Shown one piece after another: positions 1 to 64,000 of a stretch of DNA of 64,000 nt. The notes under the pieces were generated by a model that was not told the origin of the DNA, made no database searches, and saw nothing but the letters and a program-made list of their open reading frames with translations. Position numbers and translations under genes: made by a program. The stretch lies in the NCBI GenBank assembly GCA_903847205.1, contig CAINDA010000056.1:1-64000 (forward strand). Reading direction: 5' to 3'. Source of the stretch: an uncultured Bacteroidota bacterium (GTDB taxonomy: Bacteria; Bacteroidota; Bacteroidia; 2-12-FULL-35-15). Every line of letters starts with the position of its first letter. The first letter of the stretch is position 1.

Positions 1-5
1 TTTGA

Positions 6-132
6 AAGATTTATGAAGTAAAAAAAAGGGGGGATTAAAAGCTCGTCTCTTTCGCCCCGCGACAAACGTTATTAAATGCTTGAAACTTCATACTGGCAGG
101 TCGCCCCCCCTTTTTTTTATTTCATAAATCTT
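6..132. repeat. Large imperfect palindrome at the window edge
   Basis: The arms are about 6-33 and 105-132. The left arm begins AAGATTTATGAAGT, runs through an A tract and ends in G6; the right arm is its reverse complement with one mismatch. The loop of about 71 nt contains its own shorter complementary segments (CGAC near 59, GTCG near 100). It lies just beyond the 3' end of the hydrolase gene. It could be a strong transcription terminator, a mobile-element end or a folded recombination site (attC-like). The sequence alone does not decide. Confidence 0.6.
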
Positions 133-134
133 AT

Positions 135-143
135 GTTATCGGC
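135..143. repeat. Left copy of 9-bp inverted motif GTTATCGGC
   Basis: GTTATCGGC at 135-143 is the exact reverse complement of GCCGATAAC at 1145-1153. The two copies bracket the two-gene unit 179-1110 and nothing else. The left copy abuts the palindrome at 6-132. The geometry resembles the core sites around an integron gene cassette, but the canonical RYYYAAC/GTTRRRY pattern is only loosely met, so cassette status is inference. Confidence 0.4.
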
Positions 144-178
144 TGCTGTTCTTTCGTGTCAAGTGTTTCAGAGTTAAA

Positions 179-859
179 TTAGTTTTCTTTTACTGTCGTT
201 AAAAGTTCGCTGTCAAAAATAGATGCTGGTGAAATAACTATTTCGTCCATTGGTATTTTGTCTCCGTAACGTTCGTGCATTTTCTTCTTAACAGTTTCGT
301 TTGTCAAGTCAAAGTCGGCAAGTTTTTGAAGTTTGCCAACTTCAATTCCTGTCGCACGTTGATAAACTTTCCAAATGAGTTCTGAACAATATATTTTGTC
401 GTCTGTCCACTCAAAAGTCAGGTCGTAATTCTTGCCATTAAATTTCTCACCTTCTTGTTTCATTTTGTCAAGTGTTGTTGGTGTTAAAACTTGGTCTGCG
501 TTCTTCAGGCGTTTGATTACATACTTTCCGCTTTGTCCTCTTGCAATCCATTTGTCAAGTGGTGTTCGTTTTACAGGTTGTACCGCCTCAAAAACAAAGT
601 AGTCGTTACCATCTTTGTAAATTAGTCCGCAATGAGAGTATTTTGATTTCGTTACGAGTTGAATAGCTTTGCTTTGCGCAGAAAGTGATGTTTGAAAAAT
701 AATGTCGCCACTTCTTATTTCGTCTTTGTCTGCAAGTTCTTTTACTTCTTTTGTTGCAATTTCAAAACGATGTCTTGAGTCGTAATAATGTTTACCAAAA
801 ACAATAACAACTACAAGTGCTGTAAGCGCAATAAAAAGAAAGAATTTCTTACCTGTCAT
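179..859 (-). CDS. YiiX/YebB-like permuted papain-fold cysteine hydrolase
   Basis: This 226-aa protein has one N-terminal membrane segment (about residues 6-22) and a circularly permuted NlpC/P60-type domain. The expected order is visible: GDIIFQ at 51-56, SHCGL with the candidate catalytic His at 76, Glu91, and the nucleophile motif YCSEL with Cys158. Members of this family (DUF830/peptidase C92-like) are predicted amidases or peptidases acting on lipids or cell-wall-type peptides; the substrate here is unknown. The membrane anchor should place the domain outside the cytoplasm. The start codon overlaps the stop of the upstream small gene in an ATGA arrangement, so the two are very likely co-transcribed. 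The pair is bracketed by GTTATCGGC/GCCGATAAC and may have moved in as a unit. The family call is firm, the function is not. Confidence 0.8.
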   Translation of the reverse strand: MTGKKFFLFIALTALVVVIVFGKHYYDSRHRFEIATKEVKELADKDEIRSGDIIFQTSLSAQSKAIQLVTKSKYSHCGLIYKDGNDYFVFEAVQPVKRTPLDKWIARGQSGKYVIKRLKNADQVLTPTTLDKMKQEGEKFNGKNYDLTFEWTDDKIYCSELIWKVYQRATGIEVGKLQKLADFDLTNETVKKKMHERYGDKIPMDEIVISPASIFDSELLTTVKEN

Positions 860-1110
860 TTAATATTGTTTTTTGTAGCTAATATTTTTTTCTTAAAGAT
901 AAGAAGTCCAATAAAACCTAAAATGGAAATAACCAATCCCGCTTGCCAACATTTCAGAATGAAACATAAATCATCTCCTGTTACGTATGAAATACAAGTA
1001 TTATCTGTTTCATATTTTAAACCAACCATTGTGTTAACTATGCAGAGAAGATAAAATGGAATTGAAATTCCCAATACAATTAAAATGGTTCTGTAATAAA
1101 CTCTTTTCAT
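856..1110 (-). CDS. Small two-helix membrane protein of unknown function
   Basis: The 84-aa reading starts at the internal Met (MKRVYYR). A longer frame runs back to 1155, but its first 15 residues are charged, and its start codon would lie against the flanking repeat motif. Two hydrophobic stretches are visible, about residues 8-30 (ILIVLGISIPFYLLCIV) and 58-76 (GLVISILGFIGLLIF), each ending in positive charges. Between them a loop carries two cysteines. I recognise no family. The 3' end overlaps the start of the hydrolase gene by the ATGA tetranucleotide, so the two probably work together at the membrane; this is an inference from context only. Confidence 0.5.
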   Translation of the reverse strand: MKRVYYRTILIVLGISIPFYLLCIVNTMVGLKYETDNTCISYVTGDDLCFILKCWQAGLVISILGFIGLLIFKKKILATKNNIK

Positions 1111-1144
1111 TTCGTGTCGTGTTCGTTCGCGCGTCCTCACAGTT

Positions 1145-1153
1145 GCCGATAAC
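1145..1153. repeat. Right copy of 9-bp inverted motif GCCGATAAC
   Basis: This is the exact reverse complement of GTTATCGGC at 135-143. It lies about 35 bp upstream of the start of the first gene of the two-gene unit. GC content rises around it (cacgccgctaaacgcagcc) compared with the AT-rich DNA that follows. Confidence 0.4.
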
Positions 1154-1569
1154 ACGCCGCTAAACGCAGCCTTGCATATTATTTATTTTTTCAATCGATA
1201 TACGCAGCTTTGGCGATTATTTCTTCAGCAAAATAAGTATTATTTTATTTCGCCGGCTTAATAATCATAATTCATTGCGCAATACCGGCGTTTTGGGCCG
1301 ATAGGCGAAACCAGTTTCGCCTATTTCCTGATTATCGCAAAGCAATTGTAACCGCTTACAAATAATTAACAATCGGCTTTAGCTCAAATTGATAATCAAA
1401 GCTTATCAAAATCATAATCAAAGCAAATATAATTTAATAAAAATGCTCCCTGATTAATTACAATTCTAAAATAAAATCCATAAACTGTTTTAAATCATAG
1501 TTTGGCTAAAACAAAGTTCCGAAAATTGAAATCTGAAAAATATCCGATTTCGTTCTTTGAATATTATAA
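1154..1569. other. Gene-free AT-rich spacer with a perfect hairpin
   Basis: No convincing ORF lies in this stretch of about 415 bp. It contains a perfect inverted repeat: ATAGGCGAAA (1301-1310), loop CCAG, TTTCGCCTAT (1315-1324). A looser CGCCGG/CCGGCG pair lies just before it at about 1250-1290. Neither is followed by a T run, so neither reads as an intrinsic terminator. The rest is AT-rich without recognisable structure. Confidence 0.5.
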
Positions 1570-1600
1570 ATGAATCTTTTACCAGCCGGTAAATCCGTTA

Positions 1601-1852
1601 CAAAGGCAAAAACAAGTGTTTTTACTGCTGTGCCGTCCGGTACAAAGGCAAAAACAAGTGTTTTTACTGCTGTGCCGTCCGTTACAAAGGCAAAAACAAG
1701 TGTTTTTATTGATGTGCCATCCGTTACAAAGGCAAAAACAAGTGTTTTTACTGCTGTGCTGTCCGTTACAAAGGCAAAAACAAGTGTTTTTACTGCTGTG
1801 CTGATTGGTACAGAGGCAAAAACAAGTGTTTTTATAGATGTACTGTCCGGTA
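1601..1852. repeat. Six 42-bp tandem repeats
   Basis: Units start at 1601, 1643, 1685, 1727, 1769 and 1811; a decayed partial unit follows at 1853. Each unit has a nearly invariant first half containing GGCAAAAACAAGTGTTTTTA and a variable second half (ctgctgtgccgtcc, ttgatgtgccatcc, tagatgtactgtcc and similar). The core can form a hairpin: AAAAAC, loop AAGT, GTTTTT. Because 42 is a multiple of three, frames stay open on both strands: a plus-strand 111-aa frame at 1570-1905 with 14-residue repeats (TKAKTSVFTAVPS) and a Cys-rich minus-strand frame. Differences between units are mostly amino-acid-changing in the plus frame, while the core is fixed at DNA level. I therefore read this as a DNA or RNA element rather than a gene. 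It ends 78 bp before the next start codon. Confidence 0.9.
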
Positions 1853-1929
1853 CAGGGATAAAAACAAAATTTCATACCTATTTCTATCCAAACAATCATT
1901 ATTAAAATCAACCTTAAAAAATTACAGAT

Positions 1930-2922
1930 ATGCTTACATGGTTATACTTAAACAATCCTTTCCTCACAGCAGTGGGCAGAAACTTTAAATTAGCAGTACA
2001 TATTTCTACTATTACCGATGCCGCTTTATATGCACGTTTATCCGACCCCTTTTATGCCGCGCAGTATGCAATTTATCACCCCATACATCTGGCATTAACC
2101 ACAGCTTATACCAACTGGAAAGCCCAGGGCGGCACACAGGTTGGCGCAACGCTTACCTTATTTCAGTTGTATAAATTGTTAAGCGCTGTAAAAATCAGTG
2201 TTTGGGATTTAGGTATTACCAATGCTGTAGGCAAAGGCGCAGCTAATACTAAATATATGAGTCTGCTTGGCAGCGGACATAAACCTTTTCAGGCAGGTAA
2301 ACATGATGACAGAATGCAGGCAGTGGCAGCATTAAACATTCAATTGGCCAATCCATTGGTGCTTTCGGCTGCCGATATTGCTGCCTTAGCTCCTACTAAG
2401 GCTGATGTAAACACATTTTTAGGATCGCTCAGTCTCGCCAATACAACACAGGCAGGCCATGTAACACAAACCAGCAGTTTTTCAGATGCGCTTACACTTG
2501 CTGTAGGCAATACCTGCACAGCTTTATATGCTATGTTAGGTTTATGTATCAATAAATTTGCTGCTACGCCAACGGTTATTGAACCTATATTTGATTTGCA
2601 AAGCATCCGCAATCACAAACAGCTGATATATACAGGAGCCTTAACCGAGTATGAAACAGAGAACATTCTGCAGCATACTTTTGTAACTTCCGACGAATTA
2701 AAATTAGAAAGCGGAGCAGCTAAAATTCAATTTTATCTGGCTGCAACCGCTGCTGCTGATGCCGCCAATCAAATATTGATAACAGTAAATCCCAACAGTA
2801 TTATTACAATCACTGCAGCACAGCTTGTAAATGCGGCACCCGGTGCTGTTATAACCAATACTTTTTTACATGTTGTTAATACCGAAAACGCAGCAGGTAA
2901 TTTTAAAGTAAGTCTGCTGTAG
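1930..2922 (+). CDS. Orphan 330-aa protein downstream of tandem repeat
   Basis: I do not recognise this protein. It is 330 aa, rich in Ala, Thr, Leu and Asn, with no signal peptide or clear membrane helix. The N-terminal half looks mainly helical (about residues 1-210, with segments such as AQYAIYHPIHLALTTAY). The last part (about 255-330) alternates hydrophobic and polar residues in a way that suggests a beta-rich domain, ending IVNTEN-type strands and KVSLL. The gene begins 25 bp after the open frame formed by the 42-bp repeat array and 78 bp after the array itself, so the array may form its leader. Composition matches neighbouring genes. It might be a structural or surface protein, but that is a guess. 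Confidence 0.7.
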   Translation: MLTWLYLNNPFLTAVGRNFKLAVHISTITDAALYARLSDPFYAAQYAIYHPIHLALTTAYTNWKAQGGTQVGATLTLFQLYKLLSAVKISVWDLGITNAVGKGAANTKYMSLLGSGHKPFQAGKHDDRMQAVAALNIQLANPLVLSAADIAALAPTKADVNTFLGSLSLANTTQAGHVTQTSSFSDALTLAVGNTCTALYAMLGLCINKFAATPTVIEPIFDLQSIRNHKQLIYTGALTEYETENILQHTFVTSDELKLESGAAKIQFYLAATAAADAANQILITVNPNSIITITAAQLVNAAPGAVITNTFLHVVNTENAAGNFKVSLL

Positions 2923-3011
2923 AATACTGATTGGATATATTTTATCAATCAAAATTTCTTTACTAAACAGCCGAAAGATTTTAATATCTTTTCAAAATAT
3001 TTTCAAAAAAT

Positions 3012-6000
3012 ATGGTTTCAAAAAAAAATTTCAGAACCCATATTCAAATTGTTTTTTTTATCCTCGGCCTATTGTTATTTTCCTGTACTCATCAGCAGGA
3101 CCAGCTGCCCTCAACCATCGTTTCTCCAAAAGTTATTATTGCCGATGGATACCTTGTTCCTAGCAGCAGCATTTCTCCGCCGGAAATTAAACCTGCCGGA
3201 ATACCATTAATTACCAAAGCCGGAAAACCAAAAATAGTCAAAGCAAACAGCATTATTTTTCCGGCAGGAGAACCAAAAGTAGTAACCGCAGGTATTCCCA
3301 AAATATGTACTCCCGGCACCGACACGTTTTCTCTTCCTAAAATATTTCCTGCAACCGACAGTTCTGTTTTAGCTGGTATTCCCGAAATAGTAATTGCTAA
3401 AGAAGCTCACATCAATGATGATAACCCCCAAAACTTTAGTCTCTACGGCAAACTGCAAGGCTTAAAAGAAGGTCACATATTTTGTATGCTTGAAGACAAA
3501 AAAAAGAATATTTGGTTCGGTACCAGCGGCGGAGGAGTGAGCAAATATGACGGCAAATCGTTTACTAATTATACCGCCAAAGAAGGGTTCGGAAACTCCG
3601 TTTACTGTATGTTAGAAGACAAAAATGGAAATATTTGGTTTAGTGTTGAGACCGGAATATGCAGGTATGACGGGAAATTCTGCACCTATTTTAAAAACAA
3701 TGAAAGTGTTTCCAATTATGGAGTTTGTTCAATGATAGAAGACAAAATCGGCAATATTTGGTTTGGCACCAATGGCGGCGGCGTTTACAAATATGACGGA
3801 AACCGGGTTGAGGCAATTGAAAGAGGTGATAAATCTGCCCGGCAAAATCAGCAGGATTTAAAAAAAACAAATGGCAAACTTGTTAAATCCTTTACTCATT
3901 TCACTACAAAACAAGGCTTATCCAGTAATATTATTTTTAAGGTATTAGAAGATAAAAATGGAAATATTTGGTTCGGCACCCAAGGCGGCGGGGCCAGCAG
4001 ATACAACGGGCATAGTTTTTCTCAATTTGGATATAACGAAGGTTTTTCCAACAATCATATCAGAAATTTGTTTGAAGATAAAATCGGAAATATTTGGTTC
4101 GGCATTGACGGTGAAGGAATTTGCAAGTATGACGGAAACCGTGTAGAGGCAATAGAAAAGGGCGATAAAGATGCACAGCAATGGCAGAAGGATCTAAACA
4201 AAACAAATGGCAAACTCATTAAAACTTTTACCTATTACATGGATAAACAAGGTTTATTCGGCAATGCAGTTTTGGCAATGTATGAAGACAAAACCGGAAA
4301 TATTTGGACCGGCAGTTATGCCGGAGGATTATGCAAATTCGATGGAAACCGCATTGATGCAATTGAAAATGGAGATAAAACAGCCCAGCTGAAACAAGAA
4401 GATCTTAAAAAGGTAAATGGAAAACTTATAAAATGCTTCACACATTTTGATGAAAAGCAAGGCTTATCTTATAAAGATGTAAGATGTATGCTGGAAGACA
4501 AAAGCGGCAACCTTTGGTTCGGCACAGATGGCAGAGGAGTTTGCAGGTACGATGGAAAATCATTTACCCATTTCACCGAAAAAGAAGGCATCCCTAATAA
4601 AATTGTTTGGAGTATGTTTAAAGACAACAGCGGAACTGTTTGGTTCGGTACTTACCTTGGAGGGGCCTTTAAATATGATGGTGAATCATTTACCTATTAT
4701 ACCCAAACCGAAGGATTAACTAATAATTATATAAAAAGTATCCTGCAAGACAAATACGGAAATATTTGGTTCAGTTTTATGAATAATGGAGCAGCTAAAT
4801 ATGACGGCAAAACCTTTTCACATTTTGCAATGCAGCAAGGCTTATTCCGGAATCAGGTTAGCTGCATGTTAGCCGACAAAATTGGAAATATTTGGTTTGG
4901 CTCAGCTGAAGGAGTCTGCAGGTATAACGGCAGCCGTATTGATGCAATTGAAGGCAGTGATAAAACGGCTCAATTAACACAGCAGGGTCTAAATAAATCA
5001 AATGAAAAACTTTTAAAAACCTTTACCTATTTTACTTCTAAAAGCGGCTTATCCGGTAATTCAGTAAGCAGCATGTTAGAAGATAGAATTGGTAATATCT
5101 GGATTGGCACTTCTGACGGCGGCGTAACAAAATATACTTATCCAAACATGGAGAAAAATGCAGCCTTTACACATTTCACAGAAAAAGAAGGCTTATGTAA
5201 TAACAATGTTATTTCAATTTTTGAAGATAAAATCGGAAATATTTGGTTCGGTACTTTTGGCGGAGGAGTATCGAAATATGATGGTAACCGTGTAGAAGCA
5301 ATTGAAAAAGGGAAAATAATACCATTGAATGAGCTGCAGGATTTAAAAAGAGTAAATGGAAAACTTGTGAAATCATTTACCAATTATACTACTAAAGAAG
5401 GCTTATCCAATAATGTTATAACAAGTATTTTAGAAGATAAAAACGGAAACATCTGGTTAGGAACTTCGATTGGCTTATCTAAACTTATACAAACCAAATT
5501 GGGTGAAGTTTCAGGCAAAGCCAAATCCCGCACAGTACTCGAGAACAATGTCATTATAAAAAACTATGGATATGAAGACGGCTTTTTAGGCATTGGCTGC
5601 CGTTTAAAATCCATTTGCGAAGATAATAACGGCACCATCTGGATAGGTTCTGATGATAGGCTTACCGCTTACCATCCCGAAGGAGATAACCCCGATACTA
5701 TTGCGCCGAACATTCAAATAACCAATGTGGAATTATTTAATGAAAACATTAACTGGATAAATTTAGAACATAAAAAAGATACAAATATTATACTCGGCAA
5801 CGGAGTAAGAGTCGGTAATTTTAAGTTTGACGGTATATCAAAATGGTACAGCTTACCCGAAAATTTAAGTTTAGCATACAATAATAACTACTTAACTTTT
5901 AAGTTTATCGGCATCACGCAGAAACAAAGCAGAAAAGTAAAATACCAATATAAATTAGAAGGCATTGACCAAAACTGGAGCGCCGTTACTGTCAGCACTG

Positions 6001-7046
6001 AAGCCCCATACGGTAACCTGCCCCAGGGAAAATATACTTTTAAAGTAAAAGCTGTGAACAGCGAAGGGTATTGGAGCAGCGAGTATAATTATACTTTTTC
6101 CATCCGCCCGCCATGGTGGAAAACATGGTGGATGTACACTATATACGGCATTTCAATTATCCTGCTTGTTGCAGGTATAGTATGGTGGAATGGCAGAAGA
6201 CTAAGGGAAAGAGCAAAAGAACTTGTAGGAGAAGTACGGAAAGCAACAAAAGAAATTGTTGAACAGAAACATTTGATAGAAGAAAAACACAAAGAGATTA
6301 CCGATAGTATAAATTACGCTGAGCGGATACAAAGGGCATTACTCGCGAGCAAAAAATTGCTGAATGAGAATTTAGCCGATTACTTTATTTTATTTAAACC
6401 CAAAGATATTGTAAGCGGCGACTTTTACTGGGCAGCAAAATTAAACAATGATAATTTCGCGGTGGTGACCGCTGATAGCACCGGGCACGGAGTACCTGGA
6501 GCCATTATGAGTATTTTAAATATTGCCTGCTTAAAAGAAGCTGTTACACAAAATCTTTCGAGCCCTGAAATAATACTGAACGAAACCCGCAGATTAATTA
6601 TAGAAAATTTAAAGAACGATGGCAGCGCAGAAGGCGGTAAAGACGGGATGGATGCAAGCCTTCTGAGTTTTGATTTTAAAAATAATATATTATACTGCGC
6701 TGCTGCCAACAATCCCGTTTGGATAATAAGAGGCCCTGAATTAATTGAAATCAAAGCCGACCGCATGCCTGTGGGAAAACATGATAAAGATAAAACACCG
6801 TTTACACTGCATACAATCAATTTACAAAAGGGAGATATAGTTTACACCTTAACGGATGGATTTGCCGATCAATTCGGGGGTGAAAAAGGAAAGAAATTCA
6901 AATACAAAGAATTGCAGGAACTATTATTATCTATAAGCAATGAGCCTTCTTCAGTTCAAAAAGAAAAATTAAATGAAGCTTTTGATAATTGGAAAGGGAA
7001 TTTAGAGCAAGTGGATGATGTGTGTTTAATGGGTGTTCGGGTTTAA
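3012..7046 (+). CDS. Two-component-propeller sensor with SpoIIE phosphatase output
   Basis: The 1344-aa protein starts with a lipoprotein-type signal peptide (LLFSC, Cys25). A Pro/Ala/Gly-rich stretch of AGIP-like repeats follows (about 40-135). Then come fourteen Reg_prop repeats of the form DKxGNIWFGTxGGG (about 160-880), enough for two seven-bladed propellers. A Y_Y_Y domain (about 980-1030), a single membrane helix (about 1040-1062), a charged coiled coil and a C-terminal PP2C/SpoIIE domain (about 1120-1344) complete it. SpoIIE signatures are visible: SGDFYW, STGHGVPG, TDGFADQFGG and a final DDVCL, covering the acidic metal ligands. Such proteins sense periplasmic ligands and dephosphorylate a cytoplasmic target, often an anti-sigma-factor antagonist. 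Five blades carry near-identical inserts of about 30 residues (NRVEAIE...NGKLVKSFT). No partner STAS or kinase gene is adjacent. Confidence 0.9.
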   Translation: MVSKKNFRTHIQIVFFILGLLLFSCTHQQDQLPSTIVSPKVIIADGYLVPSSSISPPEIKPAGIPLITKAGKPKIVKANSIIFPAGEPKVVTAGIPKICTPGTDTFSLPKIFPATDSSVLAGIPEIVIAKEAHINDDNPQNFSLYGKLQGLKEGHIFCMLEDKKKNIWFGTSGGGVSKYDGKSFTNYTAKEGFGNSVYCMLEDKNGNIWFSVETGICRYDGKFCTYFKNNESVSNYGVCSMIEDKIGNIWFGTNGGGVYKYDGNRVEAIERGDKSARQNQQDLKKTNGKLVKSFTHFTTKQGLSSNIIFKVLEDKNGNIWFGTQGGGASRYNGHSFSQFGYNEGFSNNHIRNLFEDKIGNIWFGIDGEGICKYDGNRVEAIEKGDKDAQQWQKDLNKTNGKLIKTFTYYMDKQGLFGNAVLAMYEDKTGNIWTGSYAGGLCKFDGNRIDAIENGDKTAQLKQEDLKKVNGKLIKCFTHFDEKQGLSYKDVRCMLEDKSGNLWFGTDGRGVCRYDGKSFTHFTEKEGIPNKIVWSMFKDNSGTVWFGTYLGGAFKYDGESFTYYTQTEGLTNNYIKSILQDKYGNIWFSFMNNGAAKYDGKTFSHFAMQQGLFRNQVSCMLADKIGNIWFGSAEGVCRYNGSRIDAIEGSDKTAQLTQQGLNKSNEKLLKTFTYFTSKSGLSGNSVSSMLEDRIGNIWIGTSDGGVTKYTYPNMEKNAAFTHFTEKEGLCNNNVISIFEDKIGNIWFGTFGGGVSKYDGNRVEAIEKGKIIPLNELQDLKRVNGKLVKSFTNYTTKEGLSNNVITSILEDKNGNIWLGTSIGLSKLIQTKLGEVSGKAKSRTVLENNVIIKNYGYEDGFLGIGCRLKSICEDNNGTIWIGSDDRLTAYHPEGDNPDTIAPNIQITNVELFNENINWINLEHKKDTNIILGNGVRVGNFKFDGISKWYSLPENLSLAYNNNYLTFKFIGITQKQSRKVKYQYKLEGIDQNWSAVTVSTEAPYGNLPQGKYTFKVKAVNSEGYWSSEYNYTFSIRPPWWKTWWMYTIYGISIILLVAGIVWWNGRRLRERAKELVGEVRKATKEIVEQKHLIEEKHKEITDSINYAERIQRALLASKKLLNENLADYFILFKPKDIVSGDFYWAAKLNNDNFAVVTADSTGHGVPGAIMSILNIACLKEAVTQNLSSPEIILNETRRLIIENLKNDGSAEGGKDGMDASLLSFDFKNNILYCAAANNPVWIIRGPELIEIKADRMPVGKHDKDKTPFTLHTINLQKGDIVYTLTDGFADQFGGEKGKKFKYKELQELLLSISNEPSSVQKEKLNEAFDNWKGNLEQVDDVCLMGVRV

Positions 7047-7116
7047 ATTCTTTGTTGTTTTTACAGCAGAGGCGCAGAAGCGCAAAGAAAAAAAATTTCA
7101 GAACTTTGCGTCGAAT

Positions 7117-8172
7117 CTAAAAACCCTCTAATAATTTTTCTTTTTCGCCGACTCTGTAAACGGTAGTTGTATGCGTACCGTCAGCAGCATATTGAATTTT
7201 AATAAAGCCTGTTTTTGTGTCGTCCTGAAAAACAGAATCAAACTTTTTTTTGCTGCTGAACCTTGTTAATTTACTCCCCGAACCGCTTACTATATAACGG
7301 ACAGGCCCTTCTTTAAAGCATTGCAGGTTATGGTCATGTCCCGAAGCATAAATTATATTATTATACTTATTGAACAATTGAAGCATACGGTTCCGCATTT
7401 TTTTATAACGAGGCTGCGGCAGATCCTGTGAAAGTAAACGGTTCAGCCCCATTAATCCGAAAATCTGCAAAGGTGTTTTGTTCACCAAAAAACGCAGCGG
7501 CTGATGACTATCAGAATGTTTTCCGTTTGTAAACATCGGGTGATGTGCAGTAATAATAACTTGTTCACCATTTTTTGAAGCCGCGTTCAGGAGGCTGTCC
7601 AAATGCTGATAAAATAATTCTTTCGTATATTTTTTCGACCGTACTTTATTCTTTTTATAATAATGAAGAAACCATTGCGTATCAATAATAATTAAACGAA
7701 GCTTATCATGAAGCAGAACCGTTTCAGGCCCAGGCAGGCCATTTTCAGGAAGAAAAACGGCTGCACTTTTATTTGCTGCAGCTGATTTATCTTTTAAATA
7801 GGCATCAACATATACCTGCTCATCCTGCAGTCTTTTTAAACCTTTTCGGCCTTGAGCCTGCCAGTCGTGATTTCCAGGAATAAAATAAACACTCCCTTTA
7901 TAGTCATTTAAAATCTGCAGCTGTGATTCCAGCCGCATTTTAGAATTTCTGCTGGCGATATTCAATCCGCTCGGATATACATTATCACCTAAAAATACTA
8001 CTGCACTGGCCGGATGTAATAAGAGCTCCTCTTTCAGCATCAGCAAAGCCTTTCCAGTAACAGTATCCTCACCGGCATCGCCGATTAAATAAACAGAATA
8101 GGGCTGAATCGACTGAGCAGTGAGAGCAGACGAGGATATAACAAAAATTAATTTTAATATAAATTTATACAT
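7117..8172 (-). CDS. Secreted calcineurin-like metallophosphoesterase
   Basis: The 351-aa protein has a signal peptide (about 1-20, ending TAQ), so it is exported. All the dimetal phosphoesterase motifs are present: GDAGE (31-35), GDNVYPSG (62-69), GNHDW (100-104), AHHPMF (209-214) and GHDH (278-281). Together they supply the Asp, Asn and His metal ligands. The fold resembles tartrate-resistant (purple) acid phosphatases, so a phosphomonoesterase acting in the periplasm is likely; the substrate is not evident. The gene is separated from the convergent propeller gene by about 70 bp and from the upstream nnr gene by 79 bp, so it may be its own unit. Confidence 0.88.
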   Translation of the reverse strand: MYKFILKLIFVISSSALTAQSIQPYSVYLIGDAGEDTVTGKALLMLKEELLLHPASAVVFLGDNVYPSGLNIASRNSKMRLESQLQILNDYKGSVYFIPGNHDWQAQGRKGLKRLQDEQVYVDAYLKDKSAAANKSAAVFLPENGLPGPETVLLHDKLRLIIIDTQWFLHYYKKNKVRSKKYTKELFYQHLDSLLNAASKNGEQVIITAHHPMFTNGKHSDSHQPLRFLVNKTPLQIFGLMGLNRLLSQDLPQPRYKKMRNRMLQLFNKYNNIIYASGHDHNLQCFKEGPVRYIVSGSGSKLTRFSSKKKFDSVFQDDTKTGFIKIQYAADGTHTTTVYRVGEKEKLLEGF

Positions 8173-8251
8173 AAAAAAATTATCTGTTCATTATTGTATT
8201 AAAGGATAATGCTGCATTAATCTTTATCAGACAGACCTGTCAGTATTAAAA

Positions 8252-9772
8252 TTACTCTTTCAAAAACTTAAATGCTTCTGGCAGATGCTCAATAATATCA
8301 GAGGCAGTCATCGCTTCTTCTGACTTATGATACGCCGCAAAATCACCTGCCAGGCCATGTAAATAAACGCCCAAAACACATGCTTGATCAGAGCTGTAAC
8401 CTTGTGCAATCAATGATGTAATTATACCGGTCAGCACATCACCGCTGCCCCCAGTTGCCATGCCTGGATTGCCTGTTGAATTAAAATACACATCGCCGTC
8501 AGGGAATGAAACAGAGGTATGCGCGCCTTTTAAAACAACATAAACAGAATACTTAATAGAAAAATCGCGCTGCATTTTTAAGCGCTCTTCACTGTTTTCG
8601 GCTTTGCCGGCGAGCCGTTCAAATTCTTTCGGATGGGGTGTAAACACACTGCCGGCGCGTATAAATGAAAGCCACGTTTTATTTTCCGAAAGAATATTAA
8701 GAGCATCGGCATCCAGCACCAGCGGTACAACAGTATTTTGAATTAATAATTTCACAACATTCTGCGTCTGCTTTTCACTGCCAATACCAGGGCCGGCACC
8801 GATGGCATTGTATTTTTCAAGCCGAATATTATCTGTAATAAAATTTTCTTCTGAATCAGCGTCAACCATTGCTTCAGGGAAAGAAGTCTGCATAATTTCA
8901 TAACCGCATTTAGGAACATGACTTGTTAAAAGCCCGGCTCCTGAATGCATACAGGCTTTTGAAGCAAGCACTGCTGCTCCTATTTTCCCGTAGCTGCCGG
9001 CAGCGATTAAGGCATGTCCGAAATTACCTTTATGCGCTGTTCTGCTGCGGGTTTTAAAAAAAGTGCGGACATCATTTTTGGTGATGAAATAATTTTTTGT
9101 CTGCGTATGATTAATATAATCCTGATGCAGCCCGATATCTAATACGCTGAATTCACCAATGCATTCAGCTGTTTCAGGGAACATAAAAGATAATTTCGGA
9201 AATTGAAAAGTGAGTGTAAAGGAAGCTTTTACAATTGTATCTTTTGAATCGTTCAATTTATCACAATATAATCCCGAAGGGAGATCAATTGCAATCACCG
9301 GAAGAGGCTGCTGATTAATAAAATTAATGCATTCAGCAATCAATCCTTCGGCAGGTTTATTTAAACCTGAACCTAAAATTGCATCAATGATAACAGCTTC
9401 TCCCCTGCCCTCTCCAGCAAAATCAATACTGTCCTGCGAAAAAGAATGAATATTCTGTACATCAATTTTTTTTGTATTCAGTTTCTGGAAGTTAATTTTA
9501 AAACATTCCGACTCCTTTTCTGAATACCTCAGAACAAAAACTTTGACTTTATAATTATCTTCCGATAATAATCTGGCGATGGCTAATCCATCAGCACCGT
9601 TATTTCCAAGCCCGCAGATCAATTTAAACTCAACAGAGGCATCATAACGTCCCTTAATCCATTTTACGCACGCAGAAGCCGCACGTTCCATTAAATCAAT
9701 TGAAGCAATCGGTTCATGTTTGATTGTAAATTCATCCGCTTCGCGAATCTGGTCTCTGGAAAAAATTTTCAT
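8252..9772 (-). CDS. nnr: Bifunctional NAD(P)H-hydrate epimerase / ADP-dependent dehydratase
   Basis: This 506-aa protein repairs NADHX and NADPHX, the hydrated forms of the nicotinamide cofactors. The N-terminal YjeF_N domain (about 1-215) epimerises the R and S forms and shows GLGNNGADGLAIAR (54-67). The C-terminal ribokinase-like domain (about 230-505) dehydrates S-NAD(P)HX with ADP; it shows GAGPGIGSE, TPHPKEFERL and the anion-hole motif GGSGDVLTG (about 440-448). Length and domain order match the usual bacterial fusion. It starts at ATG 9772 with IFSRDQIREAD, a typical N-terminus for this family. It is cytoplasmic. Confidence 0.95.
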   Translation of the reverse strand: MKIFSRDQIREADEFTIKHEPIASIDLMERAASACVKWIKGRYDASVEFKLICGLGNNGADGLAIARLLSEDNYKVKVFVLRYSEKESECFKINFQKLNTKKIDVQNIHSFSQDSIDFAGEGRGEAVIIDAILGSGLNKPAEGLIAECINFINQQPLPVIAIDLPSGLYCDKLNDSKDTIVKASFTLTFQFPKLSFMFPETAECIGEFSVLDIGLHQDYINHTQTKNYFITKNDVRTFFKTRSRTAHKGNFGHALIAAGSYGKIGAAVLASKACMHSGAGLLTSHVPKCGYEIMQTSFPEAMVDADSEENFITDNIRLEKYNAIGAGPGIGSEKQTQNVVKLLIQNTVVPLVLDADALNILSENKTWLSFIRAGSVFTPHPKEFERLAGKAENSEERLKMQRDFSIKYSVYVVLKGAHTSVSFPDGDVYFNSTGNPGMATGGSGDVLTGIITSLIAQGYSSDQACVLGVYLHGLAGDFAAYHKSEEAMTASDIIEHLPEAFKFLKE

Positions 9773-9848
9773 TTCAATAAATTAGTAATTGCTGCGAATT
9801 TCACGAATTATCATTGCAATCATTGTAATCAGTGACTATATTTTGATT

Positions 9849-10157
9849 TTAAGGATTGACAGTAATTAGTAATTTACTGATATAACTTATTGTAACAATT
9901 GAAATTGTAACAATAAATGAATACTTTATAAAAGCTGCACCCTTTTTAAAATTGAAAAACAAATGCGAAGCCGTTAAACCAAGCGTAAAAAGAACTGGCA
10001 GAAGGGCGGGATACATTTTAAAACTTGAAATAAAATCACCCTGAAGCAACTCAATAAACGAACGCTGCATACCGCAGCCCGGACAGTCAATACCCGACAG
10101 CTCCTTGTAATAGCAGGGCATCATGTGATTTTGGAGCCAATTTACAATGTGTAACAT
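9849..10157 (-). CDS. DUF2752 membrane protein
   Basis: This small protein (102 aa) carries the DUF2752 signature CPGCGMQRS with Cys25 and Cys28. Two hydrophobic segments follow (about 46-64 and 77-95). The function of the family is unknown. In Bacteroidota it often lies beside a CCC-motif membrane protein, as it does here (10210-10602). A hairpin terminator sits between the two genes only 13 bp before this start codon, so read-through or an attenuation-like control may set its expression. Confidence 0.8.
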   Translation of the reverse strand: MLHIVNWLQNHMMPCYYKELSGIDCPGCGMQRSFIELLQGDFISSFKMYPALLPVLFTLGLTASHLFFNFKKGAAFIKYSFIVTISIVTISYISKLLITVNP

Positions 10158-10170
10158 ATAAGGCAGAAAT

Positions 10171-10198
10171 AAAAAAGAGGACTAATTGTCCTCTTTTT
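10171..10198. terminator. Bidirectional hairpin terminator between CCC-motif and DUF2752 genes
   Basis: The stem AAAAAAGAGGAC (10171-10182) pairs with GTCCTCTTTTT (10188-10198) across a loop of five bases (TAATT). U runs would follow on either strand. It follows the stop of the CCC-motif gene by 12 bp on the minus strand. Confidence 0.8.
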
Positions 10199-10209
10199 AA
10201 AAAATTTAT

Positions 10210-10602
10210 TTAGTGGTGACCCAATATATTTCCCCAAGGCATGGCGGTTAGAACGGTTGCAAAAAATGCAATGTAAATAACAAGGAATATGAAATATAAA
10301 GCAGACAAGCAGGTGCCGATGATTGCACATATTTTTCCCGCCTTTAAATTTTTTAAAGAGGCTTCAGAATAGGTTCCTGGGTTTGCCTGATATAATGCAT
10401 TTGCTTTTCCCGACAGCACCAAAGCAATAATTCCAAGGATCAAACCGATTATGCCGTAACAAAAACAACCGACAATTGAAATAATTCCCAGCACTAAAAC
10501 GGCAGTTGAGTTAGGAATCTGCTGCTGGCCGAAAGGCTGCGCAAACTGCTGATTGAACTGCTGATTTATGTTTTCCGGGCTTGGTGTTCCTTGATTTTCC
10601 AT
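10210..10602 (-). CDS. CCC-motif (DUF4190-like) membrane protein
   Basis: The 130-aa protein has a Gln/Asn/Pro-rich cytosolic N-terminus (residues 1-31, with QQFNQQF-type repeats). Two hydrophobic blocks follow, about 33-63 (LGIISIVGCFCYGIIGLIL) and 90-118. The middle segment KANALYQANPGTYSEAS is the conserved loop that I associate with the CCC-motif family. Molecular function is unknown. It precedes the DUF2752 gene on the same strand, with a terminator in between. The weak promoter candidate upstream (TATTTTCG near 10635) does not have a well-spaced -33 box. Confidence 0.8.
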   Translation of the reverse strand: MENQGTPSPENINQQFNQQFAQPFGQQQIPNSTAVLVLGIISIVGCFCYGIIGLILGIIALVLSGKANALYQANPGTYSEASLKNLKAGKICAIIGTCLSALYFIFLVIYIAFFATVLTAMPWGNILGHH

Positions 10603-10670
10603 GACTTTATTTATAGATTAAATTTGTTTGCTCGAAAATAGTAAAATTATAGCAATCAAAAATATAAAAT

Positions 10671-11258
10671 CTATAATTTGTTTAATTGATTATGAATGTT
10701 TATCACCTGCGGAATAAGCAGTTTCTGCTCATCATTATAAATCACAAATTCCGAACGGTTTATTTTTTTTTCATCGCTGATTTGGTTCATCATGCGGTGC
10801 TCTACCTGCTCCCTGGAAATTTTATCGCGATGCATTGCACGGCTTATTTTCATTTCTGCAGGAGCAGTTACTGTAATTATTTTGTCAACCCGCTTATAGG
10901 CATTGCTTTCAAACAAAATGGCAGCTTCTTTTAAAATGTATTTTTGAGCGGAATGCTGGTTAAGCCAATTTTCGAAATGTGCCCTGACCGCCGGATGAAC
11001 AATAGAATTTAGCTTCTCAAGGGCCTCTTTATTATTAAAAACAAGAGATGCTAATTTTTTTTTATCGATTAGGCCTGACTCACTCAGTAAATCATTTCCA
11101 AAGGTTTTAACTATTCCGGCTTTCACATCCATATTTGAATCTAACAGCTGTTTGGATTCATCATCAGAATAATAAACTGGGATGCCGAGCAGTTCAAACA
11201 ATCTGCAGATTGTGGTTTTTCCGCTGCCGATACCGCCGGTAATTCCAACTTTTATCAT
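10671..11258 (-). CDS. coaE: Dephospho-CoA kinase
   Basis: CoaE phosphorylates the 3'-hydroxyl of dephospho-CoA with ATP, the last step of coenzyme A synthesis. The 195-aa length is typical. The P-loop GGIGSGKTT lies at residues 8-16. The substrate-side motif YYSDDESKQLL (29-39) and the HPAVR segment (about 88-92) that follows the LNSIVHP helix are also present. It is cytoplasmic and needs no partner. It sits between the ddl-like gene and the CCC-motif gene on the same strand, with about 155 bp to the former. Confidence 0.95.
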   Translation of the reverse strand: MIKVGITGGIGSGKTTICRLFELLGIPVYYSDDESKQLLDSNMDVKAGIVKTFGNDLLSESGLIDKKKLASLVFNNKEALEKLNSIVHPAVRAHFENWLNQHSAQKYILKEAAILFESNAYKRVDKIITVTAPAEMKISRAMHRDKISREQVEHRMMNQISDEKKINRSEFVIYNDEQKLLIPQVINIHNQLNKL

Positions 11259-11414
11259 AGTATAATTTTGTTAGTTTTCATCCCGCTGCATCGCTCAGGC
11301 TTCCCGCAAGGGGGAATTGATAAAATTCTGCTGCTTACATCCCCCTGCTTCGCTCTGACTTTCGCGCCCCCATTCTCTCTTCACGCAAAGGCTTCCCGAA
11401 AGGGAGACTTGCGG
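11259..11414. other. Intergenic DNA with two GNRA-type mini-hairpins
   Basis: This GC-richer spacer carries two similar segments about 90 bp apart, AGGCTTCCCGCAAGGGGGA (near 11298) and AAGGCTTCCCGAAAGGGAG (near 11389). Each can form a short CCC/GGG stem closed by a GNRA tetraloop (GCAA, GAAA). Nearby text (gcatcgctcagg, gcttcgctctga) is also repeated. No ORF is supported. The second hairpin lies just past the ddl-like stop codon on the minus strand. Confidence 0.5.
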
Positions 11415-14213
11415 TTACAGCTGCTTTTGCATCATCTTTTTTTTCTGAAAAGCAAAATTTAAAATGTTGTCGATAAAGTCGTAGGGCTTATAGCCGTTTA
11501 TTGCGCTTTGATGAAAAATGCAGGTGGCCGGGGTCATTCCGGGTAAGGAATTCACTTCAATAAAAATCACTTCTATCCTGTTAACGTCGTAAATACGCAC
11601 AAACGCATCAATGCGTGTATAGCCGTTAATGTTTAATAATTTTGCAGCATCACCTAATATTTTTTTTACTTTATCAGAAATCAGCTGGCGGTCTTTCGCA
11701 TTTTCTGCATACCGCGCCGGCGTGATGTTTTGACCCTGACCTGCTAAAAATTTTTCTTCCAATGACAACACTTCACCTTCGCTCAATGCCTCAGAAGCTT
11801 CGAATACTTCATACATTACATTGCCCAGTTTATCATATTTGGTAAGCATTCCGCCTGTTATTTCTAAAAAATGGGCTGCATCACGTCTGCTGATTAATTC
11901 TTCAACAAGCAATACCTGCTTCCTCGGAAATTCTTCTTTATCCTTGATATGCAATACCTGCGAGGCAGCATAATCCAGGCTTTCCTGTTTTCTGAAAATC
12001 AATTTTGCAAAGGCTTCAAATTCCGCTTCTGTTTTTATTTTTCGCACAGCCGATGAACAGCCGTCATCCACGGGTTTGGCAATAAACGGATAATGTATTT
12101 TTTCTTTGACTTCCTGCAGTACTTGATTTTTATAGCTGTTCCAGGCTTCCTCGGTAATCAGCAAATGTTCGGCAGTTAAAAATCCGTTTTGTTTTAAGAT
12201 TTCATTAGTGCGGTATTTATCAATTGTAACCTGTGAACTTTCTACACCAGAACCATTGTAGGGAAGGCCGACTTTTTCCAATTGAACCTGCACTGCACCA
12301 TCTTCTCCCGGACGGCCGTGTAAAGCGATAAATACACAGTCCACTGCGTTCGCCAAATCAGCATACGTTAAAGATTTGGGTTTCGCTAAATTATTAGTGT
12401 CGGCATATTTTTCAGTAATGTCAGAACATTCATCAATAATAAGCTTTACCAAATTATGCGTTTTATAATTTTCAATTTTATCCTTGATATCATCAGCATT
12501 ATCTTTCAGCAGAATATTTATCGGAATCTGGTACATGATATGCTCTTCTGCGCTTCCCGTAAGGAATACCGGGATAGGCTGATACTTTGCTGATGAAGCT
12601 AATTTCTCATAAATATTTCTGCCGCTCTCCACCGAAATATGACGCTCCGAAGAGTAGCCTCCTAAAATAACCGCAGCTTTAATTTTATTAGTAATTGCTG
12701 CTTTATCTTTTTTAATTAATTTATCCAAAACAGCAAGCAGCTCATCAAACTGGCCGCTGTTTTTACTTGCGGCAATACGCTGAGCAAGCGATGTGCGGAT
12801 AATGTATGTTAAGAACTGAGAAGGATTCAAACCGATTTCTGCAGCCTGATGGAAGAAAAAAGAAGAGGGCATCATACCCGAAGTAGTGTTGGGGTCATTC
12901 AAAAATATTTTTCCTTCTTTAGAAATAAAGCCGTCAATTCTTGCATACACATCAAAACACAAAGCACTGAACAAACGTTCACAATCTTTGCGAATAGCCT
13001 GTATCTGCTCATTAGGAAGATCAATAGGCGTAATTTTACGTGATAATCCAGGCAGATATTTTGAACGGTAATCGAATAATTCTTTTCCTTTCCGGATTTC
13101 TGTCGGCGGCAGCGCAATTATTTTTTTACTTTCTTTTAGCTGACCGCTTCCTTTCATGGGCGGTTCAGTGTTTTGCAATACGATACATGAAAACTCTTTG
13201 CCTTCAATAAAACCTTCTATGAGCACTTTGCTTTCGCCATCCAGGGCTTCTATAAGCAATGCATCACAAAACAATTCTTTCTCTGCCGGGGAGAGAGAGG
13301 CATCCTGATCTGCTTCGAAATATGAATTCAAATATTCAATTAAATCCTGCGGATGATAGCAGATCTGCGATACACGGCGGGTTAAATGAGACAGCGCATT
13401 TGAATTCGAAACTTTTACGGGCATGCCTATTCCTTCGCGGATATCAGCAAGTATGCGGATAAAATCAGTTTTCTCAGCGGCGTTTAATTTTTTCCAATCA
13501 TCAGCTTTCAGCTTTTTAACAAAAAAAGCTTTTTCAAGAGCATCAGTAAACTTAGCAATATTCTCTTCATGCAGTATGCTGATGCCAATGGATGAGCCTT
13601 GATTAGCGGGTTTTATAACCATCGGGAATCCGATTTCTTTTTTTGCTTTTTCATAAGCATCTTTGTAATGCCCATGAATAAAGCCTTCTCTGTCAATGGT
13701 AAAAAAAGCGGGACTGTTGAATCCGGCATTTACCATCAAACGTTTCTGAACGCTTTTATCTATGCCGATTGCAGAAGGCAGGATGCCGGATCCTGAATAC
13801 GGTATTCCTAAATATTCAAACAAACCTTGTATTTTACCATCTTCGCCGAATGGACCATGCAGACACAAAAAAGCAAAATCAAAATAATTTTTCAAATCTC
13901 CCGGCTCAATCTTATGCCCTATTTTATTGATGAGTGCAAGCTGCTCGTCGGAAGATAGTTTACCAATCTGCTCGGCATAAATTTGAAAACCGCCTTCTTT
14001 GTGTGGAATGAATTCAGCAGGCGGGTAAAAATCGCGGATGCTGCCTTTGTATACAAACTCCCAATTGAGCAGCACAAAATTTCCGAAACTATCCACAAAC
14101 AAAGGGACAGTTTCAAACAAAGATTTGTTGAGATTATCGTAAACGGTTCTTCCGCCGGCGAATGATATTTCGCGTTCTTTAGAAAAACCTCCGAAAATGA
14201 TTCCTATTTTCAT
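11415..14213 (-). CDS. Double-length D-Ala-D-Ala-ligase-like protein (tandem fusion)
   Basis: The 932-aa protein contains two successive D-alanine:D-alanine ligase domains, each with its own preATP-grasp and ATP-grasp parts. Half one (about 1-495) begins IGIIFGGFSKEREIS and has LHGPFGEDG (118-126), PYSGSG and a VIKPANQGSSIG lysine strand. Half two (about 512-932) begins AVILGGYSSERHIS and has LHGRPGEDG and the textbook metal motif EVNSLPGMT (about 886-894). In half one the equivalent motif is NDPNTTSGMM (about 441-450), lacking the usual Glu. Half one may therefore be weakened or act on a different substrate. A single Ddl is normally about 300-370 aa. The product would be a dipeptide for peptidoglycan precursors. 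Separate canonical ddl may exist elsewhere. Confidence 0.85.
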   Translation of the reverse strand: MKIGIIFGGFSKEREISFAGGRTVYDNLNKSLFETVPLFVDSFGNFVLLNWEFVYKGSIRDFYPPAEFIPHKEGGFQIYAEQIGKLSSDEQLALINKIGHKIEPGDLKNYFDFAFLCLHGPFGEDGKIQGLFEYLGIPYSGSGILPSAIGIDKSVQKRLMVNAGFNSPAFFTIDREGFIHGHYKDAYEKAKKEIGFPMVIKPANQGSSIGISILHEENIAKFTDALEKAFFVKKLKADDWKKLNAAEKTDFIRILADIREGIGMPVKVSNSNALSHLTRRVSQICYHPQDLIEYLNSYFEADQDASLSPAEKELFCDALLIEALDGESKVLIEGFIEGKEFSCIVLQNTEPPMKGSGQLKESKKIIALPPTEIRKGKELFDYRSKYLPGLSRKITPIDLPNEQIQAIRKDCERLFSALCFDVYARIDGFISKEGKIFLNDPNTTSGMMPSSFFFHQAAEIGLNPSQFLTYIIRTSLAQRIAASKNSGQFDELLAVLDKLIKKDKAAITNKIKAAVILGGYSSERHISVESGRNIYEKLASSAKYQPIPVFLTGSAEEHIMYQIPINILLKDNADDIKDKIENYKTHNLVKLIIDECSDITEKYADTNNLAKPKSLTYADLANAVDCVFIALHGRPGEDGAVQVQLEKVGLPYNGSGVESSQVTIDKYRTNEILKQNGFLTAEHLLITEEAWNSYKNQVLQEVKEKIHYPFIAKPVDDGCSSAVRKIKTEAEFEAFAKLIFRKQESLDYAASQVLHIKDKEEFPRKQVLLVEELISRRDAAHFLEITGGMLTKYDKLGNVMYEVFEASEALSEGEVLSLEEKFLAGQGQNITPARYAENAKDRQLISDKVKKILGDAAKLLNINGYTRIDAFVRIYDVNRIEVIFIEVNSLPGMTPATCIFHQSAINGYKPYDFIDNILNFAFQKKKMMQKQL

Positions 14214-14330
14214 TATGTGATTTTTGACACGAATTGCACGAATTAAAAAAAATCAATTACTTGAATTGATTATAATCAGCGGACTTGTATCGATTAGTTC
14301 CTGCAAATTTAAAATTAAGCGGGGAGAGTT

Positions 14331-14933
14331 TCAGCCGATCTGCTTCAAATATTCAACAAGTTTATTAACTGCCAGTGCCCGGTGGCTGATTTTGTTTTTT
14401 TCTGTCAAATCCATTTCAGCAAAAGATACTTGTTTACTTGAAGAAGAGCTTCCCGAAATATCCGGCGCAAAAATCGGATCATATCCAAATCCCATGGCAC
14501 CATGCCTTTCAGTTAATATAACGCCGTTAACAATTCCCTCAAACTGAATTTCTTTTCCATCAAGAAGCAAAGAAATAATTGTTTTAAAACGAGCTCTGCG
14601 GTTGGTTATTCCCTGCATTTCTGCAAGAACTTTATTCATATTATCTTCTGAATTTTTATTTTCGCCCGCATAACGTGCAGACAAAACACCCGGCCGGCCG
14701 TTCAATGCTTCAATCTCTAATCCGGTATCATCCGCAAAACAATTTACATGATACTTATCAAACACGTAAAAAGATTTCTGTGATGCGTTACCTTCAATTG
14801 ACGACTGGGTTTCAGGTATTTCTTCTGTGCAGCCGATGTCAGACAAACTCAATAGCTTAATGCTTTCAGGAATGAGTTTCTGAATTTCATTTATTTTATT
14901 CTGGTTGGCTGTGGCGAAAACTATCTGCATCAT
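14331..14933 (-). CDS. rdgB: Non-canonical purine NTP pyrophosphatase (RdgB/HAM1)
   Basis: RdgB hydrolyses ITP, dITP and XTP to monophosphates and so keeps deaminated purines out of DNA and RNA. The 200-aa length fits. Visible signatures are the N-terminal FATANQNKINEIQKL, FADDTGLEIEALNGRPGVLSAR-type motif (about 66-87), GYDPIFAP (about 149-156) and the C-terminal KNKISHRALA. It heads the direction of a tight minus-strand run with SCO1, TlpA, GNAT and DUF421 genes (gaps of 2-33 bp or overlaps), lying last in the run, so it is probably co-transcribed. Confidence 0.95.
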   Translation of the reverse strand: MMQIVFATANQNKINEIQKLIPESIKLLSLSDIGCTEEIPETQSSIEGNASQKSFYVFDKYHVNCFADDTGLEIEALNGRPGVLSARYAGENKNSEDNMNKVLAEMQGITNRRARFKTIISLLLDGKEIQFEGIVNGVILTERHGAMGFGYDPIFAPDISGSSSSSKQVSFAEMDLTEKNKISHRALAVNKLVEYLKQIG

Positions 14934-14946
14934 TAATTTATTAAAA

Positions 14947-15615
14947 TTATTTTTTTTCTTTGTAGTGATACTCCGAAAGAAGCAGGCCGATATCTTTTAT
15001 CAGCATGTTCATCTGCGTTGAATCTGTACCGTCGTAATAGCCGCGGATACGTTTTTCTTTATCGATTAAAGCAAAATTTTGAGTATGTATAAAATCGTTC
15101 GGCCCCCCGTCGCCCTGCGATGCATCAAGCATATAGCTGGTCCGGGCAATTTCATAAAGCGCTTTTTTATCTCCTGTAACAAACATCCATTGCTTTGTAT
15201 CTGCGTTATGATTGACTGCATAGGCTTTTAACTGTTCAACAGAATCTATTTCAGGATCCACTGTATGAGATAAAAATTTAACTTCCATATTGCCCTTGAA
15301 TTTTTCGGCTATCCTTTCCATTTGATTACTCATAATGGGACAGATGCTGTGGCAGGTGGTAAAAAAGAAATCTGCAACATAAACACTTCCTTCAAAATCT
15401 TTCTGAGTAACAGTCTTCCCGTCCTGGTTGACGAAACTGAAATTTTGGATGGTGTGATATACTGTATCCGAATTTCCTTTTTTGGGTTCATAGCTTTTCT
15501 CCCCGAAAAAAGGAAGGTGCCTGATGGGCTTGCTCCTATCGTAAATAAAAAATGCATATACTGCAACGCCTGCTGCGACAGTAAGAATAAAAATATTGAC
15601 AAATTTATTTTTCAT
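14947..15615 (-). CDS. SCO1/SenC family copper/thiol protein
   Basis: This protein (222 aa) has an N-terminal membrane anchor (about 5-23) and a periplasmic thioredoxin-like domain. The copper-binding CxxxC is at C88 and C92 (TTCHSICP) and the distal His is H177 (FIHTQNF), matching SCO1/SenC. Such proteins deliver copper to the Cu-A centre of cytochrome c oxidase or keep its thiols reduced. The start overlaps the stop region of the upstream TlpA-like gene by 11 bp. The pairing of the two redox proteins supports a role in periplasmic thiol or copper handling. No oxidase gene is in the window. Confidence 0.9.
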   Translation of the reverse strand: MKNKFVNIFILTVAAGVAVYAFFIYDRSKPIRHLPFFGEKSYEPKKGNSDTVYHTIQNFSFVNQDGKTVTQKDFEGSVYVADFFFTTCHSICPIMSNQMERIAEKFKGNMEVKFLSHTVDPEIDSVEQLKAYAVNHNADTKQWMFVTGDKKALYEIARTSYMLDASQGDGGPNDFIHTQNFALIDKEKRIRGYYDGTDSTQMNMLIKDIGLLLSEYHYKEKK

Positions 15616-16105
15616 TTGTTTTTTCTTTTAAGATGTTTTCAATTTCATTTTTTAAAAATTCGTATTTCAATTTTTTCTCAAAAAAGGAATTCACTTTTTT
15701 TTTACTTTCAACAATTAATGTCGCAGGAAGCGCACCACTCCAATGCTCCGACACTTTCGGAATAAAATAATTTCCATTAATTTCATCCAGCAATACAACT
15801 TCCGACACTAATTTTTTTTTATTGATGAAGGGTAAAAGTTTGCTTTCTAAATCTTCTTTAAAATCCATGCTTACCAATAATACTTTTACTCTGTTCTTTT
15901 GGAAAGTATTATTAATACTGTCGAAAGCGGGAAGTTCTTTCACGCAGGGCGCACACCAAGTTGCCCAGAAATTAACCACGTATATAGTGTCGGAGTTATT
16001 TCTGATTCTCTTTTCTAAATCAGTAATTTTAAGTACCTGTACATTTTGAGAATACGCTGCAATGGCTGTAAACATAAGCAATGCGAAAGCTGTTAAGTAA
16101 CGCAT
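15605..16105 (-). CDS. TlpA-type exported thioredoxin
   Basis: The 166-aa protein has a signal peptide (1-20, ending AYSQ) and a thioredoxin fold with the active site WATWCAPC (Cys51, Cys54). It ends in a Lys/Glu-rich tail. TlpA/ResA-like proteins reduce disulfides in the periplasm, for example in cytochrome c or Cu-A maturation. It overlaps the SCO1-like gene downstream by 11 bp and lies 2 bp after the GNAT gene upstream, so it belongs to one operon. The cis-proline region is present (SEHWSGALPATLIV). Confidence 0.9.
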   Translation of the reverse strand: MRYLTAFALLMFTAIAAYSQNVQVLKITDLEKRIRNNSDTIYVVNFWATWCAPCVKELPAFDSINNTFQKNRVKVLLVSMDFKEDLESKLLPFINKKKLVSEVVLLDEINGNYFIPKVSEHWSGALPATLIVESKKKVNSFFEKKLKYEFLKNEIENILKEKTNEK

Positions 16106-16107
16106 AA

Positions 16108-16506
16108 TTACATTTTTCTTTTTATAATAAAACCATTTTCAACTTTTTCGAAACCGGTTTTTGGATAATATTCCATGGCTGGTGATGCGGAAAGCAAGAG
16201 CAGCATTGTCTGCTCGCCTATAGTCTGAAGAGTTAATTCTATCAATGTTTTTCCGATACCCGATTTTTGATATTCTTTTTTAACAGCTAAATCCGAAAGG
16301 TAACAGCAGTAATTATAATCTGTAACCGAACGTGCAATGCCTATTAATTCAACACCATCCCAGGCAGTAATAACAAGGTTTGAATTATCCAGCATTTTCT
16401 GAATACGATTTGCATCATCAACAGGACGGTTGATTCCAGAGCTTTTAAACACCTCTATCACTTCCTGTGCATTAGTTTTTGAATTTATTTTGAATTGAAT
16501 TTTCAT
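16108..16506 (-). CDS. GNAT family N-acetyltransferase
   Basis: A single GNAT domain of 132 aa. The acetyl-CoA binding motif A is visible as VKKEYQKSGIGKTLIE (about 75-90), preceded by the strand YLSDLAV. The late segment MEYYPKTGFEKVENGF is the usual C-terminal GNAT element. Substrate is unknown; small stand-alone GNATs may modify amino acids, small amines or protein N-termini. It is the second gene of the tight minus-strand run between DUF421 and tlpA. Confidence 0.88.
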   Translation of the reverse strand: MKIQFKINSKTNAQEVIEVFKSSGINRPVDDANRIQKMLDNSNLVITAWDGVELIGIARSVTDYNYCCYLSDLAVKKEYQKSGIGKTLIELTLQTIGEQTMLLLLSASPAMEYYPKTGFEKVENGFIIKRKM

Positions 16507-16538
16507 GTGATTGTTTTCAAAAATAATAAACAGAATTA

Positions 16539-17063
16539 TTACATATTCTGATTTAATGCTTTATTGTGTTTGCGCCTTTTGACAGTTTTATGTGCAAAAT
16601 TATCTGATAAAACACTGATGTTGCCGTCAATTTCGAGAATTGCCAGATCCACTTCTAATATATCCTTCACTCCATGTTCATGAACTGTGGCCTCTAATTC
16701 TTCCATTGTAATTTTCTGTTCATCCAAATGTTCTTGAATAATTTTCCCCTGATAAATAAGCATTACAGCTGATCCTTCCAAAAACTTTTCAACGGTTTTT
16801 GATTTGAATATTAATTGGCGGAACAATGCATTCAAACAGAATAACGTAATCGCTGCAATTAAACCGCCCTGAAGGCTTGTATTACTGCCAACCATTGCAT
16901 TTTGAACGGAGTTGCTGATTAATAAAATAAATACCAGATCAATCACAGACAACTGTGATATTTCTTTTTTTCCAAACACCCTGATGAGTAAAACGATGCA
17001 GACATATATCACAGCAGATCGCAATGAAACAGGTATTACATCATTCATTATAAAATCATTCAT
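16539..17063 (-). CDS. DUF421 (YetF/YcaP-like) membrane protein
   Basis: This protein (174 aa) has three hydrophobic segments at its N-terminus (about 13-30, 38-56 and 66-82) followed by a soluble domain. The signatures FGKKEISQLSVIDLVFI and ISNSVQNAMVG are typical of DUF421, and the C-terminal part has the conserved ITMEELEATVHEHG. The biochemical role of this family is not established. A second in-frame Met (residue 6) could also be the start. It is the first gene of the minus-strand run leading to rdgB. Confidence 0.85.
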   Translation of the reverse strand: MNDFIMNDVIPVSLRSAVIYVCIVLLIRVFGKKEISQLSVIDLVFILLISNSVQNAMVGSNTSLQGGLIAAITLFCLNALFRQLIFKSKTVEKFLEGSAVMLIYQGKIIQEHLDEQKITMEELEATVHEHGVKDILEVDLAILEIDGNISVLSDNFAHKTVKRRKHNKALNQNM

Positions 17064-17410
17064 TGAGTTCTAATATAATCGTAAATCTATGGAAAAGAGA
17101 GCCTGAAAAACCGATACAAATTAACGCATTATTTTTGAAAATCCGGGGTACTAAATACTCCAAAATCAAGCTGTGATGATTTTTCACTCTAAAATCAGAG
17201 CATTTCACCCACCTTTAAAATTGGGAACGAAAACAGTTATTTATTGAACCTTTTCAATCCTTTCTTTTATTGAAAAAGGTTAAAGTTGAATTGCCGATTT
17301 TTTCTCAATTTGGTGCAAGGAATTGCGACCGATGTTCTTTGAATTTGATACTCTTCATTCCTATTTTTTATTATATTCGTTCCTATTAAATTTTTATAAA
17401 TTAAAGCATT
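17064..17410. other. Divergent intergenic region before DPP IV
   Basis: A gene-free stretch of 347 bp between the divergent DUF421 and DPP IV genes. TATATTCG at 17372-17379 resembles the Bacteroidota -7 box TAnnTTTG and lies about 30 bp before the DPP IV start. The nearest TTTG (17344-17347) is too far upstream (24 bp spacer) for a standard promoter. A similar TATATTCG precedes the POT transporter gene. Nothing else recognisable is present. Confidence 0.35.
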
Positions 17411-19591
17411 ATGAAGAAGCTGTTTATTATCGGGTTTTCATTACTTGCGTTTAACGCCCTGAACGCTCAGAAAAAAGAAATTACTTTAGAAGATATATGG
17501 AAAACCGGCACATTCAAAAGCAATGGAATACCAAGCTTAGTTTCTATGCACGACGGCCTGCATTATTCAACATGTAAAAATGATACAATTTTCCAATACG
17601 AATATGAAAAGGCCTCAGCACCTGAAATAATCATAAGCAAAGATCAGTTACTTATTAATGGCAAAGCGGTTTCTGTTGATAATTACAAATTCAGCAAAGA
17701 CGAAAACCTTGTGCTGATCGCATCTGAAACTGAGCAGATTTATCGTCATTCGACACGCGAAAATTATTATGTTTTCAATCGTACAACAAAAGTATTAAAA
17801 CCTGTTACTGATGGTGAAAAACAAATGCACGCCTCCTTTTCGCCTGACGGAAACAAAGCTGGATTTGTACGAGGCAACAATATTTTTATTAAAGACCTTA
17901 CTTCAGGAAAGGAAATACAAGTTACTACTGACGGCAGACAGAATAATATTATCAATGGCGCAACTGACTGGGTACACGAAGAAGAATTTGCTTTTTCACA
18001 GGCTTATTTCTGGAGCCCCGACAGCAAAAAAATTGCTTATTATAAATTTGACGAAAGTAAAGTAAAAGAGTTTTCGTTCAATGAATTCAACGGACAGCTT
18101 TACCCAAGCGAATACCGTTTCAAATATCCGAAAGCCGGCGAGGATAATTCAATTGTAACCATTCACGTTTATGATCTGGCCGACGGTTCTGATAAACTTA
18201 TGGATATCGGCAAAGAAACCGACCAATACATTCCCCGCATTAAATGGACAATGGATGCAAATATCCTTTCAATTGTGAGAATGAACCGCCATCAAAATAA
18301 ATTAGATTTGTTATTTGCTAATGCATCTAGCGGAGAAACCAAAAGTATTTACTCCGAAACAAGCGATACCTATATTGATATTCACGAAAGTGAAAGCGAC
18401 TATGTTTATTTCACAAATAATAATAAAAATTTTATAATCATGAGTGAAACTAGCGGCTTTAACCATTTATATCTTTATGACATTAACGGCAGACTTGTAA
18501 ATCAAATCACGAAAGGCAATTGGGATGTGGTTAGTTTTAAAGGTATCAATGAAAAAACAAAAACTATTTTTTATACCGCATCAGAAACCACGGCTGCAGA
18601 AAAAGATATTTATTCAGTGAAGCTGGATGGCAGCGGCAAGAAAAAAATATCTGCTGAGAAAGGCTGCCATGCCCCGGAATTCGGCGATGGGATGAAGTAT
18701 TACATTAACACTTTTTCTTCTGCAAATACTGCTAATTTAATTGCAGTTTACAATTCAGAGGGCAAGCAGATACGCCTGCTTGAAACCAACGATGCAGTGA
18801 GAGCTAAAATGCAGGAATATAACCTGGGTAAAAAAGAATTGTTCATGTTCAAAACTACTGAAGGCATTGACTTAAATGCCTGGATGATAAAACCAGCAAA
18901 TTTTGATGCGGCTAAAAAATATCCTGTATTCCTTGTATTTTACGGCGGTCCGGGTCACAATTCGGTAACCAATTCTTTTGACGGCGCCAATTATTTCTGG
19001 TATCAGATGCTGGCACAAAAGGGTTACATTGTGATGTGTGTTGACAACAGAGGAACCATGTTCAGAGGAACAGCCTTTAAAAAATGTACGTATAAACAAT
19101 TGGGCAAATTAGAAGTTGCAGACCAAATTGAAACAGCTAAATATTTAGGAACATTACCTTTCGTTGACAAAAGCCGAATAGGTACATTCGGATGGAGTTT
19201 CGGAGGTTATCTGAGTTCATTGTGTATTACAAAAGGAGCGGATTATTTTAAAACTGCAATAGCGGTTGCACCGGTTACCAACTGGCGCTACTATGATAAC
19301 ATCTACACTGAGCGTTTTATGAGCCTCCCAAAAGAAAATGTGAGCGGTTATGATGATAATTCACCGATTAACTATGTGAATAAACTGAAAGGAAAATATC
19401 TGCTTATCCATGGAAGTGCCGATGATAATGTGCATTATCAAAACACAATGGAAATGGTGAATGCCTTGGTAAAAGCCAATAAGCAGTTTGATTTATTTAT
19501 TTATCCAGATAAAAATCATGGAATTTCTGGAGGAAACACCAGGATGCATCTTTATACAAAAATGACTGATTTCATTTTGAATAATTTATAA
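17411..19591 (+). CDS. Dipeptidyl peptidase IV (S9B serine peptidase)
   Basis: The 726-aa exported enzyme removes X-Pro or X-Ala dipeptides from peptide N-termini. It has a signal peptide (1-20, ending NALNAQ), a beta-propeller (about 40-470) and an alpha/beta-hydrolase domain (about 490-726). Catalytic residues: Ser596 in GWSFGGY, Asp671 in HGSADDNVH and His703 in DKNHGIS. The substrate N-terminus is bound by the Glu pair in DWVHEEEFA (about 186-194), which has His where Tyr is common. Length is standard for the Bacteroidota periplasmic enzyme. With the POT transporter at 30058 it fits peptide scavenging, though the two genes are 10 kb apart. Confidence 0.95.
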   Translation: MKKLFIIGFSLLAFNALNAQKKEITLEDIWKTGTFKSNGIPSLVSMHDGLHYSTCKNDTIFQYEYEKASAPEIIISKDQLLINGKAVSVDNYKFSKDENLVLIASETEQIYRHSTRENYYVFNRTTKVLKPVTDGEKQMHASFSPDGNKAGFVRGNNIFIKDLTSGKEIQVTTDGRQNNIINGATDWVHEEEFAFSQAYFWSPDSKKIAYYKFDESKVKEFSFNEFNGQLYPSEYRFKYPKAGEDNSIVTIHVYDLADGSDKLMDIGKETDQYIPRIKWTMDANILSIVRMNRHQNKLDLLFANASSGETKSIYSETSDTYIDIHESESDYVYFTNNNKNFIIMSETSGFNHLYLYDINGRLVNQITKGNWDVVSFKGINEKTKTIFYTASETTAAEKDIYSVKLDGSGKKKISAEKGCHAPEFGDGMKYYINTFSSANTANLIAVYNSEGKQIRLLETNDAVRAKMQEYNLGKKELFMFKTTEGIDLNAWMIKPANFDAAKKYPVFLVFYGGPGHNSVTNSFDGANYFWYQMLAQKGYIVMCVDNRGTMFRGTAFKKCTYKQLGKLEVADQIETAKYLGTLPFVDKSRIGTFGWSFGGYLSSLCITKGADYFKTAIAVAPVTNWRYYDNIYTERFMSLPKENVSGYDDNSPINYVNKLKGKYLLIHGSADDNVHYQNTMEMVNALVKANKQFDLFIYPDKNHGISGGNTRMHLYTKMTDFILNNL

Positions 19592-19703
19592 TAGCGGGTA
19601 CTGCAGTTCAAATATTTAAACCTGTCAGGTTTTGCCGGAATAAAAATAATCTGAGATTATGAAATAAATTATGACCTCCAGGTTTTAGAAATTTTCAAAT
19701 AAA

Positions 19704-20492
19704 TTATTTCCCTTTTTCACACATCAAAAAAATACTGGAGCATAAGTCAGGGTACTGCTGGCCTAATTGGTAACAGCCCTCTAAATATTCGGGCGAAATT
19801 ATATCGGTGCCTAACAATTTATCCCATTGAAAATTTGCAAGTGCTTTAAAGAAAATTCCGGAGCGGTGCAGCACATTTAATCCTGCGGCTTTTGCGTCTC
19901 TTTCCAAAGTATCCAATGAATAGGTAATCCTGTGTCCATGCTCCTTTTCAGCAGGTGTAACTGCGGCGTTGTGGCTTATCAAGCCCATTTTCACAGCAAT
20001 CTGTCTGGATGGTGCATTTGCATTCGGGCAAACCAAAAAGAATCTTCCGGTATCCGACAGCCATTCATCATTTATTTTTTTTAGAACTGCAACCGGATTG
20101 TCGATATGTTCTAACACGTGAGTTAAAACAATATTATCATATTTGGCAGGCAGAACAGCAGTTTCAAAAAGAGAATTTATAAATTTAACTTTGCCTCCGA
20201 ATTTATTTTTAGCAATTACGACTGCTTCGTCAGAAGCCTCAACACATGTAATATCACTAAAATACTCTAAAAAGCGCTTGGTAAAATCACCTTTATAACT
20301 TCCCAATTCAAGGAAGTTTCCCTCCTTAAAAAAGGGAGCAAATGATTTCAGCATAAAGGGATGCATCACATCAAAATCAAAGCTGTAGGCGTACTTATGA
20401 TCACTTGCATCATTTGATTCTCGGTTGTAGTTTCTTCGATCAGCCATGGAAATATGTTTAAGAATATTTTTTTGATTTTCAGGAGGTAACAA
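19704..20492 (-). CDS. SAM-dependent methyltransferase of glycan cluster
   Basis: This protein (262 aa) has a Rossmann methyltransferase domain. Motif I is FLELGSYKGDF (about 60-70), the post-I acidic residue lies in TCVEASDEA, and LTHVLEHIDNP (about 120-130) is the usual motif IV region. It probably methylates a sugar or small metabolite. It is the last gene of the minus-strand surface-glycan cluster. The first Met is unsure: an internal Met at 20447 (MADRRNYN) gives a shorter and equally plausible product of 247 aa. Confidence 0.8.
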   Translation of the reverse strand: MLPPENQKNILKHISMADRRNYNRESNDASDHKYAYSFDFDVMHPFMLKSFAPFFKEGNFLELGSYKGDFTKRFLEYFSDITCVEASDEAVVIAKNKFGGKVKFINSLFETAVLPAKYDNIVLTHVLEHIDNPVAVLKKINDEWLSDTGRFFLVCPNANAPSRQIAVKMGLISHNAAVTPAEKEHGHRITYSLDTLERDAKAAGLNVLHRSGIFFKALANFQWDKLLGTDIISPEYLEGCYQLGQQYPDLCSSIFLMCEKGK

Positions 20493-20504
20493 AAATGAAT
20501 CCTG

Positions 20505-20981
20505 TTAATGAATTTCGACCTTCATTAAATCAATATCATTTTTGGAATCATATTTTACGAAATTAAATTTTTTGTATAAACCAATCGCAGGCATATTGCC
20601 TTTATGAACCTCTAACTTTATTTCTTTCATTTTCTTTTGCTTAAGGTATTCAATACAGCGAGTGGTAAGAGCTACCGCGATGCTGAAACCCATATATTTT
20701 TTCAATACACTCACATTGGTAATAAAGGCTGATTGCATGTCAGCATCCGTGTAAGCAGCCACTAACCCAATAAGAATATTTCCTGACCATGCTTCGAATG
20801 TAACTGCCTTCTCAGAAATTTTTTTTGAATATTCTTGTAGAATAACTCTATCGGATAACGGCGGAAAAAAATTATCGCTGCATTCTATTAAATGCTCGAA
20901 AACTGCCTGTTCGCCGGCAGTTCTTACTTTATATTTTATTGAAGCAGTTTCCAAAAATATTTTTAATTTAATTTTTATCAC
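20505..20981 (-). CDS. GNAT acetyltransferase of glycan cluster
   Basis: This 158-aa GNAT protein has a central motif VLKKYMGFSIAVALTTRCIEY (about 90-110, equivalent to the acetyl-CoA loop) and a C-terminal GLYKKFNFVKYDS typical of GNAT motif B. In this place it may acetylate an amino-sugar nucleotide made by the DegT aminotransferase at 23843. The start overlaps the end of the beta-propeller gene upstream by 14 bp, so translation is likely coupled. Confidence 0.8.
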   Translation of the reverse strand: MIKIKLKIFLETASIKYKVRTAGEQAVFEHLIECSDNFFPPLSDRVILQEYSKKISEKAVTFEAWSGNILIGLVAAYTDADMQSAFITNVSVLKKYMGFSIAVALTTRCIEYLKQKKMKEIKLEVHKGNMPAIGLYKKFNFVKYDSKNDIDLMKVEIH

Positions 20982-21933
20982 TTTCTAAAACGGCAATGCC
21001 GAATCCAAAACGGCCGAATTCATTGCCATTATACAACAGATATACCTTATCATCGCAATGAAAAATATGCGGGTAACACATCATATCCGAATCCCAGCTT
21101 CCTTCAGTAACATCAATTCCTGAATTCGCATCGTCCCTAGTCCAATTAATCAAATCATCTGAATATGCATAGCCAAGCCGGTATCCGCGCTCTCTATCTT
21201 TTCTGAATCCAGATGCATAACGGTAACAAAAATACATGTGATACCTATTATTCAGAAAAATAACTGTCGGCAAAGCCTGGCATTCATCACTATTTAATTT
21301 ATCAGAAATTATCTGCCGGCCTTCCTTTTTCCAGTCAATCCCGTCATCAGATACAGCATGGCCGATTTTGTAAACACGTGCGGGAGAATCATCAACGGTG
21401 TTTTCAATCCATCTTACTCCATAAATATACCACATGTGATATTTGCCATTAAAATTACAAACGAACGAATCGCCCACTAAGAAAGGCTCATGCAGTGAGG
21501 AAGACAGTATGGGGCCATCGCCGTTTTTTTGAAATGTTAAACCATCATCATTGCTCTCTGCAAAACCGGTTGATGTTTCAACCGATACAGAAACTCGCCG
21601 GCTCCAGCCGCAAGTGTAAGCAAGTATTCTATTTTTATCTCTCAAAACGTTGATGGGGAAAATTCCATGTTCATCAAAACATCCCAAGCCGCCCAATTTA
21701 ATTACAGTTTTATCAGCGACCTTTATTATATTTTTAAAATTTTTATCCATATCAACAAATGAAACCCGGCTTAAATATTTGCCGTTATTTTCATCTTTTT
21801 CGCGTGTTGAAAAGTATATTCTTACAAAATCATCAAACATCAAAGTCTGCGGAGACTGAGCAAATTCAACACAGTTGTCTGCTAATTTGTGTTCCGAAGG
21901 ATCAAATATTTTACCAAGTTTTTTCCACTTCAT
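20968..21933 (-). CDS. Glycosidase-like five-bladed beta-propeller protein (copy 1)
   Basis: The 321-aa protein lacks a signal peptide. It shows repeated WYIYGxRW, DGIDWKKEG and YSDDLINWTRDD segments, the blade-end pattern of GH43/GH32-like five-bladed propellers. Acidic residues occur at repeated positions (HEPFLVGD, SDECQALP, SWDSDMMCYPHIF), but I cannot assign a catalytic triad. Related proteins occur in lipopolysaccharide and capsule clusters; role there unclear. A paralogue of identical length lies directly upstream (21948-22913), with roughly 45% identity by eye. The lack of export signal suggests a cytoplasmic role in sugar precursor handling rather than polymer breakdown. Confidence 0.75.
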   Translation of the reverse strand: MKWKKLGKIFDPSEHKLADNCVEFAQSPQTLMFDDFVRIYFSTREKDENNGKYLSRVSFVDMDKNFKNIIKVADKTVIKLGGLGCFDEHGIFPINVLRDKNRILAYTCGWSRRVSVSVETSTGFAESNDDGLTFQKNGDGPILSSSLHEPFLVGDSFVCNFNGKYHMWYIYGVRWIENTVDDSPARVYKIGHAVSDDGIDWKKEGRQIISDKLNSDECQALPTVIFLNNRYHMYFCYRYASGFRKDRERGYRLGYAYSDDLINWTRDDANSGIDVTEGSWDSDMMCYPHIFHCDDKVYLLYNGNEFGRFGFGIAVLESDKN

Positions 21934-21947
21934 AGTTTGAGGGCTGC

Positions 21948-22913
21948 TTATGATGTTTTATAACTTTCGAGTTCTGCCAGGCCGAAACCATAACGGCCGA
22001 CATGATTGCCGAGATAATACATATAAATTTTTTTATCCAATTCAAAAACATGCGGATAGCTGATCATCTCTGAATCCCAGCCTTCTTCCGAAACATCAAT
22101 TCCAGTTTTTGAATCATCCCTTACCCAGTTAATCAAGTCATCAGAAGAAGCATATCCAATACGGTAGCCTTTTTCTTTACCTCTGAAATTTAAACTGCAG
22201 CGGTAACAAAAAAACATGTGATATTTATTTTCATGGAAAAAAACATCCGGGCTGGCCTGGGCCTCATCTTCTTCAAGTTTACTTTCAATAATATCTTTAT
22301 CGGCTTTTGTCCAATTGATGCCGTCTGTAGAAACGGCCATTCGGATTTTATAGACAGGTTCCGGCTTTCCATTATTTTCAATCCATTTTCTTCCGGCGAT
22401 GTAAAACAAATACCAGGTGTCATTAAACTTCCTGATTTTTGGTCCGCTTAAGATAAATGGTTCGTTGCTGCTGTATGAAATAACAGGCCCCGGACCTAGT
22501 TTTGTAAATATTTCACCGTTATCGCAGCTTTTTGCAAGTCCAATGGCAACATTGAAAGGAACTGATTCGCATCTTGTCCAGCCGCCGTAATAAGCAAGAA
22601 TATTATTTCCATCCCTTATTACAGATGCGGGATATGTTCCAAATTCATCGAAAGTTCCACATTCACCTAATTCTAAAATGGGTTGTTTGGCAACATTTAC
22701 TATTTCAAATAAGTTATTTCTGTTAAAGTCAACAAATGCTGAATAGCTAATGTACTGGCCATTTACATCGGGTAATGGCCTGCATGAAAAGTAAACCCTC
22801 ATAAATTTATCAAATATCAAAACAGAAGGTGCCTGAGCAAACTCATAGAGCCACTCTCTTCCTTGCACATCCTGAGGATTAAAAACCCTTCCCAGTTTTT
22901 TCCACTTAAACAT
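21948..22913 (-). CDS. Glycosidase-like five-bladed beta-propeller protein (copy 2)
   Basis: A 321-aa paralogue of the adjacent gene at 20968-21933, sharing the opening KWKKLGRVF, the FAQAPSVLIFD segment, the GTFDEFGTYPASVIRDG strand, DGINWTKAD and the ending GRYGFGLAELES. It is cytoplasmic by sequence. The conserved acidic positions NEPF, DEAQASPDVFF and GWDSEMISYPHVF align with copy 1, so both copies look intact. Tandem duplication within a glycan cluster suggests two related substrates. The upstream neighbour WbqC is separated by 224 bp carrying a palindromic repeat. Confidence 0.75.
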   Translation of the reverse strand: MFKWKKLGRVFNPQDVQGREWLYEFAQAPSVLIFDKFMRVYFSCRPLPDVNGQYISYSAFVDFNRNNLFEIVNVAKQPILELGECGTFDEFGTYPASVIRDGNNILAYYGGWTRCESVPFNVAIGLAKSCDNGEIFTKLGPGPVISYSSNEPFILSGPKIRKFNDTWYLFYIAGRKWIENNGKPEPVYKIRMAVSTDGINWTKADKDIIESKLEEDEAQASPDVFFHENKYHMFFCYRCSLNFRGKEKGYRIGYASSDDLINWVRDDSKTGIDVSEEGWDSEMISYPHVFELDKKIYMYYLGNHVGRYGFGLAELESYKTS

Positions 22914-22954
22914 TTTATTCAGTAATTTAATTCAAAGTTTTTTAAATAAAATTC

Positions 22955-23096
22955 CATTATTAACCGACTAAAAAAATCATTCAGGGCTAAAGCCCTTTTG
23001 CAGAATGGTTTTAATAACCCCAGCCTTAAGGCTGGGGTTACAAATGGAACACTTTATATTTATTGGCTTTAGCCGCATTAGTCGATTAGTAGTGAA
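22955..23096. repeat. Palindrome-rich REP/MITE-like element
   Basis: Between the propeller and WbqC genes lies a compact set of hairpins. AGGGCT-AA-AGCCCT is at 22983-22996. A perfect 26-bp palindrome is at 23015-23040 (TAACCCCAGCC TTAAGG... mirror). The outer ends ACCGACTAA (about 22960) and ATTAGTCGATTAG (about 23077) are imperfect reverse complements. There is no coding capacity. The arrangement is that of a small non-autonomous repeat or a transcriptional terminator. GGCTTTAGCC text also recurs near 23063. Confidence 0.6.
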
Positions 23097-23137
23097 AAAA
23101 TTCATATTTTTTTTCAACACAATAAGTTAAAAACCCA

Positions 23138-23842
23138 TTAAACTAGGGTATAAGCAGACTTTAATTGTTTTTTAATTTCATCCGCTGAGTTAAACATCAT
23201 TACATCAATGATAGATAAAAAGGGAATAAAATCATTGTTGAACTGTTTGTACTTAACATCACCCGTCTTCAGAAAATATAAATCTATTCCCTCTTTTTTA
23301 AAATCATCTTTATTGTATAGTCCGGTCCCGCCAATTGGATTAATGTAAGTTTCCGCTTTCAGGCTTTTACAAATTTCAACTACTTTTTTTTCTGCTTTTA
23401 ACTGATGATTTATAGAAATTTCTGATGATATTATTAAGGGAGTTGCAATGCCCAAATATTCCTTTACGCTATTCAGAGAGTTTAAAATAAATTCGAATAA
23501 ATTCATTTTTTCGAATAGCAGACATTTTTCAATTATGTGATAAACATTGCTAAAATGGGGAGCTTTTTTATATGATTCAGCTATTTTGTTTAAAATCTTT
23601 TTTCTTTCTTCCTGCCAGATTTCAGCGAGGTATCTTTCTTTTATATCGAGAAAATCGGAGTCTTTTTTTAAAGGAAGAGAAATGTAGGCATCTTTTCCAT
23701 TAACCAAAATTCTGTTTCTATTGATCCATCCTTTTTTCGTAAATTCAATGTTATCATAAATAACAAATTGATCAACAGCATTCATCAATTGAAAGTAACC
23801 GATATACGGAAACAGATATGGCTGCATGACGGCAATTTTCAT
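23138..23842 (-). CDS. WbqC family protein
   Basis: The 234-aa protein opens with MQPYLFPYIGYFQLM followed by DQFVIYDNIEFTKKGWINRN, the signature of the WbqC-like family. Members occur in O-antigen and capsule clusters next to DegT-type aminotransferases and are thought to act on nucleotide-linked amino sugars; the precise reaction is not settled. It starts right after the aminotransferase gene (they abut at 23842/23843), which supports a joint step in making an acylated amino sugar. Cytoplasmic. Confidence 0.88.
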   Translation of the reverse strand: MKIAVMQPYLFPYIGYFQLMNAVDQFVIYDNIEFTKKGWINRNRILVNGKDAYISLPLKKDSDFLDIKERYLAEIWQEERKKILNKIAESYKKAPHFSNVYHIIEKCLLFEKMNLFEFILNSLNSVKEYLGIATPLIISSEISINHQLKAEKKVVEICKSLKAETYINPIGGTGLYNKDDFKKEGIDLYFLKTGDVKYKQFNNDFIPFLSIIDVMMFNSADEIKKQLKSAYTLV

Positions 23843-24916
23843 CTAAATAACAGAATTTACTATTTTACAAATCCTTTCTACATCTATTGGATTCAGGTCG
23901 AAATATAAGGGCAGGCAAAGGACCCTTTCAGCAATATTTTCAGAAACCGGACACTTGTATTTTGTGTTTAAATAAGGCAGGTTATTCAGCGAAGGATAAA
24001 AATATCTTCGTGTACTTACTTCGTTTTCTAATAGCGCTTTCCGAACCGAAAGAAGCGTTTCCTTATTTTCAAAAACAACAGGAAAATAGGAATTATTTAT
24101 GCTTTGCCGAGAATGCTTTTCAGGGAAAAATATTTTTGAACCATTAAGCAGACTTTTATAAAGCAAAACCGTTTTTTTTCTGTTGTCAACTATTTCATCA
24201 ACACGGGGTAAGTTGCACAAACCCATTGCAGCATGGAATTCAGAGTTCTTGCCATTTATCCCGACAGAATAATAATCATCCGCTATGTGGCCGAATGAAC
24301 GATATAAGTATAATTTTTCTGCTAATTTTTTGTCCTTGGTTATTATTGCGCCGCCCTCTATAGTATGAAAAAGTTTAGTTGCATGAAAGCTGATTGTAGA
24401 AACATCACCAAAATTAAAAATAGAATTCCCGTTGATAGTAATTCCAAAGGCATGTGCGCCGTCATAAATAACTTTTAAGTTGTGCTTCTGAGCAATTTTT
24501 TCAATTTCGGAGACATTGCATGCATTGCCGTACACATGGGTAGCTAAAATTGCACTTGTTTTGGAGTTAATATGCTTTTCTATTTCTTCGGGATTGACGC
24601 AAAAAGATTTGTTCTCAATATCTGCAAAAACAGGAGTGCAGTTTTCCCAAATAATTGAAGCGGCAGTAGCAACATACGAAAAAGGTGTGGTAATTATTTC
24701 GCCTTTTAAATCGAGCGCTTTTATAGCAAGCTGAAGTGCAATAGTTCCATTAGAAACGAAAAGCAAATTTTCAACACCAAGATATTCCTTCAGCTTATGC
24801 TCCAATTCCTGAACCAAAGGACCGTGGTTAGTGAGCCATGAATTAGTCCAAATTCCTGCCAAATATTTTTGGTATTCTTCAATTGGAGGAAGGTATGACT
24901 TGGTAACGTTTATCAT
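23843..24916 (-). CDS. DegT/DnrJ/EryC1/StrS-type sugar aminotransferase
   Basis: The 357-aa PLP-dependent enzyme transfers an amino group to a keto-sugar nucleotide. Visible family features are SNGTIALQLAIKAL (55-68), PFSYVATAASI (78-88), the cofactor Asp in YDGAHAFG (Asp152) and the Schiff-base lysine K181 in HATKLFHTIEGGA. Length is typical. Direct abutment with WbqC (downstream) and a 4-bp overlap with the membrane protein upstream show an operon. The product is probably an amino-deoxyhexose precursor for the surface glycan. Confidence 0.92.
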   Translation of the reverse strand: MINVTKSYLPPIEEYQKYLAGIWTNSWLTNHGPLVQELEHKLKEYLGVENLLFVSNGTIALQLAIKALDLKGEIITTPFSYVATAASIIWENCTPVFADIENKSFCVNPEEIEKHINSKTSAILATHVYGNACNVSEIEKIAQKHNLKVIYDGAHAFGITINGNSIFNFGDVSTISFHATKLFHTIEGGAIITKDKKLAEKLYLYRSFGHIADDYYSVGINGKNSEFHAAMGLCNLPRVDEIVDNRKKTVLLYKSLLNGSKIFFPEKHSRQSINNSYFPVVFENKETLLSVRKALLENEVSTRRYFYPSLNNLPYLNTKYKCPVSENIAERVLCLPLYFDLNPIDVERICKIVNSVI

Positions 24917-26739
24917 TTGGAATTACTTTTTAGCCTGTAATAATTTAATCCGGTAAACTGATAAAACGAAGGCGGGTCATCGTTTACTTTTTCAAAATGA
25001 TAGTCCTGATTATAGAGATAATGATAATATGCTCTTAAAAAATTATTGTAGTTATCATCAGATATAAAAACAACATTATTCATTTCACTTATTTTTTTGA
25101 AAAGTTTTGAATGATCATCAGTTCCAAACTTATCAATCAGCTGATCCTTCGTTTCAGGAGCTAAAGAGAGTTCAATTGAAAGGTAAACATAACAGTTCTT
25201 ATTTTTTAAATTGATTTCTTTGATGGGGTCTGTTGCATGATGCATGTTCCAACTCCTAACATTAGTGGGAATAAAAATAGTGTTACTGAATGAATTGTTC
25301 ATGTCATCCATCATTGCATGGCTCATTCGCCCGTATTGGTTATACTCTATTATTAACTTATTGTTTGATTTTGCATATGCGGGAACACCGATGAGAATAA
25401 TAAAGGCGGGAAGAATCAATACGTAATAAAATTGCTTTTTATCAAAACGAAAAAAAGAAAATGCAAAAATTAAATTTCCTAATGTTAACATTACTATTAA
25501 AGGATTGAAAATACGTGCAGGGAGCTTCATATAATAACTCATCCCCATAATTACTCCTAAAAAAAACAATGAAAATAATATAACTTTTAAAAAATCAAAA
25601 TAATTTTTTTTAACAGATACTAATAACCATATAATTAAAACCGCAAGTAAGCTGTAATTGATTTTTTTTGCAAGAGAATTTTCATTTTCTAAACTTTTTG
25701 TAAAAGCTCCAAACTCATCATCAAATTTCTTTTTGTTTCCACTCTCCAGCAGAGGAGATCCATTCGTAAGTTTTTTTAAATATTCAACAGAAATTATTTT
25801 GTCATCGCTGCAGTATCTGGCTAACATCATGGCATTATAGGTAACCGTATCCTTAGTGTCTTTAGGAATATATGCTGCAGCATTTTTATAGTCGAAAAGC
25901 TGTCTTATAATTTCCGTTTTCTCTAAAAAATCATGATTCCTTGTGCTCTTTTTTTGAGAGGATACATCCGCCGCTTTAACCAATAGAATAAAGCATACAA
26001 CGGGTATGATAAATTTTAGAAAAAATGGAACTAATGGCTTTTGTTTAAAGATAATGAGAACAGAAAAAGCAAAACCAAAAACAAAGCCTAAATATCCGGC
26101 ATCTAATCTTGTTAAATGACCTAAGATATATGTAACTATTGGGAAAATTAATATCCATTTATATTTAATGAGTGTTTCAATGTTTAAATACAAAACTGTT
26201 AACAGCATTATAAAGCTTGTTGTTACTAATACTACAGGGCGGGTGAAATTAATCCAATAAACATTTTGAAAAAATACTAAAAAATAAAAAGCGATAAACA
26301 TTACTAAAATCAAAAGGAAATTAATCCGTTCTTTTGCTGCAAGGTAAAGTATAATATACATATTAAATAAAGCGCCACAAAGCATTAAAAACATAGAAAG
26401 TCCATACCACCCAACAGAAGGGAAATGTTTATAAAGCGCGATATATAAATCAACAGTAAATTTATAAACAGAAACAAAATTGTCATAAGGAAGCGGTGAA
26501 GCGAAACCCTTCATTGCCATAACATATCGCGGATCATCATTCGTTTCAAAATAAGAGCCGAAATATTTATAACAGAATACAAGTAATAAAAGTGAAATCA
26601 AAAATCCTAAGGCAGCAACAATTTTAAAATCGTATTCTCTTTTAACAGCAAAAACAGAACCCGGCAAATTCTTATCACTCGAATTTGATTCGCTTTTTTC
26701 CGGCATTTGGGTGATCCGCTTTTTTTTATTTTTATTCAT
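24913..26739 (-). CDS. Polytopic membrane protein, possible GT-C glycosyltransferase
   Basis: The 608-aa protein has a charged cytosolic N-terminus and about a dozen hydrophobic segments, followed by a soluble C-terminal domain of about 140 residues. The first extracytoplasmic loop carries an acidic pair in YFETNDDPRYVMAMKG (about 67-82), where GT-C enzymes keep catalytic Asp/Glu. This suggests a polyprenyl-phosphosugar-dependent transferase, but no specific family motif is recognised. It lies between the aminotransferase (4-bp overlap) and a small SMR-like transporter gene (gap 4 bp), so it is part of the glycan operon. Confidence 0.65.
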   Translation of the reverse strand: MNKNKKKRITQMPEKSESNSSDKNLPGSVFAVKREYDFKIVAALGFLISLLLLVFCYKYFGSYFETNDDPRYVMAMKGFASPLPYDNFVSVYKFTVDLYIALYKHFPSVGWYGLSMFLMLCGALFNMYIILYLAAKERINFLLILVMFIAFYFLVFFQNVYWINFTRPVVLVTTSFIMLLTVLYLNIETLIKYKWILIFPIVTYILGHLTRLDAGYLGFVFGFAFSVLIIFKQKPLVPFFLKFIIPVVCFILLVKAADVSSQKKSTRNHDFLEKTEIIRQLFDYKNAAAYIPKDTKDTVTYNAMMLARYCSDDKIISVEYLKKLTNGSPLLESGNKKKFDDEFGAFTKSLENENSLAKKINYSLLAVLIIWLLVSVKKNYFDFLKVILFSLFFLGVIMGMSYYMKLPARIFNPLIVMLTLGNLIFAFSFFRFDKKQFYYVLILPAFIILIGVPAYAKSNNKLIIEYNQYGRMSHAMMDDMNNSFSNTIFIPTNVRSWNMHHATDPIKEINLKNKNCYVYLSIELSLAPETKDQLIDKFGTDDHSKLFKKISEMNNVVFISDDNYNNFLRAYYHYLYNQDYHFEKVNDDPPSFYQFTGLNYYRLKSNSK

Positions 26740-26743
26740 ATCA

Positions 26744-27118
26744 CTATAGGTTTATCTTTTCACTGTTTGCTACTAGAATAACGCCAATCAGAATAATCAG
26801 AAGTCCTGAAATTTTAGCTAAGCCCATACTTTCATTGAACAAATATTTGCCGGCAATGATTGTAAATACAAAATTAATTGCTGTAAAAACTGGAGTTACA
26901 AGCGACAGGGAGCCCAATGACAGAGCTTTAAACAGGATTAAGGCGGCAATAAAAACAAAAAACAAAGCCATAATTACTTTTGGCTGCAGTAAAAACGGCA
27001 GGTAATCTTTGACTGACACAATCGGAGTTTGGTTAATAGCAATTTTAATAAAACTTGTCCCGGCTATTTGGAAGCAGGAAGACAAAAAACATACAATTAT
27101 TATACTGGCTATTTTCAT
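26744..27118 (-). CDS. EamA/SMR-like small membrane transporter
   Basis: The 124-aa protein has four hydrophobic helices (about 1-20, 45-65, 72-92 and 100-118), the size and layout of a small multidrug-resistance/EamA half-unit such as the ArnE/ArnF flippase subunits. GSLSLVTPVFTAINFVFT and KISGLLIILIGVILV are the characteristic helices. Next to a DPM-type GT2 and a GT-C protein it is a good candidate for flipping an undecaprenyl-phosphate sugar; this is inference from neighbours. Confidence 0.75.
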   Translation of the reverse strand: MKIASIIIVCFLSSCFQIAGTSFIKIAINQTPIVSVKDYLPFLLQPKVIMALFFVFIAALILFKALSLGSLSLVTPVFTAINFVFTIIAGKYLFNESMGLAKISGLLIILIGVILVANSEKINL

Positions 27119-27120
27119 TT

Positions 27121-28044
27121 TTATTTAAATATATCTTTAATAATATAATTGGGTTTGTTTTTTACTTCGTCATAAATTCTCCAAATATACTCGCCGATAA
27201 TTCCAAGCATAATCATTATAAGGCCGCCAATAATCAATATGGCCATCATGATAGGAGCCCATCCCTGAAAAGGAGTTTGATGAAAAAGGTAGGCGTATAA
27301 AATCGTAATGGAATACAAAAAACCCGTAGCCGCAGTAACAAATCCTATTACTGACATCAGCCTGATCGGGAAATAACTGACATTTAAAAATGCCGTCATA
27401 AAATTACCAAAGCGTTTTGCAAAATTATATCCTGATTTACCGTGTTCTCTTTTCTGACGGATATATGCTAAGTATTTTATTGTAAAGCCAACCCAAAGAA
27501 TATCTCCCTGAAAGAACCTGTTTTTTTCGGGTATAGAATTTATTGCATCCATCGCTTTTCTATCAATCAATACATAATCAAAACCGCCGGGAGGCATGCT
27601 TGGCAAGGTATATCTGAGAAGGCTGTATGCAATTTTAGAAGTAAAAGCCGAAGAAGCCTCATCGTTTCTTGCTTCCCTGTAATTAATTACAATTTCATTT
27701 TTATTCTCCCACTCCAAAAGCATTTTGGTAATCTGTTCAGGAGGATCCTGAAGATCGGCAGAAATATTAATAACGCAGTCACCTGAGGCATATTTCCAAC
27801 CAGCTAAAATGCCCGCCATCTGCCCAAAGTTCCTTGAAAAATTAATTAACACAACTCCTTTATCACTATTTTGAAGGTCCATTAAAATTTTTAATGAATT
27901 ATCCTTCGAGCCATCGTTGATAAAAATAAATTCATAAGTGAATTCACTATTGTATGACTTTATAGACGCAATAAGCCTTTGGTATAAAAGTATTATTGAA
28001 CCTTCGTTGTTATAAACAGGAATAACTACGGATATTTTTTTCAT
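27121..28044 (-). CDS. GT2 polyprenyl-phosphate glycosyltransferase (DPM1/GtrB-like)
   Basis: The enzyme is predicted to transfer a sugar from a nucleotide donor to undecaprenyl phosphate. The N-terminal GT2 domain shows VVIPVYNNEGSIILL, NDGSKDNSL, SADLQDPPE (the DxD-type site) and REHGKSGYNF. Two C-terminal membrane helices (about 230-255 and 265-290) match the GtrB/ArnC layout. I choose the ATG at 28044 (MKKISVVIPVYN), just past the stop of the upstream gene; an alternative ATG at 28062 would overlap that gene by 14 bp. With the adjacent small transporter and GT-C proteins it forms a classic lipid-linked sugar transfer set. Confidence 0.88.
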   Translation of the reverse strand: MKKISVVIPVYNNEGSIILLYQRLIASIKSYNSEFTYEFIFINDGSKDNSLKILMDLQNSDKGVVLINFSRNFGQMAGILAGWKYASGDCVINISADLQDPPEQITKMLLEWENKNEIVINYREARNDEASSAFTSKIAYSLLRYTLPSMPPGGFDYVLIDRKAMDAINSIPEKNRFFQGDILWVGFTIKYLAYIRQKREHGKSGYNFAKRFGNFMTAFLNVSYFPIRLMSVIGFVTAATGFLYSITILYAYLFHQTPFQGWAPIMMAILIIGGLIMIMLGIIGEYIWRIYDEVKNKPNYIIKDIFK

Positions 28045-28048
28045 GACT

Positions 28049-29752
28049 TTATTTTCTTTCAAAAATATATACGCTGAACTGAGCTTTGGGCGGATTATTT
28101 ATTTCCGGATCACCTTCCCAAATATAATTAGTTCCTTCGTTAAGCATATCGGCGTAGCCGTATAATTTATAATTCGCTGCAGTATATTTATCAAACCAGG
28201 GAAACAATAAATTTTCTGTTTTAGGATTCGCGCACCATGAAACCGGATTATGGTAAAAAATCAAAAATCTTGGAGCAGCTTTTTCTACATCTGCAATAAA
28301 TTCCTTTTGCCAATCATTGCTTTGTTTTATAGGGAATTCAAGCAAAGCGCCAGAGCCTGCAAACCGCGAAGGGGATTTTTTATTCGTATAAACGTACATT
28401 TCAATTTCTGTACCCATAATAGCTAACCTGTCCTCTTTTTTCATTACAGAATTTAATTTATCCGCAATAATCTTTGACTCAAGAAAAGGCTGAAGCCCGT
28501 AAATGCCTTTTAAAACCAGTGTTAAATTCGGTTTAAAATAATAAGCACTTAAATCTTTTAAATTTATACAGATAGGAATTATAATAAGAAGTAAGGGGAT
28601 GACTATAACCGCAGTATTGTTTTTAAATCTGCTAATCAAATCCTGAACTAAAAAAATAAAAATTGCAGCAGAGATGCATACTGCAGGAAACCATTGCAAA
28701 AAATAGTGGCGTTGAAAATGGTAACCGGGAATAATTGTTAAAAATCCGGCAATATTAAGACCGAGAACAGCAATTTTTTTCCATAAAGGAAGCCCTGTAA
28801 AAAAAACACCTATGGAAGCTATGAAAGAAAATATCCAAAAAAATTTGTAATCATTATAATCGGCTAAAAAATTAATTTTGAAATTCTCAAACCCTCTGTC
28901 AAAGCTTACTGAGGTGGTATATTGTTTTGCAACATCAAAAAGCCATAAATTAAAATCGGCCCATGCGCCGTTTTTATAAACCATTAACAAATCAAATAAA
29001 ACAGGAAAAATAATTGAAAAGCTAAAAATTAATGCATGAAAAAGATTTTTTTTAATACTGCTTTTATCTTCAAAAAAACCTTTGAACAGAAGTAATGCCC
29101 CGCCCAACACTCCATAGAACAAACAGGTTTGTTTCACTTCGAATGCAAAAGAAAACAGGATTCCGGAAATGATTAACTGCCAAATTTTTTTTGATTCGAA
29201 AAATTCAAATAAAAATAAAAAAGATGCTAATATTAAAAAGACTACAATATGTTCCGACTGTGTTGTAAAGCCCGATGCAGAAGATGCCATTGATAAAAGG
29301 GCAAAGAACCCAGCAGCAGCAAGACCTGCCATGTAATTGCTTAACTTACGGGTTAAGAAAAATATCATTACTGCACTGGCTAGATTGATCAATAAAAATG
29401 CAATATGAATGGCCTTGATGGAATAACCAAAAATCCAGACGAGCACTGAATACGCATAAAAAACACCATCAAGACGCTGGGAACCAATATCAGTAAAAGG
29501 AATGGCACCATCCAAAATAATTTTTCCGGCATACGCATAAGAGCCCTCATCTCTTTCGAAAGGAATGTTAAAATAATTTTTCCTGATAATAAAAATAAGA
29601 AGCAGAACAATAGCTAATCCGATATAATATAAAAGTACGTTCTCCTTTTTATTTTCTTCAATAGCAGCAAGTGGCGATGCTTTTGCGGAAGGCGATTTAC
29701 TTTCTGGACTATTTTTTTGTTTGTTTGGATTATGATTTTTTTTTGCGCTCAT
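28049..29752 (-). CDS. GT-C (ArnT/PMT-like, GT39/GT83) membrane glycosyltransferase
   Basis: The 567-aa protein has a Lys/Ser-rich cytosolic start, then about ten to twelve membrane helices. The first periplasmic loop has FERDEGSYAYAGKIILDG (about 70-87), the hallmark acidic motif of ArnT/protein-mannosyltransferase-like GT-C enzymes. The C-terminal soluble part (about 430-567) is also typical. It should move a sugar from a polyprenyl phosphate carrier, probably the one made by the adjacent GT2, onto a lipid, glycan or protein acceptor. It is the first gene of the glycan operon. Confidence 0.8.
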   Translation of the reverse strand: MSAKKNHNPNKQKNSPESKSPSAKASPLAAIEENKKENVLLYYIGLAIVLLLIFIIRKNYFNIPFERDEGSYAYAGKIILDGAIPFTDIGSQRLDGVFYAYSVLVWIFGYSIKAIHIAFLLINLASAVMIFFLTRKLSNYMAGLAAAGFFALLSMASSASGFTTQSEHIVVFLILASFLFLFEFFESKKIWQLIISGILFSFAFEVKQTCLFYGVLGGALLLFKGFFEDKSSIKKNLFHALIFSFSIIFPVLFDLLMVYKNGAWADFNLWLFDVAKQYTTSVSFDRGFENFKINFLADYNDYKFFWIFSFIASIGVFFTGLPLWKKIAVLGLNIAGFLTIIPGYHFQRHYFLQWFPAVCISAAIFIFLVQDLISRFKNNTAVIVIPLLLIIIPICINLKDLSAYYFKPNLTLVLKGIYGLQPFLESKIIADKLNSVMKKEDRLAIMGTEIEMYVYTNKKSPSRFAGSGALLEFPIKQSNDWQKEFIADVEKAAPRFLIFYHNPVSWCANPKTENLLFPWFDKYTAANYKLYGYADMLNEGTNYIWEGDPEINNPPKAQFSVYIFERK

Positions 29753-30057
29753 TTTTAATCAGGTAAAAAACATCAAGAAAATAAGTATTTATTTTACGTT
29801 CAATTTGCAAAGTCAAACAAATTCAAATATAGTAAATAATAATTAGTGCTTTACGAAATTATAATGTGGGGGCAGAAAGGATTCGGCTGATTGCTATCAG
29901 AGTCTAATAAAACTCCAAAAAAAACCTTATTATTTCCTGAAAACCAGAATATTTTCCGGCGGTATTCTTATATAAAACATACAGTGGCACAAATTCTCAA
30001 ATTCATAATTTTCCTTATATTCGCAGGCTTAAAATATTTTAAATTAAAATAAATAAT
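29753..30057. other. Divergent intergenic region before POT transporter
   Basis: A gene-free stretch of 305 bp between the glycan operon and the peptide transporter. TATATTCG at 30016-30023 resembles a -7 box about 35 bp before the transporter start, but I see no TTG at the right distance. No hairpin or repeat stands out. Confidence 0.35.
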
Positions 30058-31743
30058 ATGGCTGAGACTAAAATGGCACACCCAAAAGGATTATGGGTTT
30101 TATTTGGAACAGAAATGTGGGAAAGGTTCAACTTTTATGGGATGAGAGCCCTCCTAACCTTATTTTTAGTTAACTCATTATTGATGAAAGAAGAGGATGC
30201 TTCCCTTATCTACGGCGGGTTTCTTGGTCTTTGTTATTTAACTCCGATGCTGGGAGGTTTTATTGCTGATCGTTTTTTCGGAAATAGAAACTGCATTATG
30301 CTTGGCGGATTAATGATGGCTTTAGGGCAGTTATTTTTATTTGCAAGCGCCAGTGTTTTCGGCACTAATATAAGCCTTGCCACCACACTTATGTGGAGCG
30401 CATTGGGAATTATCATTTTCGGAAACGGATTTTTCAAACCAAACATCTCAAGTATGGTGGGGAGTTTATATCCAAAGCAGGAAAAAAGCAAGCTGGATAC
30501 AGCATTCACAATCTTTTACATGGGAATTAATTTAGGCGCTTTTTTAGGACAGCTCATCTGCCCGATATTAGGCGACGTTAAAGACAGCGGCGGCATCAGA
30601 GATATACATGCTTTCAAATGGGGATTTTTAGTTGCAGCAATCGCAATGTTGCTGGGTACATTCATTTTTTACATGTTGAAAAACAAATATGTTGTAACTC
30701 CTGAAGGTAAACCATTAGGCGGGCTTCCATCTAAAAGAGATTCATCAGATTTCGAAGAGGGCGAAGCAGAAAAAGCTGTTTTCAGCACACAATCTTTAAT
30801 AATTGCCTTGATTTCTTTTGTTGTATTATTCTTCGGAATCCGCTACTGCATATCAGGAACCAACGTTGTTAAAACAATTATTTACCCGATAATATATGCA
30901 AGCGGTATTACTTTGGCAGGATTAATTATTTCTGACACTTCTTTAACGAAAATAGAAAGAGATAAAATTATTGTAATTTATATAGTTGCATTTTTTGTAA
31001 TTTTCTTTTGGGCAGCCTTTGAGCAGGCCGGCTCTTCGCTGACTTTTATTGCAGATAATCAAACTGACAGAAATTTTTTCGGATGGCAGATGCCGCCGTC
31101 AATGGTGCAGATTTTTAACGGCTTATTTGTTGTTGCTTTTGCAGTGCCCTTCAGTATGCTCTGGGATAAATTAAGATCCAAAGGCAAAGAACCTATTTCG
31201 CCGATGAAGCAGGCAATGGGTTTAGCATTGATCGCATTGAGTTATTTTATTATTGCAAACAATGTGAAAGACTTAGGAAACAATGGTCTTTTAGGAATAA
31301 AATGGCTGATATTGTTATACTTAATTCAAACATGCGCCGAATTATGTTTGTCGCCGATAGGTTTATCATTGGTTGGAAAATTATCACCGAAAAGATTTGC
31401 ATCCTTATTATACGGGGTATTCTTTTTATCAAATGCTTCAGGTTATGCCCTGGCAGGAACCTTAGGTTCTATACTGCCTTCAACCGGCGATAAATTTATT
31501 AAAGCAAAAGAATTAGGCATCGACCTGCAGGCTGTTTTAAACAAAACAATTGTGCCTACTGCTGAACAGTTAGCTTTATTATCCAAGAATCAAATCAGTG
31601 CTTCCAACCCGGTATTTGTCGGATTTGAAATTCATAATTTATACGAATTTTTTATGGTGTTTGTAATACTTACAGGTATTGCGGCTATCCTGTTATTTGC
31701 ATTAAAACCCGTTTTAAAACGGATGATGCACGATGTAAAATAG
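30058..31743 (+). CDS. Proton-dependent oligopeptide transporter (POT family)
   Basis: The 561-aa inner-membrane MFS transporter imports di- and tripeptides with protons. The family motif is clear in the first helix region: GTEMWERFNFYGMRALLTLF (about 17-36), including the conserved ExxERF proton-coupling residues. The second PTR2-like motif appears as FTIFYMGINLGAFLGQL (about 152-168). Around fourteen hydrophobic segments are visible. Together with DPP IV at 17411 it fits peptide nutrition. A hairpin terminator follows. Confidence 0.93.
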   Translation: MAETKMAHPKGLWVLFGTEMWERFNFYGMRALLTLFLVNSLLMKEEDASLIYGGFLGLCYLTPMLGGFIADRFFGNRNCIMLGGLMMALGQLFLFASASVFGTNISLATTLMWSALGIIIFGNGFFKPNISSMVGSLYPKQEKSKLDTAFTIFYMGINLGAFLGQLICPILGDVKDSGGIRDIHAFKWGFLVAAIAMLLGTFIFYMLKNKYVVTPEGKPLGGLPSKRDSSDFEEGEAEKAVFSTQSLIIALISFVVLFFGIRYCISGTNVVKTIIYPIIYASGITLAGLIISDTSLTKIERDKIIVIYIVAFFVIFFWAAFEQAGSSLTFIADNQTDRNFFGWQMPPSMVQIFNGLFVVAFAVPFSMLWDKLRSKGKEPISPMKQAMGLALIALSYFIIANNVKDLGNNGLLGIKWLILLYLIQTCAELCLSPIGLSLVGKLSPKRFASLLYGVFFLSNASGYALAGTLGSILPSTGDKFIKAKELGIDLQAVLNKTIVPTAEQLALLSKNQISASNPVFVGFEIHNLYEFFMVFVILTGIAAILLFALKPVLKRMMHDVK

Positions 31744-31758
31744 TTTTCTTTGTATTTA

Positions 31759-31805
31759 CAAAACAGGTCAATCATTCTCAAAATGGCTGGCCTGTTTTGG
31801 TTTTT
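31759..31805 (+). terminator. Intrinsic terminator after POT transporter
   Basis: AAAACAGGTCA (about 31760-31770) pairs with TGGCCTGTTTT (31787-31798, one G-T pair), followed by GGTTTTT. It lies 16 bp after the transporter stop and before the thioredoxin gene start at 31842. Confidence 0.7.
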
Positions 31806-31841
31806 AAAAATCATTATCTTTAATTGTAAATTATTTCACCG

Positions 31842-32411
31842 ATGATAAAAAAAACTTTAACAGTACTCAGCATTTTTATAATAATTATGTGTGCACATTG
31901 TTTCATAAGCTGTGTGCAGGCACCTGCAGATGAATTAAAGGGGCCTGTACATTGGTACACCTTCAGCGAAGCTGTTGCCCTTCAGAAAAAAAGTCCAAGG
32001 CTGATAATGGTAGATGTTTATACGAGCTGGTGCGGACCCTGCAAAATGATGTCGGCGCAGACTTTCGGCAACGAAATTATTGCAAAATATTTGAACGAAC
32101 ATTTTTACCCTGTAAAATTTAATGCCGAAACACGCGACAGTGTTGCTTTTAACGGAGTAGTATTTAAAAATAAAAATCCGGAAGGAACACAGCGGCCTGT
32201 TCATGATTTTGCCATTTCTATTTTAGACGGCAAACTTTCTTATCCTTCAATAGTGTTTGTTGATGAAGATATTAAACGTGTGCAGACAATAGTTGGCTTT
32301 TACAGAGCGCCTCAATTTGAACCTGTTGTAAAATTTCTTGGAAGCGGTGTTTATAAAAAAGGAACCAAATACGAAGATTTCGAAAAGACTTTTGTCGGTG
32401 AAGTGAAGTAA
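31842..32411 (+). CDS. Thioredoxin-fold lipoprotein
   Basis: The 189-aa protein has a lipoprotein signal peptide (HCFISC, lipid-modified Cys24) and a thioredoxin domain with the active site TSWCGPCKMM (Cys64, Cys67). The segment LSYPSIVFVDED holds the cis-Pro loop. It resembles thioredoxin_7/DUF255-type proteins of Bacteroidota that sit in the periplasm and handle thiols; the partner is unknown. It stands alone on the plus strand after the POT terminator. Confidence 0.85.
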   Translation: MIKKTLTVLSIFIIIMCAHCFISCVQAPADELKGPVHWYTFSEAVALQKKSPRLIMVDVYTSWCGPCKMMSAQTFGNEIIAKYLNEHFYPVKFNAETRDSVAFNGVVFKNKNPEGTQRPVHDFAISILDGKLSYPSIVFVDEDIKRVQTIVGFYRAPQFEPVVKFLGSGVYKKGTKYEDFEKTFVGEVK

Positions 32412-32493
32412 TTCAGTATTTGAAAATGTGCAGATTTAATAAGGCTTATAGCCGCATTTTATTTTCGAAACAGCGCAGGAGCATATTAACAAA

Positions 32494-33513
32494 TTATTTC
32501 CCGTTCTCTTTTTCTATCTTATCAACCCGCTGAACAAGCGCATCCAGGTTACGGAAATGAATGTATGCTTTTCTGTATTTGCCTGCTTCAAAGGCCGGAG
32601 AGCCCATATAAACTTCGCCTTTTTTTACAATACTTTTTGATATCCCCGACTGTGCGGTAATAATAGTATTATCAGCAATAGTAACATGCCCAACTATTCC
32701 AACTTGTCCGCTGAACATGCAGTTTTTACCGATTTTTGAAGAACCTGCAATCACGCCCTGAGCTGCTATATATGTGTTTTCGCCGATTTCAACATTGTGT
32801 GCAATATGAATCAGGTTATCAAATTTCACTCCTTTGCGGAGAATGGTTGAGCCTAAAGTAGCCCTGTCAATGGTGCAGTTAGCGCCGATCTCCACATTGT
32901 CTTCAATAATTACATTGCCTATCTGAGGTACTTTTTGATTATCGTTCTGAGGATTAAATCTAAAACCATCGCTGCCAATAACTGTCCCTGAATGAATGAT
33001 ACAGTCTTTTCCGATCTGTGTTTCAGAATAAATTTTAACTCCCGCAAATAAAGTAGTGTTATCGCCTATTACAGAATTATCACCAACAAAAACCTGGGGA
33101 TATATTTTTACATTATTTCCTATCTTCACGTTATCGCCTACCACTGCAAATTCTCCTGCGTAAATATTATCACCCACAGATGCGCTTTCAGAAATAAAAG
33201 CATGTTTTGAAATTCCTCTTTTATTAAGTTTTACCTGGTTATACATTTCCAGGAGTTTAGCGAAAGCTGTTTCTGCGCTGTCAACTCTAACAAGCGTTGC
33301 TGCCACAGGTGCGGTTAAAACTAAATCTTTGTTTACAATAACCAGAGAAGCCTCTGTTGAGTAGATATACTGCGTGTATTTGGGATTAGCAAGAAATGAA
33401 ATAGAACCGGGAGTGCCTTCTTCTATTTTTGATAATTTGGTAATCTTAACATCGGCATTTCCTTCAATCTGCCCGTTTAATAGATCTGATATCTGTTTGG
33501 CGGTGAATTCCAT
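32494..33513 (-). CDS. lpxD: UDP-3-O-acyl-glucosamine N-acyltransferase
   Basis: LpxD adds the N-linked hydroxyacyl chain in lipid A synthesis. The 339-aa length is typical. The N-terminal uridine-binding domain (about 1-100) contains ISFLANPKYTQYIYST. The left-handed beta-helix follows (about 105-320), with many hexapeptide repeats such as VGDNVKIGNNVKI. The catalytic His lies in NLIHIAHNVEIG (about 235-246). It ends in a short helix (about 315-339) as expected. It is cytoplasmic and works as a trimer. It shows that the organism makes lipid A. It lies 54 bp after the pseudouridine synthase gene. Confidence 0.95.
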   Translation of the reverse strand: MEFTAKQISDLLNGQIEGNADVKITKLSKIEEGTPGSISFLANPKYTQYIYSTEASLVIVNKDLVLTAPVAATLVRVDSAETAFAKLLEMYNQVKLNKRGISKHAFISESASVGDNIYAGEFAVVGDNVKIGNNVKIYPQVFVGDNSVIGDNTTLFAGVKIYSETQIGKDCIIHSGTVIGSDGFRFNPQNDNQKVPQIGNVIIEDNVEIGANCTIDRATLGSTILRKGVKFDNLIHIAHNVEIGENTYIAAQGVIAGSSKIGKNCMFSGQVGIVGHVTIADNTIITAQSGISKSIVKKGEVYMGSPAFEAGKYRKAYIHFRNLDALVQRVDKIEKENGK

Positions 33514-33567
33514 TTTATATTGTTAAACTGTTTAATTGCTAAATTGTTAAATTTCGAATTGATTTTA

Positions 33568-34665
33568 TTATTCTTCCAGCGCCATGGACACTGAATACCC
33601 TCTCCATTTGGTTATTACAGACTGCATATCCTCCGGTAATTCAGAATCAAAGTGAATGTATTTACCAGTCAGCGGATGATTAAAGCCGAGTGATTTTGCA
33701 TGCAATGCATGACGAGGCAGCAGTGTAAAACAATTTTCAACAAACTGCCTGTACTTTGCAAATGTGGTGCCTTTTAAAATCCTGTCGCCGCCATACAGCG
33801 AATCATTAAACAGCGAATGCCCAATATGCTGCATGTGAACGCGTATCTGGTGCGTACGGCCTGTTTCCAGCTTACATTGAAGCAGCGTAACATAGCCGAA
33901 ACGTTCTAATACAGTATAGTGAGTTACTGCATGTTTGCCGTGTTCATCATCATCAGGCAGCACATCCATTTTTTTTCTGTCTTTCACATGACGGCCGATG
34001 TTTCCGGTAACAGTTCCTGTATCCTCCTTAAAATCGCCCCATACAAGCGCGTAATATATTCTATCCAGGTTGCGGTCGAAAAAATCTTTTGCAAGCCTTA
34101 CCATTGCAGTTTCGCTTTTTGCGACAACCATAATGCCTGTGGTATTTTTATCCAAACGATGAACTAACCCCGGACGCAGGCTGGCTTTTGAAGTTGCAGC
34201 TTCTGATTTTACAAGAGTTGCACCCGTTTTGCTCACGGGCAGATTCTGAAAATGATAGACCAATGCATTTACCAGAGTACCGCTGTAATTGCCGTAACCG
34301 GGATGAACAACCATTCCAGCCTGCTTATTAATCATGATTAAATCATCATCTTCATAAACAACATTGATAGGGATGTTCTGAGCAATAAGTTCTATTTCGC
34401 GCGGAGGATGGGCTAAAACAACAGTTATTACATCAAAGGGCTTGACTTTATAATTTGATTTTACAGGCTTTTCATTTACCAGAATACTTCCATTCTCTGC
34501 CGATTGCTGTATTTTTGAGCGGGTCGCATTCTGAGTGCGGTTCATCAAAAATTTATCAATACGCAGTAAATGCTGTCCTTTTTCAACAACAATACGGTAA
34601 TGTTCAAACAGCTCCTGATCCTCATCCTGCTCTTCAGATACATCAAATACTTCTTCTTCGTTCAT
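33568..34665 (-). CDS. RluD-family 23S rRNA pseudouridine synthase
   Basis: The 365-aa protein has an acidic N-terminus, an S4 RNA-binding domain (about 33-90) and a RluA/RluD catalytic domain (about 95-345). The catalytic Asp is D172 in VHRLDKNTTG. GRTHQIRVHM (about 263-272) is the second family signature. It isomerises uridines in 23S rRNA, most likely in the helix 69 loop, though the exact target cannot be read from sequence. It lies between lpxD and the T9SS cargo gene. Confidence 0.93.
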   Translation of the reverse strand: MNEEEVFDVSEEQDEDQELFEHYRIVVEKGQHLLRIDKFLMNRTQNATRSKIQQSAENGSILVNEKPVKSNYKVKPFDVITVVLAHPPREIELIAQNIPINVVYEDDDLIMINKQAGMVVHPGYGNYSGTLVNALVYHFQNLPVSKTGATLVKSEAATSKASLRPGLVHRLDKNTTGIMVVAKSETAMVRLAKDFFDRNLDRIYYALVWGDFKEDTGTVTGNIGRHVKDRKKMDVLPDDDEHGKHAVTHYTVLERFGYVTLLQCKLETGRTHQIRVHMQHIGHSLFNDSLYGGDRILKGTTFAKYRQFVENCFTLLPRHALHAKSLGFNHPLTGKYIHFDSELPEDMQSVITKWRGYSVSMALEE

Positions 34666-34777
34666 AATAAAAATTAGAGAGTTGGGGAGATAGGGAATTA
34701 GAGATTTAGCGTATTGGAGAATTATTAAATATTAACACCCGAATCAAAAATCTCCATATATCTAAATCACAAAATTA

Positions 34778-36679
34778 TCAATTCACTTTAATAAATTTAT
34801 TTGATACTGCCTGAGTACCATCGGTAATCCGGATAAAATATACGCCTTCCGAAAGGCTTGAAATATCAATATATTCAGGCATGTTTGATTTATTTTCAAG
34901 AACAACTCTTCCAAACAAATCAGTAATTGAATAATTAATTTTTTCGGAGGCGCCTGAATTAAATTTAATAAACAATTTATCATTCGCCGGATTCGGGTAA
35001 ACTGTTATTGAACTGCTTTTTGCTGCTGCGGTGTTGATCCCTGTAAAATAATGTGCGGCGCCAAATACAGGATGCATCAATAAAGAACCTGGAAATGGTG
35101 GATTGCTCCAGCCTCCGGAAACGTTGTAAAATATTTTATCCTGAGTATTGATATTTCTATCAACACCGACATTTAAAAATTGGGTAGTTTTTTGAGTAAA
35201 GCCGATGTAAAAAGTACCAGCAGATAAATACAAGGGATGATTTAAATAATAACGGATAAACTGATCGCGGCCGGTTTGTGTATAATATGGATTTACAACG
35301 CTGTCACCAGTATAAATAGCTGTTCCCGGCGTTCCGCCGCCATCGCCCCAGACATTTAAAACAAAAGAATACAAATTTGCATTCGTCAAAACAGGATTAA
35401 AATAAATATCGATGCAGCGAAGCGTGTCAGGAATTGTGGAAGTAAATTTTTCTGCCATCTGAGCATTCAGTGTACTCAAGCCAAAAGCAGTTTCAGCGCT
35501 TCCGTCATCGTAAGAATAAAAATTTGAAAAGTCCTGAGTCCGGCGGAGTGTATCGTTGCCGCGTTTTAAATCAGGAGATGATTTTAAAACTGTTTCAAAA
35601 AGATATTTAGATGTATCTGTGAGTACAGGAATTACCGGCAGAGAAGCTGCTGTGTAACTATCATAACCACTAGATGAAAAGGGAAGAACGTTAGCTGCAG
35701 TCACAAGGGAAGAAGCTATTGGGGTACCAGTCTGATCATAAATTTTATAATAAAAATTTACGTTTTTAGGCTGAGAATAATTGTTTCTTAGTACGTTCGA
35801 CACAGTAGATTTCATAAAAGTTGAATTGTAATGATTCCAAGGCATTGCGGTATAAGTGTTGAGCAATGAGGGCGCATTATAAACAAAAGAAACATCTTCA
35901 AAAAGAGTATCGGTTTTCACCCTATGTTTATTAAGATAGACGTAATCAATATTCCAATGATCGAGGTTGCCGCTGATAGTTGCATAATTTCTGAACCTGA
36001 ATTGAAACCCTTTTTGAAGATAGGCTGGATTTTTTATCGGTATCATCACCAATTTCCAGCTGCTGTCCGTTGCCGCAATAGTGGTTCCCGCTTTTTCCCA
36101 AATGGTTTTCCAGGAAGATAAGCCCGGAGCAGTGAATTCAAGTACCAATGAATCTGCAGGCTCCGGGGCATTTCCATTACCCTGGGGCTGATAAAAAAAG
36201 CTGAAATATAGCGAATCCAATAATGTATAATTTACCGGATTTCCATTATGGAGATAATATTTTAAATTGATGGGCTTAGAAGTTAAAGAATCGGCAGATG
36301 ATGATGATGTTGGCAATGCCATAAAATCGTAAGGGTATCCGTTTGCATCTAATCCATCAAAGGTTGCTGTGCCTATTGTAACCGGAGACCGTCCGTAACC
36401 TCGGTTTATAAAAACCTGTTTATCCAGCCAGAGAGCTGTATCGGGATAAGGACCTGTGTAAGAAAAATCATCTAAAATGCCTCTGACAGTATCTAAACTT
36501 ATGGTATCGGTGATTGAAGATGCGCGCAGTTCAGATCTCTCAGTTAATTCATTCCACTTTTTTACAAGCACATGATTGGTTGTTAAATCATTCTCCGTTA
36601 AACCCTGTGAGAACAGGGATGCCGAAACAATAATAAAAAACAAGGGGAGAATATAATTTTTAATTGTCAAAATTTTCAT
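34778..36679 (-). CDS. Secreted protein with T9SS type A sorting domain
   Basis: This protein (633 aa) has a signal peptide (about 1-25, ending SLFSQ) and a C-terminal type A sorting domain (about 560-633) with the familiar VYPNPANDKLFI and the final SNKFIKVN. The middle is beta-rich, Ser/Thr/Asn-rich and may contain a jelly-roll-like part (about 60-250, LVMIPIKNPAYLQKGFQFRF). No enzyme motif is recognised. The protein is probably exported through the outer membrane by T9SS and attached to the surface or released. Its start overlaps the end of the PASTA gene by 20 bp. Confidence 0.88.
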   Translation of the reverse strand: MKILTIKNYILPLFFIIVSASLFSQGLTENDLTTNHVLVKKWNELTERSELRASSITDTISLDTVRGILDDFSYTGPYPDTALWLDKQVFINRGYGRSPVTIGTATFDGLDANGYPYDFMALPTSSSSADSLTSKPINLKYYLHNGNPVNYTLLDSLYFSFFYQPQGNGNAPEPADSLVLEFTAPGLSSWKTIWEKAGTTIAATDSSWKLVMIPIKNPAYLQKGFQFRFRNYATISGNLDHWNIDYVYLNKHRVKTDTLFEDVSFVYNAPSLLNTYTAMPWNHYNSTFMKSTVSNVLRNNYSQPKNVNFYYKIYDQTGTPIASSLVTAANVLPFSSSGYDSYTAASLPVIPVLTDTSKYLFETVLKSSPDLKRGNDTLRRTQDFSNFYSYDDGSAETAFGLSTLNAQMAEKFTSTIPDTLRCIDIYFNPVLTNANLYSFVLNVWGDGGGTPGTAIYTGDSVVNPYYTQTGRDQFIRYYLNHPLYLSAGTFYIGFTQKTTQFLNVGVDRNINTQDKIFYNVSGGWSNPPFPGSLLMHPVFGAAHYFTGINTAAAKSSSITVYPNPANDKLFIKFNSGASEKINYSITDLFGRVVLENKSNMPEYIDISSLSEGVYFIRITDGTQAVSNKFIKVN

Positions 36680-37484
36680 CTTTTGTTTTTTGGGTAACGC
36701 TGCTTGAATCTGCCTTTTGAGGAATTTTGTTTTTATCGGCAGTCAAAAATAAATCAACTGATCTGCCCATTTTAATAACAGTCTGCTTTCCGCATGACGG
36801 GGACTGCCTGTAAACCTTTGATGATGCTGAATCTTTGGGTTCGTCATACGAAACAAGACCTACACTTAATGATGCTTCTGCTAATTTCCCTGCCGCTTCA
36901 GAACTTGATAATCCGCTTAAACAAGGCACACCAACTTCTTCATCGCTCAGCCCCTGCCCTACTACCAGGTTTATAACGGTTCCTTTTGCAATGCCGGTGC
37001 CTGGTTCAATTTTTTTTCCTTTTACCATTTGATCTAAAACACAATTGGCGCATTGGTCTGGTACAAATTTAACTGTGCCGAGCTTAAAGCCATACGTAAC
37101 AATCATTGCAATGGCTTGCCGCAATGAGCGGTCAATCAATTTGGGCATTTGGATGCTCGGAGGCAGAACAGAGGTAACGTATAAATAAATAATACGGCCT
37201 TCTTTTACTTCAGAGCCAAGTTCGGGCTCCTGCTTAATAACAGTGCCTTTGGGAGATTTAGTATCGTAAATAGAATCAATAACCAGGTAGCGGACATTTT
37301 TATCAGAAACAAATTTATTTAAGTCGGCCAGCTTAACACCGCTGAAACTCGGAACCTTAATAGTTTTACCATGGCTTGTATAGGAACCTAGCCACGAAAT
37401 AACCAGCCAGCACATTAAGGCCAGCGTGAGGGTATAAATACCCAGATGGATAAAGAATGTCCTGCTTTTTATAAATTTAAACAT
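36660..37484 (-). CDS. Membrane-anchored PASTA-domain protein
   Basis: This protein (274 aa) has one N-terminal membrane helix (about 10-30) and three PASTA domains (about 36-105, 108-178 and 180-250), each opening with a VPSFSGVKLADL-like strand and containing a KQEPELGSEVKEG-like segment. PASTA domains bind peptidoglycan stem peptides or beta-lactams; here no kinase domain is present. The C-terminal 25 residues are charged and probably disordered. It is likely a periplasmic cell-wall-associated protein. It overlaps the T9SS gene by 20 bp, so the two are probably co-transcribed. Confidence 0.9.
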   Translation of the reverse strand: MFKFIKSRTFFIHLGIYTLTLALMCWLVISWLGSYTSHGKTIKVPSFSGVKLADLNKFVSDKNVRYLVIDSIYDTKSPKGTVIKQEPELGSEVKEGRIIYLYVTSVLPPSIQMPKLIDRSLRQAIAMIVTYGFKLGTVKFVPDQCANCVLDQMVKGKKIEPGTGIAKGTVINLVVGQGLSDEEVGVPCLSGLSSSEAAGKLAEASLSVGLVSYDEPKDSASSKVYRQSPSCGKQTVIKMGRSVDLFLTADKNKIPQKADSSSVTQKTKDENFDN

Positions 37485-37721
37485 ACCGTTCGATATAAAA
37501 ATTAGTTCAAAAAATCGGATTACGAATGTACGAATTTAAGGTTAACGGCAGAAATGCAATTTAATTGCACGGCTCTAAACAAAATTATCAGCTGCTGGAC
37601 AGATTACAGGAATACAGTCCTTCTGGGTTCTGTAAATATTTTACAATATTGATATACCCCTGACAAACAATATAAAAAAATAAATTATCTCTGTTTATAG
37701 ACCTTTGTATAAATAGCATTA

Positions 37722-39173
37722 TTATTTTTTAGTAAACCCACCTCTTGTCATCTCGCCCCAGCTTTTAACACCTTTAATTTTTTCAAGGTTTCCCTTAACA
37801 GCACAATAAACTACAAATGGATGAAAATAAAATGGCTCAATGACCGCCACAAATAAAAGTTTAAAATAATCCTTGATCCTTGGGTATTGATGATATGTAT
37901 ATTCCTCTGTAAGCAATGCCAGTGTGGAAATCATTACTGCAAATGAATACACAAATAAAAGAAGAAGACAGAAAAATTTCAGATTGATAAATCCGAAGGC
38001 AAAAAACAACAAAGTGATTATCAAACCAAAAAATTCAATCAAAGGCGCTAAATATTCAAATATTAACCAGTATGGAAAAGAAAGCATGCCTATCAATTTA
38101 TATTTAGGATTAAAACACATGATACGATGGACCCATAAGGATTCCATGGTCCCTCTTGTCCATCGGCTTCGCTGTTTTCCCAAAATTGAAAAGCTTTCGG
38201 GAGCTTCAGTCCAGCAAAGAGGATCGGGAACGAAAGCCACAGAATACTTCTGCCTTGCTTCAATCATATATCTTCGCATTCTCATTACTAATTCCATATC
38301 CTCCCCAACGGTATTATGGTCATATCCACCTGCCTGTATTGCAATCTGTTTATCAAACATGCCGAAAGCCCCGCTGATCAATAACAGTCCATCTAATTTA
38401 GCCCATGCCATTCTTCCTAATAAGAAGGCCCGCAGATACTCGATAACCTGAGTCCTCGGCAGGAAAGATTCCGGCACATTAACTTCAATTAATTTGCCAT
38501 TTGAAACTTTACAGGAATTAGCAATTCGAATTACACCGCCTGCAGCAATTACTCTTCCTTTATTATTTTCCATAAATGGTTTTGCCATTTTCAGGAGCGC
38601 ATCTTTTTCAATAATGCAATCAACATCAATACAAACAATATAAGGATTGTTGGAAATATTTATTCCCACATTTAATGCATCAGATTTGCCGCCGTTAAAC
38701 TTATCAACTACAATGAGTTTTTTAAAAGCCGGGTTTTTTGATTTATAAATACCTTTTATTTCTTTTGTTTCTAAATGCCTGGCAAATTTGAAATCAGCAT
38801 CTATCTCCAACTGATAAGAACGTATCATTATTTCCATGGAATTGTCTTTGCTTCCATCATTAACAATAATAACTTCGTAGTTACTATAGTTTAATGTTAA
38901 AAGCGACTGAATGTTTTCCTCAATTGTTTTCCCTTCGTTATAAGCCGGGGCAATTAATGAAAGAGATGGAGCAAATTCCGATGATAATAAAACATTGTAA
39001 TCTGTAAAATTATTTGCCCATAAATATTCACGGAGAAATGTAATAGAAATTACTGCCAGTATAATGTAGGATGCCATTATAAATACCGCAAATATTAAAA
39101 TGGAAATATTAAATATTTCAACTGTATATTTTATTGTTTCAGCAAAACTCAACAGAAAAATAAATAAATTCAT
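37722..39173 (-). CDS. Membrane GT2 polysaccharide synthase
   Basis: The 483-aa protein has N-terminal helices (about 1-50), a cytosolic processive GT2 domain (about 60-345) and four C-terminal helices (about 355-460). It shows LIAPAYNEGKTIEENI, NDGSKDNS, CIDVDCIIEKDALL (DxD), GEDMELVMRMRR and QRSRWTRGTMESL (about 333-345), the D,D,D,QxxRW pattern of PgaC/BcsA-like synthases that extrude a polymer. It lacks a PilZ domain. It faces a divergent gene for a HEAT-LtaS-SPOR protein with only 36 bp between starts, and the YaiO barrel gene lies nearby. It is the presumed synthase of the polymer made by this module. Confidence 0.9.
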   Translation of the reverse strand: MNLFIFLLSFAETIKYTVEIFNISILIFAVFIMASYIILAVISITFLREYLWANNFTDYNVLLSSEFAPSLSLIAPAYNEGKTIEENIQSLLTLNYSNYEVIIVNDGSKDNSMEIMIRSYQLEIDADFKFARHLETKEIKGIYKSKNPAFKKLIVVDKFNGGKSDALNVGINISNNPYIVCIDVDCIIEKDALLKMAKPFMENNKGRVIAAGGVIRIANSCKVSNGKLIEVNVPESFLPRTQVIEYLRAFLLGRMAWAKLDGLLLISGAFGMFDKQIAIQAGGYDHNTVGEDMELVMRMRRYMIEARQKYSVAFVPDPLCWTEAPESFSILGKQRSRWTRGTMESLWVHRIMCFNPKYKLIGMLSFPYWLIFEYLAPLIEFFGLIITLLFFAFGFINLKFFCLLLLFVYSFAVMISTLALLTEEYTYHQYPRIKDYFKLLFVAVIEPFYFHPFVVYCAVKGNLEKIKGVKSWGEMTRGGFTKK

Positions 39174-39209
39174 ACCTTTATTTTTTCATAAATTATTAAT
39201 TACAATTAT

Positions 39210-42200
39210 ATGGCTTTTCAAAGGTCAGAAATATTTCTGATTCTGGTAATTATATTGTTTTTTTCACTATCACTCCTTTTTTTAATTCTTCTTGTAATAA
39301 GCCGATTAACTACAATTCAAAGGTTAAAGAAAAAAAGTATTAATGATTCAACAGCCGGAAAGATGCTGTTTTCAGTAATGTTTGAAAATAAAACCTTCGG
39401 GGATTTATCAACAGAAAAAAAACACCAATCAAATCTTAGTAATAAATTTTTCAGAGAGGCCCTCCTTGATTCAGTTATCAAACTGCACAAAAGTTATACC
39501 GGCGAGTATTCAAAAAGAATAGAAACGTTTTATTATGACTCCTTATTAATAGAAGAGTCGTACAAAAAGCTAAGGTCTCGAAGATGGTCTCAAAAGTGTT
39601 ATGGAATCAGAGAATTGGCTGAAATGAATGCATCCTCATCCATTGAATTAATTGCCGAATATACGGCCTCAAAAAAAACTACGTTAAGACAAGAAGCAAT
39701 TATTGCAATTGTAAAATTGACAGGAGTGAAAGGTTTGGACTTTCTGAATGATTACAAGGAAACATTGAGTGACTGGATTCAATTAAATCTATTATCAATT
39801 ATAAAAAATAATTTCCCCTCTTCTCCCGATAGATATTACCTTTCTTTTATTAGTTCCAGCAATATTTCTGTTGCCCGTTTTGGCCTTAGACTCAAAGCAT
39901 TTTACGAGCAGGGCGAAGACTCACTTTCTGACATTCATAATGCAGCTCCGATAAATTATAAAAGTGAAATAGTTATTCCAGGTCAAGCTCCAATTGATTC
40001 TGTGAGATCAGACATCTCCTTTAAGCAAAAATTTGAGGGTGCTTATTTGTTCACATTTAAAAGAATTTCGGTTTTTTCTATCGTTCTTTTCTTTGGTTTT
40101 TTATCCACCCACATTTTTGAAATAGCCTCTAACAAAATCTCGTTAACCCCGGTAGTGTTATTTTATGCACTTCTAAACGATATTTACAGTGTTCTTCTGA
40201 TATCATTATTAATTTTACCGATTCTAATTGCTTCTGCATTGTTCGGAAAAACTGCAATGAATTATGTTTCCTGGGTGGTCTATATTTCTTTAATTGTTCT
40301 TCATTTAATTTTAAGCGTATATTTTTTCAAAGCAAAAGTTCCACTTGGAAGTGATTTGTTCAGCTATTCAATGGAAGATATTTTGGTGACCGCAAAAGCA
40401 GGCGGCGGTTTTAGTTTTTCATTGATAAGCATTTTACTCCTGTTTCTATTATTATTTGCATTTCTTGCTTATAGTTTGAATAAGTCATCTTTTATTTTCA
40501 CTCAAAAAATTAGTTTAGCGGCAATCCTGCTGCTGATGGTTTTCGCGGCGAGTTTTTTACTCAAAAAAGAAAGAGTTGCTGCAATAAATGAGTATGAAAA
40601 TTATCTTGCATTTAATAAGAGTATTTTTTTCTTTGAAAATATTTTAGAAAAATATTCAAGCAACACTGATTTCTCATTTAATGATGACAGGCAATATTAC
40701 CTATCCACAACCTCAGACTCAACTGATAAATCAATAGATCCCAACTTTCCGTTTTTAAAACATAATTCAAACAAGAATACGCTTCAGCCCTTTTTCAATG
40801 AACTGAAAAAAGAAAACAAGCCAAATTTTGTTTTTATTATTCTGGAGGGAATGGGCAGTGACTTTGTAGGTGAACATGCAAAGCTAGGTAACTTCAATCC
40901 ATTCCTGGACAGTTTATCCCGCAAAAGTTTGTTTTGGGAAAATGCATTAAGTGCCGGAGGGCGCACATTTGCAGCACTGCCGTCCATATTTGGCTCCTTA
41001 CCTTATCTAAAACAAGGATACCTTGAGGAGGGTGAAGAGGCACCTAAAGCAAATTCTTTTTTCAAAATACTTGAATGCAGCGGCTACCAGTGCCAGTATT
41101 TTACAGGCTCCAATGCTTCTTTCGATAAGATGGATGTATTTTTAAAAGCACAAGGTGTGGAAGTTGCATCTGATCTCAATAAATTTGGAAAAGGGTATAC
41201 GAAATTACCAAGCTATGCAGGCTTTAGCTGGGGATACGGCGAAAAGGATATTTTCAAAAACTACTTTACAATCCCCCAAAAAAAACAGCCGAATGTGGCT
41301 GTATTTTTTACAATTGCAAATCATTCGCCATATTTAATTTCTAATCAAGCCGCTTACGTTGAAAGGGCAAAAAAGCGAATTAAGGAAGTAAATATTTCAG
41401 CAGAAAAAAAAGATTTTCTTAGTTCATATCTAGATGAATTATCCTGCATGCTTTATTCAGATGATGCCTTAAGGTATTTTTTTAACGAGTTTTCGAAGAG
41501 GGAAGAATTTAAAAACACCATATTTATTCTAACTGGCGACCATAGAGCCCCTGAAATTCCAATTTCTTTTCAAATAGATCGTTTCCGGGTTCCAATAATA
41601 ATTTACAGTCCTTTATTAAAAAGAACTGCAGACTTTAAATCTATCGTAACACATTTGGATATAACACCTTCATTGCTTGCACTGCTTTCCAATTCAATTA
41701 AGCAGCCAACTGAGAATTCGTGGGTAGGCAAAGTACTCGATACAAGTACAACTTTTGTATTTGGCAGGCAGGTTGCCTTAATGCGCAATAAAAATGAATT
41801 TCAGGATTTTTTGAGTAATGATTATTTTCTTTCAGGAAATAATTTATTCCGAGTTACCAATGATATGGGACTTAATCCTATTGATGATGAAAATAAAAAA
41901 GCACAAATAAAAAACGAGTTTGATGTTTTCAAATTAAAAAACAATCAGGTGTTTAATACAAAAAAATTAATTCCAGATTCAATTCTGGCTTGTGAAAATT
42001 TTCGGATAAACAAAGTTTCACCAATTGAAAAAACAACCAATCCTGCAGTTTTGAGTTCGAAAAATATCACGACAGAGCCAAACTCCAAAACAATTACTTT
42101 ACCGGCTGAGACGAAAACAACTTCCGAGTCAGCTGAAGACAGCAAATTTGAAATAAACAGTGCCAAAACAAAAACTAAAGCCCCCATTCCAGCAGCTATT

Positions 42201-42494
42201 GTTAAGAAAAAAATTGCAGTACATATCTTACAAAAAATAGATTTTGCAAGTGAAAAAGGCAATCCCGCTGGCAGCGGATTTTACTTTGTTATTGGGACAT
42301 TTGGAAATATAAAGAATGCCGAAAATTTTGCAAAAACCACAAGCATCAAAAAACATTCAAACATAAAGTTAATTCAAAATAAAGTGACAAAAAGATTTAA
42401 CGTTTTTGTATTAAAAACTAATAAAATAGATGACATTGATGAAGCAAAATTTAAAGAAGAGTATCCAGGTATATGGATACTTAAATTAGAGTGA
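39210..42494 (+). CDS. HEAT-membrane-LtaS-type phosphotransferase-SPOR fusion
   Basis: A 1094-aa protein in four parts: an N-terminal helix (about 10-32); a helical HEAT-like region (about 110-225, e.g. CYGIRELAEMNASSS); about five membrane helices (about 280-455); an LtaS/sulfatase-like domain (about 540-830); and a low-complexity linker to a C-terminal SPOR-like domain (about 1020-1094). Active-site candidates match Gram-positive LtaS in order and spacing: Glu546 (LEGMGSDF), nucleophile Thr589 (GGRTFAALPS), Asp777 and His778 (TGDHRAPE). The enzyme should move phosphoglycerol, phosphoethanolamine or a similar group onto a periplasmic glycan. The SPOR part (GFYFVIGTFGNIKNAENFAK) suggests binding to denuded peptidoglycan. 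I do not know this combination from characterised proteins. Confidence 0.82.
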   Translation: MAFQRSEIFLILVIILFFSLSLLFLILLVISRLTTIQRLKKKSINDSTAGKMLFSVMFENKTFGDLSTEKKHQSNLSNKFFREALLDSVIKLHKSYTGEYSKRIETFYYDSLLIEESYKKLRSRRWSQKCYGIRELAEMNASSSIELIAEYTASKKTTLRQEAIIAIVKLTGVKGLDFLNDYKETLSDWIQLNLLSIIKNNFPSSPDRYYLSFISSSNISVARFGLRLKAFYEQGEDSLSDIHNAAPINYKSEIVIPGQAPIDSVRSDISFKQKFEGAYLFTFKRISVFSIVLFFGFLSTHIFEIASNKISLTPVVLFYALLNDIYSVLLISLLILPILIASALFGKTAMNYVSWVVYISLIVLHLILSVYFFKAKVPLGSDLFSYSMEDILVTAKAGGGFSFSLISILLLFLLLFAFLAYSLNKSSFIFTQKISLAAILLLMVFAASFLLKKERVAAINEYENYLAFNKSIFFFENILEKYSSNTDFSFNDDRQYYLSTTSDSTDKSIDPNFPFLKHNSNKNTLQPFFNELKKENKPNFVFIILEGMGSDFVGEHAKLGNFNPFLDSLSRKSLFWENALSAGGRTFAALPSIFGSLPYLKQGYLEEGEEAPKANSFFKILECSGYQCQYFTGSNASFDKMDVFLKAQGVEVASDLNKFGKGYTKLPSYAGFSWGYGEKDIFKNYFTIPQKKQPNVAVFFTIANHSPYLISNQAAYVERAKKRIKEVNISAEKKDFLSSYLDELSCMLYSDDALRYFFNEFSKREEFKNTIFILTGDHRAPEIPISFQIDRFRVPIIIYSPLLKRTADFKSIVTHLDITPSLLALLSNSIKQPTENSWVGKVLDTSTTFVFGRQVALMRNKNEFQDFLSNDYFLSGNNLFRVTNDMGLNPIDDENKKAQIKNEFDVFKLKNNQVFNTKKLIPDSILACENFRINKVSPIEKTTNPAVLSSKNITTEPNSKTITLPAETKTTSESAEDSKFEINSAKTKTKAPIPAAIVKKKIAVHILQKIDFASEKGNPAGSGFYFVIGTFGNIKNAENFAKTTSIKKHSNIKLIQNKVTKRFNVFVLKTNKIDDIDEAKFKEEYPGIWILKLE

Positions 42495-42548
42495 GTTAGT
42501 TAATGCGGATTCTCCATTTCCACTGGTGACTTGGGCGAAAAAAATTAA

Positions 42549-43727
42549 TCAAAGACCTTTTACGCGAAGGCTGTCATAATATTTTTCCAATATTTTTGAC
42601 ATTAATGGATAATAATAATTCCAATAAAAATTTTCTCTGTCGTCTTCATGAAAAGAACTTTCAACTGATTTAATGAATGGTATTCCTGAAAAGTGAGAAA
42701 AATTGCGGGAAATATTGTTGTCAGCAAAATCTCCGGCAAAGTAGAAAAACTCATAGTCCCCTGCATTGTGCGAAATAACAGCCGGGAATGTTTTTAAAAT
42801 TCCATTCCTGCTCATAATGCTATCTCCAGATCCGGTTGTATTAATATGATAAAGTGAAATGGGAATATTAATATCCTCCATCTGCAAAATATCAAACCAA
42901 TAGGGATATGGAATTTCCTTAGGTAAGTTATACTTTGCTGAATTCACTTTATTGGTATAAATAATAGGCGTACTTGCTGTGAGATCACGGCCTGCTTCTA
43001 AAATTTCAATCTTATCGTTTTCATTTACAAATGCGATTCCTGACTTAGAAAAAGACCACTTATTTTGATGCTGTTTTTTGAAGTTGTTGACAAGCCAGTG
43101 AGGAATATCAGGATTTGTTTCAGAAAGGTCACTAAAATACCGGCCCATCCAGCCTGTCCATCTAATATGGAAAAGTTCCTCAAAATTGTTTCGCACAGAT
43201 TTTTCAGTAGGAGAACCAATGCAGTTGAATTCAGCAATAATCAATTTTTTCTGATCTTTAAAAAATTTCAGAATTTCAATTTCTTTTTTCGAGAGCCCGC
43301 CATAAATCAATTGGCTTCGTTCAGCAGTTAATGCATGTTTATACCACTCATTGGAATAGACACCATATGTGTCGGTAATGTATATCATCTGATTTTTATT
43401 CAATACATTTTTTAGTTCTGCCGAATCCATTTTTTCGAAATCAGAGATATAAAATTTTTCATTTTCCAGAGGGAAGAATCCGTAATAATCATCATTAGAA
43501 TATAAAGTTTTATCACTATTTCTATTGATTTTTAAATTATTCAGAAGCCAGTTCAAGGAGGCATGTTCGTTTTTTTGATTATTGACAACAGTTTTATCAA
43601 CTATAATAATATCAATAGATTTTTCTGGCTTTAATACCCAAAACAGATGCATTATCAAAGGGGAAAGAAGGAGTGCGATGAAAAAAATAATAATAATCCA
43701 GGATATTTTATTTTTAGGAAAGGTCAT
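42549..43727 (-). CDS. Membrane-anchored protein of unknown function in EPS module
   Basis: The protein (392 aa) has an N-terminal membrane helix (about 9-30) and a periplasmic domain that I cannot assign. A Rossmann-like or glutamine-amidotransferase-like opening is possible: IDIIIVDKTVV (about 38-48), YITDTYGVYS, GGLSKKEIEILKFFKDQKKLIIAEFNCIGSPT. Conserved-looking patches include RWTGWMGRYFSDL (about 194-206) and SHNAGDYEFFYFAGDFAD (about 318-335). No catalytic residue can be named. It lies 3 bp downstream of the YaiO gene on the same strand and is almost certainly co-expressed, so a job in polymer modification, hydrolysis or transport is likely. Confidence 0.75.
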   Translation of the reverse strand: MTFPKNKISWIIIIFFIALLLSPLIMHLFWVLKPEKSIDIIIVDKTVVNNQKNEHASLNWLLNNLKINRNSDKTLYSNDDYYGFFPLENEKFYISDFEKMDSAELKNVLNKNQMIYITDTYGVYSNEWYKHALTAERSQLIYGGLSKKEIEILKFFKDQKKLIIAEFNCIGSPTEKSVRNNFEELFHIRWTGWMGRYFSDLSETNPDIPHWLVNNFKKQHQNKWSFSKSGIAFVNENDKIEILEAGRDLTASTPIIYTNKVNSAKYNLPKEIPYPYWFDILQMEDINIPISLYHINTTGSGDSIMSRNGILKTFPAVISHNAGDYEFFYFAGDFADNNISRNFSHFSGIPFIKSVESSFHEDDRENFYWNYYYPLMSKILEKYYDSLRVKGL

Positions 43728-43730
43728 TGA

Positions 43731-44987
43731 TTAAAACATTTTTTGATAGCTTACTCCGCAAAAAATGTCATCGCCGATATTTCTGGAGCCTTGTATATAC
43801 TCGCCCCTCACAATACCGCCAGAAAGAGAAACAATGTTTGTTCCCTTAATCAGCTTTTGAGCAGCAAGTGTAATTCTGAAACTTTTCAAATCAGGATTTT
43901 GAAGTAATGATTCTCTTGATCTGTCGTCTGGGGAAAGCCCGTAACCAGCAGTAAAAGTCAAATAATCAAATGAGGTTTTCAGATAATACCTTGTTATCAT
44001 CGAATAGGATTGAGAGAAACGATTTCCGTTTTCAGCTGCTATAAAAGTGGGTCTTAACGAAAACCAAAAGCGGCCATAGTATTTGCCGATTGAACCAACA
44101 TACAATATTGCTGCCTTACTAAAATATAATACTCTTACACCCAGTTCCCCTTCAAACGCTTGAGTAAAATTTCTGTAAACTGAAACGCCGGAACGGTAAG
44201 TAGGAAATATATAATCGGATGAATATCCGGCATTGATATAGGCATACATCTTTTTTCCTAATGAAGGGTAAGCATCCATTTCAACCTGCGAACCAGCTGA
44301 TGCGAAACGATCTGCAAGGTTTACACGAGCTGTTACTCTTCCTAAATATTTTGTCAGCCTGCCATAAGAAACAGATACCAGATGCCAAGGATCCTTAAAT
44401 TGCTTATCGAAATAATCATAGTCATAAGAAACTGCAAATAAATTTTTTGACATTTTTCTTTTTGCAGATTCTGCAAGCTGTCTTAATTCAGGGCTGCTAT
44501 TGTTTTTAGTGAGCAGCGAGTCCGCAATTTGATAAGACTTTTCATAATTGTTCAAATCGATTAACGCTTTAATTTTCCGGACAAATAATTCTGTGCTGGC
44601 AGGAAAATAAAACAAACCTTCTTCAGAAATTTTTTGTGCTTCAGCAGGTTTATTCGTCCACCTTTTAATATCAGACAATGCAATATAGGCATCCTCATAA
44701 GGTTTCGATTTAATAGATTCCGAGAAAATAAAGACTGCAGAATCTGTTTGATTATTCCAAAAATATACTCGGCCTAAAAGAACCTGAACGTCCTGGTATT
44801 TCGGGCTTTTTGCCAATATTTTTTTACAGAGGGAAATTGATTCATTGTATTTCGAGGAAAAAGCAAGGGTTCTTGCTGTTTGAAATGCACTATCAACGTT
44901 TTCTACCTGGGAAGAAATTTCTTGTATTCTAAAAAAGAATAACAGAGTGAAAATTAATATTTTAAAAAAACTTGCAATGTGCTTCAT
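43731..44987 (-). CDS. TPR plus YaiO-family outer-membrane beta-barrel
   Basis: The 418-aa protein has a signal peptide (about 1-26), TPR-like repeats (about 30-180, e.g. VLLGRVYFWNNQTDSAVFIF) and a C-terminal barrel (about 195-418) that ends in a terminal aromatic (YQKMF). The barrel part fits the YaiO family. TPR plus barrel is the layout of polysaccharide export proteins such as PgaA and BcsC, so the protein probably passes the GT2 product through the outer membrane. It is transcribed just after the response regulator gene (16-bp gap) and just before the unknown membrane-anchored gene (3-bp gap). Confidence 0.88.
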   Translation of the reverse strand: MKHIASFFKILIFTLLFFFRIQEISSQVENVDSAFQTARTLAFSSKYNESISLCKKILAKSPKYQDVQVLLGRVYFWNNQTDSAVFIFSESIKSKPYEDAYIALSDIKRWTNKPAEAQKISEEGLFYFPASTELFVRKIKALIDLNNYEKSYQIADSLLTKNNSSPELRQLAESAKRKMSKNLFAVSYDYDYFDKQFKDPWHLVSVSYGRLTKYLGRVTARVNLADRFASAGSQVEMDAYPSLGKKMYAYINAGYSSDYIFPTYRSGVSVYRNFTQAFEGELGVRVLYFSKAAILYVGSIGKYYGRFWFSLRPTFIAAENGNRFSQSYSMITRYYLKTSFDYLTFTAGYGLSPDDRSRESLLQNPDLKSFRITLAAQKLIKGTNIVSLSGGIVRGEYIQGSRNIGDDIFCGVSYQKMF

Positions 44988-45003
44988 TAAAACGGACTGT
45001 AAT

Positions 45004-45372
45004 TTATTTAACTTGTCTTTTCAAAAGTTTTTCTATTCTTGCTTTAAGTATCGAGGGACTGAAAGGTTTTGAAACAAATTCACTTGCACCGATCTCAAAA
45101 GCATCTAATTCAGCTTTTTCGATACCGAATGAAGTTAAAACAATAATAGGAGCTGCCGATTTTAATTCATTTCTTACAAAATTGATAACCTCCATACCAC
45201 CGAAAAATGGCATATTAAGGTCAGTAATAATCAAGTCGAAAGTTTCGTTTTTTAATTTTTCTTTAACCTCTAATCCATTGCTCACAGCGGTAACCGAATA
45301 ACCATTGTTTGTTAAATAAAATTCAAGTGAACTGCGAAGCAGTTCATCGTCTTCGGCAAATAATATTTTCAT
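45004..45372 (-). CDS. Single-domain response regulator (CheY-like)
   Basis: This protein (122 aa) is only a receiver domain. The acidic pocket is E7-D8-D9, the phosphoacceptor is Asp51 in IITDLNMP and the conserved Lys is K102 in VSKPFSP. With no output domain it must act by protein contact. It lies between the hybrid kinase gene (81 bp upstream) and the YaiO gene, so it probably carries the kinase signal to the polymer machinery. Confidence 0.93.
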   Translation of the reverse strand: MKILFAEDDELLRSSLEFYLTNNGYSVTAVSNGLEVKEKLKNETFDLIITDLNMPFFGGMEVINFVRNELKSAAPIIVLTSFGIEKAELDAFEIGASEFVSKPFSPSILKARIEKLLKRQVK

Positions 45373-45453
45373 TGTTTGTATGTTTTTAATTCCGTTTCAA
45401 TTTTATTATTGCTTTTTCCTTCATAAACAATGGATCCCGTTTCTTGATTTTTT

Positions 45454-48400
45454 TTAATATTCCTCCAATAATTTCTTTTTAAGAATAGTATAATTTTCAG
45501 CAAGCAAATGTTTTACAACAATGAACTTTTCAAAGGTATCTTCCTTTTTTTCATCTATTGAAATATTTTTTTGGATATAGCTCAAATAATAATTTAAACT
45601 TGACAAGCCCACAACTGACATAGAAGATTTCAATTTATGAGCTAAATTTTCAATAAGAGAAATGTTGGATTCCTCGAATGCACGACCTAAAGCATTAATA
45701 TCAATAGGCACCTGTTTAATAAAAAGTTCGATCATTTTTTTTTCAAAAACTTTATCGCCTCCAGAAAGTTCATTTAAATAAGTTAAGTTTATTGAATTCC
45801 CATCTGATGCCGGAAGTTTTTTTTCATTTAATTTCCCTTGAATTATAAAATCACCATTATGTTCTGATAAATTGCTGCATATTTTGAAATACAAATCATC
45901 CTGATCAAATGGCTTACCTATATAATCATTCATACCTATCTGCAGACATTTTTCTTTTTCACCCATTAATGAATGTGCCGTCATTGCAATAATCGGAATT
46001 TGGAGATGCAGCTCGTGCCTGATTGCTAAAACAGCCTGATATCCATCCATTTCAGGCATCTGCAGATCCATCAGTACTAAGTCAAATTTTTCATTTCTCA
46101 ATTTCTCAACACCGATTTTTCCATTTTCAGCAATCTCAATTTCAAAACCAAATTTTGTTACAACTTTTCTTGCTAATTCCTGGTTCAAAAGATTATCCTC
46201 ACATAATAATATTTTTACACTGCCTGATGGTTTCTTTGGAGTTAAAATGTTTTTGACAGGCTTTACTTCCTGCTTGTCAATTTTTTTATAAATCAATTCA
46301 AATGAAAATTCAGAACCTTTTCCTTCTTCGCTTTTTAAATTCATTTCCCCGCCTTGCAATTCAACAAGATTTTTTGCAATGCTTAATCCTAAACCTGTAC
46401 CTCCGAATTTCCGGGTTGTTTCGGTGTTTGCCTGAGAAAATCTTTCAAAAACAAAGTCAACTTTATCTGGTGCAATACCAATACCCGAATCTTTAACAAC
46501 AAATTTCAGTTTATAACTTAATGCATCTTCCGCAATCTTTTTAACAGAAACAGTAACATTGCCGACAGAAGTAAATTTAATTGCATTTCCGATAAGGTTG
46601 ACCAAAATTTGGTTTAACCTTACGCTGTCACCGCAGACAATATCGGGTAATGATGCATCTAGAAAAAAATTATAGTCGAGTGATTTTTCGTCAGCCCTTA
46701 CCTTTAAGAGATTATAAATGCTATTCAAAGTCTCCTTCAAACTAAATGGGACCGATTCAAACGTAATTTTTCCTGATTCTATTTTTGAAAAATCAAGGAT
46801 GTCATTAATAATTGATAAGAGGTTTCTGCCCGCTGTTTTAACAAAACTCACATATTCCTTTTGACTTTCATCTAAATTGCTTTGAGTCAGCAATTCAGTA
46901 AATCCGATAATTGCGTTCATCGGTGTGCGGATTTCGTGACTCATATTTGCCAAAAAACTATTTTTAGCAATAACTGCCTGCTCTGCCTTTTCTATTGCAT
47001 GAATGATTGCTTCCTTTGCCCTTTTACTTTCGCTGATATCCTTGGCTATCCCCAAATAACCAACTATTTCATTTGCTGAACTGCGCAGTGTTGTTACTGA
47101 TAATTCAACAGGTATTTTTGTTCCGTTTTTACGAATGTAAGTCCATTCATTAACATCACTGATATTTCCCAGCCGTGATTTAATCAAAAAAACATCAACG
47201 CCAGGCATAACCTTTATATTCAATTCTTCAGTTAACACCTTAGCTCTTTCCTGGATCTCCGTTTTATCATGTATTATCTCAGGAGTAATACCCAGCATTT
47301 CTTCGGCTTTGTAGCCGAGCATTTTCTCTGCTCCTTTATTAAATGAATTTATTATTCCATTTTCAGAAGTTGAAATAATTGAGTAGTCCGTACCATCAAG
47401 TATGATGTTTTGAAATTCAGCTAATCTGGCATTCTGTTCCTCTAATTTCTTACGCTGATCGATGTCATTAAGTGATGAGAGAATTAATGAATTGCCATCA
47501 ATTTCAATAATTTCCAAAGAAGTAAGTATCCATAATTTCCCCCCATTTTTTTTAGTTACTATTCCTTCAGCCGATCTCACAAAACCCTGCTTTTTCATTA
47601 ATGAAACAACTTTCTCCCGCTCTTCGGCAGGCGCAAGGTTTAATTCAACAGATGTTTTGCCGATTACTTCCCCTTTTGTGAAGCCGAAGGTTTCGCAAAA
47701 CGTTTCATTGGCGTATTCAATCTTTGATGTTTTCAAATTTGAGATAACCATGCTTATTGGGTTTTTATCAAATATTTTGAAAAACCGATTATTTGTTTCT
47801 TTTAATTCCTTTTCTAATAAAATTCTTTCTGTAATGTCAACAGCAGTTCCTATAATAAAACTGAATCCATCCGGCTGAGTAGATAATACATTATTAAACA
47901 TCCATGTTCTTAACGTTCCATTTTTATGGATGATTTTCATGAGGCCTTTTGAGAATCCGGTCTTTTCAATTTCATCCAAATAACTTTGAAATAAACCTTT
48001 GGTTTCGTGTGGAATCAGATCAAAGAGATTTTTATTCGATAGATCTTCAATTGAATACCCTATTGATGAAGCAGCTGCAGGATTTATAGAAAGAATATTA
48101 CCCTTTAAATCATGCGTACACATTAAGCCCTGCGAATTTTCGAAAAACCCCCGGTGCTTTTCTTCACTTAATAAAAGTGACTTTTCCCATTTTTTTCTCT
48201 CAGAGTTATTTCTGCCAATTGCATAAAATTCGCCCGTAATATTATCAGGATTAGCAACCCATCTTATTGACAAAAAACAACCGCTTTTTGTTGTAAAACG
48301 ATTTTCAAAACCCACTGTTTTAATACCTTTGCCAAGTTTTTCAATTTCACTTTTTGTAATTGAAATATCATCGGGATGAATAAAATCGAAAAATGGTTTA

Positions 48401-49032
48401 GCGAGCAATTCTTCCGAAGTCCAGCCCAAAGTTGAAGTGAAAGAAGGGTTCACTTTTTTAAAGTAGCCGTCAATGCCGGCAACACATATCATATCAATTG
48501 AAAGATTGAATAATTTCTCCAATTTATTCTTTTCGAAATTCTTGTTCCGATATACAATCTGTGAAACTACCTCTTTTGCCAAAAGAGATAAAGATTGCTG
48601 CTGTTCTACATTTAATTTATTTACTTTCCTGTCAATTACGCAAAGGGTGCCCAGTGCGTGACCATCAGGATCAATCAAAGGATACCCCGCATAAAACCTT
48701 ATATTGGGCTGGTCGGTTACTAAAGGATTATTACAAAAGCGTTCGTCAGATGCTGCATCTTCAATTTCAAAAAGCGAATCACCTGTAATAGCGTATTGGC
48801 AAAAAGAAATATCTCTGGGTGTTTGAGGTACATCCAAGCCGACTCTGGATTTGAACCATTGCCTGTCTTTATCAATAAGGCTGATTAATGCAATTGGCAC
48901 ACCGCAGATTATTGATGCCAATTTTGTAAGACGATCAAATTCTTCTTCAGAAACGCTGTCAAGGATATTATAATTAGATAATGCTTCTAAGCGTTCTGCT
49001 TCATTTTTGGGGATGGGCAATTTTTTATTCAT
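45454..49032 (-). CDS. Hybrid sensor histidine kinase (GAF-PASx4-HisKA-HATPase-REC-Hpt)
   Basis: The 1192-aa protein is soluble, with no membrane helix. In order: GAF (about 20-165), four PAS/PAC modules (about 170-665; e.g. GIDGYFKKVNPSFTSTLGW), HisKA with phospho-His H699 (NMSHEIRTPMNAI), HATPase with NLIGNAIKFT (about 815) and GTGLGLSIAKNLVELQGG, REC with Asp989 (LVLMDLQMPEMDG) and a C-terminal Hpt with His1132 (LAHKLKSSMSVVG). It can therefore run an entire internal phosphorelay to Hpt and then to the adjacent CheY-like protein (45004-45372). PAS/GAF inputs suggest cytosolic redox, light or ligand sensing. Neither member binds DNA, so control of the polymer module is probably post-translational. 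Confidence 0.93.
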   Translation of the reverse strand: MNKKLPIPKNEAERLEALSNYNILDSVSEEEFDRLTKLASIICGVPIALISLIDKDRQWFKSRVGLDVPQTPRDISFCQYAITGDSLFEIEDAASDERFCNNPLVTDQPNIRFYAGYPLIDPDGHALGTLCVIDRKVNKLNVEQQQSLSLLAKEVVSQIVYRNKNFEKNKLEKLFNLSIDMICVAGIDGYFKKVNPSFTSTLGWTSEELLAKPFFDFIHPDDISITKSEIEKLGKGIKTVGFENRFTTKSGCFLSIRWVANPDNITGEFYAIGRNNSERKKWEKSLLLSEEKHRGFFENSQGLMCTHDLKGNILSINPAAASSIGYSIEDLSNKNLFDLIPHETKGLFQSYLDEIEKTGFSKGLMKIIHKNGTLRTWMFNNVLSTQPDGFSFIIGTAVDITERILLEKELKETNNRFFKIFDKNPISMVISNLKTSKIEYANETFCETFGFTKGEVIGKTSVELNLAPAEEREKVVSLMKKQGFVRSAEGIVTKKNGGKLWILTSLEIIEIDGNSLILSSLNDIDQRKKLEEQNARLAEFQNIILDGTDYSIISTSENGIINSFNKGAEKMLGYKAEEMLGITPEIIHDKTEIQERAKVLTEELNIKVMPGVDVFLIKSRLGNISDVNEWTYIRKNGTKIPVELSVTTLRSSANEIVGYLGIAKDISESKRAKEAIIHAIEKAEQAVIAKNSFLANMSHEIRTPMNAIIGFTELLTQSNLDESQKEYVSFVKTAGRNLLSIINDILDFSKIESGKITFESVPFSLKETLNSIYNLLKVRADEKSLDYNFFLDASLPDIVCGDSVRLNQILVNLIGNAIKFTSVGNVTVSVKKIAEDALSYKLKFVVKDSGIGIAPDKVDFVFERFSQANTETTRKFGGTGLGLSIAKNLVELQGGEMNLKSEEGKGSEFSFELIYKKIDKQEVKPVKNILTPKKPSGSVKILLCEDNLLNQELARKVVTKFGFEIEIAENGKIGVEKLRNEKFDLVLMDLQMPEMDGYQAVLAIRHELHLQIPIIAMTAHSLMGEKEKCLQIGMNDYIGKPFDQDDLYFKICSNLSEHNGDFIIQGKLNEKKLPASDGNSINLTYLNELSGGDKVFEKKMIELFIKQVPIDINALGRAFEESNISLIENLAHKLKSSMSVVGLSSLNYYLSYIQKNISIDEKKEDTFEKFIVVKHLLAENYTILKKKLLEEY

Positions 49033-49344
49033 AAAAAAAATTATGATTTGACGTTTGTTAGTTTATTCCTAAATCATAAAGCGAAAAACTTAATGAATCC
49101 GCCTTTTTTGAGGCAGGACTTTCTCCTTCTATTCAACACTGATTACTTTGAATTTTTCCACGCTTAAAGGTAATTATTCATTGTGAATATTTCATTTTTT
49201 ATTCACTCAAAATACTACTTTTTAACTGTAAAAAAAGTCCGCTGAAAGCGGCAAACAAAATAAAGGAAATAAAAAAGACTGCAGAAAAAAGGCCGTTTTC
49301 AATCCTTATTAATGCAATCTTACTGTTAATGGAAACATAGAGGA
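49033..49344. other. Spacer upstream of hybrid kinase
   Basis: About 310 bp between the kinase start and the methyltransferase stop, both on the minus strand. It is AT-rich, and I see no clear terminator or promoter. A frame at 49199-49417 would encode 72 aa with two hydrophobic stretches, but it starts inside the methyltransferase gene in another frame and has no independent support. Confidence 0.3.
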
Positions 49345-50130
49345 TTATTCCAAAGAAGCTACCGCATACATTGCAGTAACTATAAAATCTCTTAAATAAG
49401 GAATATTTAAAAACCATGGAAGAATCCGGGGTTTTAGTTTGAATTTAACTTCGTAGTTGGGGTTTATGAGGTAATAGGTCTGTTTGTCAATTTTATAATT
49501 ACGGTGAGCAAGAATTTTTTTGAATTGAAATATCGAAAGCCTTGTATCTTTTATTTCCATCAGCGCTTCAATTAAGCTATCCGTTTCGCCAAATGATTTT
49601 AAAATAAAGCGGTACATGAACTTCGGCAGAATATGAAACCAGGGCAGGGTGCTTAAAAATTTATTAGTACACATCTGCTGATGTCCTCCGAAAGGCATAC
49701 ACCATACCGGGAAAGCAAAGAACACTTTTCCGCCGGGTTTTAAAAATGGTTTTAAATGTTCTAAAAACAAATCCTGATTTGGGATATGTTCAATAGTATC
49801 GCGCATTATGATCAAATCGAATTTCAAATCCGGGTCGTCATTTACATCGTAAATATTTTTATTGATCAGTTTTAAGTTAGCTTTTAAAGGATGGTCCTCA
49901 TAGAATTTTAAACCTTCTGCAATTTTCCAATCCGAAAGATCGATACCAACAACGGTGCAGCCTTTATCCAGGAAGGGTTTTAAGTTGCCTCCTTCGCCGC
50001 AGCCAATTTCAGCAACTTTAAGAGCTGCTGTAACCGGCATCAATTCATTGATATAGGGAATTACATATTTTTCAGTTGTGAAGGCCTGCTCATCAAAATA
50101 TTGTTTCCGGTCGAATTGTCTCGCTTGCAT
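49345..50130 (-). CDS. Class I SAM-dependent methyltransferase
   Basis: The 261-aa protein has motif I VAEIGCGEGGNLKPFL (about 39-54), the acidic post-I strand VVGIDLSDW and motif IV LIIMRDTIEHIPNQDLFL (about 106-123), all standard for small-molecule methyltransferases (Methyltransf_11/23). The C-terminal part (about 190-261) is basic and aromatic. Substrate is unknown. The N-terminal FDRKQYFDEQAFTTEKYVIPYI resembles methyltransferases of glycan and lipid clusters, so it may belong with the polymer module nearby. Confidence 0.85.
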   Translation of the reverse strand: MQARQFDRKQYFDEQAFTTEKYVIPYINELMPVTAALKVAEIGCGEGGNLKPFLDKGCTVVGIDLSDWKIAEGLKFYEDHPLKANLKLINKNIYDVNDDPDLKFDLIIMRDTIEHIPNQDLFLEHLKPFLKPGGKVFFAFPVWCMPFGGHQQMCTNKFLSTLPWFHILPKFMYRFILKSFGETDSLIEALMEIKDTRLSIFQFKKILAHRNYKIDKQTYYLINPNYEVKFKLKPRILPWFLNIPYLRDFIVTAMYAVASLE

Positions 50131-50220
50131 TTGTATGAATATAATTTTTAAAAAGTCTGTTAGAGGGCTGTTAAGCTTGCGCTGCTAAGATATGATTTAT
50201 TGCAATGCATATTTTAAATT

Positions 50221-50778
50221 TCAATATACGAAAGGGATTAAACGTTTTGTCTTGCTGCAATAATCTAAATACTGCCGGCCGAATTGTTCCGTAAGAACCT
50301 TTTCTTCAATGTTCATTCTATGAATAAATGTTGTTAAAACCGCGAGAAAAACTATGGCAAGGCTGAGCCAATTATTTAATGTAAGACCGAACCCTAAAAA
50401 AGAAATTAATGAGCCGGTGTAGGAAGGATGTCTTATGTATTTGTAGAAACCGCTCTGCATCAGCTGATGATCCTTTCGGATAGTAACATCCACTGTAAAA
50501 AATCTTCCTAACTGCTTAACTGCAGCCAGCCGTATAATTATTCCAAGGATAATTATTATTATTCCCATCATTAGAAACCAGTCATTGATAAAGATAGGAA
50601 ACAGGAACATTTTGGAAACGACTATACTGACTGTTAAGGAAACAATAATTGACAGCCAAATATAAAGTTCAGAGTTTTTGTCGGCCGACGGTTTGTCCGA
50701 TTTTCCAGCACGGGTAAGGCGGTTCAGCATTACTTCTGATAAAATCCATACGATACAGACAATGCTAAATAGGTTCAT
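50221..50778 (-). CDS. Isoprenylcysteine carboxyl methyltransferase-like membrane protein
   Basis: The 185-aa protein has four to five membrane helices and the ICMT/PEMT-type signature GFYKYIRHPSYTGSLI (about 109-124), followed by a helix and then the conserved Glu pair and EEKVLTEQFGRQYLDY (about 155-170). Members methylate lipids or small hydrophobic molecules with SAM at the membrane; the natural substrate in bacteria is mostly unknown. It lies alone between the methyltransferase and VOC genes. Confidence 0.88.
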   Translation of the reverse strand: MNLFSIVCIVWILSEVMLNRLTRAGKSDKPSADKNSELYIWLSIIVSLTVSIVVSKMFLFPIFINDWFLMMGIIIIILGIIIRLAAVKQLGRFFTVDVTIRKDHQLMQSGFYKYIRHPSYTGSLISFLGFGLTLNNWLSLAIVFLAVLTTFIHRMNIEEKVLTEQFGRQYLDYCSKTKRLIPFVY

Positions 50779-50830
50779 GGGTTATGTTTTTAAATTATTG
50801 ATAATGTTCGCCACGCAGCCGCCATTACCT

Positions 50831-51238
50831 TTATTTCATTTTACTCATATCCATATAAAGAACATTCCAGCGATGCCCGTCAAGGTCGGAAAAAACACAG
50901 CCATACATAAAACCTGTCATTTCTTTCGGCTTGTGATTACTAACACCGCCAGCCTCAACTGCTATTGCAGCCATTTCGTCAACTTCCTCTTTGCTTTGTG
51001 CATCAAATGAAAGGAGAACTTCAGCTGATTGCTTTGTGTCAGTAATTTCATTGTTTATGAAACTTTTAAAGGTTTGTTCTTCAAAAAGCATACAAACTAC
51101 ATTGCTTTCTCCAAGCAGTAAACAAGCTGCGTTTGGGCTGCTGCGTTCAATGTTAAATTTAAATCCAAGTTTGGTGAAAAACTCTTTTGATTTGTTTATG
51201 TTTTTCACCGGCAGATTAAGCCAAAATTGTTTTGCCAT
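50831..51238 (-). CDS. VOC family (glyoxalase/bleomycin-resistance-like) protein
   Basis: The 135-aa protein opens with FWLNLPVKNINKSKEFFTKL and ends with FSDLDGHRWNVLYMD, both characteristic of the VOC fold with its paired beta-alpha-beta-beta-beta units. Metal-site candidates lie in the second half (FEEQTF near 68-73 and the DGH near 122-124). Many relatives are annotated as PhnB-like or glyoxalase-like. The substrate is unknown. Cytoplasmic. Confidence 0.85.
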   Translation of the reverse strand: MAKQFWLNLPVKNINKSKEFFTKLGFKFNIERSSPNAACLLLGESNVVCMLFEEQTFKSFINNEITDTKQSAEVLLSFDAQSKEEVDEMAAIAVEAGGVSNHKPKEMTGFMYGCVFSDLDGHRWNVLYMDMSKMK

Positions 51239-51313
51239 TTTAATACATTTTAATTATCGTTACCACTTTCACTAAACTAAACAAACTAATCTTATTTATT
51301 TTCATTATTCCTC

Positions 51314-51739
51314 CTATTTATCAACCCACATTGTATCAGTAATTGAAGGCGAATTTTCGCGGTGGGCTTTGAAAACATAATAACTGTTTGTGGATGAAAT
51401 AATTTCTGTTTTTAATGGAATTGCTTTTCTTATTCTTTGAATTGAATCAGGAAAAGGAAAAGTAGTTTCTAAAAGTGTTGTTTCGAATTGGCATTTACCT
51501 GTCCACTTCACCTGTAGTTTTGAATAATAACCGGTATGTTTATCTGTTTCTGTCTGTATGGAATCTGCTCTGTTTATTGAAAAGAAAACATCGCCGTTTT
51601 TTACTTTAAGATGAAATATAAATTTTCCATTTTTAAATTGTTCACAGTCTGCGGTTTCTCTTCTCCCGCAGAAAAAAATGAGAATAACAATCACCAGTGT
51701 GAGAGACAGAAATATTCTATTGAGCGATTTTTTTATCAT
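51314..51739 (-). CDS. Small hypothetical lipoprotein
   Basis: The 141-aa protein has a lipoprotein-like signal peptide ending LIFFC (Cys24). The mature part is beta-rich, with two more Cys in DCEQFKNGKF (Cys32) and WTGKCQFETTL (Cys82), which could form a disulfide. Similar short Bacteroidota lipoproteins exist, with no known function. It sits alone between the VOC gene and a membrane protein gene. Confidence 0.65.
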   Translation of the reverse strand: MIKKSLNRIFLSLTLVIVILIFFCGRRETADCEQFKNGKFIFHLKVKNGDVFFSINRADSIQTETDKHTGYYSKLQVKWTGKCQFETTLLETTFPFPDSIQRIRKAIPLKTEIISSTNSYYVFKAHRENSPSITDTMWVDK

Positions 51740-51979
51740 TGTACGATTAATTAAGCAAAATCAGAAGTCATACCCGGTAATCTATTGCAGGTTATTTTTT
51801 ATTTCAAAAAACATTCAACAATTTGCAAAGCTTTTCATAAGTAAAATAACGGCAAACAATTTTGATTCATATTCTTTTTTGTAAGTCACAATATTTATTC
51901 TTTAAAATCCGATCACATAGTGCAAAGTTCAACCCTAGTGTTAATGAATTTTTGTGCTGTTAAATTTAGGATTATCATC

Positions 51980-52357
51980 CTATGCAGTTATTTTTTTGAT
52001 GATAAAAGCGGCCAAATATGTTTCCAATATACTTAATGGAACTGCAAAGAATAACAGACCGGCAGGAAGTACGCTCATATTCCAAATTACTATCCACATC
52101 AAAACAAAACCTGCAAACCAAGAGAGAAATGTAGTTTGAAGTAATGAAAATTTCTTAGCGATTATGAATATTGCAATGGCAAAACATAAAGACCATAATC
52201 CCCAAACGGCGCCGTTAATAGGTTCAGAAGGAAATACAAGACCAAGTTTTTGATAGTGTCCTATCCAATAGGATTTGAGGATAAATTCATTTCTTACAAA
52301 TTCGGAAATGCTTATCCAAATTGCCGCTAGTAAAATTGGTACAATTGTCTTTTTCAT
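51980..52357 (-). CDS. Four-helix integral membrane protein, function unknown
   Basis: The 125-aa protein has four hydrophobic segments (about 4-20, 48-68, 73-93 and 97-120). It starts MKKTIVPILLAAIWIS and contains a polar FVRNEFILKSYW loop after helix one. The segment LSWFAGFVLMWIVIWNMSVLPAGLL covers helices three and four. I do not recognise a family with certainty. Nothing nearby suggests a function. Confidence 0.6.
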   Translation of the reverse strand: MKKTIVPILLAAIWISISEFVRNEFILKSYWIGHYQKLGLVFPSEPINGAVWGLWSLCFAIAIFIIAKKFSLLQTTFLSWFAGFVLMWIVIWNMSVLPAGLLFFAVPLSILETYLAAFIIKKITA

Positions 52358-52516
52358 TACTGTAATCTAATTGTTTGTTCTTATGTTGTCCGCTCTGTTT
52401 TCAATAATAATGGTGAAGCTGCGAATATAATATTCTTCACGCCATTTTTCAAACTTGATTTTGCAAGCGGGCATTCTGACTAATGAGTAACTTAAGTAAT
52501 AGTATGCAGTTTGATT

Positions 52517-53116
52517 TTATTTCTTTTTTAATGCCCATATATTAAAACCAAAGCCAAATGCTATTTTCAGTTCACTTAATGAGATTGCGGGAGTATCAGA
52601 CAAATGCATTCCATTAACATAAGAGACTTCGAAAAAAAGGTGAGTAAACTTTGATGCATAATAGTTTATTCCCATTGTTACTGATGCCAGAGGATTTATA
52701 GATGGCGGATAGCCTGAAATTCTATATGGATATGGTTCGTTTAAAAGATTCTCCGGCGCTTTTAATTGTGACCAGCTTATGCCCGGCTGCAATCCGATAT
52801 ATGGGTCGAGATGGTTATTTGTTTTTAAATGGTAGAAATACCCAAACAAACAGGCACTGTTTTTAGAAAAAGTATGTTTGGTGTCTGCTCCCGATGTACC
52901 AAGAAAAATGTATAATCCTCCGCGGAAAGAAACATCATTTTCGGCATAATATTCAAGGTTACCGCTTACATACATGTTGGTTGCTTTGTAGGCAGTCGGC
53001 ATACCGAATGCTAAGGTTCCTTTACCGCTGAACAATCCTTCGCCTATAAATCTTTCAGAGTTTTGCGCTGACAAAACTAAAGGCAGGAACAGGATGATTA
53101 TAATTGATTTTTTCAT
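52517..53116 (-). CDS. Outer-membrane beta-barrel protein
   Basis: This protein (199 aa) has a signal peptide (about 1-17, ending LSAQ) and alternating hydrophobic strands typical of an eight-stranded barrel: YVSGNLEYYAENDVSFRGGL, ACLFGYFYHLK, LFFEVSYVNG. It ends in IAFGFGFNIWALKKK. No specific ligand or pore function can be read. It follows another barrel gene at 53123 with a 6-bp gap, so they are probably co-transcribed. Confidence 0.78.
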   Translation of the reverse strand: MKKSIIIILFLPLVLSAQNSERFIGEGLFSGKGTLAFGMPTAYKATNMYVSGNLEYYAENDVSFRGGLYIFLGTSGADTKHTFSKNSACLFGYFYHLKTNNHLDPYIGLQPGISWSQLKAPENLLNEPYPYRISGYPPSINPLASVTMGINYYASKFTHLFFEVSYVNGMHLSDTPAISLSELKIAFGFGFNIWALKKK

Positions 53117-53122
53117 ACCAGA

Positions 53123-53794
53123 TTATTTGTTTTTTCTAAAATCAACAATTACAAAGTTGGCACTAATAGTAAAGAGCAGGTGACCCTCTAAGGCATTTTC
53201 TTTTCCCTGGTGAATCTGCAAATACTTTTGACCATTATTATCCGTTAATATATCAGCATCAATGTCGCTGCCAAAGTGAATCATATATTGAGCGGTGAAT
53301 GAAACATCAAATTTTTCTGTGATATTATAATGTGTGCCAAGTCCTAATTGAGTGGCAAAGCTCCATCTGTCTTTCGATACTTTTAGATATTCATTTTGAC
53401 CAGCATCAAAATACAAATTGGTTTCTATTATGGTGTAGTCGCCGCAGAAGCCGCCTATTACATATGGGGTGAAGCTGTTTTTTCTCCCTGATTGTTTTCC
53501 GGGATATATTATCATTGATTCTCCAATATGAGCATCGTGTCTTTGGCCCAATCCGCCGACATCTGTTGCCATCCAGTCTCCGAACCATTCAGTGTTTAAT
53601 TTTTCGTCCACTCGATAACGGATTTGGCCTCCTGCACCAATACCTAAATAATTTCCGCTTGAACTAAACAAACTGCCTGTGGTTCTTGCACCAAATGAAA
53701 ATTCTCCAGCATGTGTGTTTGTTTCATTTTTTGTTTCCTGCCCGTAAATAATATTGACCGATAGCAGCAGAAGGTAAATAATATTTTTTTTCAT
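53123..53794 (-). CDS. Outer-membrane beta-barrel protein
   Basis: I place the start at the ATG 53794 (MKKNIIYLLLLSVN), which gives a clear signal peptide ending IYGQ. The longer frame to 53863 puts 23 atypical residues in front. The mature protein of about 205 aa has strands such as EFSFGARTTGSLF, YLGIGAGGQIRYRV and GHLLFTISANFVIV with a closing NK-rich end. It is a small barrel, similar in size to and probably co-transcribed with its neighbour at 52517. Confidence 0.75.
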   Translation of the reverse strand: MKKNIIYLLLLSVNIIYGQETKNETNTHAGEFSFGARTTGSLFSSSGNYLGIGAGGQIRYRVDEKLNTEWFGDWMATDVGGLGQRHDAHIGESMIIYPGKQSGRKNSFTPYVIGGFCGDYTIIETNLYFDAGQNEYLKVSKDRWSFATQLGLGTHYNITEKFDVSFTAQYMIHFGSDIDADILTDNNGQKYLQIHQGKENALEGHLLFTISANFVIVDFRKNK

Positions 53795-53962
53795 TTTGCT
53801 GTAAGTATTAGTTCTTATTGATACGTTGATGTTTACGCCTAAGCACCAAACGCCGTTATTCAACTTTTAGTATGTGAAATTCTCATTTCATTTGGTTTAA
53901 ATTTATTTTTCACTGCAGGTGCAATGCTTTGCTTAATACCTTTCGAGAGCGTGATCTATAAC

Positions 53963-54493
53963 TTATTTCAAATTTAATAAAAAATAAATTCTATTGCCGC
54001 CAATTATCTTTTTGTGAGTACTCTGCATAAAATTATTGCTTAGTAAGAGTTTTATTGAACTCTCATTATTCTCATGAGTGTAAGCGTCAATTGTTTTTAA
54101 TTTCATTTTATTAAATCCAAAACCTATAACTTTTACCAAGGCTTCATTCATATATCCCATTCTGTGAAATTTGGGATCAAGCGTATAACCTGTTTCGGCT
54201 TTGTGTTCATCCTTTGAAATATTCCAAAGGCAGATTGTTCCGATAAATGTATTACTGCCTTTTACTGTAATCACCCATAATATAGTTTTTCCAGCTGCTA
54301 TTTCATTTTGCACTCTGTAAATGAATGCCTGCGTGTGTTCAATGGAAGAATGCCGGAAATTTTCAAGGTACGTATTTACTCCGGCATCTGAACGATGAGA
54401 AAAAATGGCTTTGTCATCTGATGTTTCAAGCGGCCTTAAAATCAAACGATCAGTTGTTAGAATTGGGAAAGGAGTGAAATTCGTTTCTATCAT
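53963..54493 (-). CDS. RimJ/RimL-type GNAT acetyltransferase
   Basis: The 176-aa protein has the family opening LTTDRLILRPLETSDD and the GNAT core with GYTLDPKFHRMGYMNEAL (about 115-132, acetyl-CoA loop) and a C-terminal NNESSIKLLLSNNF. It is most like RimJ/RimL enzymes, which acetylate ribosomal or other proteins, and some relatives modify small amines. Target unknown. Confidence 0.88.
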   Translation of the reverse strand: MIETNFTPFPILTTDRLILRPLETSDDKAIFSHRSDAGVNTYLENFRHSSIEHTQAFIYRVQNEIAAGKTILWVITVKGSNTFIGTICLWNISKDEHKAETGYTLDPKFHRMGYMNEALVKVIGFGFNKMKLKTIDAYTHENNESSIKLLLSNNFMQSTHKKIIGGNRIYFLLNLK

Positions 54494-54656
54494 AATCTTT
54501 AATCATTGTTTGAGGAAAGGAAATAAGACAGGCTGGATTGCTGCAGCCAAGCAATCTTTTGCTGCAATTGTTTTATTATTCCGCGGCCATTCGCTTCAGG
54601 AACCCACATAAAGTTATAACCTGGCAAGGCTGAACAGGACACTCAGCCTTACCTTC

Positions 54657-55583
54657 CTACTTTGCTTTAGCATCCACTATTACCGGTTTTCCTTTTTGTT
54701 TGAACGTGTATTTTGTTCCGTCCTGCCGGGTAAGTTCATCGTAATCAAAAGGAATAATTACTTTGTTAGAAGTATTGATAACGCCCCATTTGCCGTTCTT
54801 TTTTACAGGAGCATAGTCATTCAGAAATCCATAACTATAATCTGAAAGAGATCCATTCTCATCAAGAGCACCATCGTAATCAAGAGGAATAATTATTTTA
54901 CCTGATAAGTTGATAAAGCCAGCCTTTCCGCCTTTTGCGGTTAGGGCAAGATCGTTGGTTTCGGAGAATGGTTTTATTACATCATAAGTACAGGGTATTA
55001 TCCAGTTGTTTTTTAAATCGAGCAAACCCTGAAGGCCTGGATTTTCCTCCTGTGCAATCAAAACGCCTTTATATATATATTTAATATAAGGGAGTGTAAA
55101 CGGTATTAATATTTTCCCCTGCGCATCAATAACTCCATAGTGGTAGCTTTCATTATCCTGAAGTACAAAGCCTCCCTGCTTAATTGTATTATCAATCCAG
55201 CCGTACTTTGCCGGAAGAATTTCTTTTCCGGTACTATCCAGCAGGCCGTGCAAAGACTCTGTGTCAGTTATTTTTTTTTCAACAAAATAATATCCTTTTT
55301 CTTCGCGGTAGTCGTCAAATTGACAATGAACAACCTCCTGGCCTTTGTCATTTATAAATCCTATTTTATCTTTTGTGTCTTTCACATAAGTTAAACCTTG
55401 TGCTTTTAACTTAAAATCAATCTCTTTGTATTTTGGCTGTACAACCCACTTATCGTCTTCATCAACCAAACCATAAAGTTCTGTTTTTTCATCTTGCTTG
55501 CTGATTAAGGCTTGTGAAAAAAGATGAGTACCGCCTGTAAGAAGCATTGCAGCAGCCAATGTAATTTTGTTCGAAATTTTCAT
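54657..55583 (-). CDS. WG-repeat secreted protein
   Basis: I place the start at ATG 55583 (MKISNKITLAAAM), which gives a signal peptide ending HLFSQ; the frame extends back to 55691 with 36 unlikely residues. The 308-aa protein contains about seven WG repeats, e.g. GLVDEDDKWVVQPKYKEID, GFINDKGQEVVHCQFDDY and WGVINTSNKVIIPFDYDEL. WG repeats form open-ended beta solenoids of unknown function in Bacteroidota. It is probably periplasmic or surface-associated, and no enzymatic motif is present. Confidence 0.9.
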   Translation of the reverse strand: MKISNKITLAAAMLLTGGTHLFSQALISKQDEKTELYGLVDEDDKWVVQPKYKEIDFKLKAQGLTYVKDTKDKIGFINDKGQEVVHCQFDDYREEKGYYFVEKKITDTESLHGLLDSTGKEILPAKYGWIDNTIKQGGFVLQDNESYHYGVIDAQGKILIPFTLPYIKYIYKGVLIAQEENPGLQGLLDLKNNWIIPCTYDVIKPFSETNDLALTAKGGKAGFINLSGKIIIPLDYDGALDENGSLSDYSYGFLNDYAPVKKNGKWGVINTSNKVIIPFDYDELTRQDGTKYTFKQKGKPVIVDAKAK

Positions 55584-55969
55584 TTGATTATTTTTTGAAT
55601 TGATTGTTGAAGGCATCCGTTTTTTCTGCAGCTTGTCTCCAATTTGTGATGCAATATTAATACATTTATCAAACAGGCAGGAATTGTTCAAGGGAATTAT
55701 TTGACGGTTCTTGTTTCTCCAGGCTATGATGTTGCGGTTTTGTAAACTTGCTAATCTTCGGCAAGATGCCGGTTAAAAAAAGCGGAGCGGGACGCTCCGC
55801 TTAGCGCTATTTTTTATATGCTGCGCTGAACAGGGGCAAGATGCCGCTTAACGCTATTTATTTTTTAACACGCTTCGCAGAACGGGGATTAAACAAAATG
55901 AAGCATGATGCTGAGTCCAGCAAGTCTCTTTAAAATCAATATCTCTGCTCTTTTAAGCAATGTTCTTAA
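55584..55969. other. Intergenic region with repeated short text
   Basis: The segment between the WG gene start and the downstream lipoprotein gene holds a strong hairpin terminator at about 55774-55802. It also holds a second copy of similar text (gcaagatgccgcttaacgct, tttaacacgcttcgcag, about 55830-55880). No ORF is supported. Confidence 0.5.
55774..55802 (-). terminator. Intrinsic terminator downstream of lipoprotein gene
   Basis: Read on the minus strand: stem AAGCGGAGCG, loop TCC, CGCTCCGCTT, followed by a run of T. The 10-bp arms are at 55780-55789 and 55793-55802. It lies about 170 bp past the stop of the gene at 55970-56599. Confidence 0.75.
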
Positions 55970-56599
55970 TTATTTAATTTTCAATTTTGTTAACCCACCT
56001 CCTTTGTCCTCGCAATAGTCACCTGACCAAATATATGGCTTTCCATTATTTTTGATTTTGTAAACACTATACTTCCATTCCATTTTTAACATCTTACCAT
56101 TTGACTTTTGAACTTTTAAAGTATAATAATGATAACGCATAAATAATGGCTGACCACTTAAAATGTGCCAGCCATGCCAATAAGGAAAAATTGCCACAGC
56201 CGATTTAAAGGATACTTTATCTGTTTTGATATAATTTATTTTGCAATCATAATTGCAATTTTTCTCAGTACTGTCAATTTCCCCTAAAATAAAAGCTTTA
56301 CCCATTTGATCAGAGAGCAGAACTAAATTATTTTTTTCAGTAATTGTTAGAATTACAGGCCTTTTAATTGGACTGTAAGCATCGAATTTACTTGTAATTT
56401 CAGGGCCGCCGTTTGGTGCATTATTCTTTTGAATCCTAATTTCAATGTTACCAATATTACTTGCCTTCTCATAATTATTTCCACCATCAAAACTTACTTT
56501 TATACCTTGTATTGGTACGTATGTACGATACGTTTTGCAAGAAATCATTATTAAGGGGAACAAAAAAAATATTACCCATTTCTTTAGCATTTTGTTCAT
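55970..56599 (-). CDS. Hypothetical lipoprotein
   Basis: The protein (209 aa) has a lipoprotein signal peptide (MISC, about Cys21), then a beta-rich domain. Aromatic-rich text AIFPYWHGWHILSGQPLF (about 137-154) and a C-terminal CEDKGGG are conspicuous. Cysteines at NCNYDCKINY may form a disulfide. I recognise no family. It stands between the T9SS type B gene (66 bp upstream) and the terminator region. Confidence 0.6.
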   Translation of the reverse strand: MNKMLKKWVIFFLFPLIMISCKTYRTYVPIQGIKVSFDGGNNYEKASNIGNIEIRIQKNNAPNGGPEITSKFDAYSPIKRPVILTITEKNNLVLLSDQMGKAFILGEIDSTEKNCNYDCKINYIKTDKVSFKSAVAIFPYWHGWHILSGQPLFMRYHYYTLKVQKSNGKMLKMEWKYSVYKIKNNGKPYIWSGDYCEDKGGGLTKLKIK

Positions 56600-56665
56600 T
56601 AGAATATTTTTGTGTTTACCTATTATGTAAGTAATATATTAACACCAACAAGGGAAGAAAAAAAC

Positions 56666-59600
56666 TTACCGAATCAGTGATATATTTCCTTTCCTGATTA
56701 TTTTTTCTCCGCCGGTATTAAGGGCAGTTATATAATAAGCCAGCACACCTGAATCCACAAGGCTGCCATTGAAGGTGCCGTCCCATCCTTTGGCAGGATC
56801 AGTACTTTCAAATACTTTTTCGCCCCAGCGGTCGTAGATTACAAAGTGAAATTCTGTAACACAGTTTTTCCAGCCTTGCATCGTGAACACATCATTATGC
56901 CCGTCGTTATTGGGTGAAAAAGCATTGGGTAAAACAATTTGTGCAATTGCATCGCAGGGGTTTTCTACTGTAAGCCTTATGCAGGCACTGTCGGTACAGC
57001 CGTTGTTGTTAGTTACCGTAACACAATAATAGGTGGATGAAGAAGGGGAAGCTATTGGATTGGCGCAATTAATACAGCTTAAGCCATTTGTAGGAAACCA
57101 GCTGTATGTACCGCCCCCGCTTGCATTGAGATGTGCAGAATCTCCGGAAACAATAACGGTATTTGTTCCTGCATGGGCTGTGGGAGTATTGTTGACCGCT
57201 ATATTGATGAAGACTGTATCTGAACAGGGGCCGTTTGAAACAATAACAGAATCAATGCTATTACTTAAAGGACTTATTATTATAGAAGGGGTTGTTTCTC
57301 CTGTATTCCAAAGATAAGTTGCACCGCCTGATGCTGTGAGCGCTGTATTATTTCCTTTACAAATTACTGCATTACCCGTTATGCTTGCAATTGGATAAGT
57401 ATTTACTGCAACCGTGTGCGAGGCAGTATCTGTACATCCTGAAGCATTAGTAACTGTTATACCATAAGTTGTTGCTGCTATCGGTGCAACTGAAATTGAT
57501 GAGCTGTTTGCTCCTGTATTCCAATTGAATAATGTACCTCCGCCGGCGGTTAGTATAGTGCTCTGCCCAATACAAATAGTATTATTTCCGTTTATCACCG
57601 CTATAGGGGAAGTATTAACGGTAACTATTTGTGAAGCCGTATCAGAACATCCTGAACTGTTAGTAACAATAACTGTATAGGGAGTTGAAGCCATTGGAGC
57701 AACAATAATTGCTGCCGATGCTGCTCCTGTGTTCCAACTATAAGTACCGCTGCCGGAGGCAGTAAGTATTGTATTCTGTCCGCTGCAAATAATGCTGCTG
57801 CCGCTTATGGCCGCAATAGGCGGAACATTTACATTGATTGTTACCCTTGCAGTATCACTGCATCCGTTGTTACTTACAATTACACTATAGATGCTATCGC
57901 TTATAGGACTTACTGTAACAGCATTTGAAACAGCATTTGTATTCCAAAGATATGACCCTCCGCCTGAAGCTGTAAGTGTTGTGTTTTGTCCTTTACAAAT
58001 TACTGCAGTGCCCGTAATTAATGCGGTTGGGGGCGGAGTGACGCTCACAGTTACCATTAAGGTATCGGCTGTTAATGCTGCGTCTTTAACAATAACTTGG
58101 TAATTACCTGCACAAAGTCCGGTAGCTGTTTGTGTGGTTTGTATTGGTGTTGTGTTCCATGAATAAGTAAAAGGGCTGGTACCGCTTGTTGGTGTTGCAG
58201 TTGCTGTGCCCGTATATGCTCCTGTACAAACTGAAGTGGAAGTAACGTTCACTATCAAAACATTTCTGCATGTAAATTTAGCTGTAAAAATATTTTCATG
58301 TGAGGCAGAAGGTAATGTTATTGAACCTATATTCATACTTCCAAGATAGTCACCTGTTACGTATGCATTGCCTGAAGTGTCTACTGCTACAGAACTAACA
58401 TCATCTCCTCCACTTGCTAATGTTGTACCACAGAGAACATTACCTGTTGAATCAAATTTTACAATAAACATAGCGTCAGTTCCTCCTGATGGAAAAGGTA
58501 GATTAAAAGAACCAAAATTAATTGCATAATTAGAAGTTGTTGAAAATCCACCAGTCAAATAAACATTATTGGAAATATCCGTGGTTACACTATAGCCATT
58601 GTCGTAACTTATTCCTCCTGCGGTTTTTACCCAGAGAGCATTTCCAGCAGAATCATATTTTACAATAAAAATATCAGGATCATTTGTAGTATGAGTTATA
58701 GTATAACTTCCGAAAGTAACAGTAGGAGAAAAATATCCTCCAGTTATGTAAACATTACCTGTTTTATCTGTTGCTACTGCGTAAGCCCAATCCTGATTTG
58801 TTCCTCCAGCACCCTTAGCCCAAAGAACATTTCCAGTAGAATCATATTTTGTAAAAAAAATATTTGTCCCCGTTGCTGAGAGATTTGTAAGAGTATATGT
58901 TCCGAATGTGATAGAAACAGAAGCAAAAACTCCGTCAATGTAAACGTTACCGGCATTATCTGTCGCAATACCATAACTCAAATCAGTTTTTGCTCCTCCT
59001 GCGCTTTTAGCCCAAAGAACATTTCCATTAGAATCATATTTGACAATAAAAATATCTGTACTACCTGAACATGCAAGAGTGATGTTTCCAAAAGTAGCAG
59101 ATGATATACCAAAATAGCCTGTTACATAAACATTGCCGGCTCCATCGGTTGTAATATTTTTTCCCCAAGCCTGATCGGAACTTGACACTACCGCGCTCTT
59201 TGCCCAAAGCGCAGTTCCTGCTGAATTATATTTAACAAGAAAGAAATTCCAGCCACTACTAGAATTGTTTAAAATCTGTGACCCAAAAGTAAGAGAAGGT
59301 GAAGCAAACTGACCAGTTATATATACATTGCCCAAATCGTCAGTAGTTATACCATTGCCATCTGCGTTAACAGTTCCGCTTGCACTTGTTGCCCAAAGTA
59401 TATTGCCCCCTGAATTATATTTAACAAGATAAACATTGTCTCCACCGGTGCTCGTAAGTGTATAAGTTCCGAAAGTGATTGTTGGAGAAGAAAAGGATCC
59501 TGTTATATATACATTTCCTAAATTATCAATAGCTACACCATTTCCTTCAGCAAGTCCGTTACAATTGCCATTTTTTGCCCATAGCCAATGTTGTGAAAAA

Positions 59601-59704
59601 GCCTGCGTATTGATGCCAAGCAAAAGACTAATACCAAAAACAAACCTGCTGAATTTTAATTTCAACAATTGAAAGGTTAATTGTTTTTGAACTATAACTT
59701 TCAA
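56666..59704 (-). CDS. SBBP-repeat/Ig-like T9SS type B surface protein
   Basis: The protein is about 1012 aa if it starts at TTG 59704 (signal peptide ending NTQAFSQ); the frame extends to an ATG at 59800 but then lacks a signal-like start, so the 5' end is uncertain. N-terminal SBBP-type repeats of about 55 residues (NVYITGxFxxPxxTFG...KYDSxGNVLWAK) occupy about 40-480. A SprB-like segment (TGTATATPTSGTSPFTYSW) and five Ig-like repeats (PIAxISG...ICxGQNTxLTASGG) follow. The last 90 residues are a gliding-motility-associated C-terminal domain (VLPNAFSPNNDGHNDVF, YDRWGEKVFES, GWDG), the type B sorting signal. It is predicted to be a large surface adhesin or scaffold exported by T9SS. No enzymatic motif is present. 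Confidence 0.9.
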   Translation of the reverse strand: MKVIVQKQLTFQLLKLKFSRFVFGISLLLGINTQAFSQHWLWAKNGNCNGLAEGNGVAIDNLGNVYITGSFSSPTITFGTYTLTSTGGDNVYLVKYNSGGNILWATSASGTVNADGNGITTDDLGNVYITGQFASPSLTFGSQILNNSSSGWNFFLVKYNSAGTALWAKSAVVSSSDQAWGKNITTDGAGNVYVTGYFGISSATFGNITLACSGSTDIFIVKYDSNGNVLWAKSAGGAKTDLSYGIATDNAGNVYIDGVFASVSITFGTYTLTNLSATGTNIFFTKYDSTGNVLWAKGAGGTNQDWAYAVATDKTGNVYITGGYFSPTVTFGSYTITHTTNDPDIFIVKYDSAGNALWVKTAGGISYDNGYSVTTDISNNVYLTGGFSTTSNYAINFGSFNLPFPSGGTDAMFIVKFDSTGNVLCGTTLASGGDDVSSVAVDTSGNAYVTGDYLGSMNIGSITLPSASHENIFTAKFTCRNVLIVNVTSTSVCTGAYTGTATATPTSGTSPFTYSWNTTPIQTTQTATGLCAGNYQVIVKDAALTADTLMVTVSVTPPPTALITGTAVICKGQNTTLTASGGGSYLWNTNAVSNAVTVSPISDSIYSVIVSNNGCSDTARVTINVNVPPIAAISGSSIICSGQNTILTASGSGTYSWNTGAASAAIIVAPMASTPYTVIVTNSSGCSDTASQIVTVNTSPIAVINGNNTICIGQSTILTAGGGTLFNWNTGANSSSISVAPIAATTYGITVTNASGCTDTASHTVAVNTYPIASITGNAVICKGNNTALTASGGATYLWNTGETTPSIIISPLSNSIDSVIVSNGPCSDTVFINIAVNNTPTAHAGTNTVIVSGDSAHLNASGGGTYSWFPTNGLSCINCANPIASPSSSTYYCVTVTNNNGCTDSACIRLTVENPCDAIAQIVLPNAFSPNNDGHNDVFTMQGWKNCVTEFHFVIYDRWGEKVFESTDPAKGWDGTFNGSLVDSGVLAYYITALNTGGEKIIRKGNISLIR

Positions 59705-59914
59705 AATGGGAGGTATGTATATTGATGAATTACTCTTTCTGCAAAGATACCTTATAAATATAAATACCTGTCCTTTATATCCCCCGCTTTCCACCTCCAA
59801 AAAAATAATTTTTAAACAGCCAATAATAAAATAACAAATTCTTCGTCTATTTGCAATACATCAATAAAATCATATTCATTAATTTACATACCTAACCTTT
59901 AAACCAAAACATAA

Positions 59915-60556
59915 ATGGCAGCATATTCGAAAGCCGTTATTTTGCAGATAATTGCAAAACAGAAACCAGGCAAACGCATCCTACAGTTTATCGAACATGC
60001 TTTTGGTGTTCATACATCGCTTACAAGTCCTGCTCCAAATGGCAATCCTAATTTTATTGGGCAGGTATGGTCGGTATCACTGGCTCAGTTTCTATCAGAT
60101 TTAAATGCCTTGGATGAATCGCAGAGCGGCCTGCATCTTAATCCGCCTAAAAGTACCGCTGCTCAGAGAAACGGATTAAAAAAAACTGTTGCAAAGCAGT
60201 TGAAACTAATAATGAGTGATGTTCAGAAAGCAGCAGATCTTTTGCCGGCTAAGGCTAAGGTAATTATAGAGAGTGCGGGTTTTGCTGTGAAAAAGCCAAG
60301 TTCTCCAAAGAAAAATATCGGCGTAAGAAATACCAATAAATCGGGCACAATAGTTATTGCTGCTGCTGAAGCCGGGTATCATGAATGGTCTCAGAAAAAT
60401 GCTGACGGAAGCTGGCTTGAATTGAGAGCCAGTACCCGCAGAAAAAAAACAGTAAAAAACTTACCTCAAGGCAGTTCTCAAATATTCCGCAGCGCCCCTA
60501 TTCTTTCTACCGAAGATGGAGTATGGACAGAATACCCTCCTATTATTATTACTTAA
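59915..60556 (+). CDS. Orphan 213-aa protein with fibronectin-like C-terminus
   Basis: The protein has no signal peptide. Its N-terminal half is helical and basic (about 1-125, e.g. QLKLIMSDVQKAADLLP). A Pro/Lys linker (about 125-138) leads to a small beta domain (about 140-213, SGTIVIAAAEAGYHEWSQ and SWLELRASTRRKKTVKNL), which looks fibronectin-type-III-like. I cannot assign a function. It is followed after 86 bp by a long 21-bp-monomer repeat array. The other orphan gene of this window (1930-2922) also adjoins a repeat array, but their sequences are not obviously related. Confidence 0.65.
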   Translation: MAAYSKAVILQIIAKQKPGKRILQFIEHAFGVHTSLTSPAPNGNPNFIGQVWSVSLAQFLSDLNALDESQSGLHLNPPKSTAAQRNGLKKTVAKQLKLIMSDVQKAADLLPAKAKVIIESAGFAVKKPSSPKKNIGVRNTNKSGTIVIAAAEAGYHEWSQKNADGSWLELRASTRRKKTVKNLPQGSSQIFRSAPILSTEDGVWTEYPPIIIT

Positions 60557-60642
60557 AAGTAATTGGTTAATGATTCATTAGTCATTTGGCATTGATCCAT
60601 TGCTTATTGGTCATTGGTTTATTGACATAAGTATTTAGCAAA

Positions 60643-61230
60643 AAGAACCTCCGCTTGTTTACTAAGAATGCAATCTCCCAAACAAAGTACCTCTGCTTCA
60701 TTAAGAAGAACCTCCGCTTGTTTAGTTAGAATATAAGCTCTCAAACTAAGAATCTCTGCTCCGCTGAGAAGAACCTGTGATCAATTGCTAAGAAAGCAAT
60801 CTAACAGACAAAGAACCTGTGCTTCGCTGAGAAGAACCTGTGATCACTTACTAAGAAAGAAAGCTAACAGATAAAGAACCTGTGCTTCGCTGAGAAGAAC
60901 CTGTGATCGCTTACTAAGAAAGCAATCTCACAGACAAAGAACCTGTGATCCGTTAAGAAGAACCTGTGATCGCTTACTAAGAAAGCAATCTCACAGACAA
61001 AGAACCTGTGATCCGTTAAGAAGAACCTGTGATCGCTTACTAAGAAAGAAATCTCACAGACAAAGAACCTGTGATTCGCTAAGAAGAACCTGTGATCTCT
61101 TAGTATGAAAGAAATCTCTCAGGCAAAGAACCTGTGATCCGTGAAGAAGAACCTGTGATCGCTGACTAAGAATGCAAGCTCTCAGACAAATAACCTGCGA
61201 TCTCTTACTAAGAAAGCAGGCTCTCAGTTC
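60643..61230. repeat. 28 x 21-bp tandem array with a 63-bp higher-order pattern
   Basis: Exactly 28 monomers of 21 bp fill 588 bp. Three monomer types alternate: A (AAGAACCTGTGATCGCTTAC and a T), B (AAGAAAGCAATCTCACAGAC and an A) and C (AAGAACCTGTGATCCGTTAA and a G). The order ABC holds through the first 26 monomers, giving a 63-bp unit; an A-like monomer then sits in a C slot, and a B ends the array. The edge monomers are the most diverged and the centre (60895-61062) is almost identical, as expected from unequal crossing-over. Eleven GATC tetramers lie at the same offset in A and C monomers. Stop codons interrupt the forward frames I checked, so it is not a gene. Confidence 0.95.
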
Positions 61231-61325
61231 AAATCATCCTGCTGAAATTTCTTCCCGTTTCTGCTTCGACGCAGAACACGCAATAACAGCAGGATTAATA
61301 ATATTTGATTAATAAACCAAAACTA

Positions 61326-61363
61326 AAAACGCCCAGCCTGCATAATACAGGATGGGCGTTTTA
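61326..61363 (-). terminator. Intrinsic terminator of metK
   Basis: AAAACGCCCAGCCTG pairs with CAGGATGGGCGTTTT (one mismatch) across a 7-nt loop. Read on the minus strand it ends in a run of T. It starts 16 bp past the metK stop. Confidence 0.85.
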
Positions 61364-61378
61364 AATTCTTTAAATGAA

Positions 61379-62632
61379 TTATTTTATTTTAAAAGCTGCT
61401 TTCACTTTAGCAACATAATCTAATTTTTCCCAAGTAAATAATTCAACTTTTACTTTCTTTTGTTTGCCGTCAGGCAGTGTAAAAGTTTTAGTCACCACTT
61501 CGTTTTTACGTCCCATGTGGCCGTATGCAGCAGTTTCGCTGTAAATAGGATTGCGAAGTTTTAAACGCTGCTCGATAAAGTAAGGACGCATATCAAAAAT
61601 AGCTTCTACCATTTTTGAAATTTCGCCGTCGTTCATTTTAACTTTAGCAGTGCCGTAAGTATTTACGTAAATGCCCATCGGCTTTGCAACACCAATTGCA
61701 TACGATACCTGAACCAATACTTCGGAGCAAACACCTGCTGCAACTAAATTTTTTGCAATGTGGCGTGTAGCATACGCTGCAGAACGGTCAACTTTCGAAG
61801 GATCTTTACCCGAGAAAGCTCCTCCGCCGTGAGCGCCTTTTCCGCCGTAAGTATCAACAATAATTTTACGTCCGGTTAAACCTGAATCGCCGTGAGGCCC
61901 TCCAATAACAAATTTACCTGTTGGGTTAATATGATATTGTATTTTGTCGTTAAACAAATGAGCAAACTTTTTGTATTTGGTTTTTACGCGCGGAATTAAA
62001 ATTGAAACGATATCGCTTTTAATTTTCGCTAACATTTTTGCTTCTGCATCAAAATCATCATGCTGTGTAGAAACTACAATAGCATCAATACGTACAGGAA
62101 CATTGTTATCATCATACTCCAATGTTACCTGAGATTTTGCATCAGGGCGGAGATATTTAATCTGTTTGTTTTCTCTGCGGATAGCCGCAAGTTCAATTAA
62201 AATTTTATGAGCCAAATCCAATGCTAATGGCATATAATCATCAGTTTCGTTTGTTGCGTAGCCAAACATCATTCCCTGGTCGCCTGCACCCTGCTCTTCT
62301 TTTTTCTTTTTATCAACTCCCTGGTTAATATCAGCCGACTGCTCATGAATAGCCGAAAGCACACCGCATGAGTTTGCTTCGAACATATATTCGCTTTTGG
62401 TGTAACCGATTTTTTTAATCACATCACGTGCTATGGTTTGAACATCTAAATATGCTTTCGATTTTACTTCACCTGCAAGAAATACCTGCCCGGTTGTTAC
62501 CAATGTTTCGCATGCTACTTTCGACTGAGGGTCAAATGCCAGAAAATTATCAATTAAAGCGTCAGAAATCTGATCAGCTACTTTGTCTGGGTGTCCTTCC
62601 GACACCGATTCGGATGTAAATAAGTATGACAT
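61379..62632 (-). CDS. metK: S-adenosylmethionine synthetase
   Basis: MetK makes S-adenosylmethionine from methionine and ATP. The 417-aa protein carries all the usual signatures: [18 protein letters not shown] (about 11-28), [12 protein letters not shown] (about 114-125), and [20 protein letters not shown] (about 268-287), which provide the ATP, Mg and phosphate ligands. It is cytoplasmic and a housekeeping enzyme that feeds the several SAM-dependent methyltransferases in this window. A strong Bacteroidota-type promoter lies upstream; no SAM riboswitch was recognised. A terminator follows. Confidence 0.97.
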
Positions 62633-62667
62633 GAATTTTTGTTTTTTTAGTTTAAAATTAACGGGCG

Positions 62668-62697
62668 CTAAAGTACATAAAATGTATTAAGTACAAA
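62668..62697 (-). promoter_or_regulatory. Predicted metK promoter
   Basis: On the minus strand TTTG (62697-62694) and TACTTTAG (62675-62668) are separated by 18 bp, close to the Bacteroidota consensus TTTG-N19-TAnnTTTG. The -7 box lies about 36 bp before the metK start. The -33 box lies inside one arm of the 30-bp inverted repeat described separately. Confidence 0.6.
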
Positions 62698-62942
62698 GTA
62701 TTATGTATTAAGTATTATGTTTTGAGAATTAAGTATTGAGTAGTATGTATTAAGAAACTATTCAAAGTTTACTTAAAAAATTACTAGTCAGTCTCCCCTC
62801 TTTTCTCAACTCCGCTCGAAATGACACCGCCAAAGTCATTTCGAGCGGAGTTGAGAAAGCGCGCCGGGATAAAATATTGATTTTGAATAAAATCCCCCCC
62901 CCCCTGCAAAGTACATAATACTTAATACATACTACTTTGTAC
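62691..62942. repeat. Nested inverted-repeat region between metK and plsC-like gene
   Basis: The outer arms are 62691-62720 and 62913-62942, with 29 of 30 bases complementary. Inside sits a perfect 24-bp inverted repeat: TTTCTCAACTCCGCTCGAAA plus TGAC at 62802-62825 and its complement at 62835-62858, with a 9-nt loop. A run of eleven C (62894-62904) follows. The interior between 62700 and 62760 is made of degenerate TATTAAGTAT-like units. The whole looks like a small non-autonomous element or a decayed insertion between divergent genes. Confidence 0.8.
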
Positions 62943-62986
62943 TTCATACCCATTTTTTTTACTAAATTTCCATCAAAAATTAAACA

Positions 62987-64000
62987 ATGCTCTATTCATT
63001 TCTAAAATTACTAATGCAGATTACCATGCGGGTGTTCTTCCGTTCCATCATGGTGCGCAATAAAGAACTTATTCCTGATAAAGGCCCATTGATAGTGCTG
63101 GCAAACCATCCAAGCACTTTTATGGACCCCATTGTAGTGGCTGCCATGCTTAACCGCGAAGTATATTTTTTGGGGAAGGGTGTATTATTCAGCAGCGGAT
63201 TTATGAAATGGCTGCTGCCGAAGTTTAATGTAATACCTATCTACCGCCAGCAGGACGACCCGGCAATGATGGCGAAAAACAAAGAAATATTCAATAAGTG
63301 TTTTGAACATCTCGAAAATGGCGGCATACTGGTTATGTTTCCTGAAGGCACCAGCATTACCGAACGCCGGCTGCGTCCCATTAAAACCGGTGCCGCGCGG
63401 ATAGCTTTAGGAGCTGAGGCCAGAAACGATTTTAAACTCGGAGTGAAAATAATTACCGTGGGGCTCAACTATGAAAACCCTCATAAATTCGACCGCGATT
63501 TATTTATTAATATCTACAAACCTATTACAGCAGGCGATTACAAAAATGATTACGCTGCTGATGAATTTAAAGCGTCAGAAAACTTAACAGAAGAAATCCG
63601 TAAACAGCTCGAAAAATCAATCATCGCCATTGAAGATGACAAAACAGATAAGCTGGTGAGAGATGTTGAAACACTCTATAAATATAAGCTTTCAAAAGAT
63701 CTTGGAATAGGCAGAAAAGATAAAGATGCAGATTTTACAATGACAAAAAATATTATTGAAGCAGTTAATTATTATAAAATACATGATCCTGCACGTGTTG
63801 AAAAAATACGTACTCGTATAAAGTGGTATATAAACAATTTAGATGCAGTGGGGCTGAAAGACAATGATATTGCGCGGAGCCAGAATAGCGGCTCATTCAT
63901 AGGCAGTAATCTGAAAGCCTTTTTTATTTTAATTTCAGGCTTCCCTGTTTATATTTACGGCTTAATAAACAATTATCTTCCTTTCGAAATACCTGCCGCT
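62987..64000 (+). CDS. PlsC-like lysophospholipid/glycerolipid acyltransferase (partial)
   Basis: The frame opens at ATG 62987 (MLYSFLKLL) and stays open to the window end, so at least 338 residues are present and the 3' part is missing. The acyltransferase motif I is NHPSTFMDP (about 40-48, with the His and Asp of the HX4D catalytic pair) and motif III is FPEGTS (about 123-128). The region after about residue 200 is charged and helical, and a membrane-type stretch (FFILISGFPVYIYGLI) appears near the cut end. It should acylate lysophosphatidic acid or a similar glycerolipid at the inner membrane. It is divergent from metK. Confidence 0.85.
   Translation, partial: MLYSFLKLLMQITMRVFFRSIMVRNKELIPDKGPLIVLANHPSTFMDPIVVAAMLNREVYFLGKGVLFSSGFMKWLLPKFNVIPIYRQQDDPAMMAKNKEIFNKCFEHLENGGILVMFPEGTSITERRLRPIKTGAARIALGAEARNDFKLGVKIITVGLNYENPHKFDRDLFINIYKPITAGDYKNDYAADEFKASENLTEEIRKQLEKSIIAIEDDKTDKLVRDVETLYKYKLSKDLGIGRKDKDADFTMTKNIIEAVNYYKIHDPARVEKIRTRIKWYINNLDAVGLKDNDIARSQNSGSFIGSNLKAFFILISGFPVYIYGLINNYLPFEIPAA

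Follow-up and report, generated by a model that had tools for sequence, protein, structure and literature searches.

The tandem array studied here raises the question of what a bacterium might do with a few hundred base pairs of satellite-like DNA. The array lies in a stretch of 64,000 nucleotides, analysed at its full length and referred to below as the window (Table 1). A preliminary description, made from the sequence alone, had reported monomers of 21 bp arranged as ABC trimers, homogenised in the centre and diverged at the edges. Both aspects were recovered. Slicing the array at 21-bp steps gives exactly 28 monomers, with a mean identity of 77% within one ABC class against 51% between classes, and an independent run of Tandem Repeats Finder returned positions 60659-61202 with a period of 63, 8.6 copies and a score of 641. 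The identity of neighbouring 63-mers ranges from 68 to 100%, peaking in the centre (1.00, 0.95 and 0.92) and reaching its lowest values at the edges. The best-conserved stretch of every monomer is AAGAA; across arrays in general, evidence that one half of the unit is conserved is weak, with p<0.05 in 10 of 66. The hierarchy is therefore real, whereas its supposed rarity in bacteria does not extend to the genome of the window (G000, an assembly of 72 contigs), which holds 15 non-coding arrays of this period class in 790 kb, about one per 50 kb. As to further copies of the unit itself, which the preliminary description had proposed looking for, none was found elsewhere in this genome with up to 3 mismatches; a looser search recovered a single relic of about 90 bp (G000:C65:141142-141232).

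The array is flanked by convergent genes. One of them, the 213-aa gene on the plus strand, had been missed as a partner of the array. The other, metK on the minus strand, is an ordinary neighbour outside the gene-array locus. The hairpin between the array and metK is probably a bidirectional terminator; it is absent from the output of a terminator scan. The heptamer GTATTAA recurs about 10 times at 62682-62754, between metK and the next gene, and several array loci likewise have 7-bp repeats nearby.

Table 1. Coordinates of the features discussed, numbered from the first nucleotide of the window.
Feature	Position	Strand	Basis or remark
Duplicated segment, array and gene	1104..2948	+	88% identical copy at G000:C28
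Second array, period 42 bp, 5.7 copies	1594..1834		repeat analysis
Family-2 linked gene, 330 aa; mostly helical by sequence, putative C-terminal beta domain	1930..2922	+	
Linked gene, 213 aa, array-linked family 1	59915..60556	+	ends 86 bp before the array
AT-rich stretch of 86 bp separating gene from array	60557..60642		sequence
Tandem array, 28 x 21 bp, non-coding, 63-bp ABC higher-order repeat	60643..61230		sequence analysis
Hairpin AAAACGCCCAGCCTG...CAGGATGGGCGTTTT between the array and convergent metK	61326..61363		by eye
S-adenosylmethionine synthase (metK), convergent neighbour	61379..62632	-	established gene family

The product of the linked gene is predicted to consist of an N-terminal helical bundle (approximately residues 20-120) and a C-terminal FN3-like domain (approximately residues 132-213). 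A Pfam search with this protein gave no match. Homologues, however, pass the gathering score of PF00041 (FN3), set at 25 bits (32.6 bits for L028 and 33 bits for L024), and in an alignment of the family, hereafter family 1, the N-terminal half is helical, whereas the C-terminal one is Pfam FN3 in the better conserved members. AlphaFold models of the window protein (pLDDT 86) and of a canonical family-1 member (pLDDT 94) both combine a helical bundle with FN3, and in a fold search with the model of the window protein, residues 132-213 matched FN3 domains with a Z of 11.1 and an rmsd of 1.7 over 81 residues. The C-terminal part of the window protein is thus modelled as an FN3 beta-sandwich. All strong matches fall in the FN3 part, the helical domain being barely probed by these searches. 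No DNA-binding domain is recognisable in the linked protein, and median pI is 6.9, near neutral, for canonical family-1 proteins and 9.7 for the genus-type ones.

A contig search with the window protein alone as query found no match. A profile search of 84,980 species genomes with four proteins (L023 entered twice) identified 63 loci, with matches in Bacteroidetes/Bacteroidota, Verrucomicrobia, Planctomycetes, Acidobacteria and Ignavibacteria, among others. Family member L028 has no homologue in 72,556 plasmids and no match in phage records, and profile A3 has none in viral contigs. Twelve family-1 copies were seen in G000, ten of them with an array by the methods used; Tandem Repeats Finder reported no array at L177 and L178 of this genome. 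Besides the linked gene, no neighbour recurs at the loci that could be a third partner.

Almost every relative of the window ORF adjoins an array with a period of 21, 42 or 63 bp, and the unit is different each time. Most full-length members have an upstream region with self-similarity at lags 21, 42 and 63, including some for which Tandem Repeats Finder reports nothing. In autocorrelation tests taking the maximum over lags and positions, strong periodicity at multiples of 21 was found in 36 of 50 canonical family-1 upstream regions against 2 of 177 control regions, the latter lying upstream of other genes at the same loci and treated identically (p=6e-28); loci of one genus share ancestry, yet not array sequence. 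When family 1 is reduced to non-redundant clusters at 60% identity, 48 of 62 have an array. A separate count of intervals found arrays in 41 of 76 upstream, 17 of 78 downstream and 1 of 756 distant ones. The period is exactly 21 at 52 of the 56 loci with a detectable period of 15-29 bp, and the mean match in family 1 reaches 0.63 at lag 21, compared with about 0.26 for other lags. L119, also of family 1, has a period of 22/44/66 bp, and L017 and L180 have one of about 20. In canonical family 1 the array is 5′ of the gene, at a median of about 190 bp from the start codon, whereas the clade to which the window gene belongs has it 3′, with a median distance, by the track method, of about 31 bp. 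The usual position of arrays is 70-300 bp upstream of the start. Arrays have a median length of 238 bp and comprise 10-28 units. The target array is one case of this general gene-array locus, a widespread and apparently undescribed type in which a non-coding ladder of fixed step accompanies the gene of a small helical/FN3-like protein. The open-access papers searched yielded no account of such a pairing, and neither Rfam, Pfam, PADLOC, phage nor plasmid searches gave a match for it.

Three further protein families, similar in build, were picked because one member adjoined an array, and arrays were then predicted beside their relatives. Family 2 is represented in the window by a gene whose array ends 96 bp before it; its product has no Pfam match. 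An upstream array is present at 23 of 24 testable family-2 loci, with a match of 0.81 at lag 42 and no lag-21 signal at all. Since family 1 goes with lag 21 and family 2 with lag 42, the period follows the linked protein family. Arrays were found at 14 of 18 loci of family 3 (L053, helical plus a carboxypeptidase-regulatory-like domain) and at all 18 distinct loci of family 4 (L199, 230 aa). In these two families (L053, L199, L278-L317) the arrays are upstream and of 21 bp, and the proteins are helical with a carboxypeptidase-regulatory-like or FN3-like C-terminus. The association also extends to whole genomes. Family 2 occurs in 9 of 41 genomes, 7 of which also carry family 1 (p=1.2e-5). In two genomes with both families, arrays with a multiple of 21 bp as period occupy 69 of 2553 and 23 of 525 sampled tiles; in three congeners lacking both, they occupy 1 of 1879. 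One of these congeners, G010, has a single family-3 member, with an array. The family-2 arrays L245, L251 and L264, from three genomes, have a GGAGGTRAGT-like motif in common; the rest of the unit differs.

The assertion that the target array is non-coding held: all six frames contain stops (14, 5, 19 / 5, 7, 22) and variation among monomers shows no codon-position bias (p=0.09). Coding of a repeat peptide, 21 bp amounting to 7 codons, was also rejected for arrays at large, as 51 family-1 and 20 family-2 arrays show no excess of open frames over their column-permuted versions (25 against 20 and 11 against 8 expected). The 11 GATC tetramers had been correctly placed at a fixed offset in A and C monomers (all are at offset 10 of the 21-mer), a regularity that results from repetition of the unit. 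The functions proposed for the array fared unevenly. GATC, suggested to mediate methylation-dependent binding, occurs 42 times in 62 other arrays against 43.8 expected, and, as regards origin or terminus DNA, comparable arrays are scattered over many contigs beside many gene copies. Given this lack of GATC excess and this dispersal, methylation and oriC/ter both explain the arrays poorly in general. Simple slippage leaves unexplained the exact period of 21 (or 42) bp, its occurrence in unrelated sequences and its attachment to particular gene families. The array may, as was also suggested then, be nucleoid-binding or segregation-like DNA. No clear signal of intrinsic 10.5-bp A/T phasing was detected within units.

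Array sequence changes rapidly. Units are unrelated between loci, even beside paralogues 82% identical: two such paralogues in one genome have almost no array 9-mers in common, yet can still be aligned over the leader that separates array from gene. The closest pairs, with proteins 94-95% identical, share about one fifth of their array 9-mers. Gene and array nevertheless travel as a unit, since the window segment carrying the family-2 pair was duplicated as a whole. In its copy (L273, G000:C28, approximately 157947-159193) the gene is broken into two overlapping frames and the array is 1-2 units shorter. Gene-less array copies and relics also occur in G000. Arrays without a recognised partner are L037 12858-12974, L041 777-1219, L047 9042-9549, L066 17867-18378 and L196 6382-6524, all in the 21-bp period class, and the gene-less array L268 (G000:C50:13824-14002) is 79% identical to a family-1 array on a different contig (L062 10308-10567).

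The reading that we favour, with a probability of roughly 0.45, is that the locus has two parts and the array is its DNA half, a helically phased double-stranded scaffold serving most likely as a ladder for cooperative protein binding. We infer this mechanism from the observed linkage, period, non-coding status, unit turnover, genome co-occurrence and joint duplication. Each step of the ladder would be two helical turns (four in family 2), and the array would act as double-stranded DNA with its equivalent sites lined up on the same face. A protein would bind along the array cooperatively and form a phased nucleoprotein rod like those on iteron or centromere arrays. The simplest candidate is the linked-gene product, possibly dimeric where it sits on one of the frequent dyads; the predicted product is small and soluble, a helical bundle with a beta-sandwich domain. 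Such a rod might serve in autoregulation or in anchoring or organising DNA. A double-stranded phased scaffold is favoured because the step is the sole near-universal property of the arrays, and the period matches the helical repeat of B-DNA rather than 22, that of an RNA helix, or arbitrary values. Joint homogenisation of the units would allow the sequence to drift, as would a greater importance of spacing than of bases. That each protein family reads helical spacing rather than sequence, imposing its own step and leaving the letters free, is a more doubtful proposition. Several observations sit uneasily with a scaffold: the linked protein has no recognisable DNA-binding domain and in canonical family 1 is near neutral; unrelated arrays beside 82%-identical paralogues are hard to reconcile with sequence-specific binding by that protein; the window clade has its array 3′ of the gene, against 5′ elsewhere; and several G000 arrays have no recognised partner gene.

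The main rival, rather unlikely in our estimation, is that the array is a tandem-hairpin RNA gene, bound by or regulating the linked protein, with 21 nt as one hairpin module. Inverted repeats do exceed column-permuted controls (22 of 56 arrays at p<0.05, Fisher combined 4e-19; 28 of 75 when best-period units are used), frequently with a stem of 7 bp and a loop of 7 nt. In the 82%-identical paralogous pair L079 and L083 the 7-nt spacer TTTCAAT is kept as the palindromic arms shift from CAAGCTTG-like to CCTATATAGG-like, and mismatches in arms show a modest excess of G-T over A-C (99 against 64; 19 loci against 8). Significant inverted repeats are, however, confined to about a third of arrays, and a permutation test found none in the target, a distribution that also tells against dyads in a scaffold. 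A two-repeat piece of the target folds slightly better than its dinucleotide shuffles, with a z of -2.3 as RNA and -1.9 as DNA. Over the set, folding z-scores do not differ between sense and antisense (-2.02 and -2.14, p=0.79), and family 2 has no sense advantage; inverted repeats without strand preference are as expected for DNA dyads. Rfam 15 gave nothing above gathering threshold for ten loci including the target, arrays lie both 5′ and 3′, and nothing in RNA demands 21 over 20-25. Less probable again, the array could be a cis-regulatory region that tunes or phase-varies expression of the adjacent gene by its copy number, acting through spacing itself or an unrelated general DNA-binding factor, the linked protein not touching the array. 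The usual distance from the start codon and the ongoing unit turnover visible as higher-order structure would suit such a region; the 3′ arrays of the window clade, between convergent genes, and the sharing of arrays by four protein families with family-dependent periods would not. We give least credence to functionless by-products, of slippage or of the replication of a repeat-prone element also carrying the gene. Joint duplication, gene-less copies and fast turnover are what such an origin would produce, but the period is fixed across phyla in unrelated sequences and kept after full sequence change, long-diverged orthologous loci conserve it, and about three quarters of loci, or more, have kept their association with the gene.

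The scaffold reading invites comparison with known systems. Plasmid replication iterons are direct repeats of about 17-22 bp that bind Rep with sites on one face. The arrays here likewise repeat every two helical turns or so and adjoin a gene whose product is a putative binding protein. They differ in having neither a rep gene nor plasmid context, 10-28 units instead of about 3-7, and dozens of loci per chromosome; the linked protein, helical and FN3-like, is no replication initiator and lacks a winged-helix Rep domain. At L043 (2013-2956), 63/187-bp and 22-bp repeats start at the stop codon that closes an ORF of 402 aa; the ORF resembles a replication initiator, and these repeats may be true plasmid iterons. 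In parC/ParR and tubC/TubR, phased arrays of short, system-specific repeats lie upstream of the gene for a small DNA-binding protein. The present loci share this layout and the locus-specific repeat, but are present in many copies per genome, encode a fold unrelated to ribbon-helix-helix or TubR, and have no recurrent motor-gene neighbour of the ParM or TubZ kind. CRISPR and TIGR arrays are also tandem, non-coding and beside a gene. The target, by contrast, consists of 28 abutting 21-mers without variable spacers, no unit is common to loci, and the target unit has no guide-like match at another genomic site; no cas or tas effector gene was found, with no recurrent neighbour and no credible PADLOC match. 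REP/BIME elements and the minisatellite MITE of P. gingivalis (PMC4596501) resemble the arrays as intergenic palindromic or tandem bacterial repeats; those are dispersed copies of one sequence, whereas here only the period is kept and the target unit is limited to its own array and one relic. Eukaryotic satellite DNA shares the constant monomer length, the fast turnover and the central homogenisation of higher-order repeats, but the arrays here are short and each is tied to a gene.

If this interpretation is correct, many bacterial proteins annotated as 'hypothetical' or 'fibronectin type III domain-containing' would gain a defining non-coding partner overlooked by annotation, and bacteria would possess satellite-like DNA in which spacing, not sequence, is conserved. 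Cultured strains, among them Limnovirga soli KCS-6, Niastella vici DJ57 and Longitalea luteola, carry gene-array loci too. The arrays would also help account for breaks in draft assemblies. Draft contigs stop within or beside arrays at L060/L067, L048/L070 and L064; many loci are therefore probably truncated or lost in short-read assemblies.
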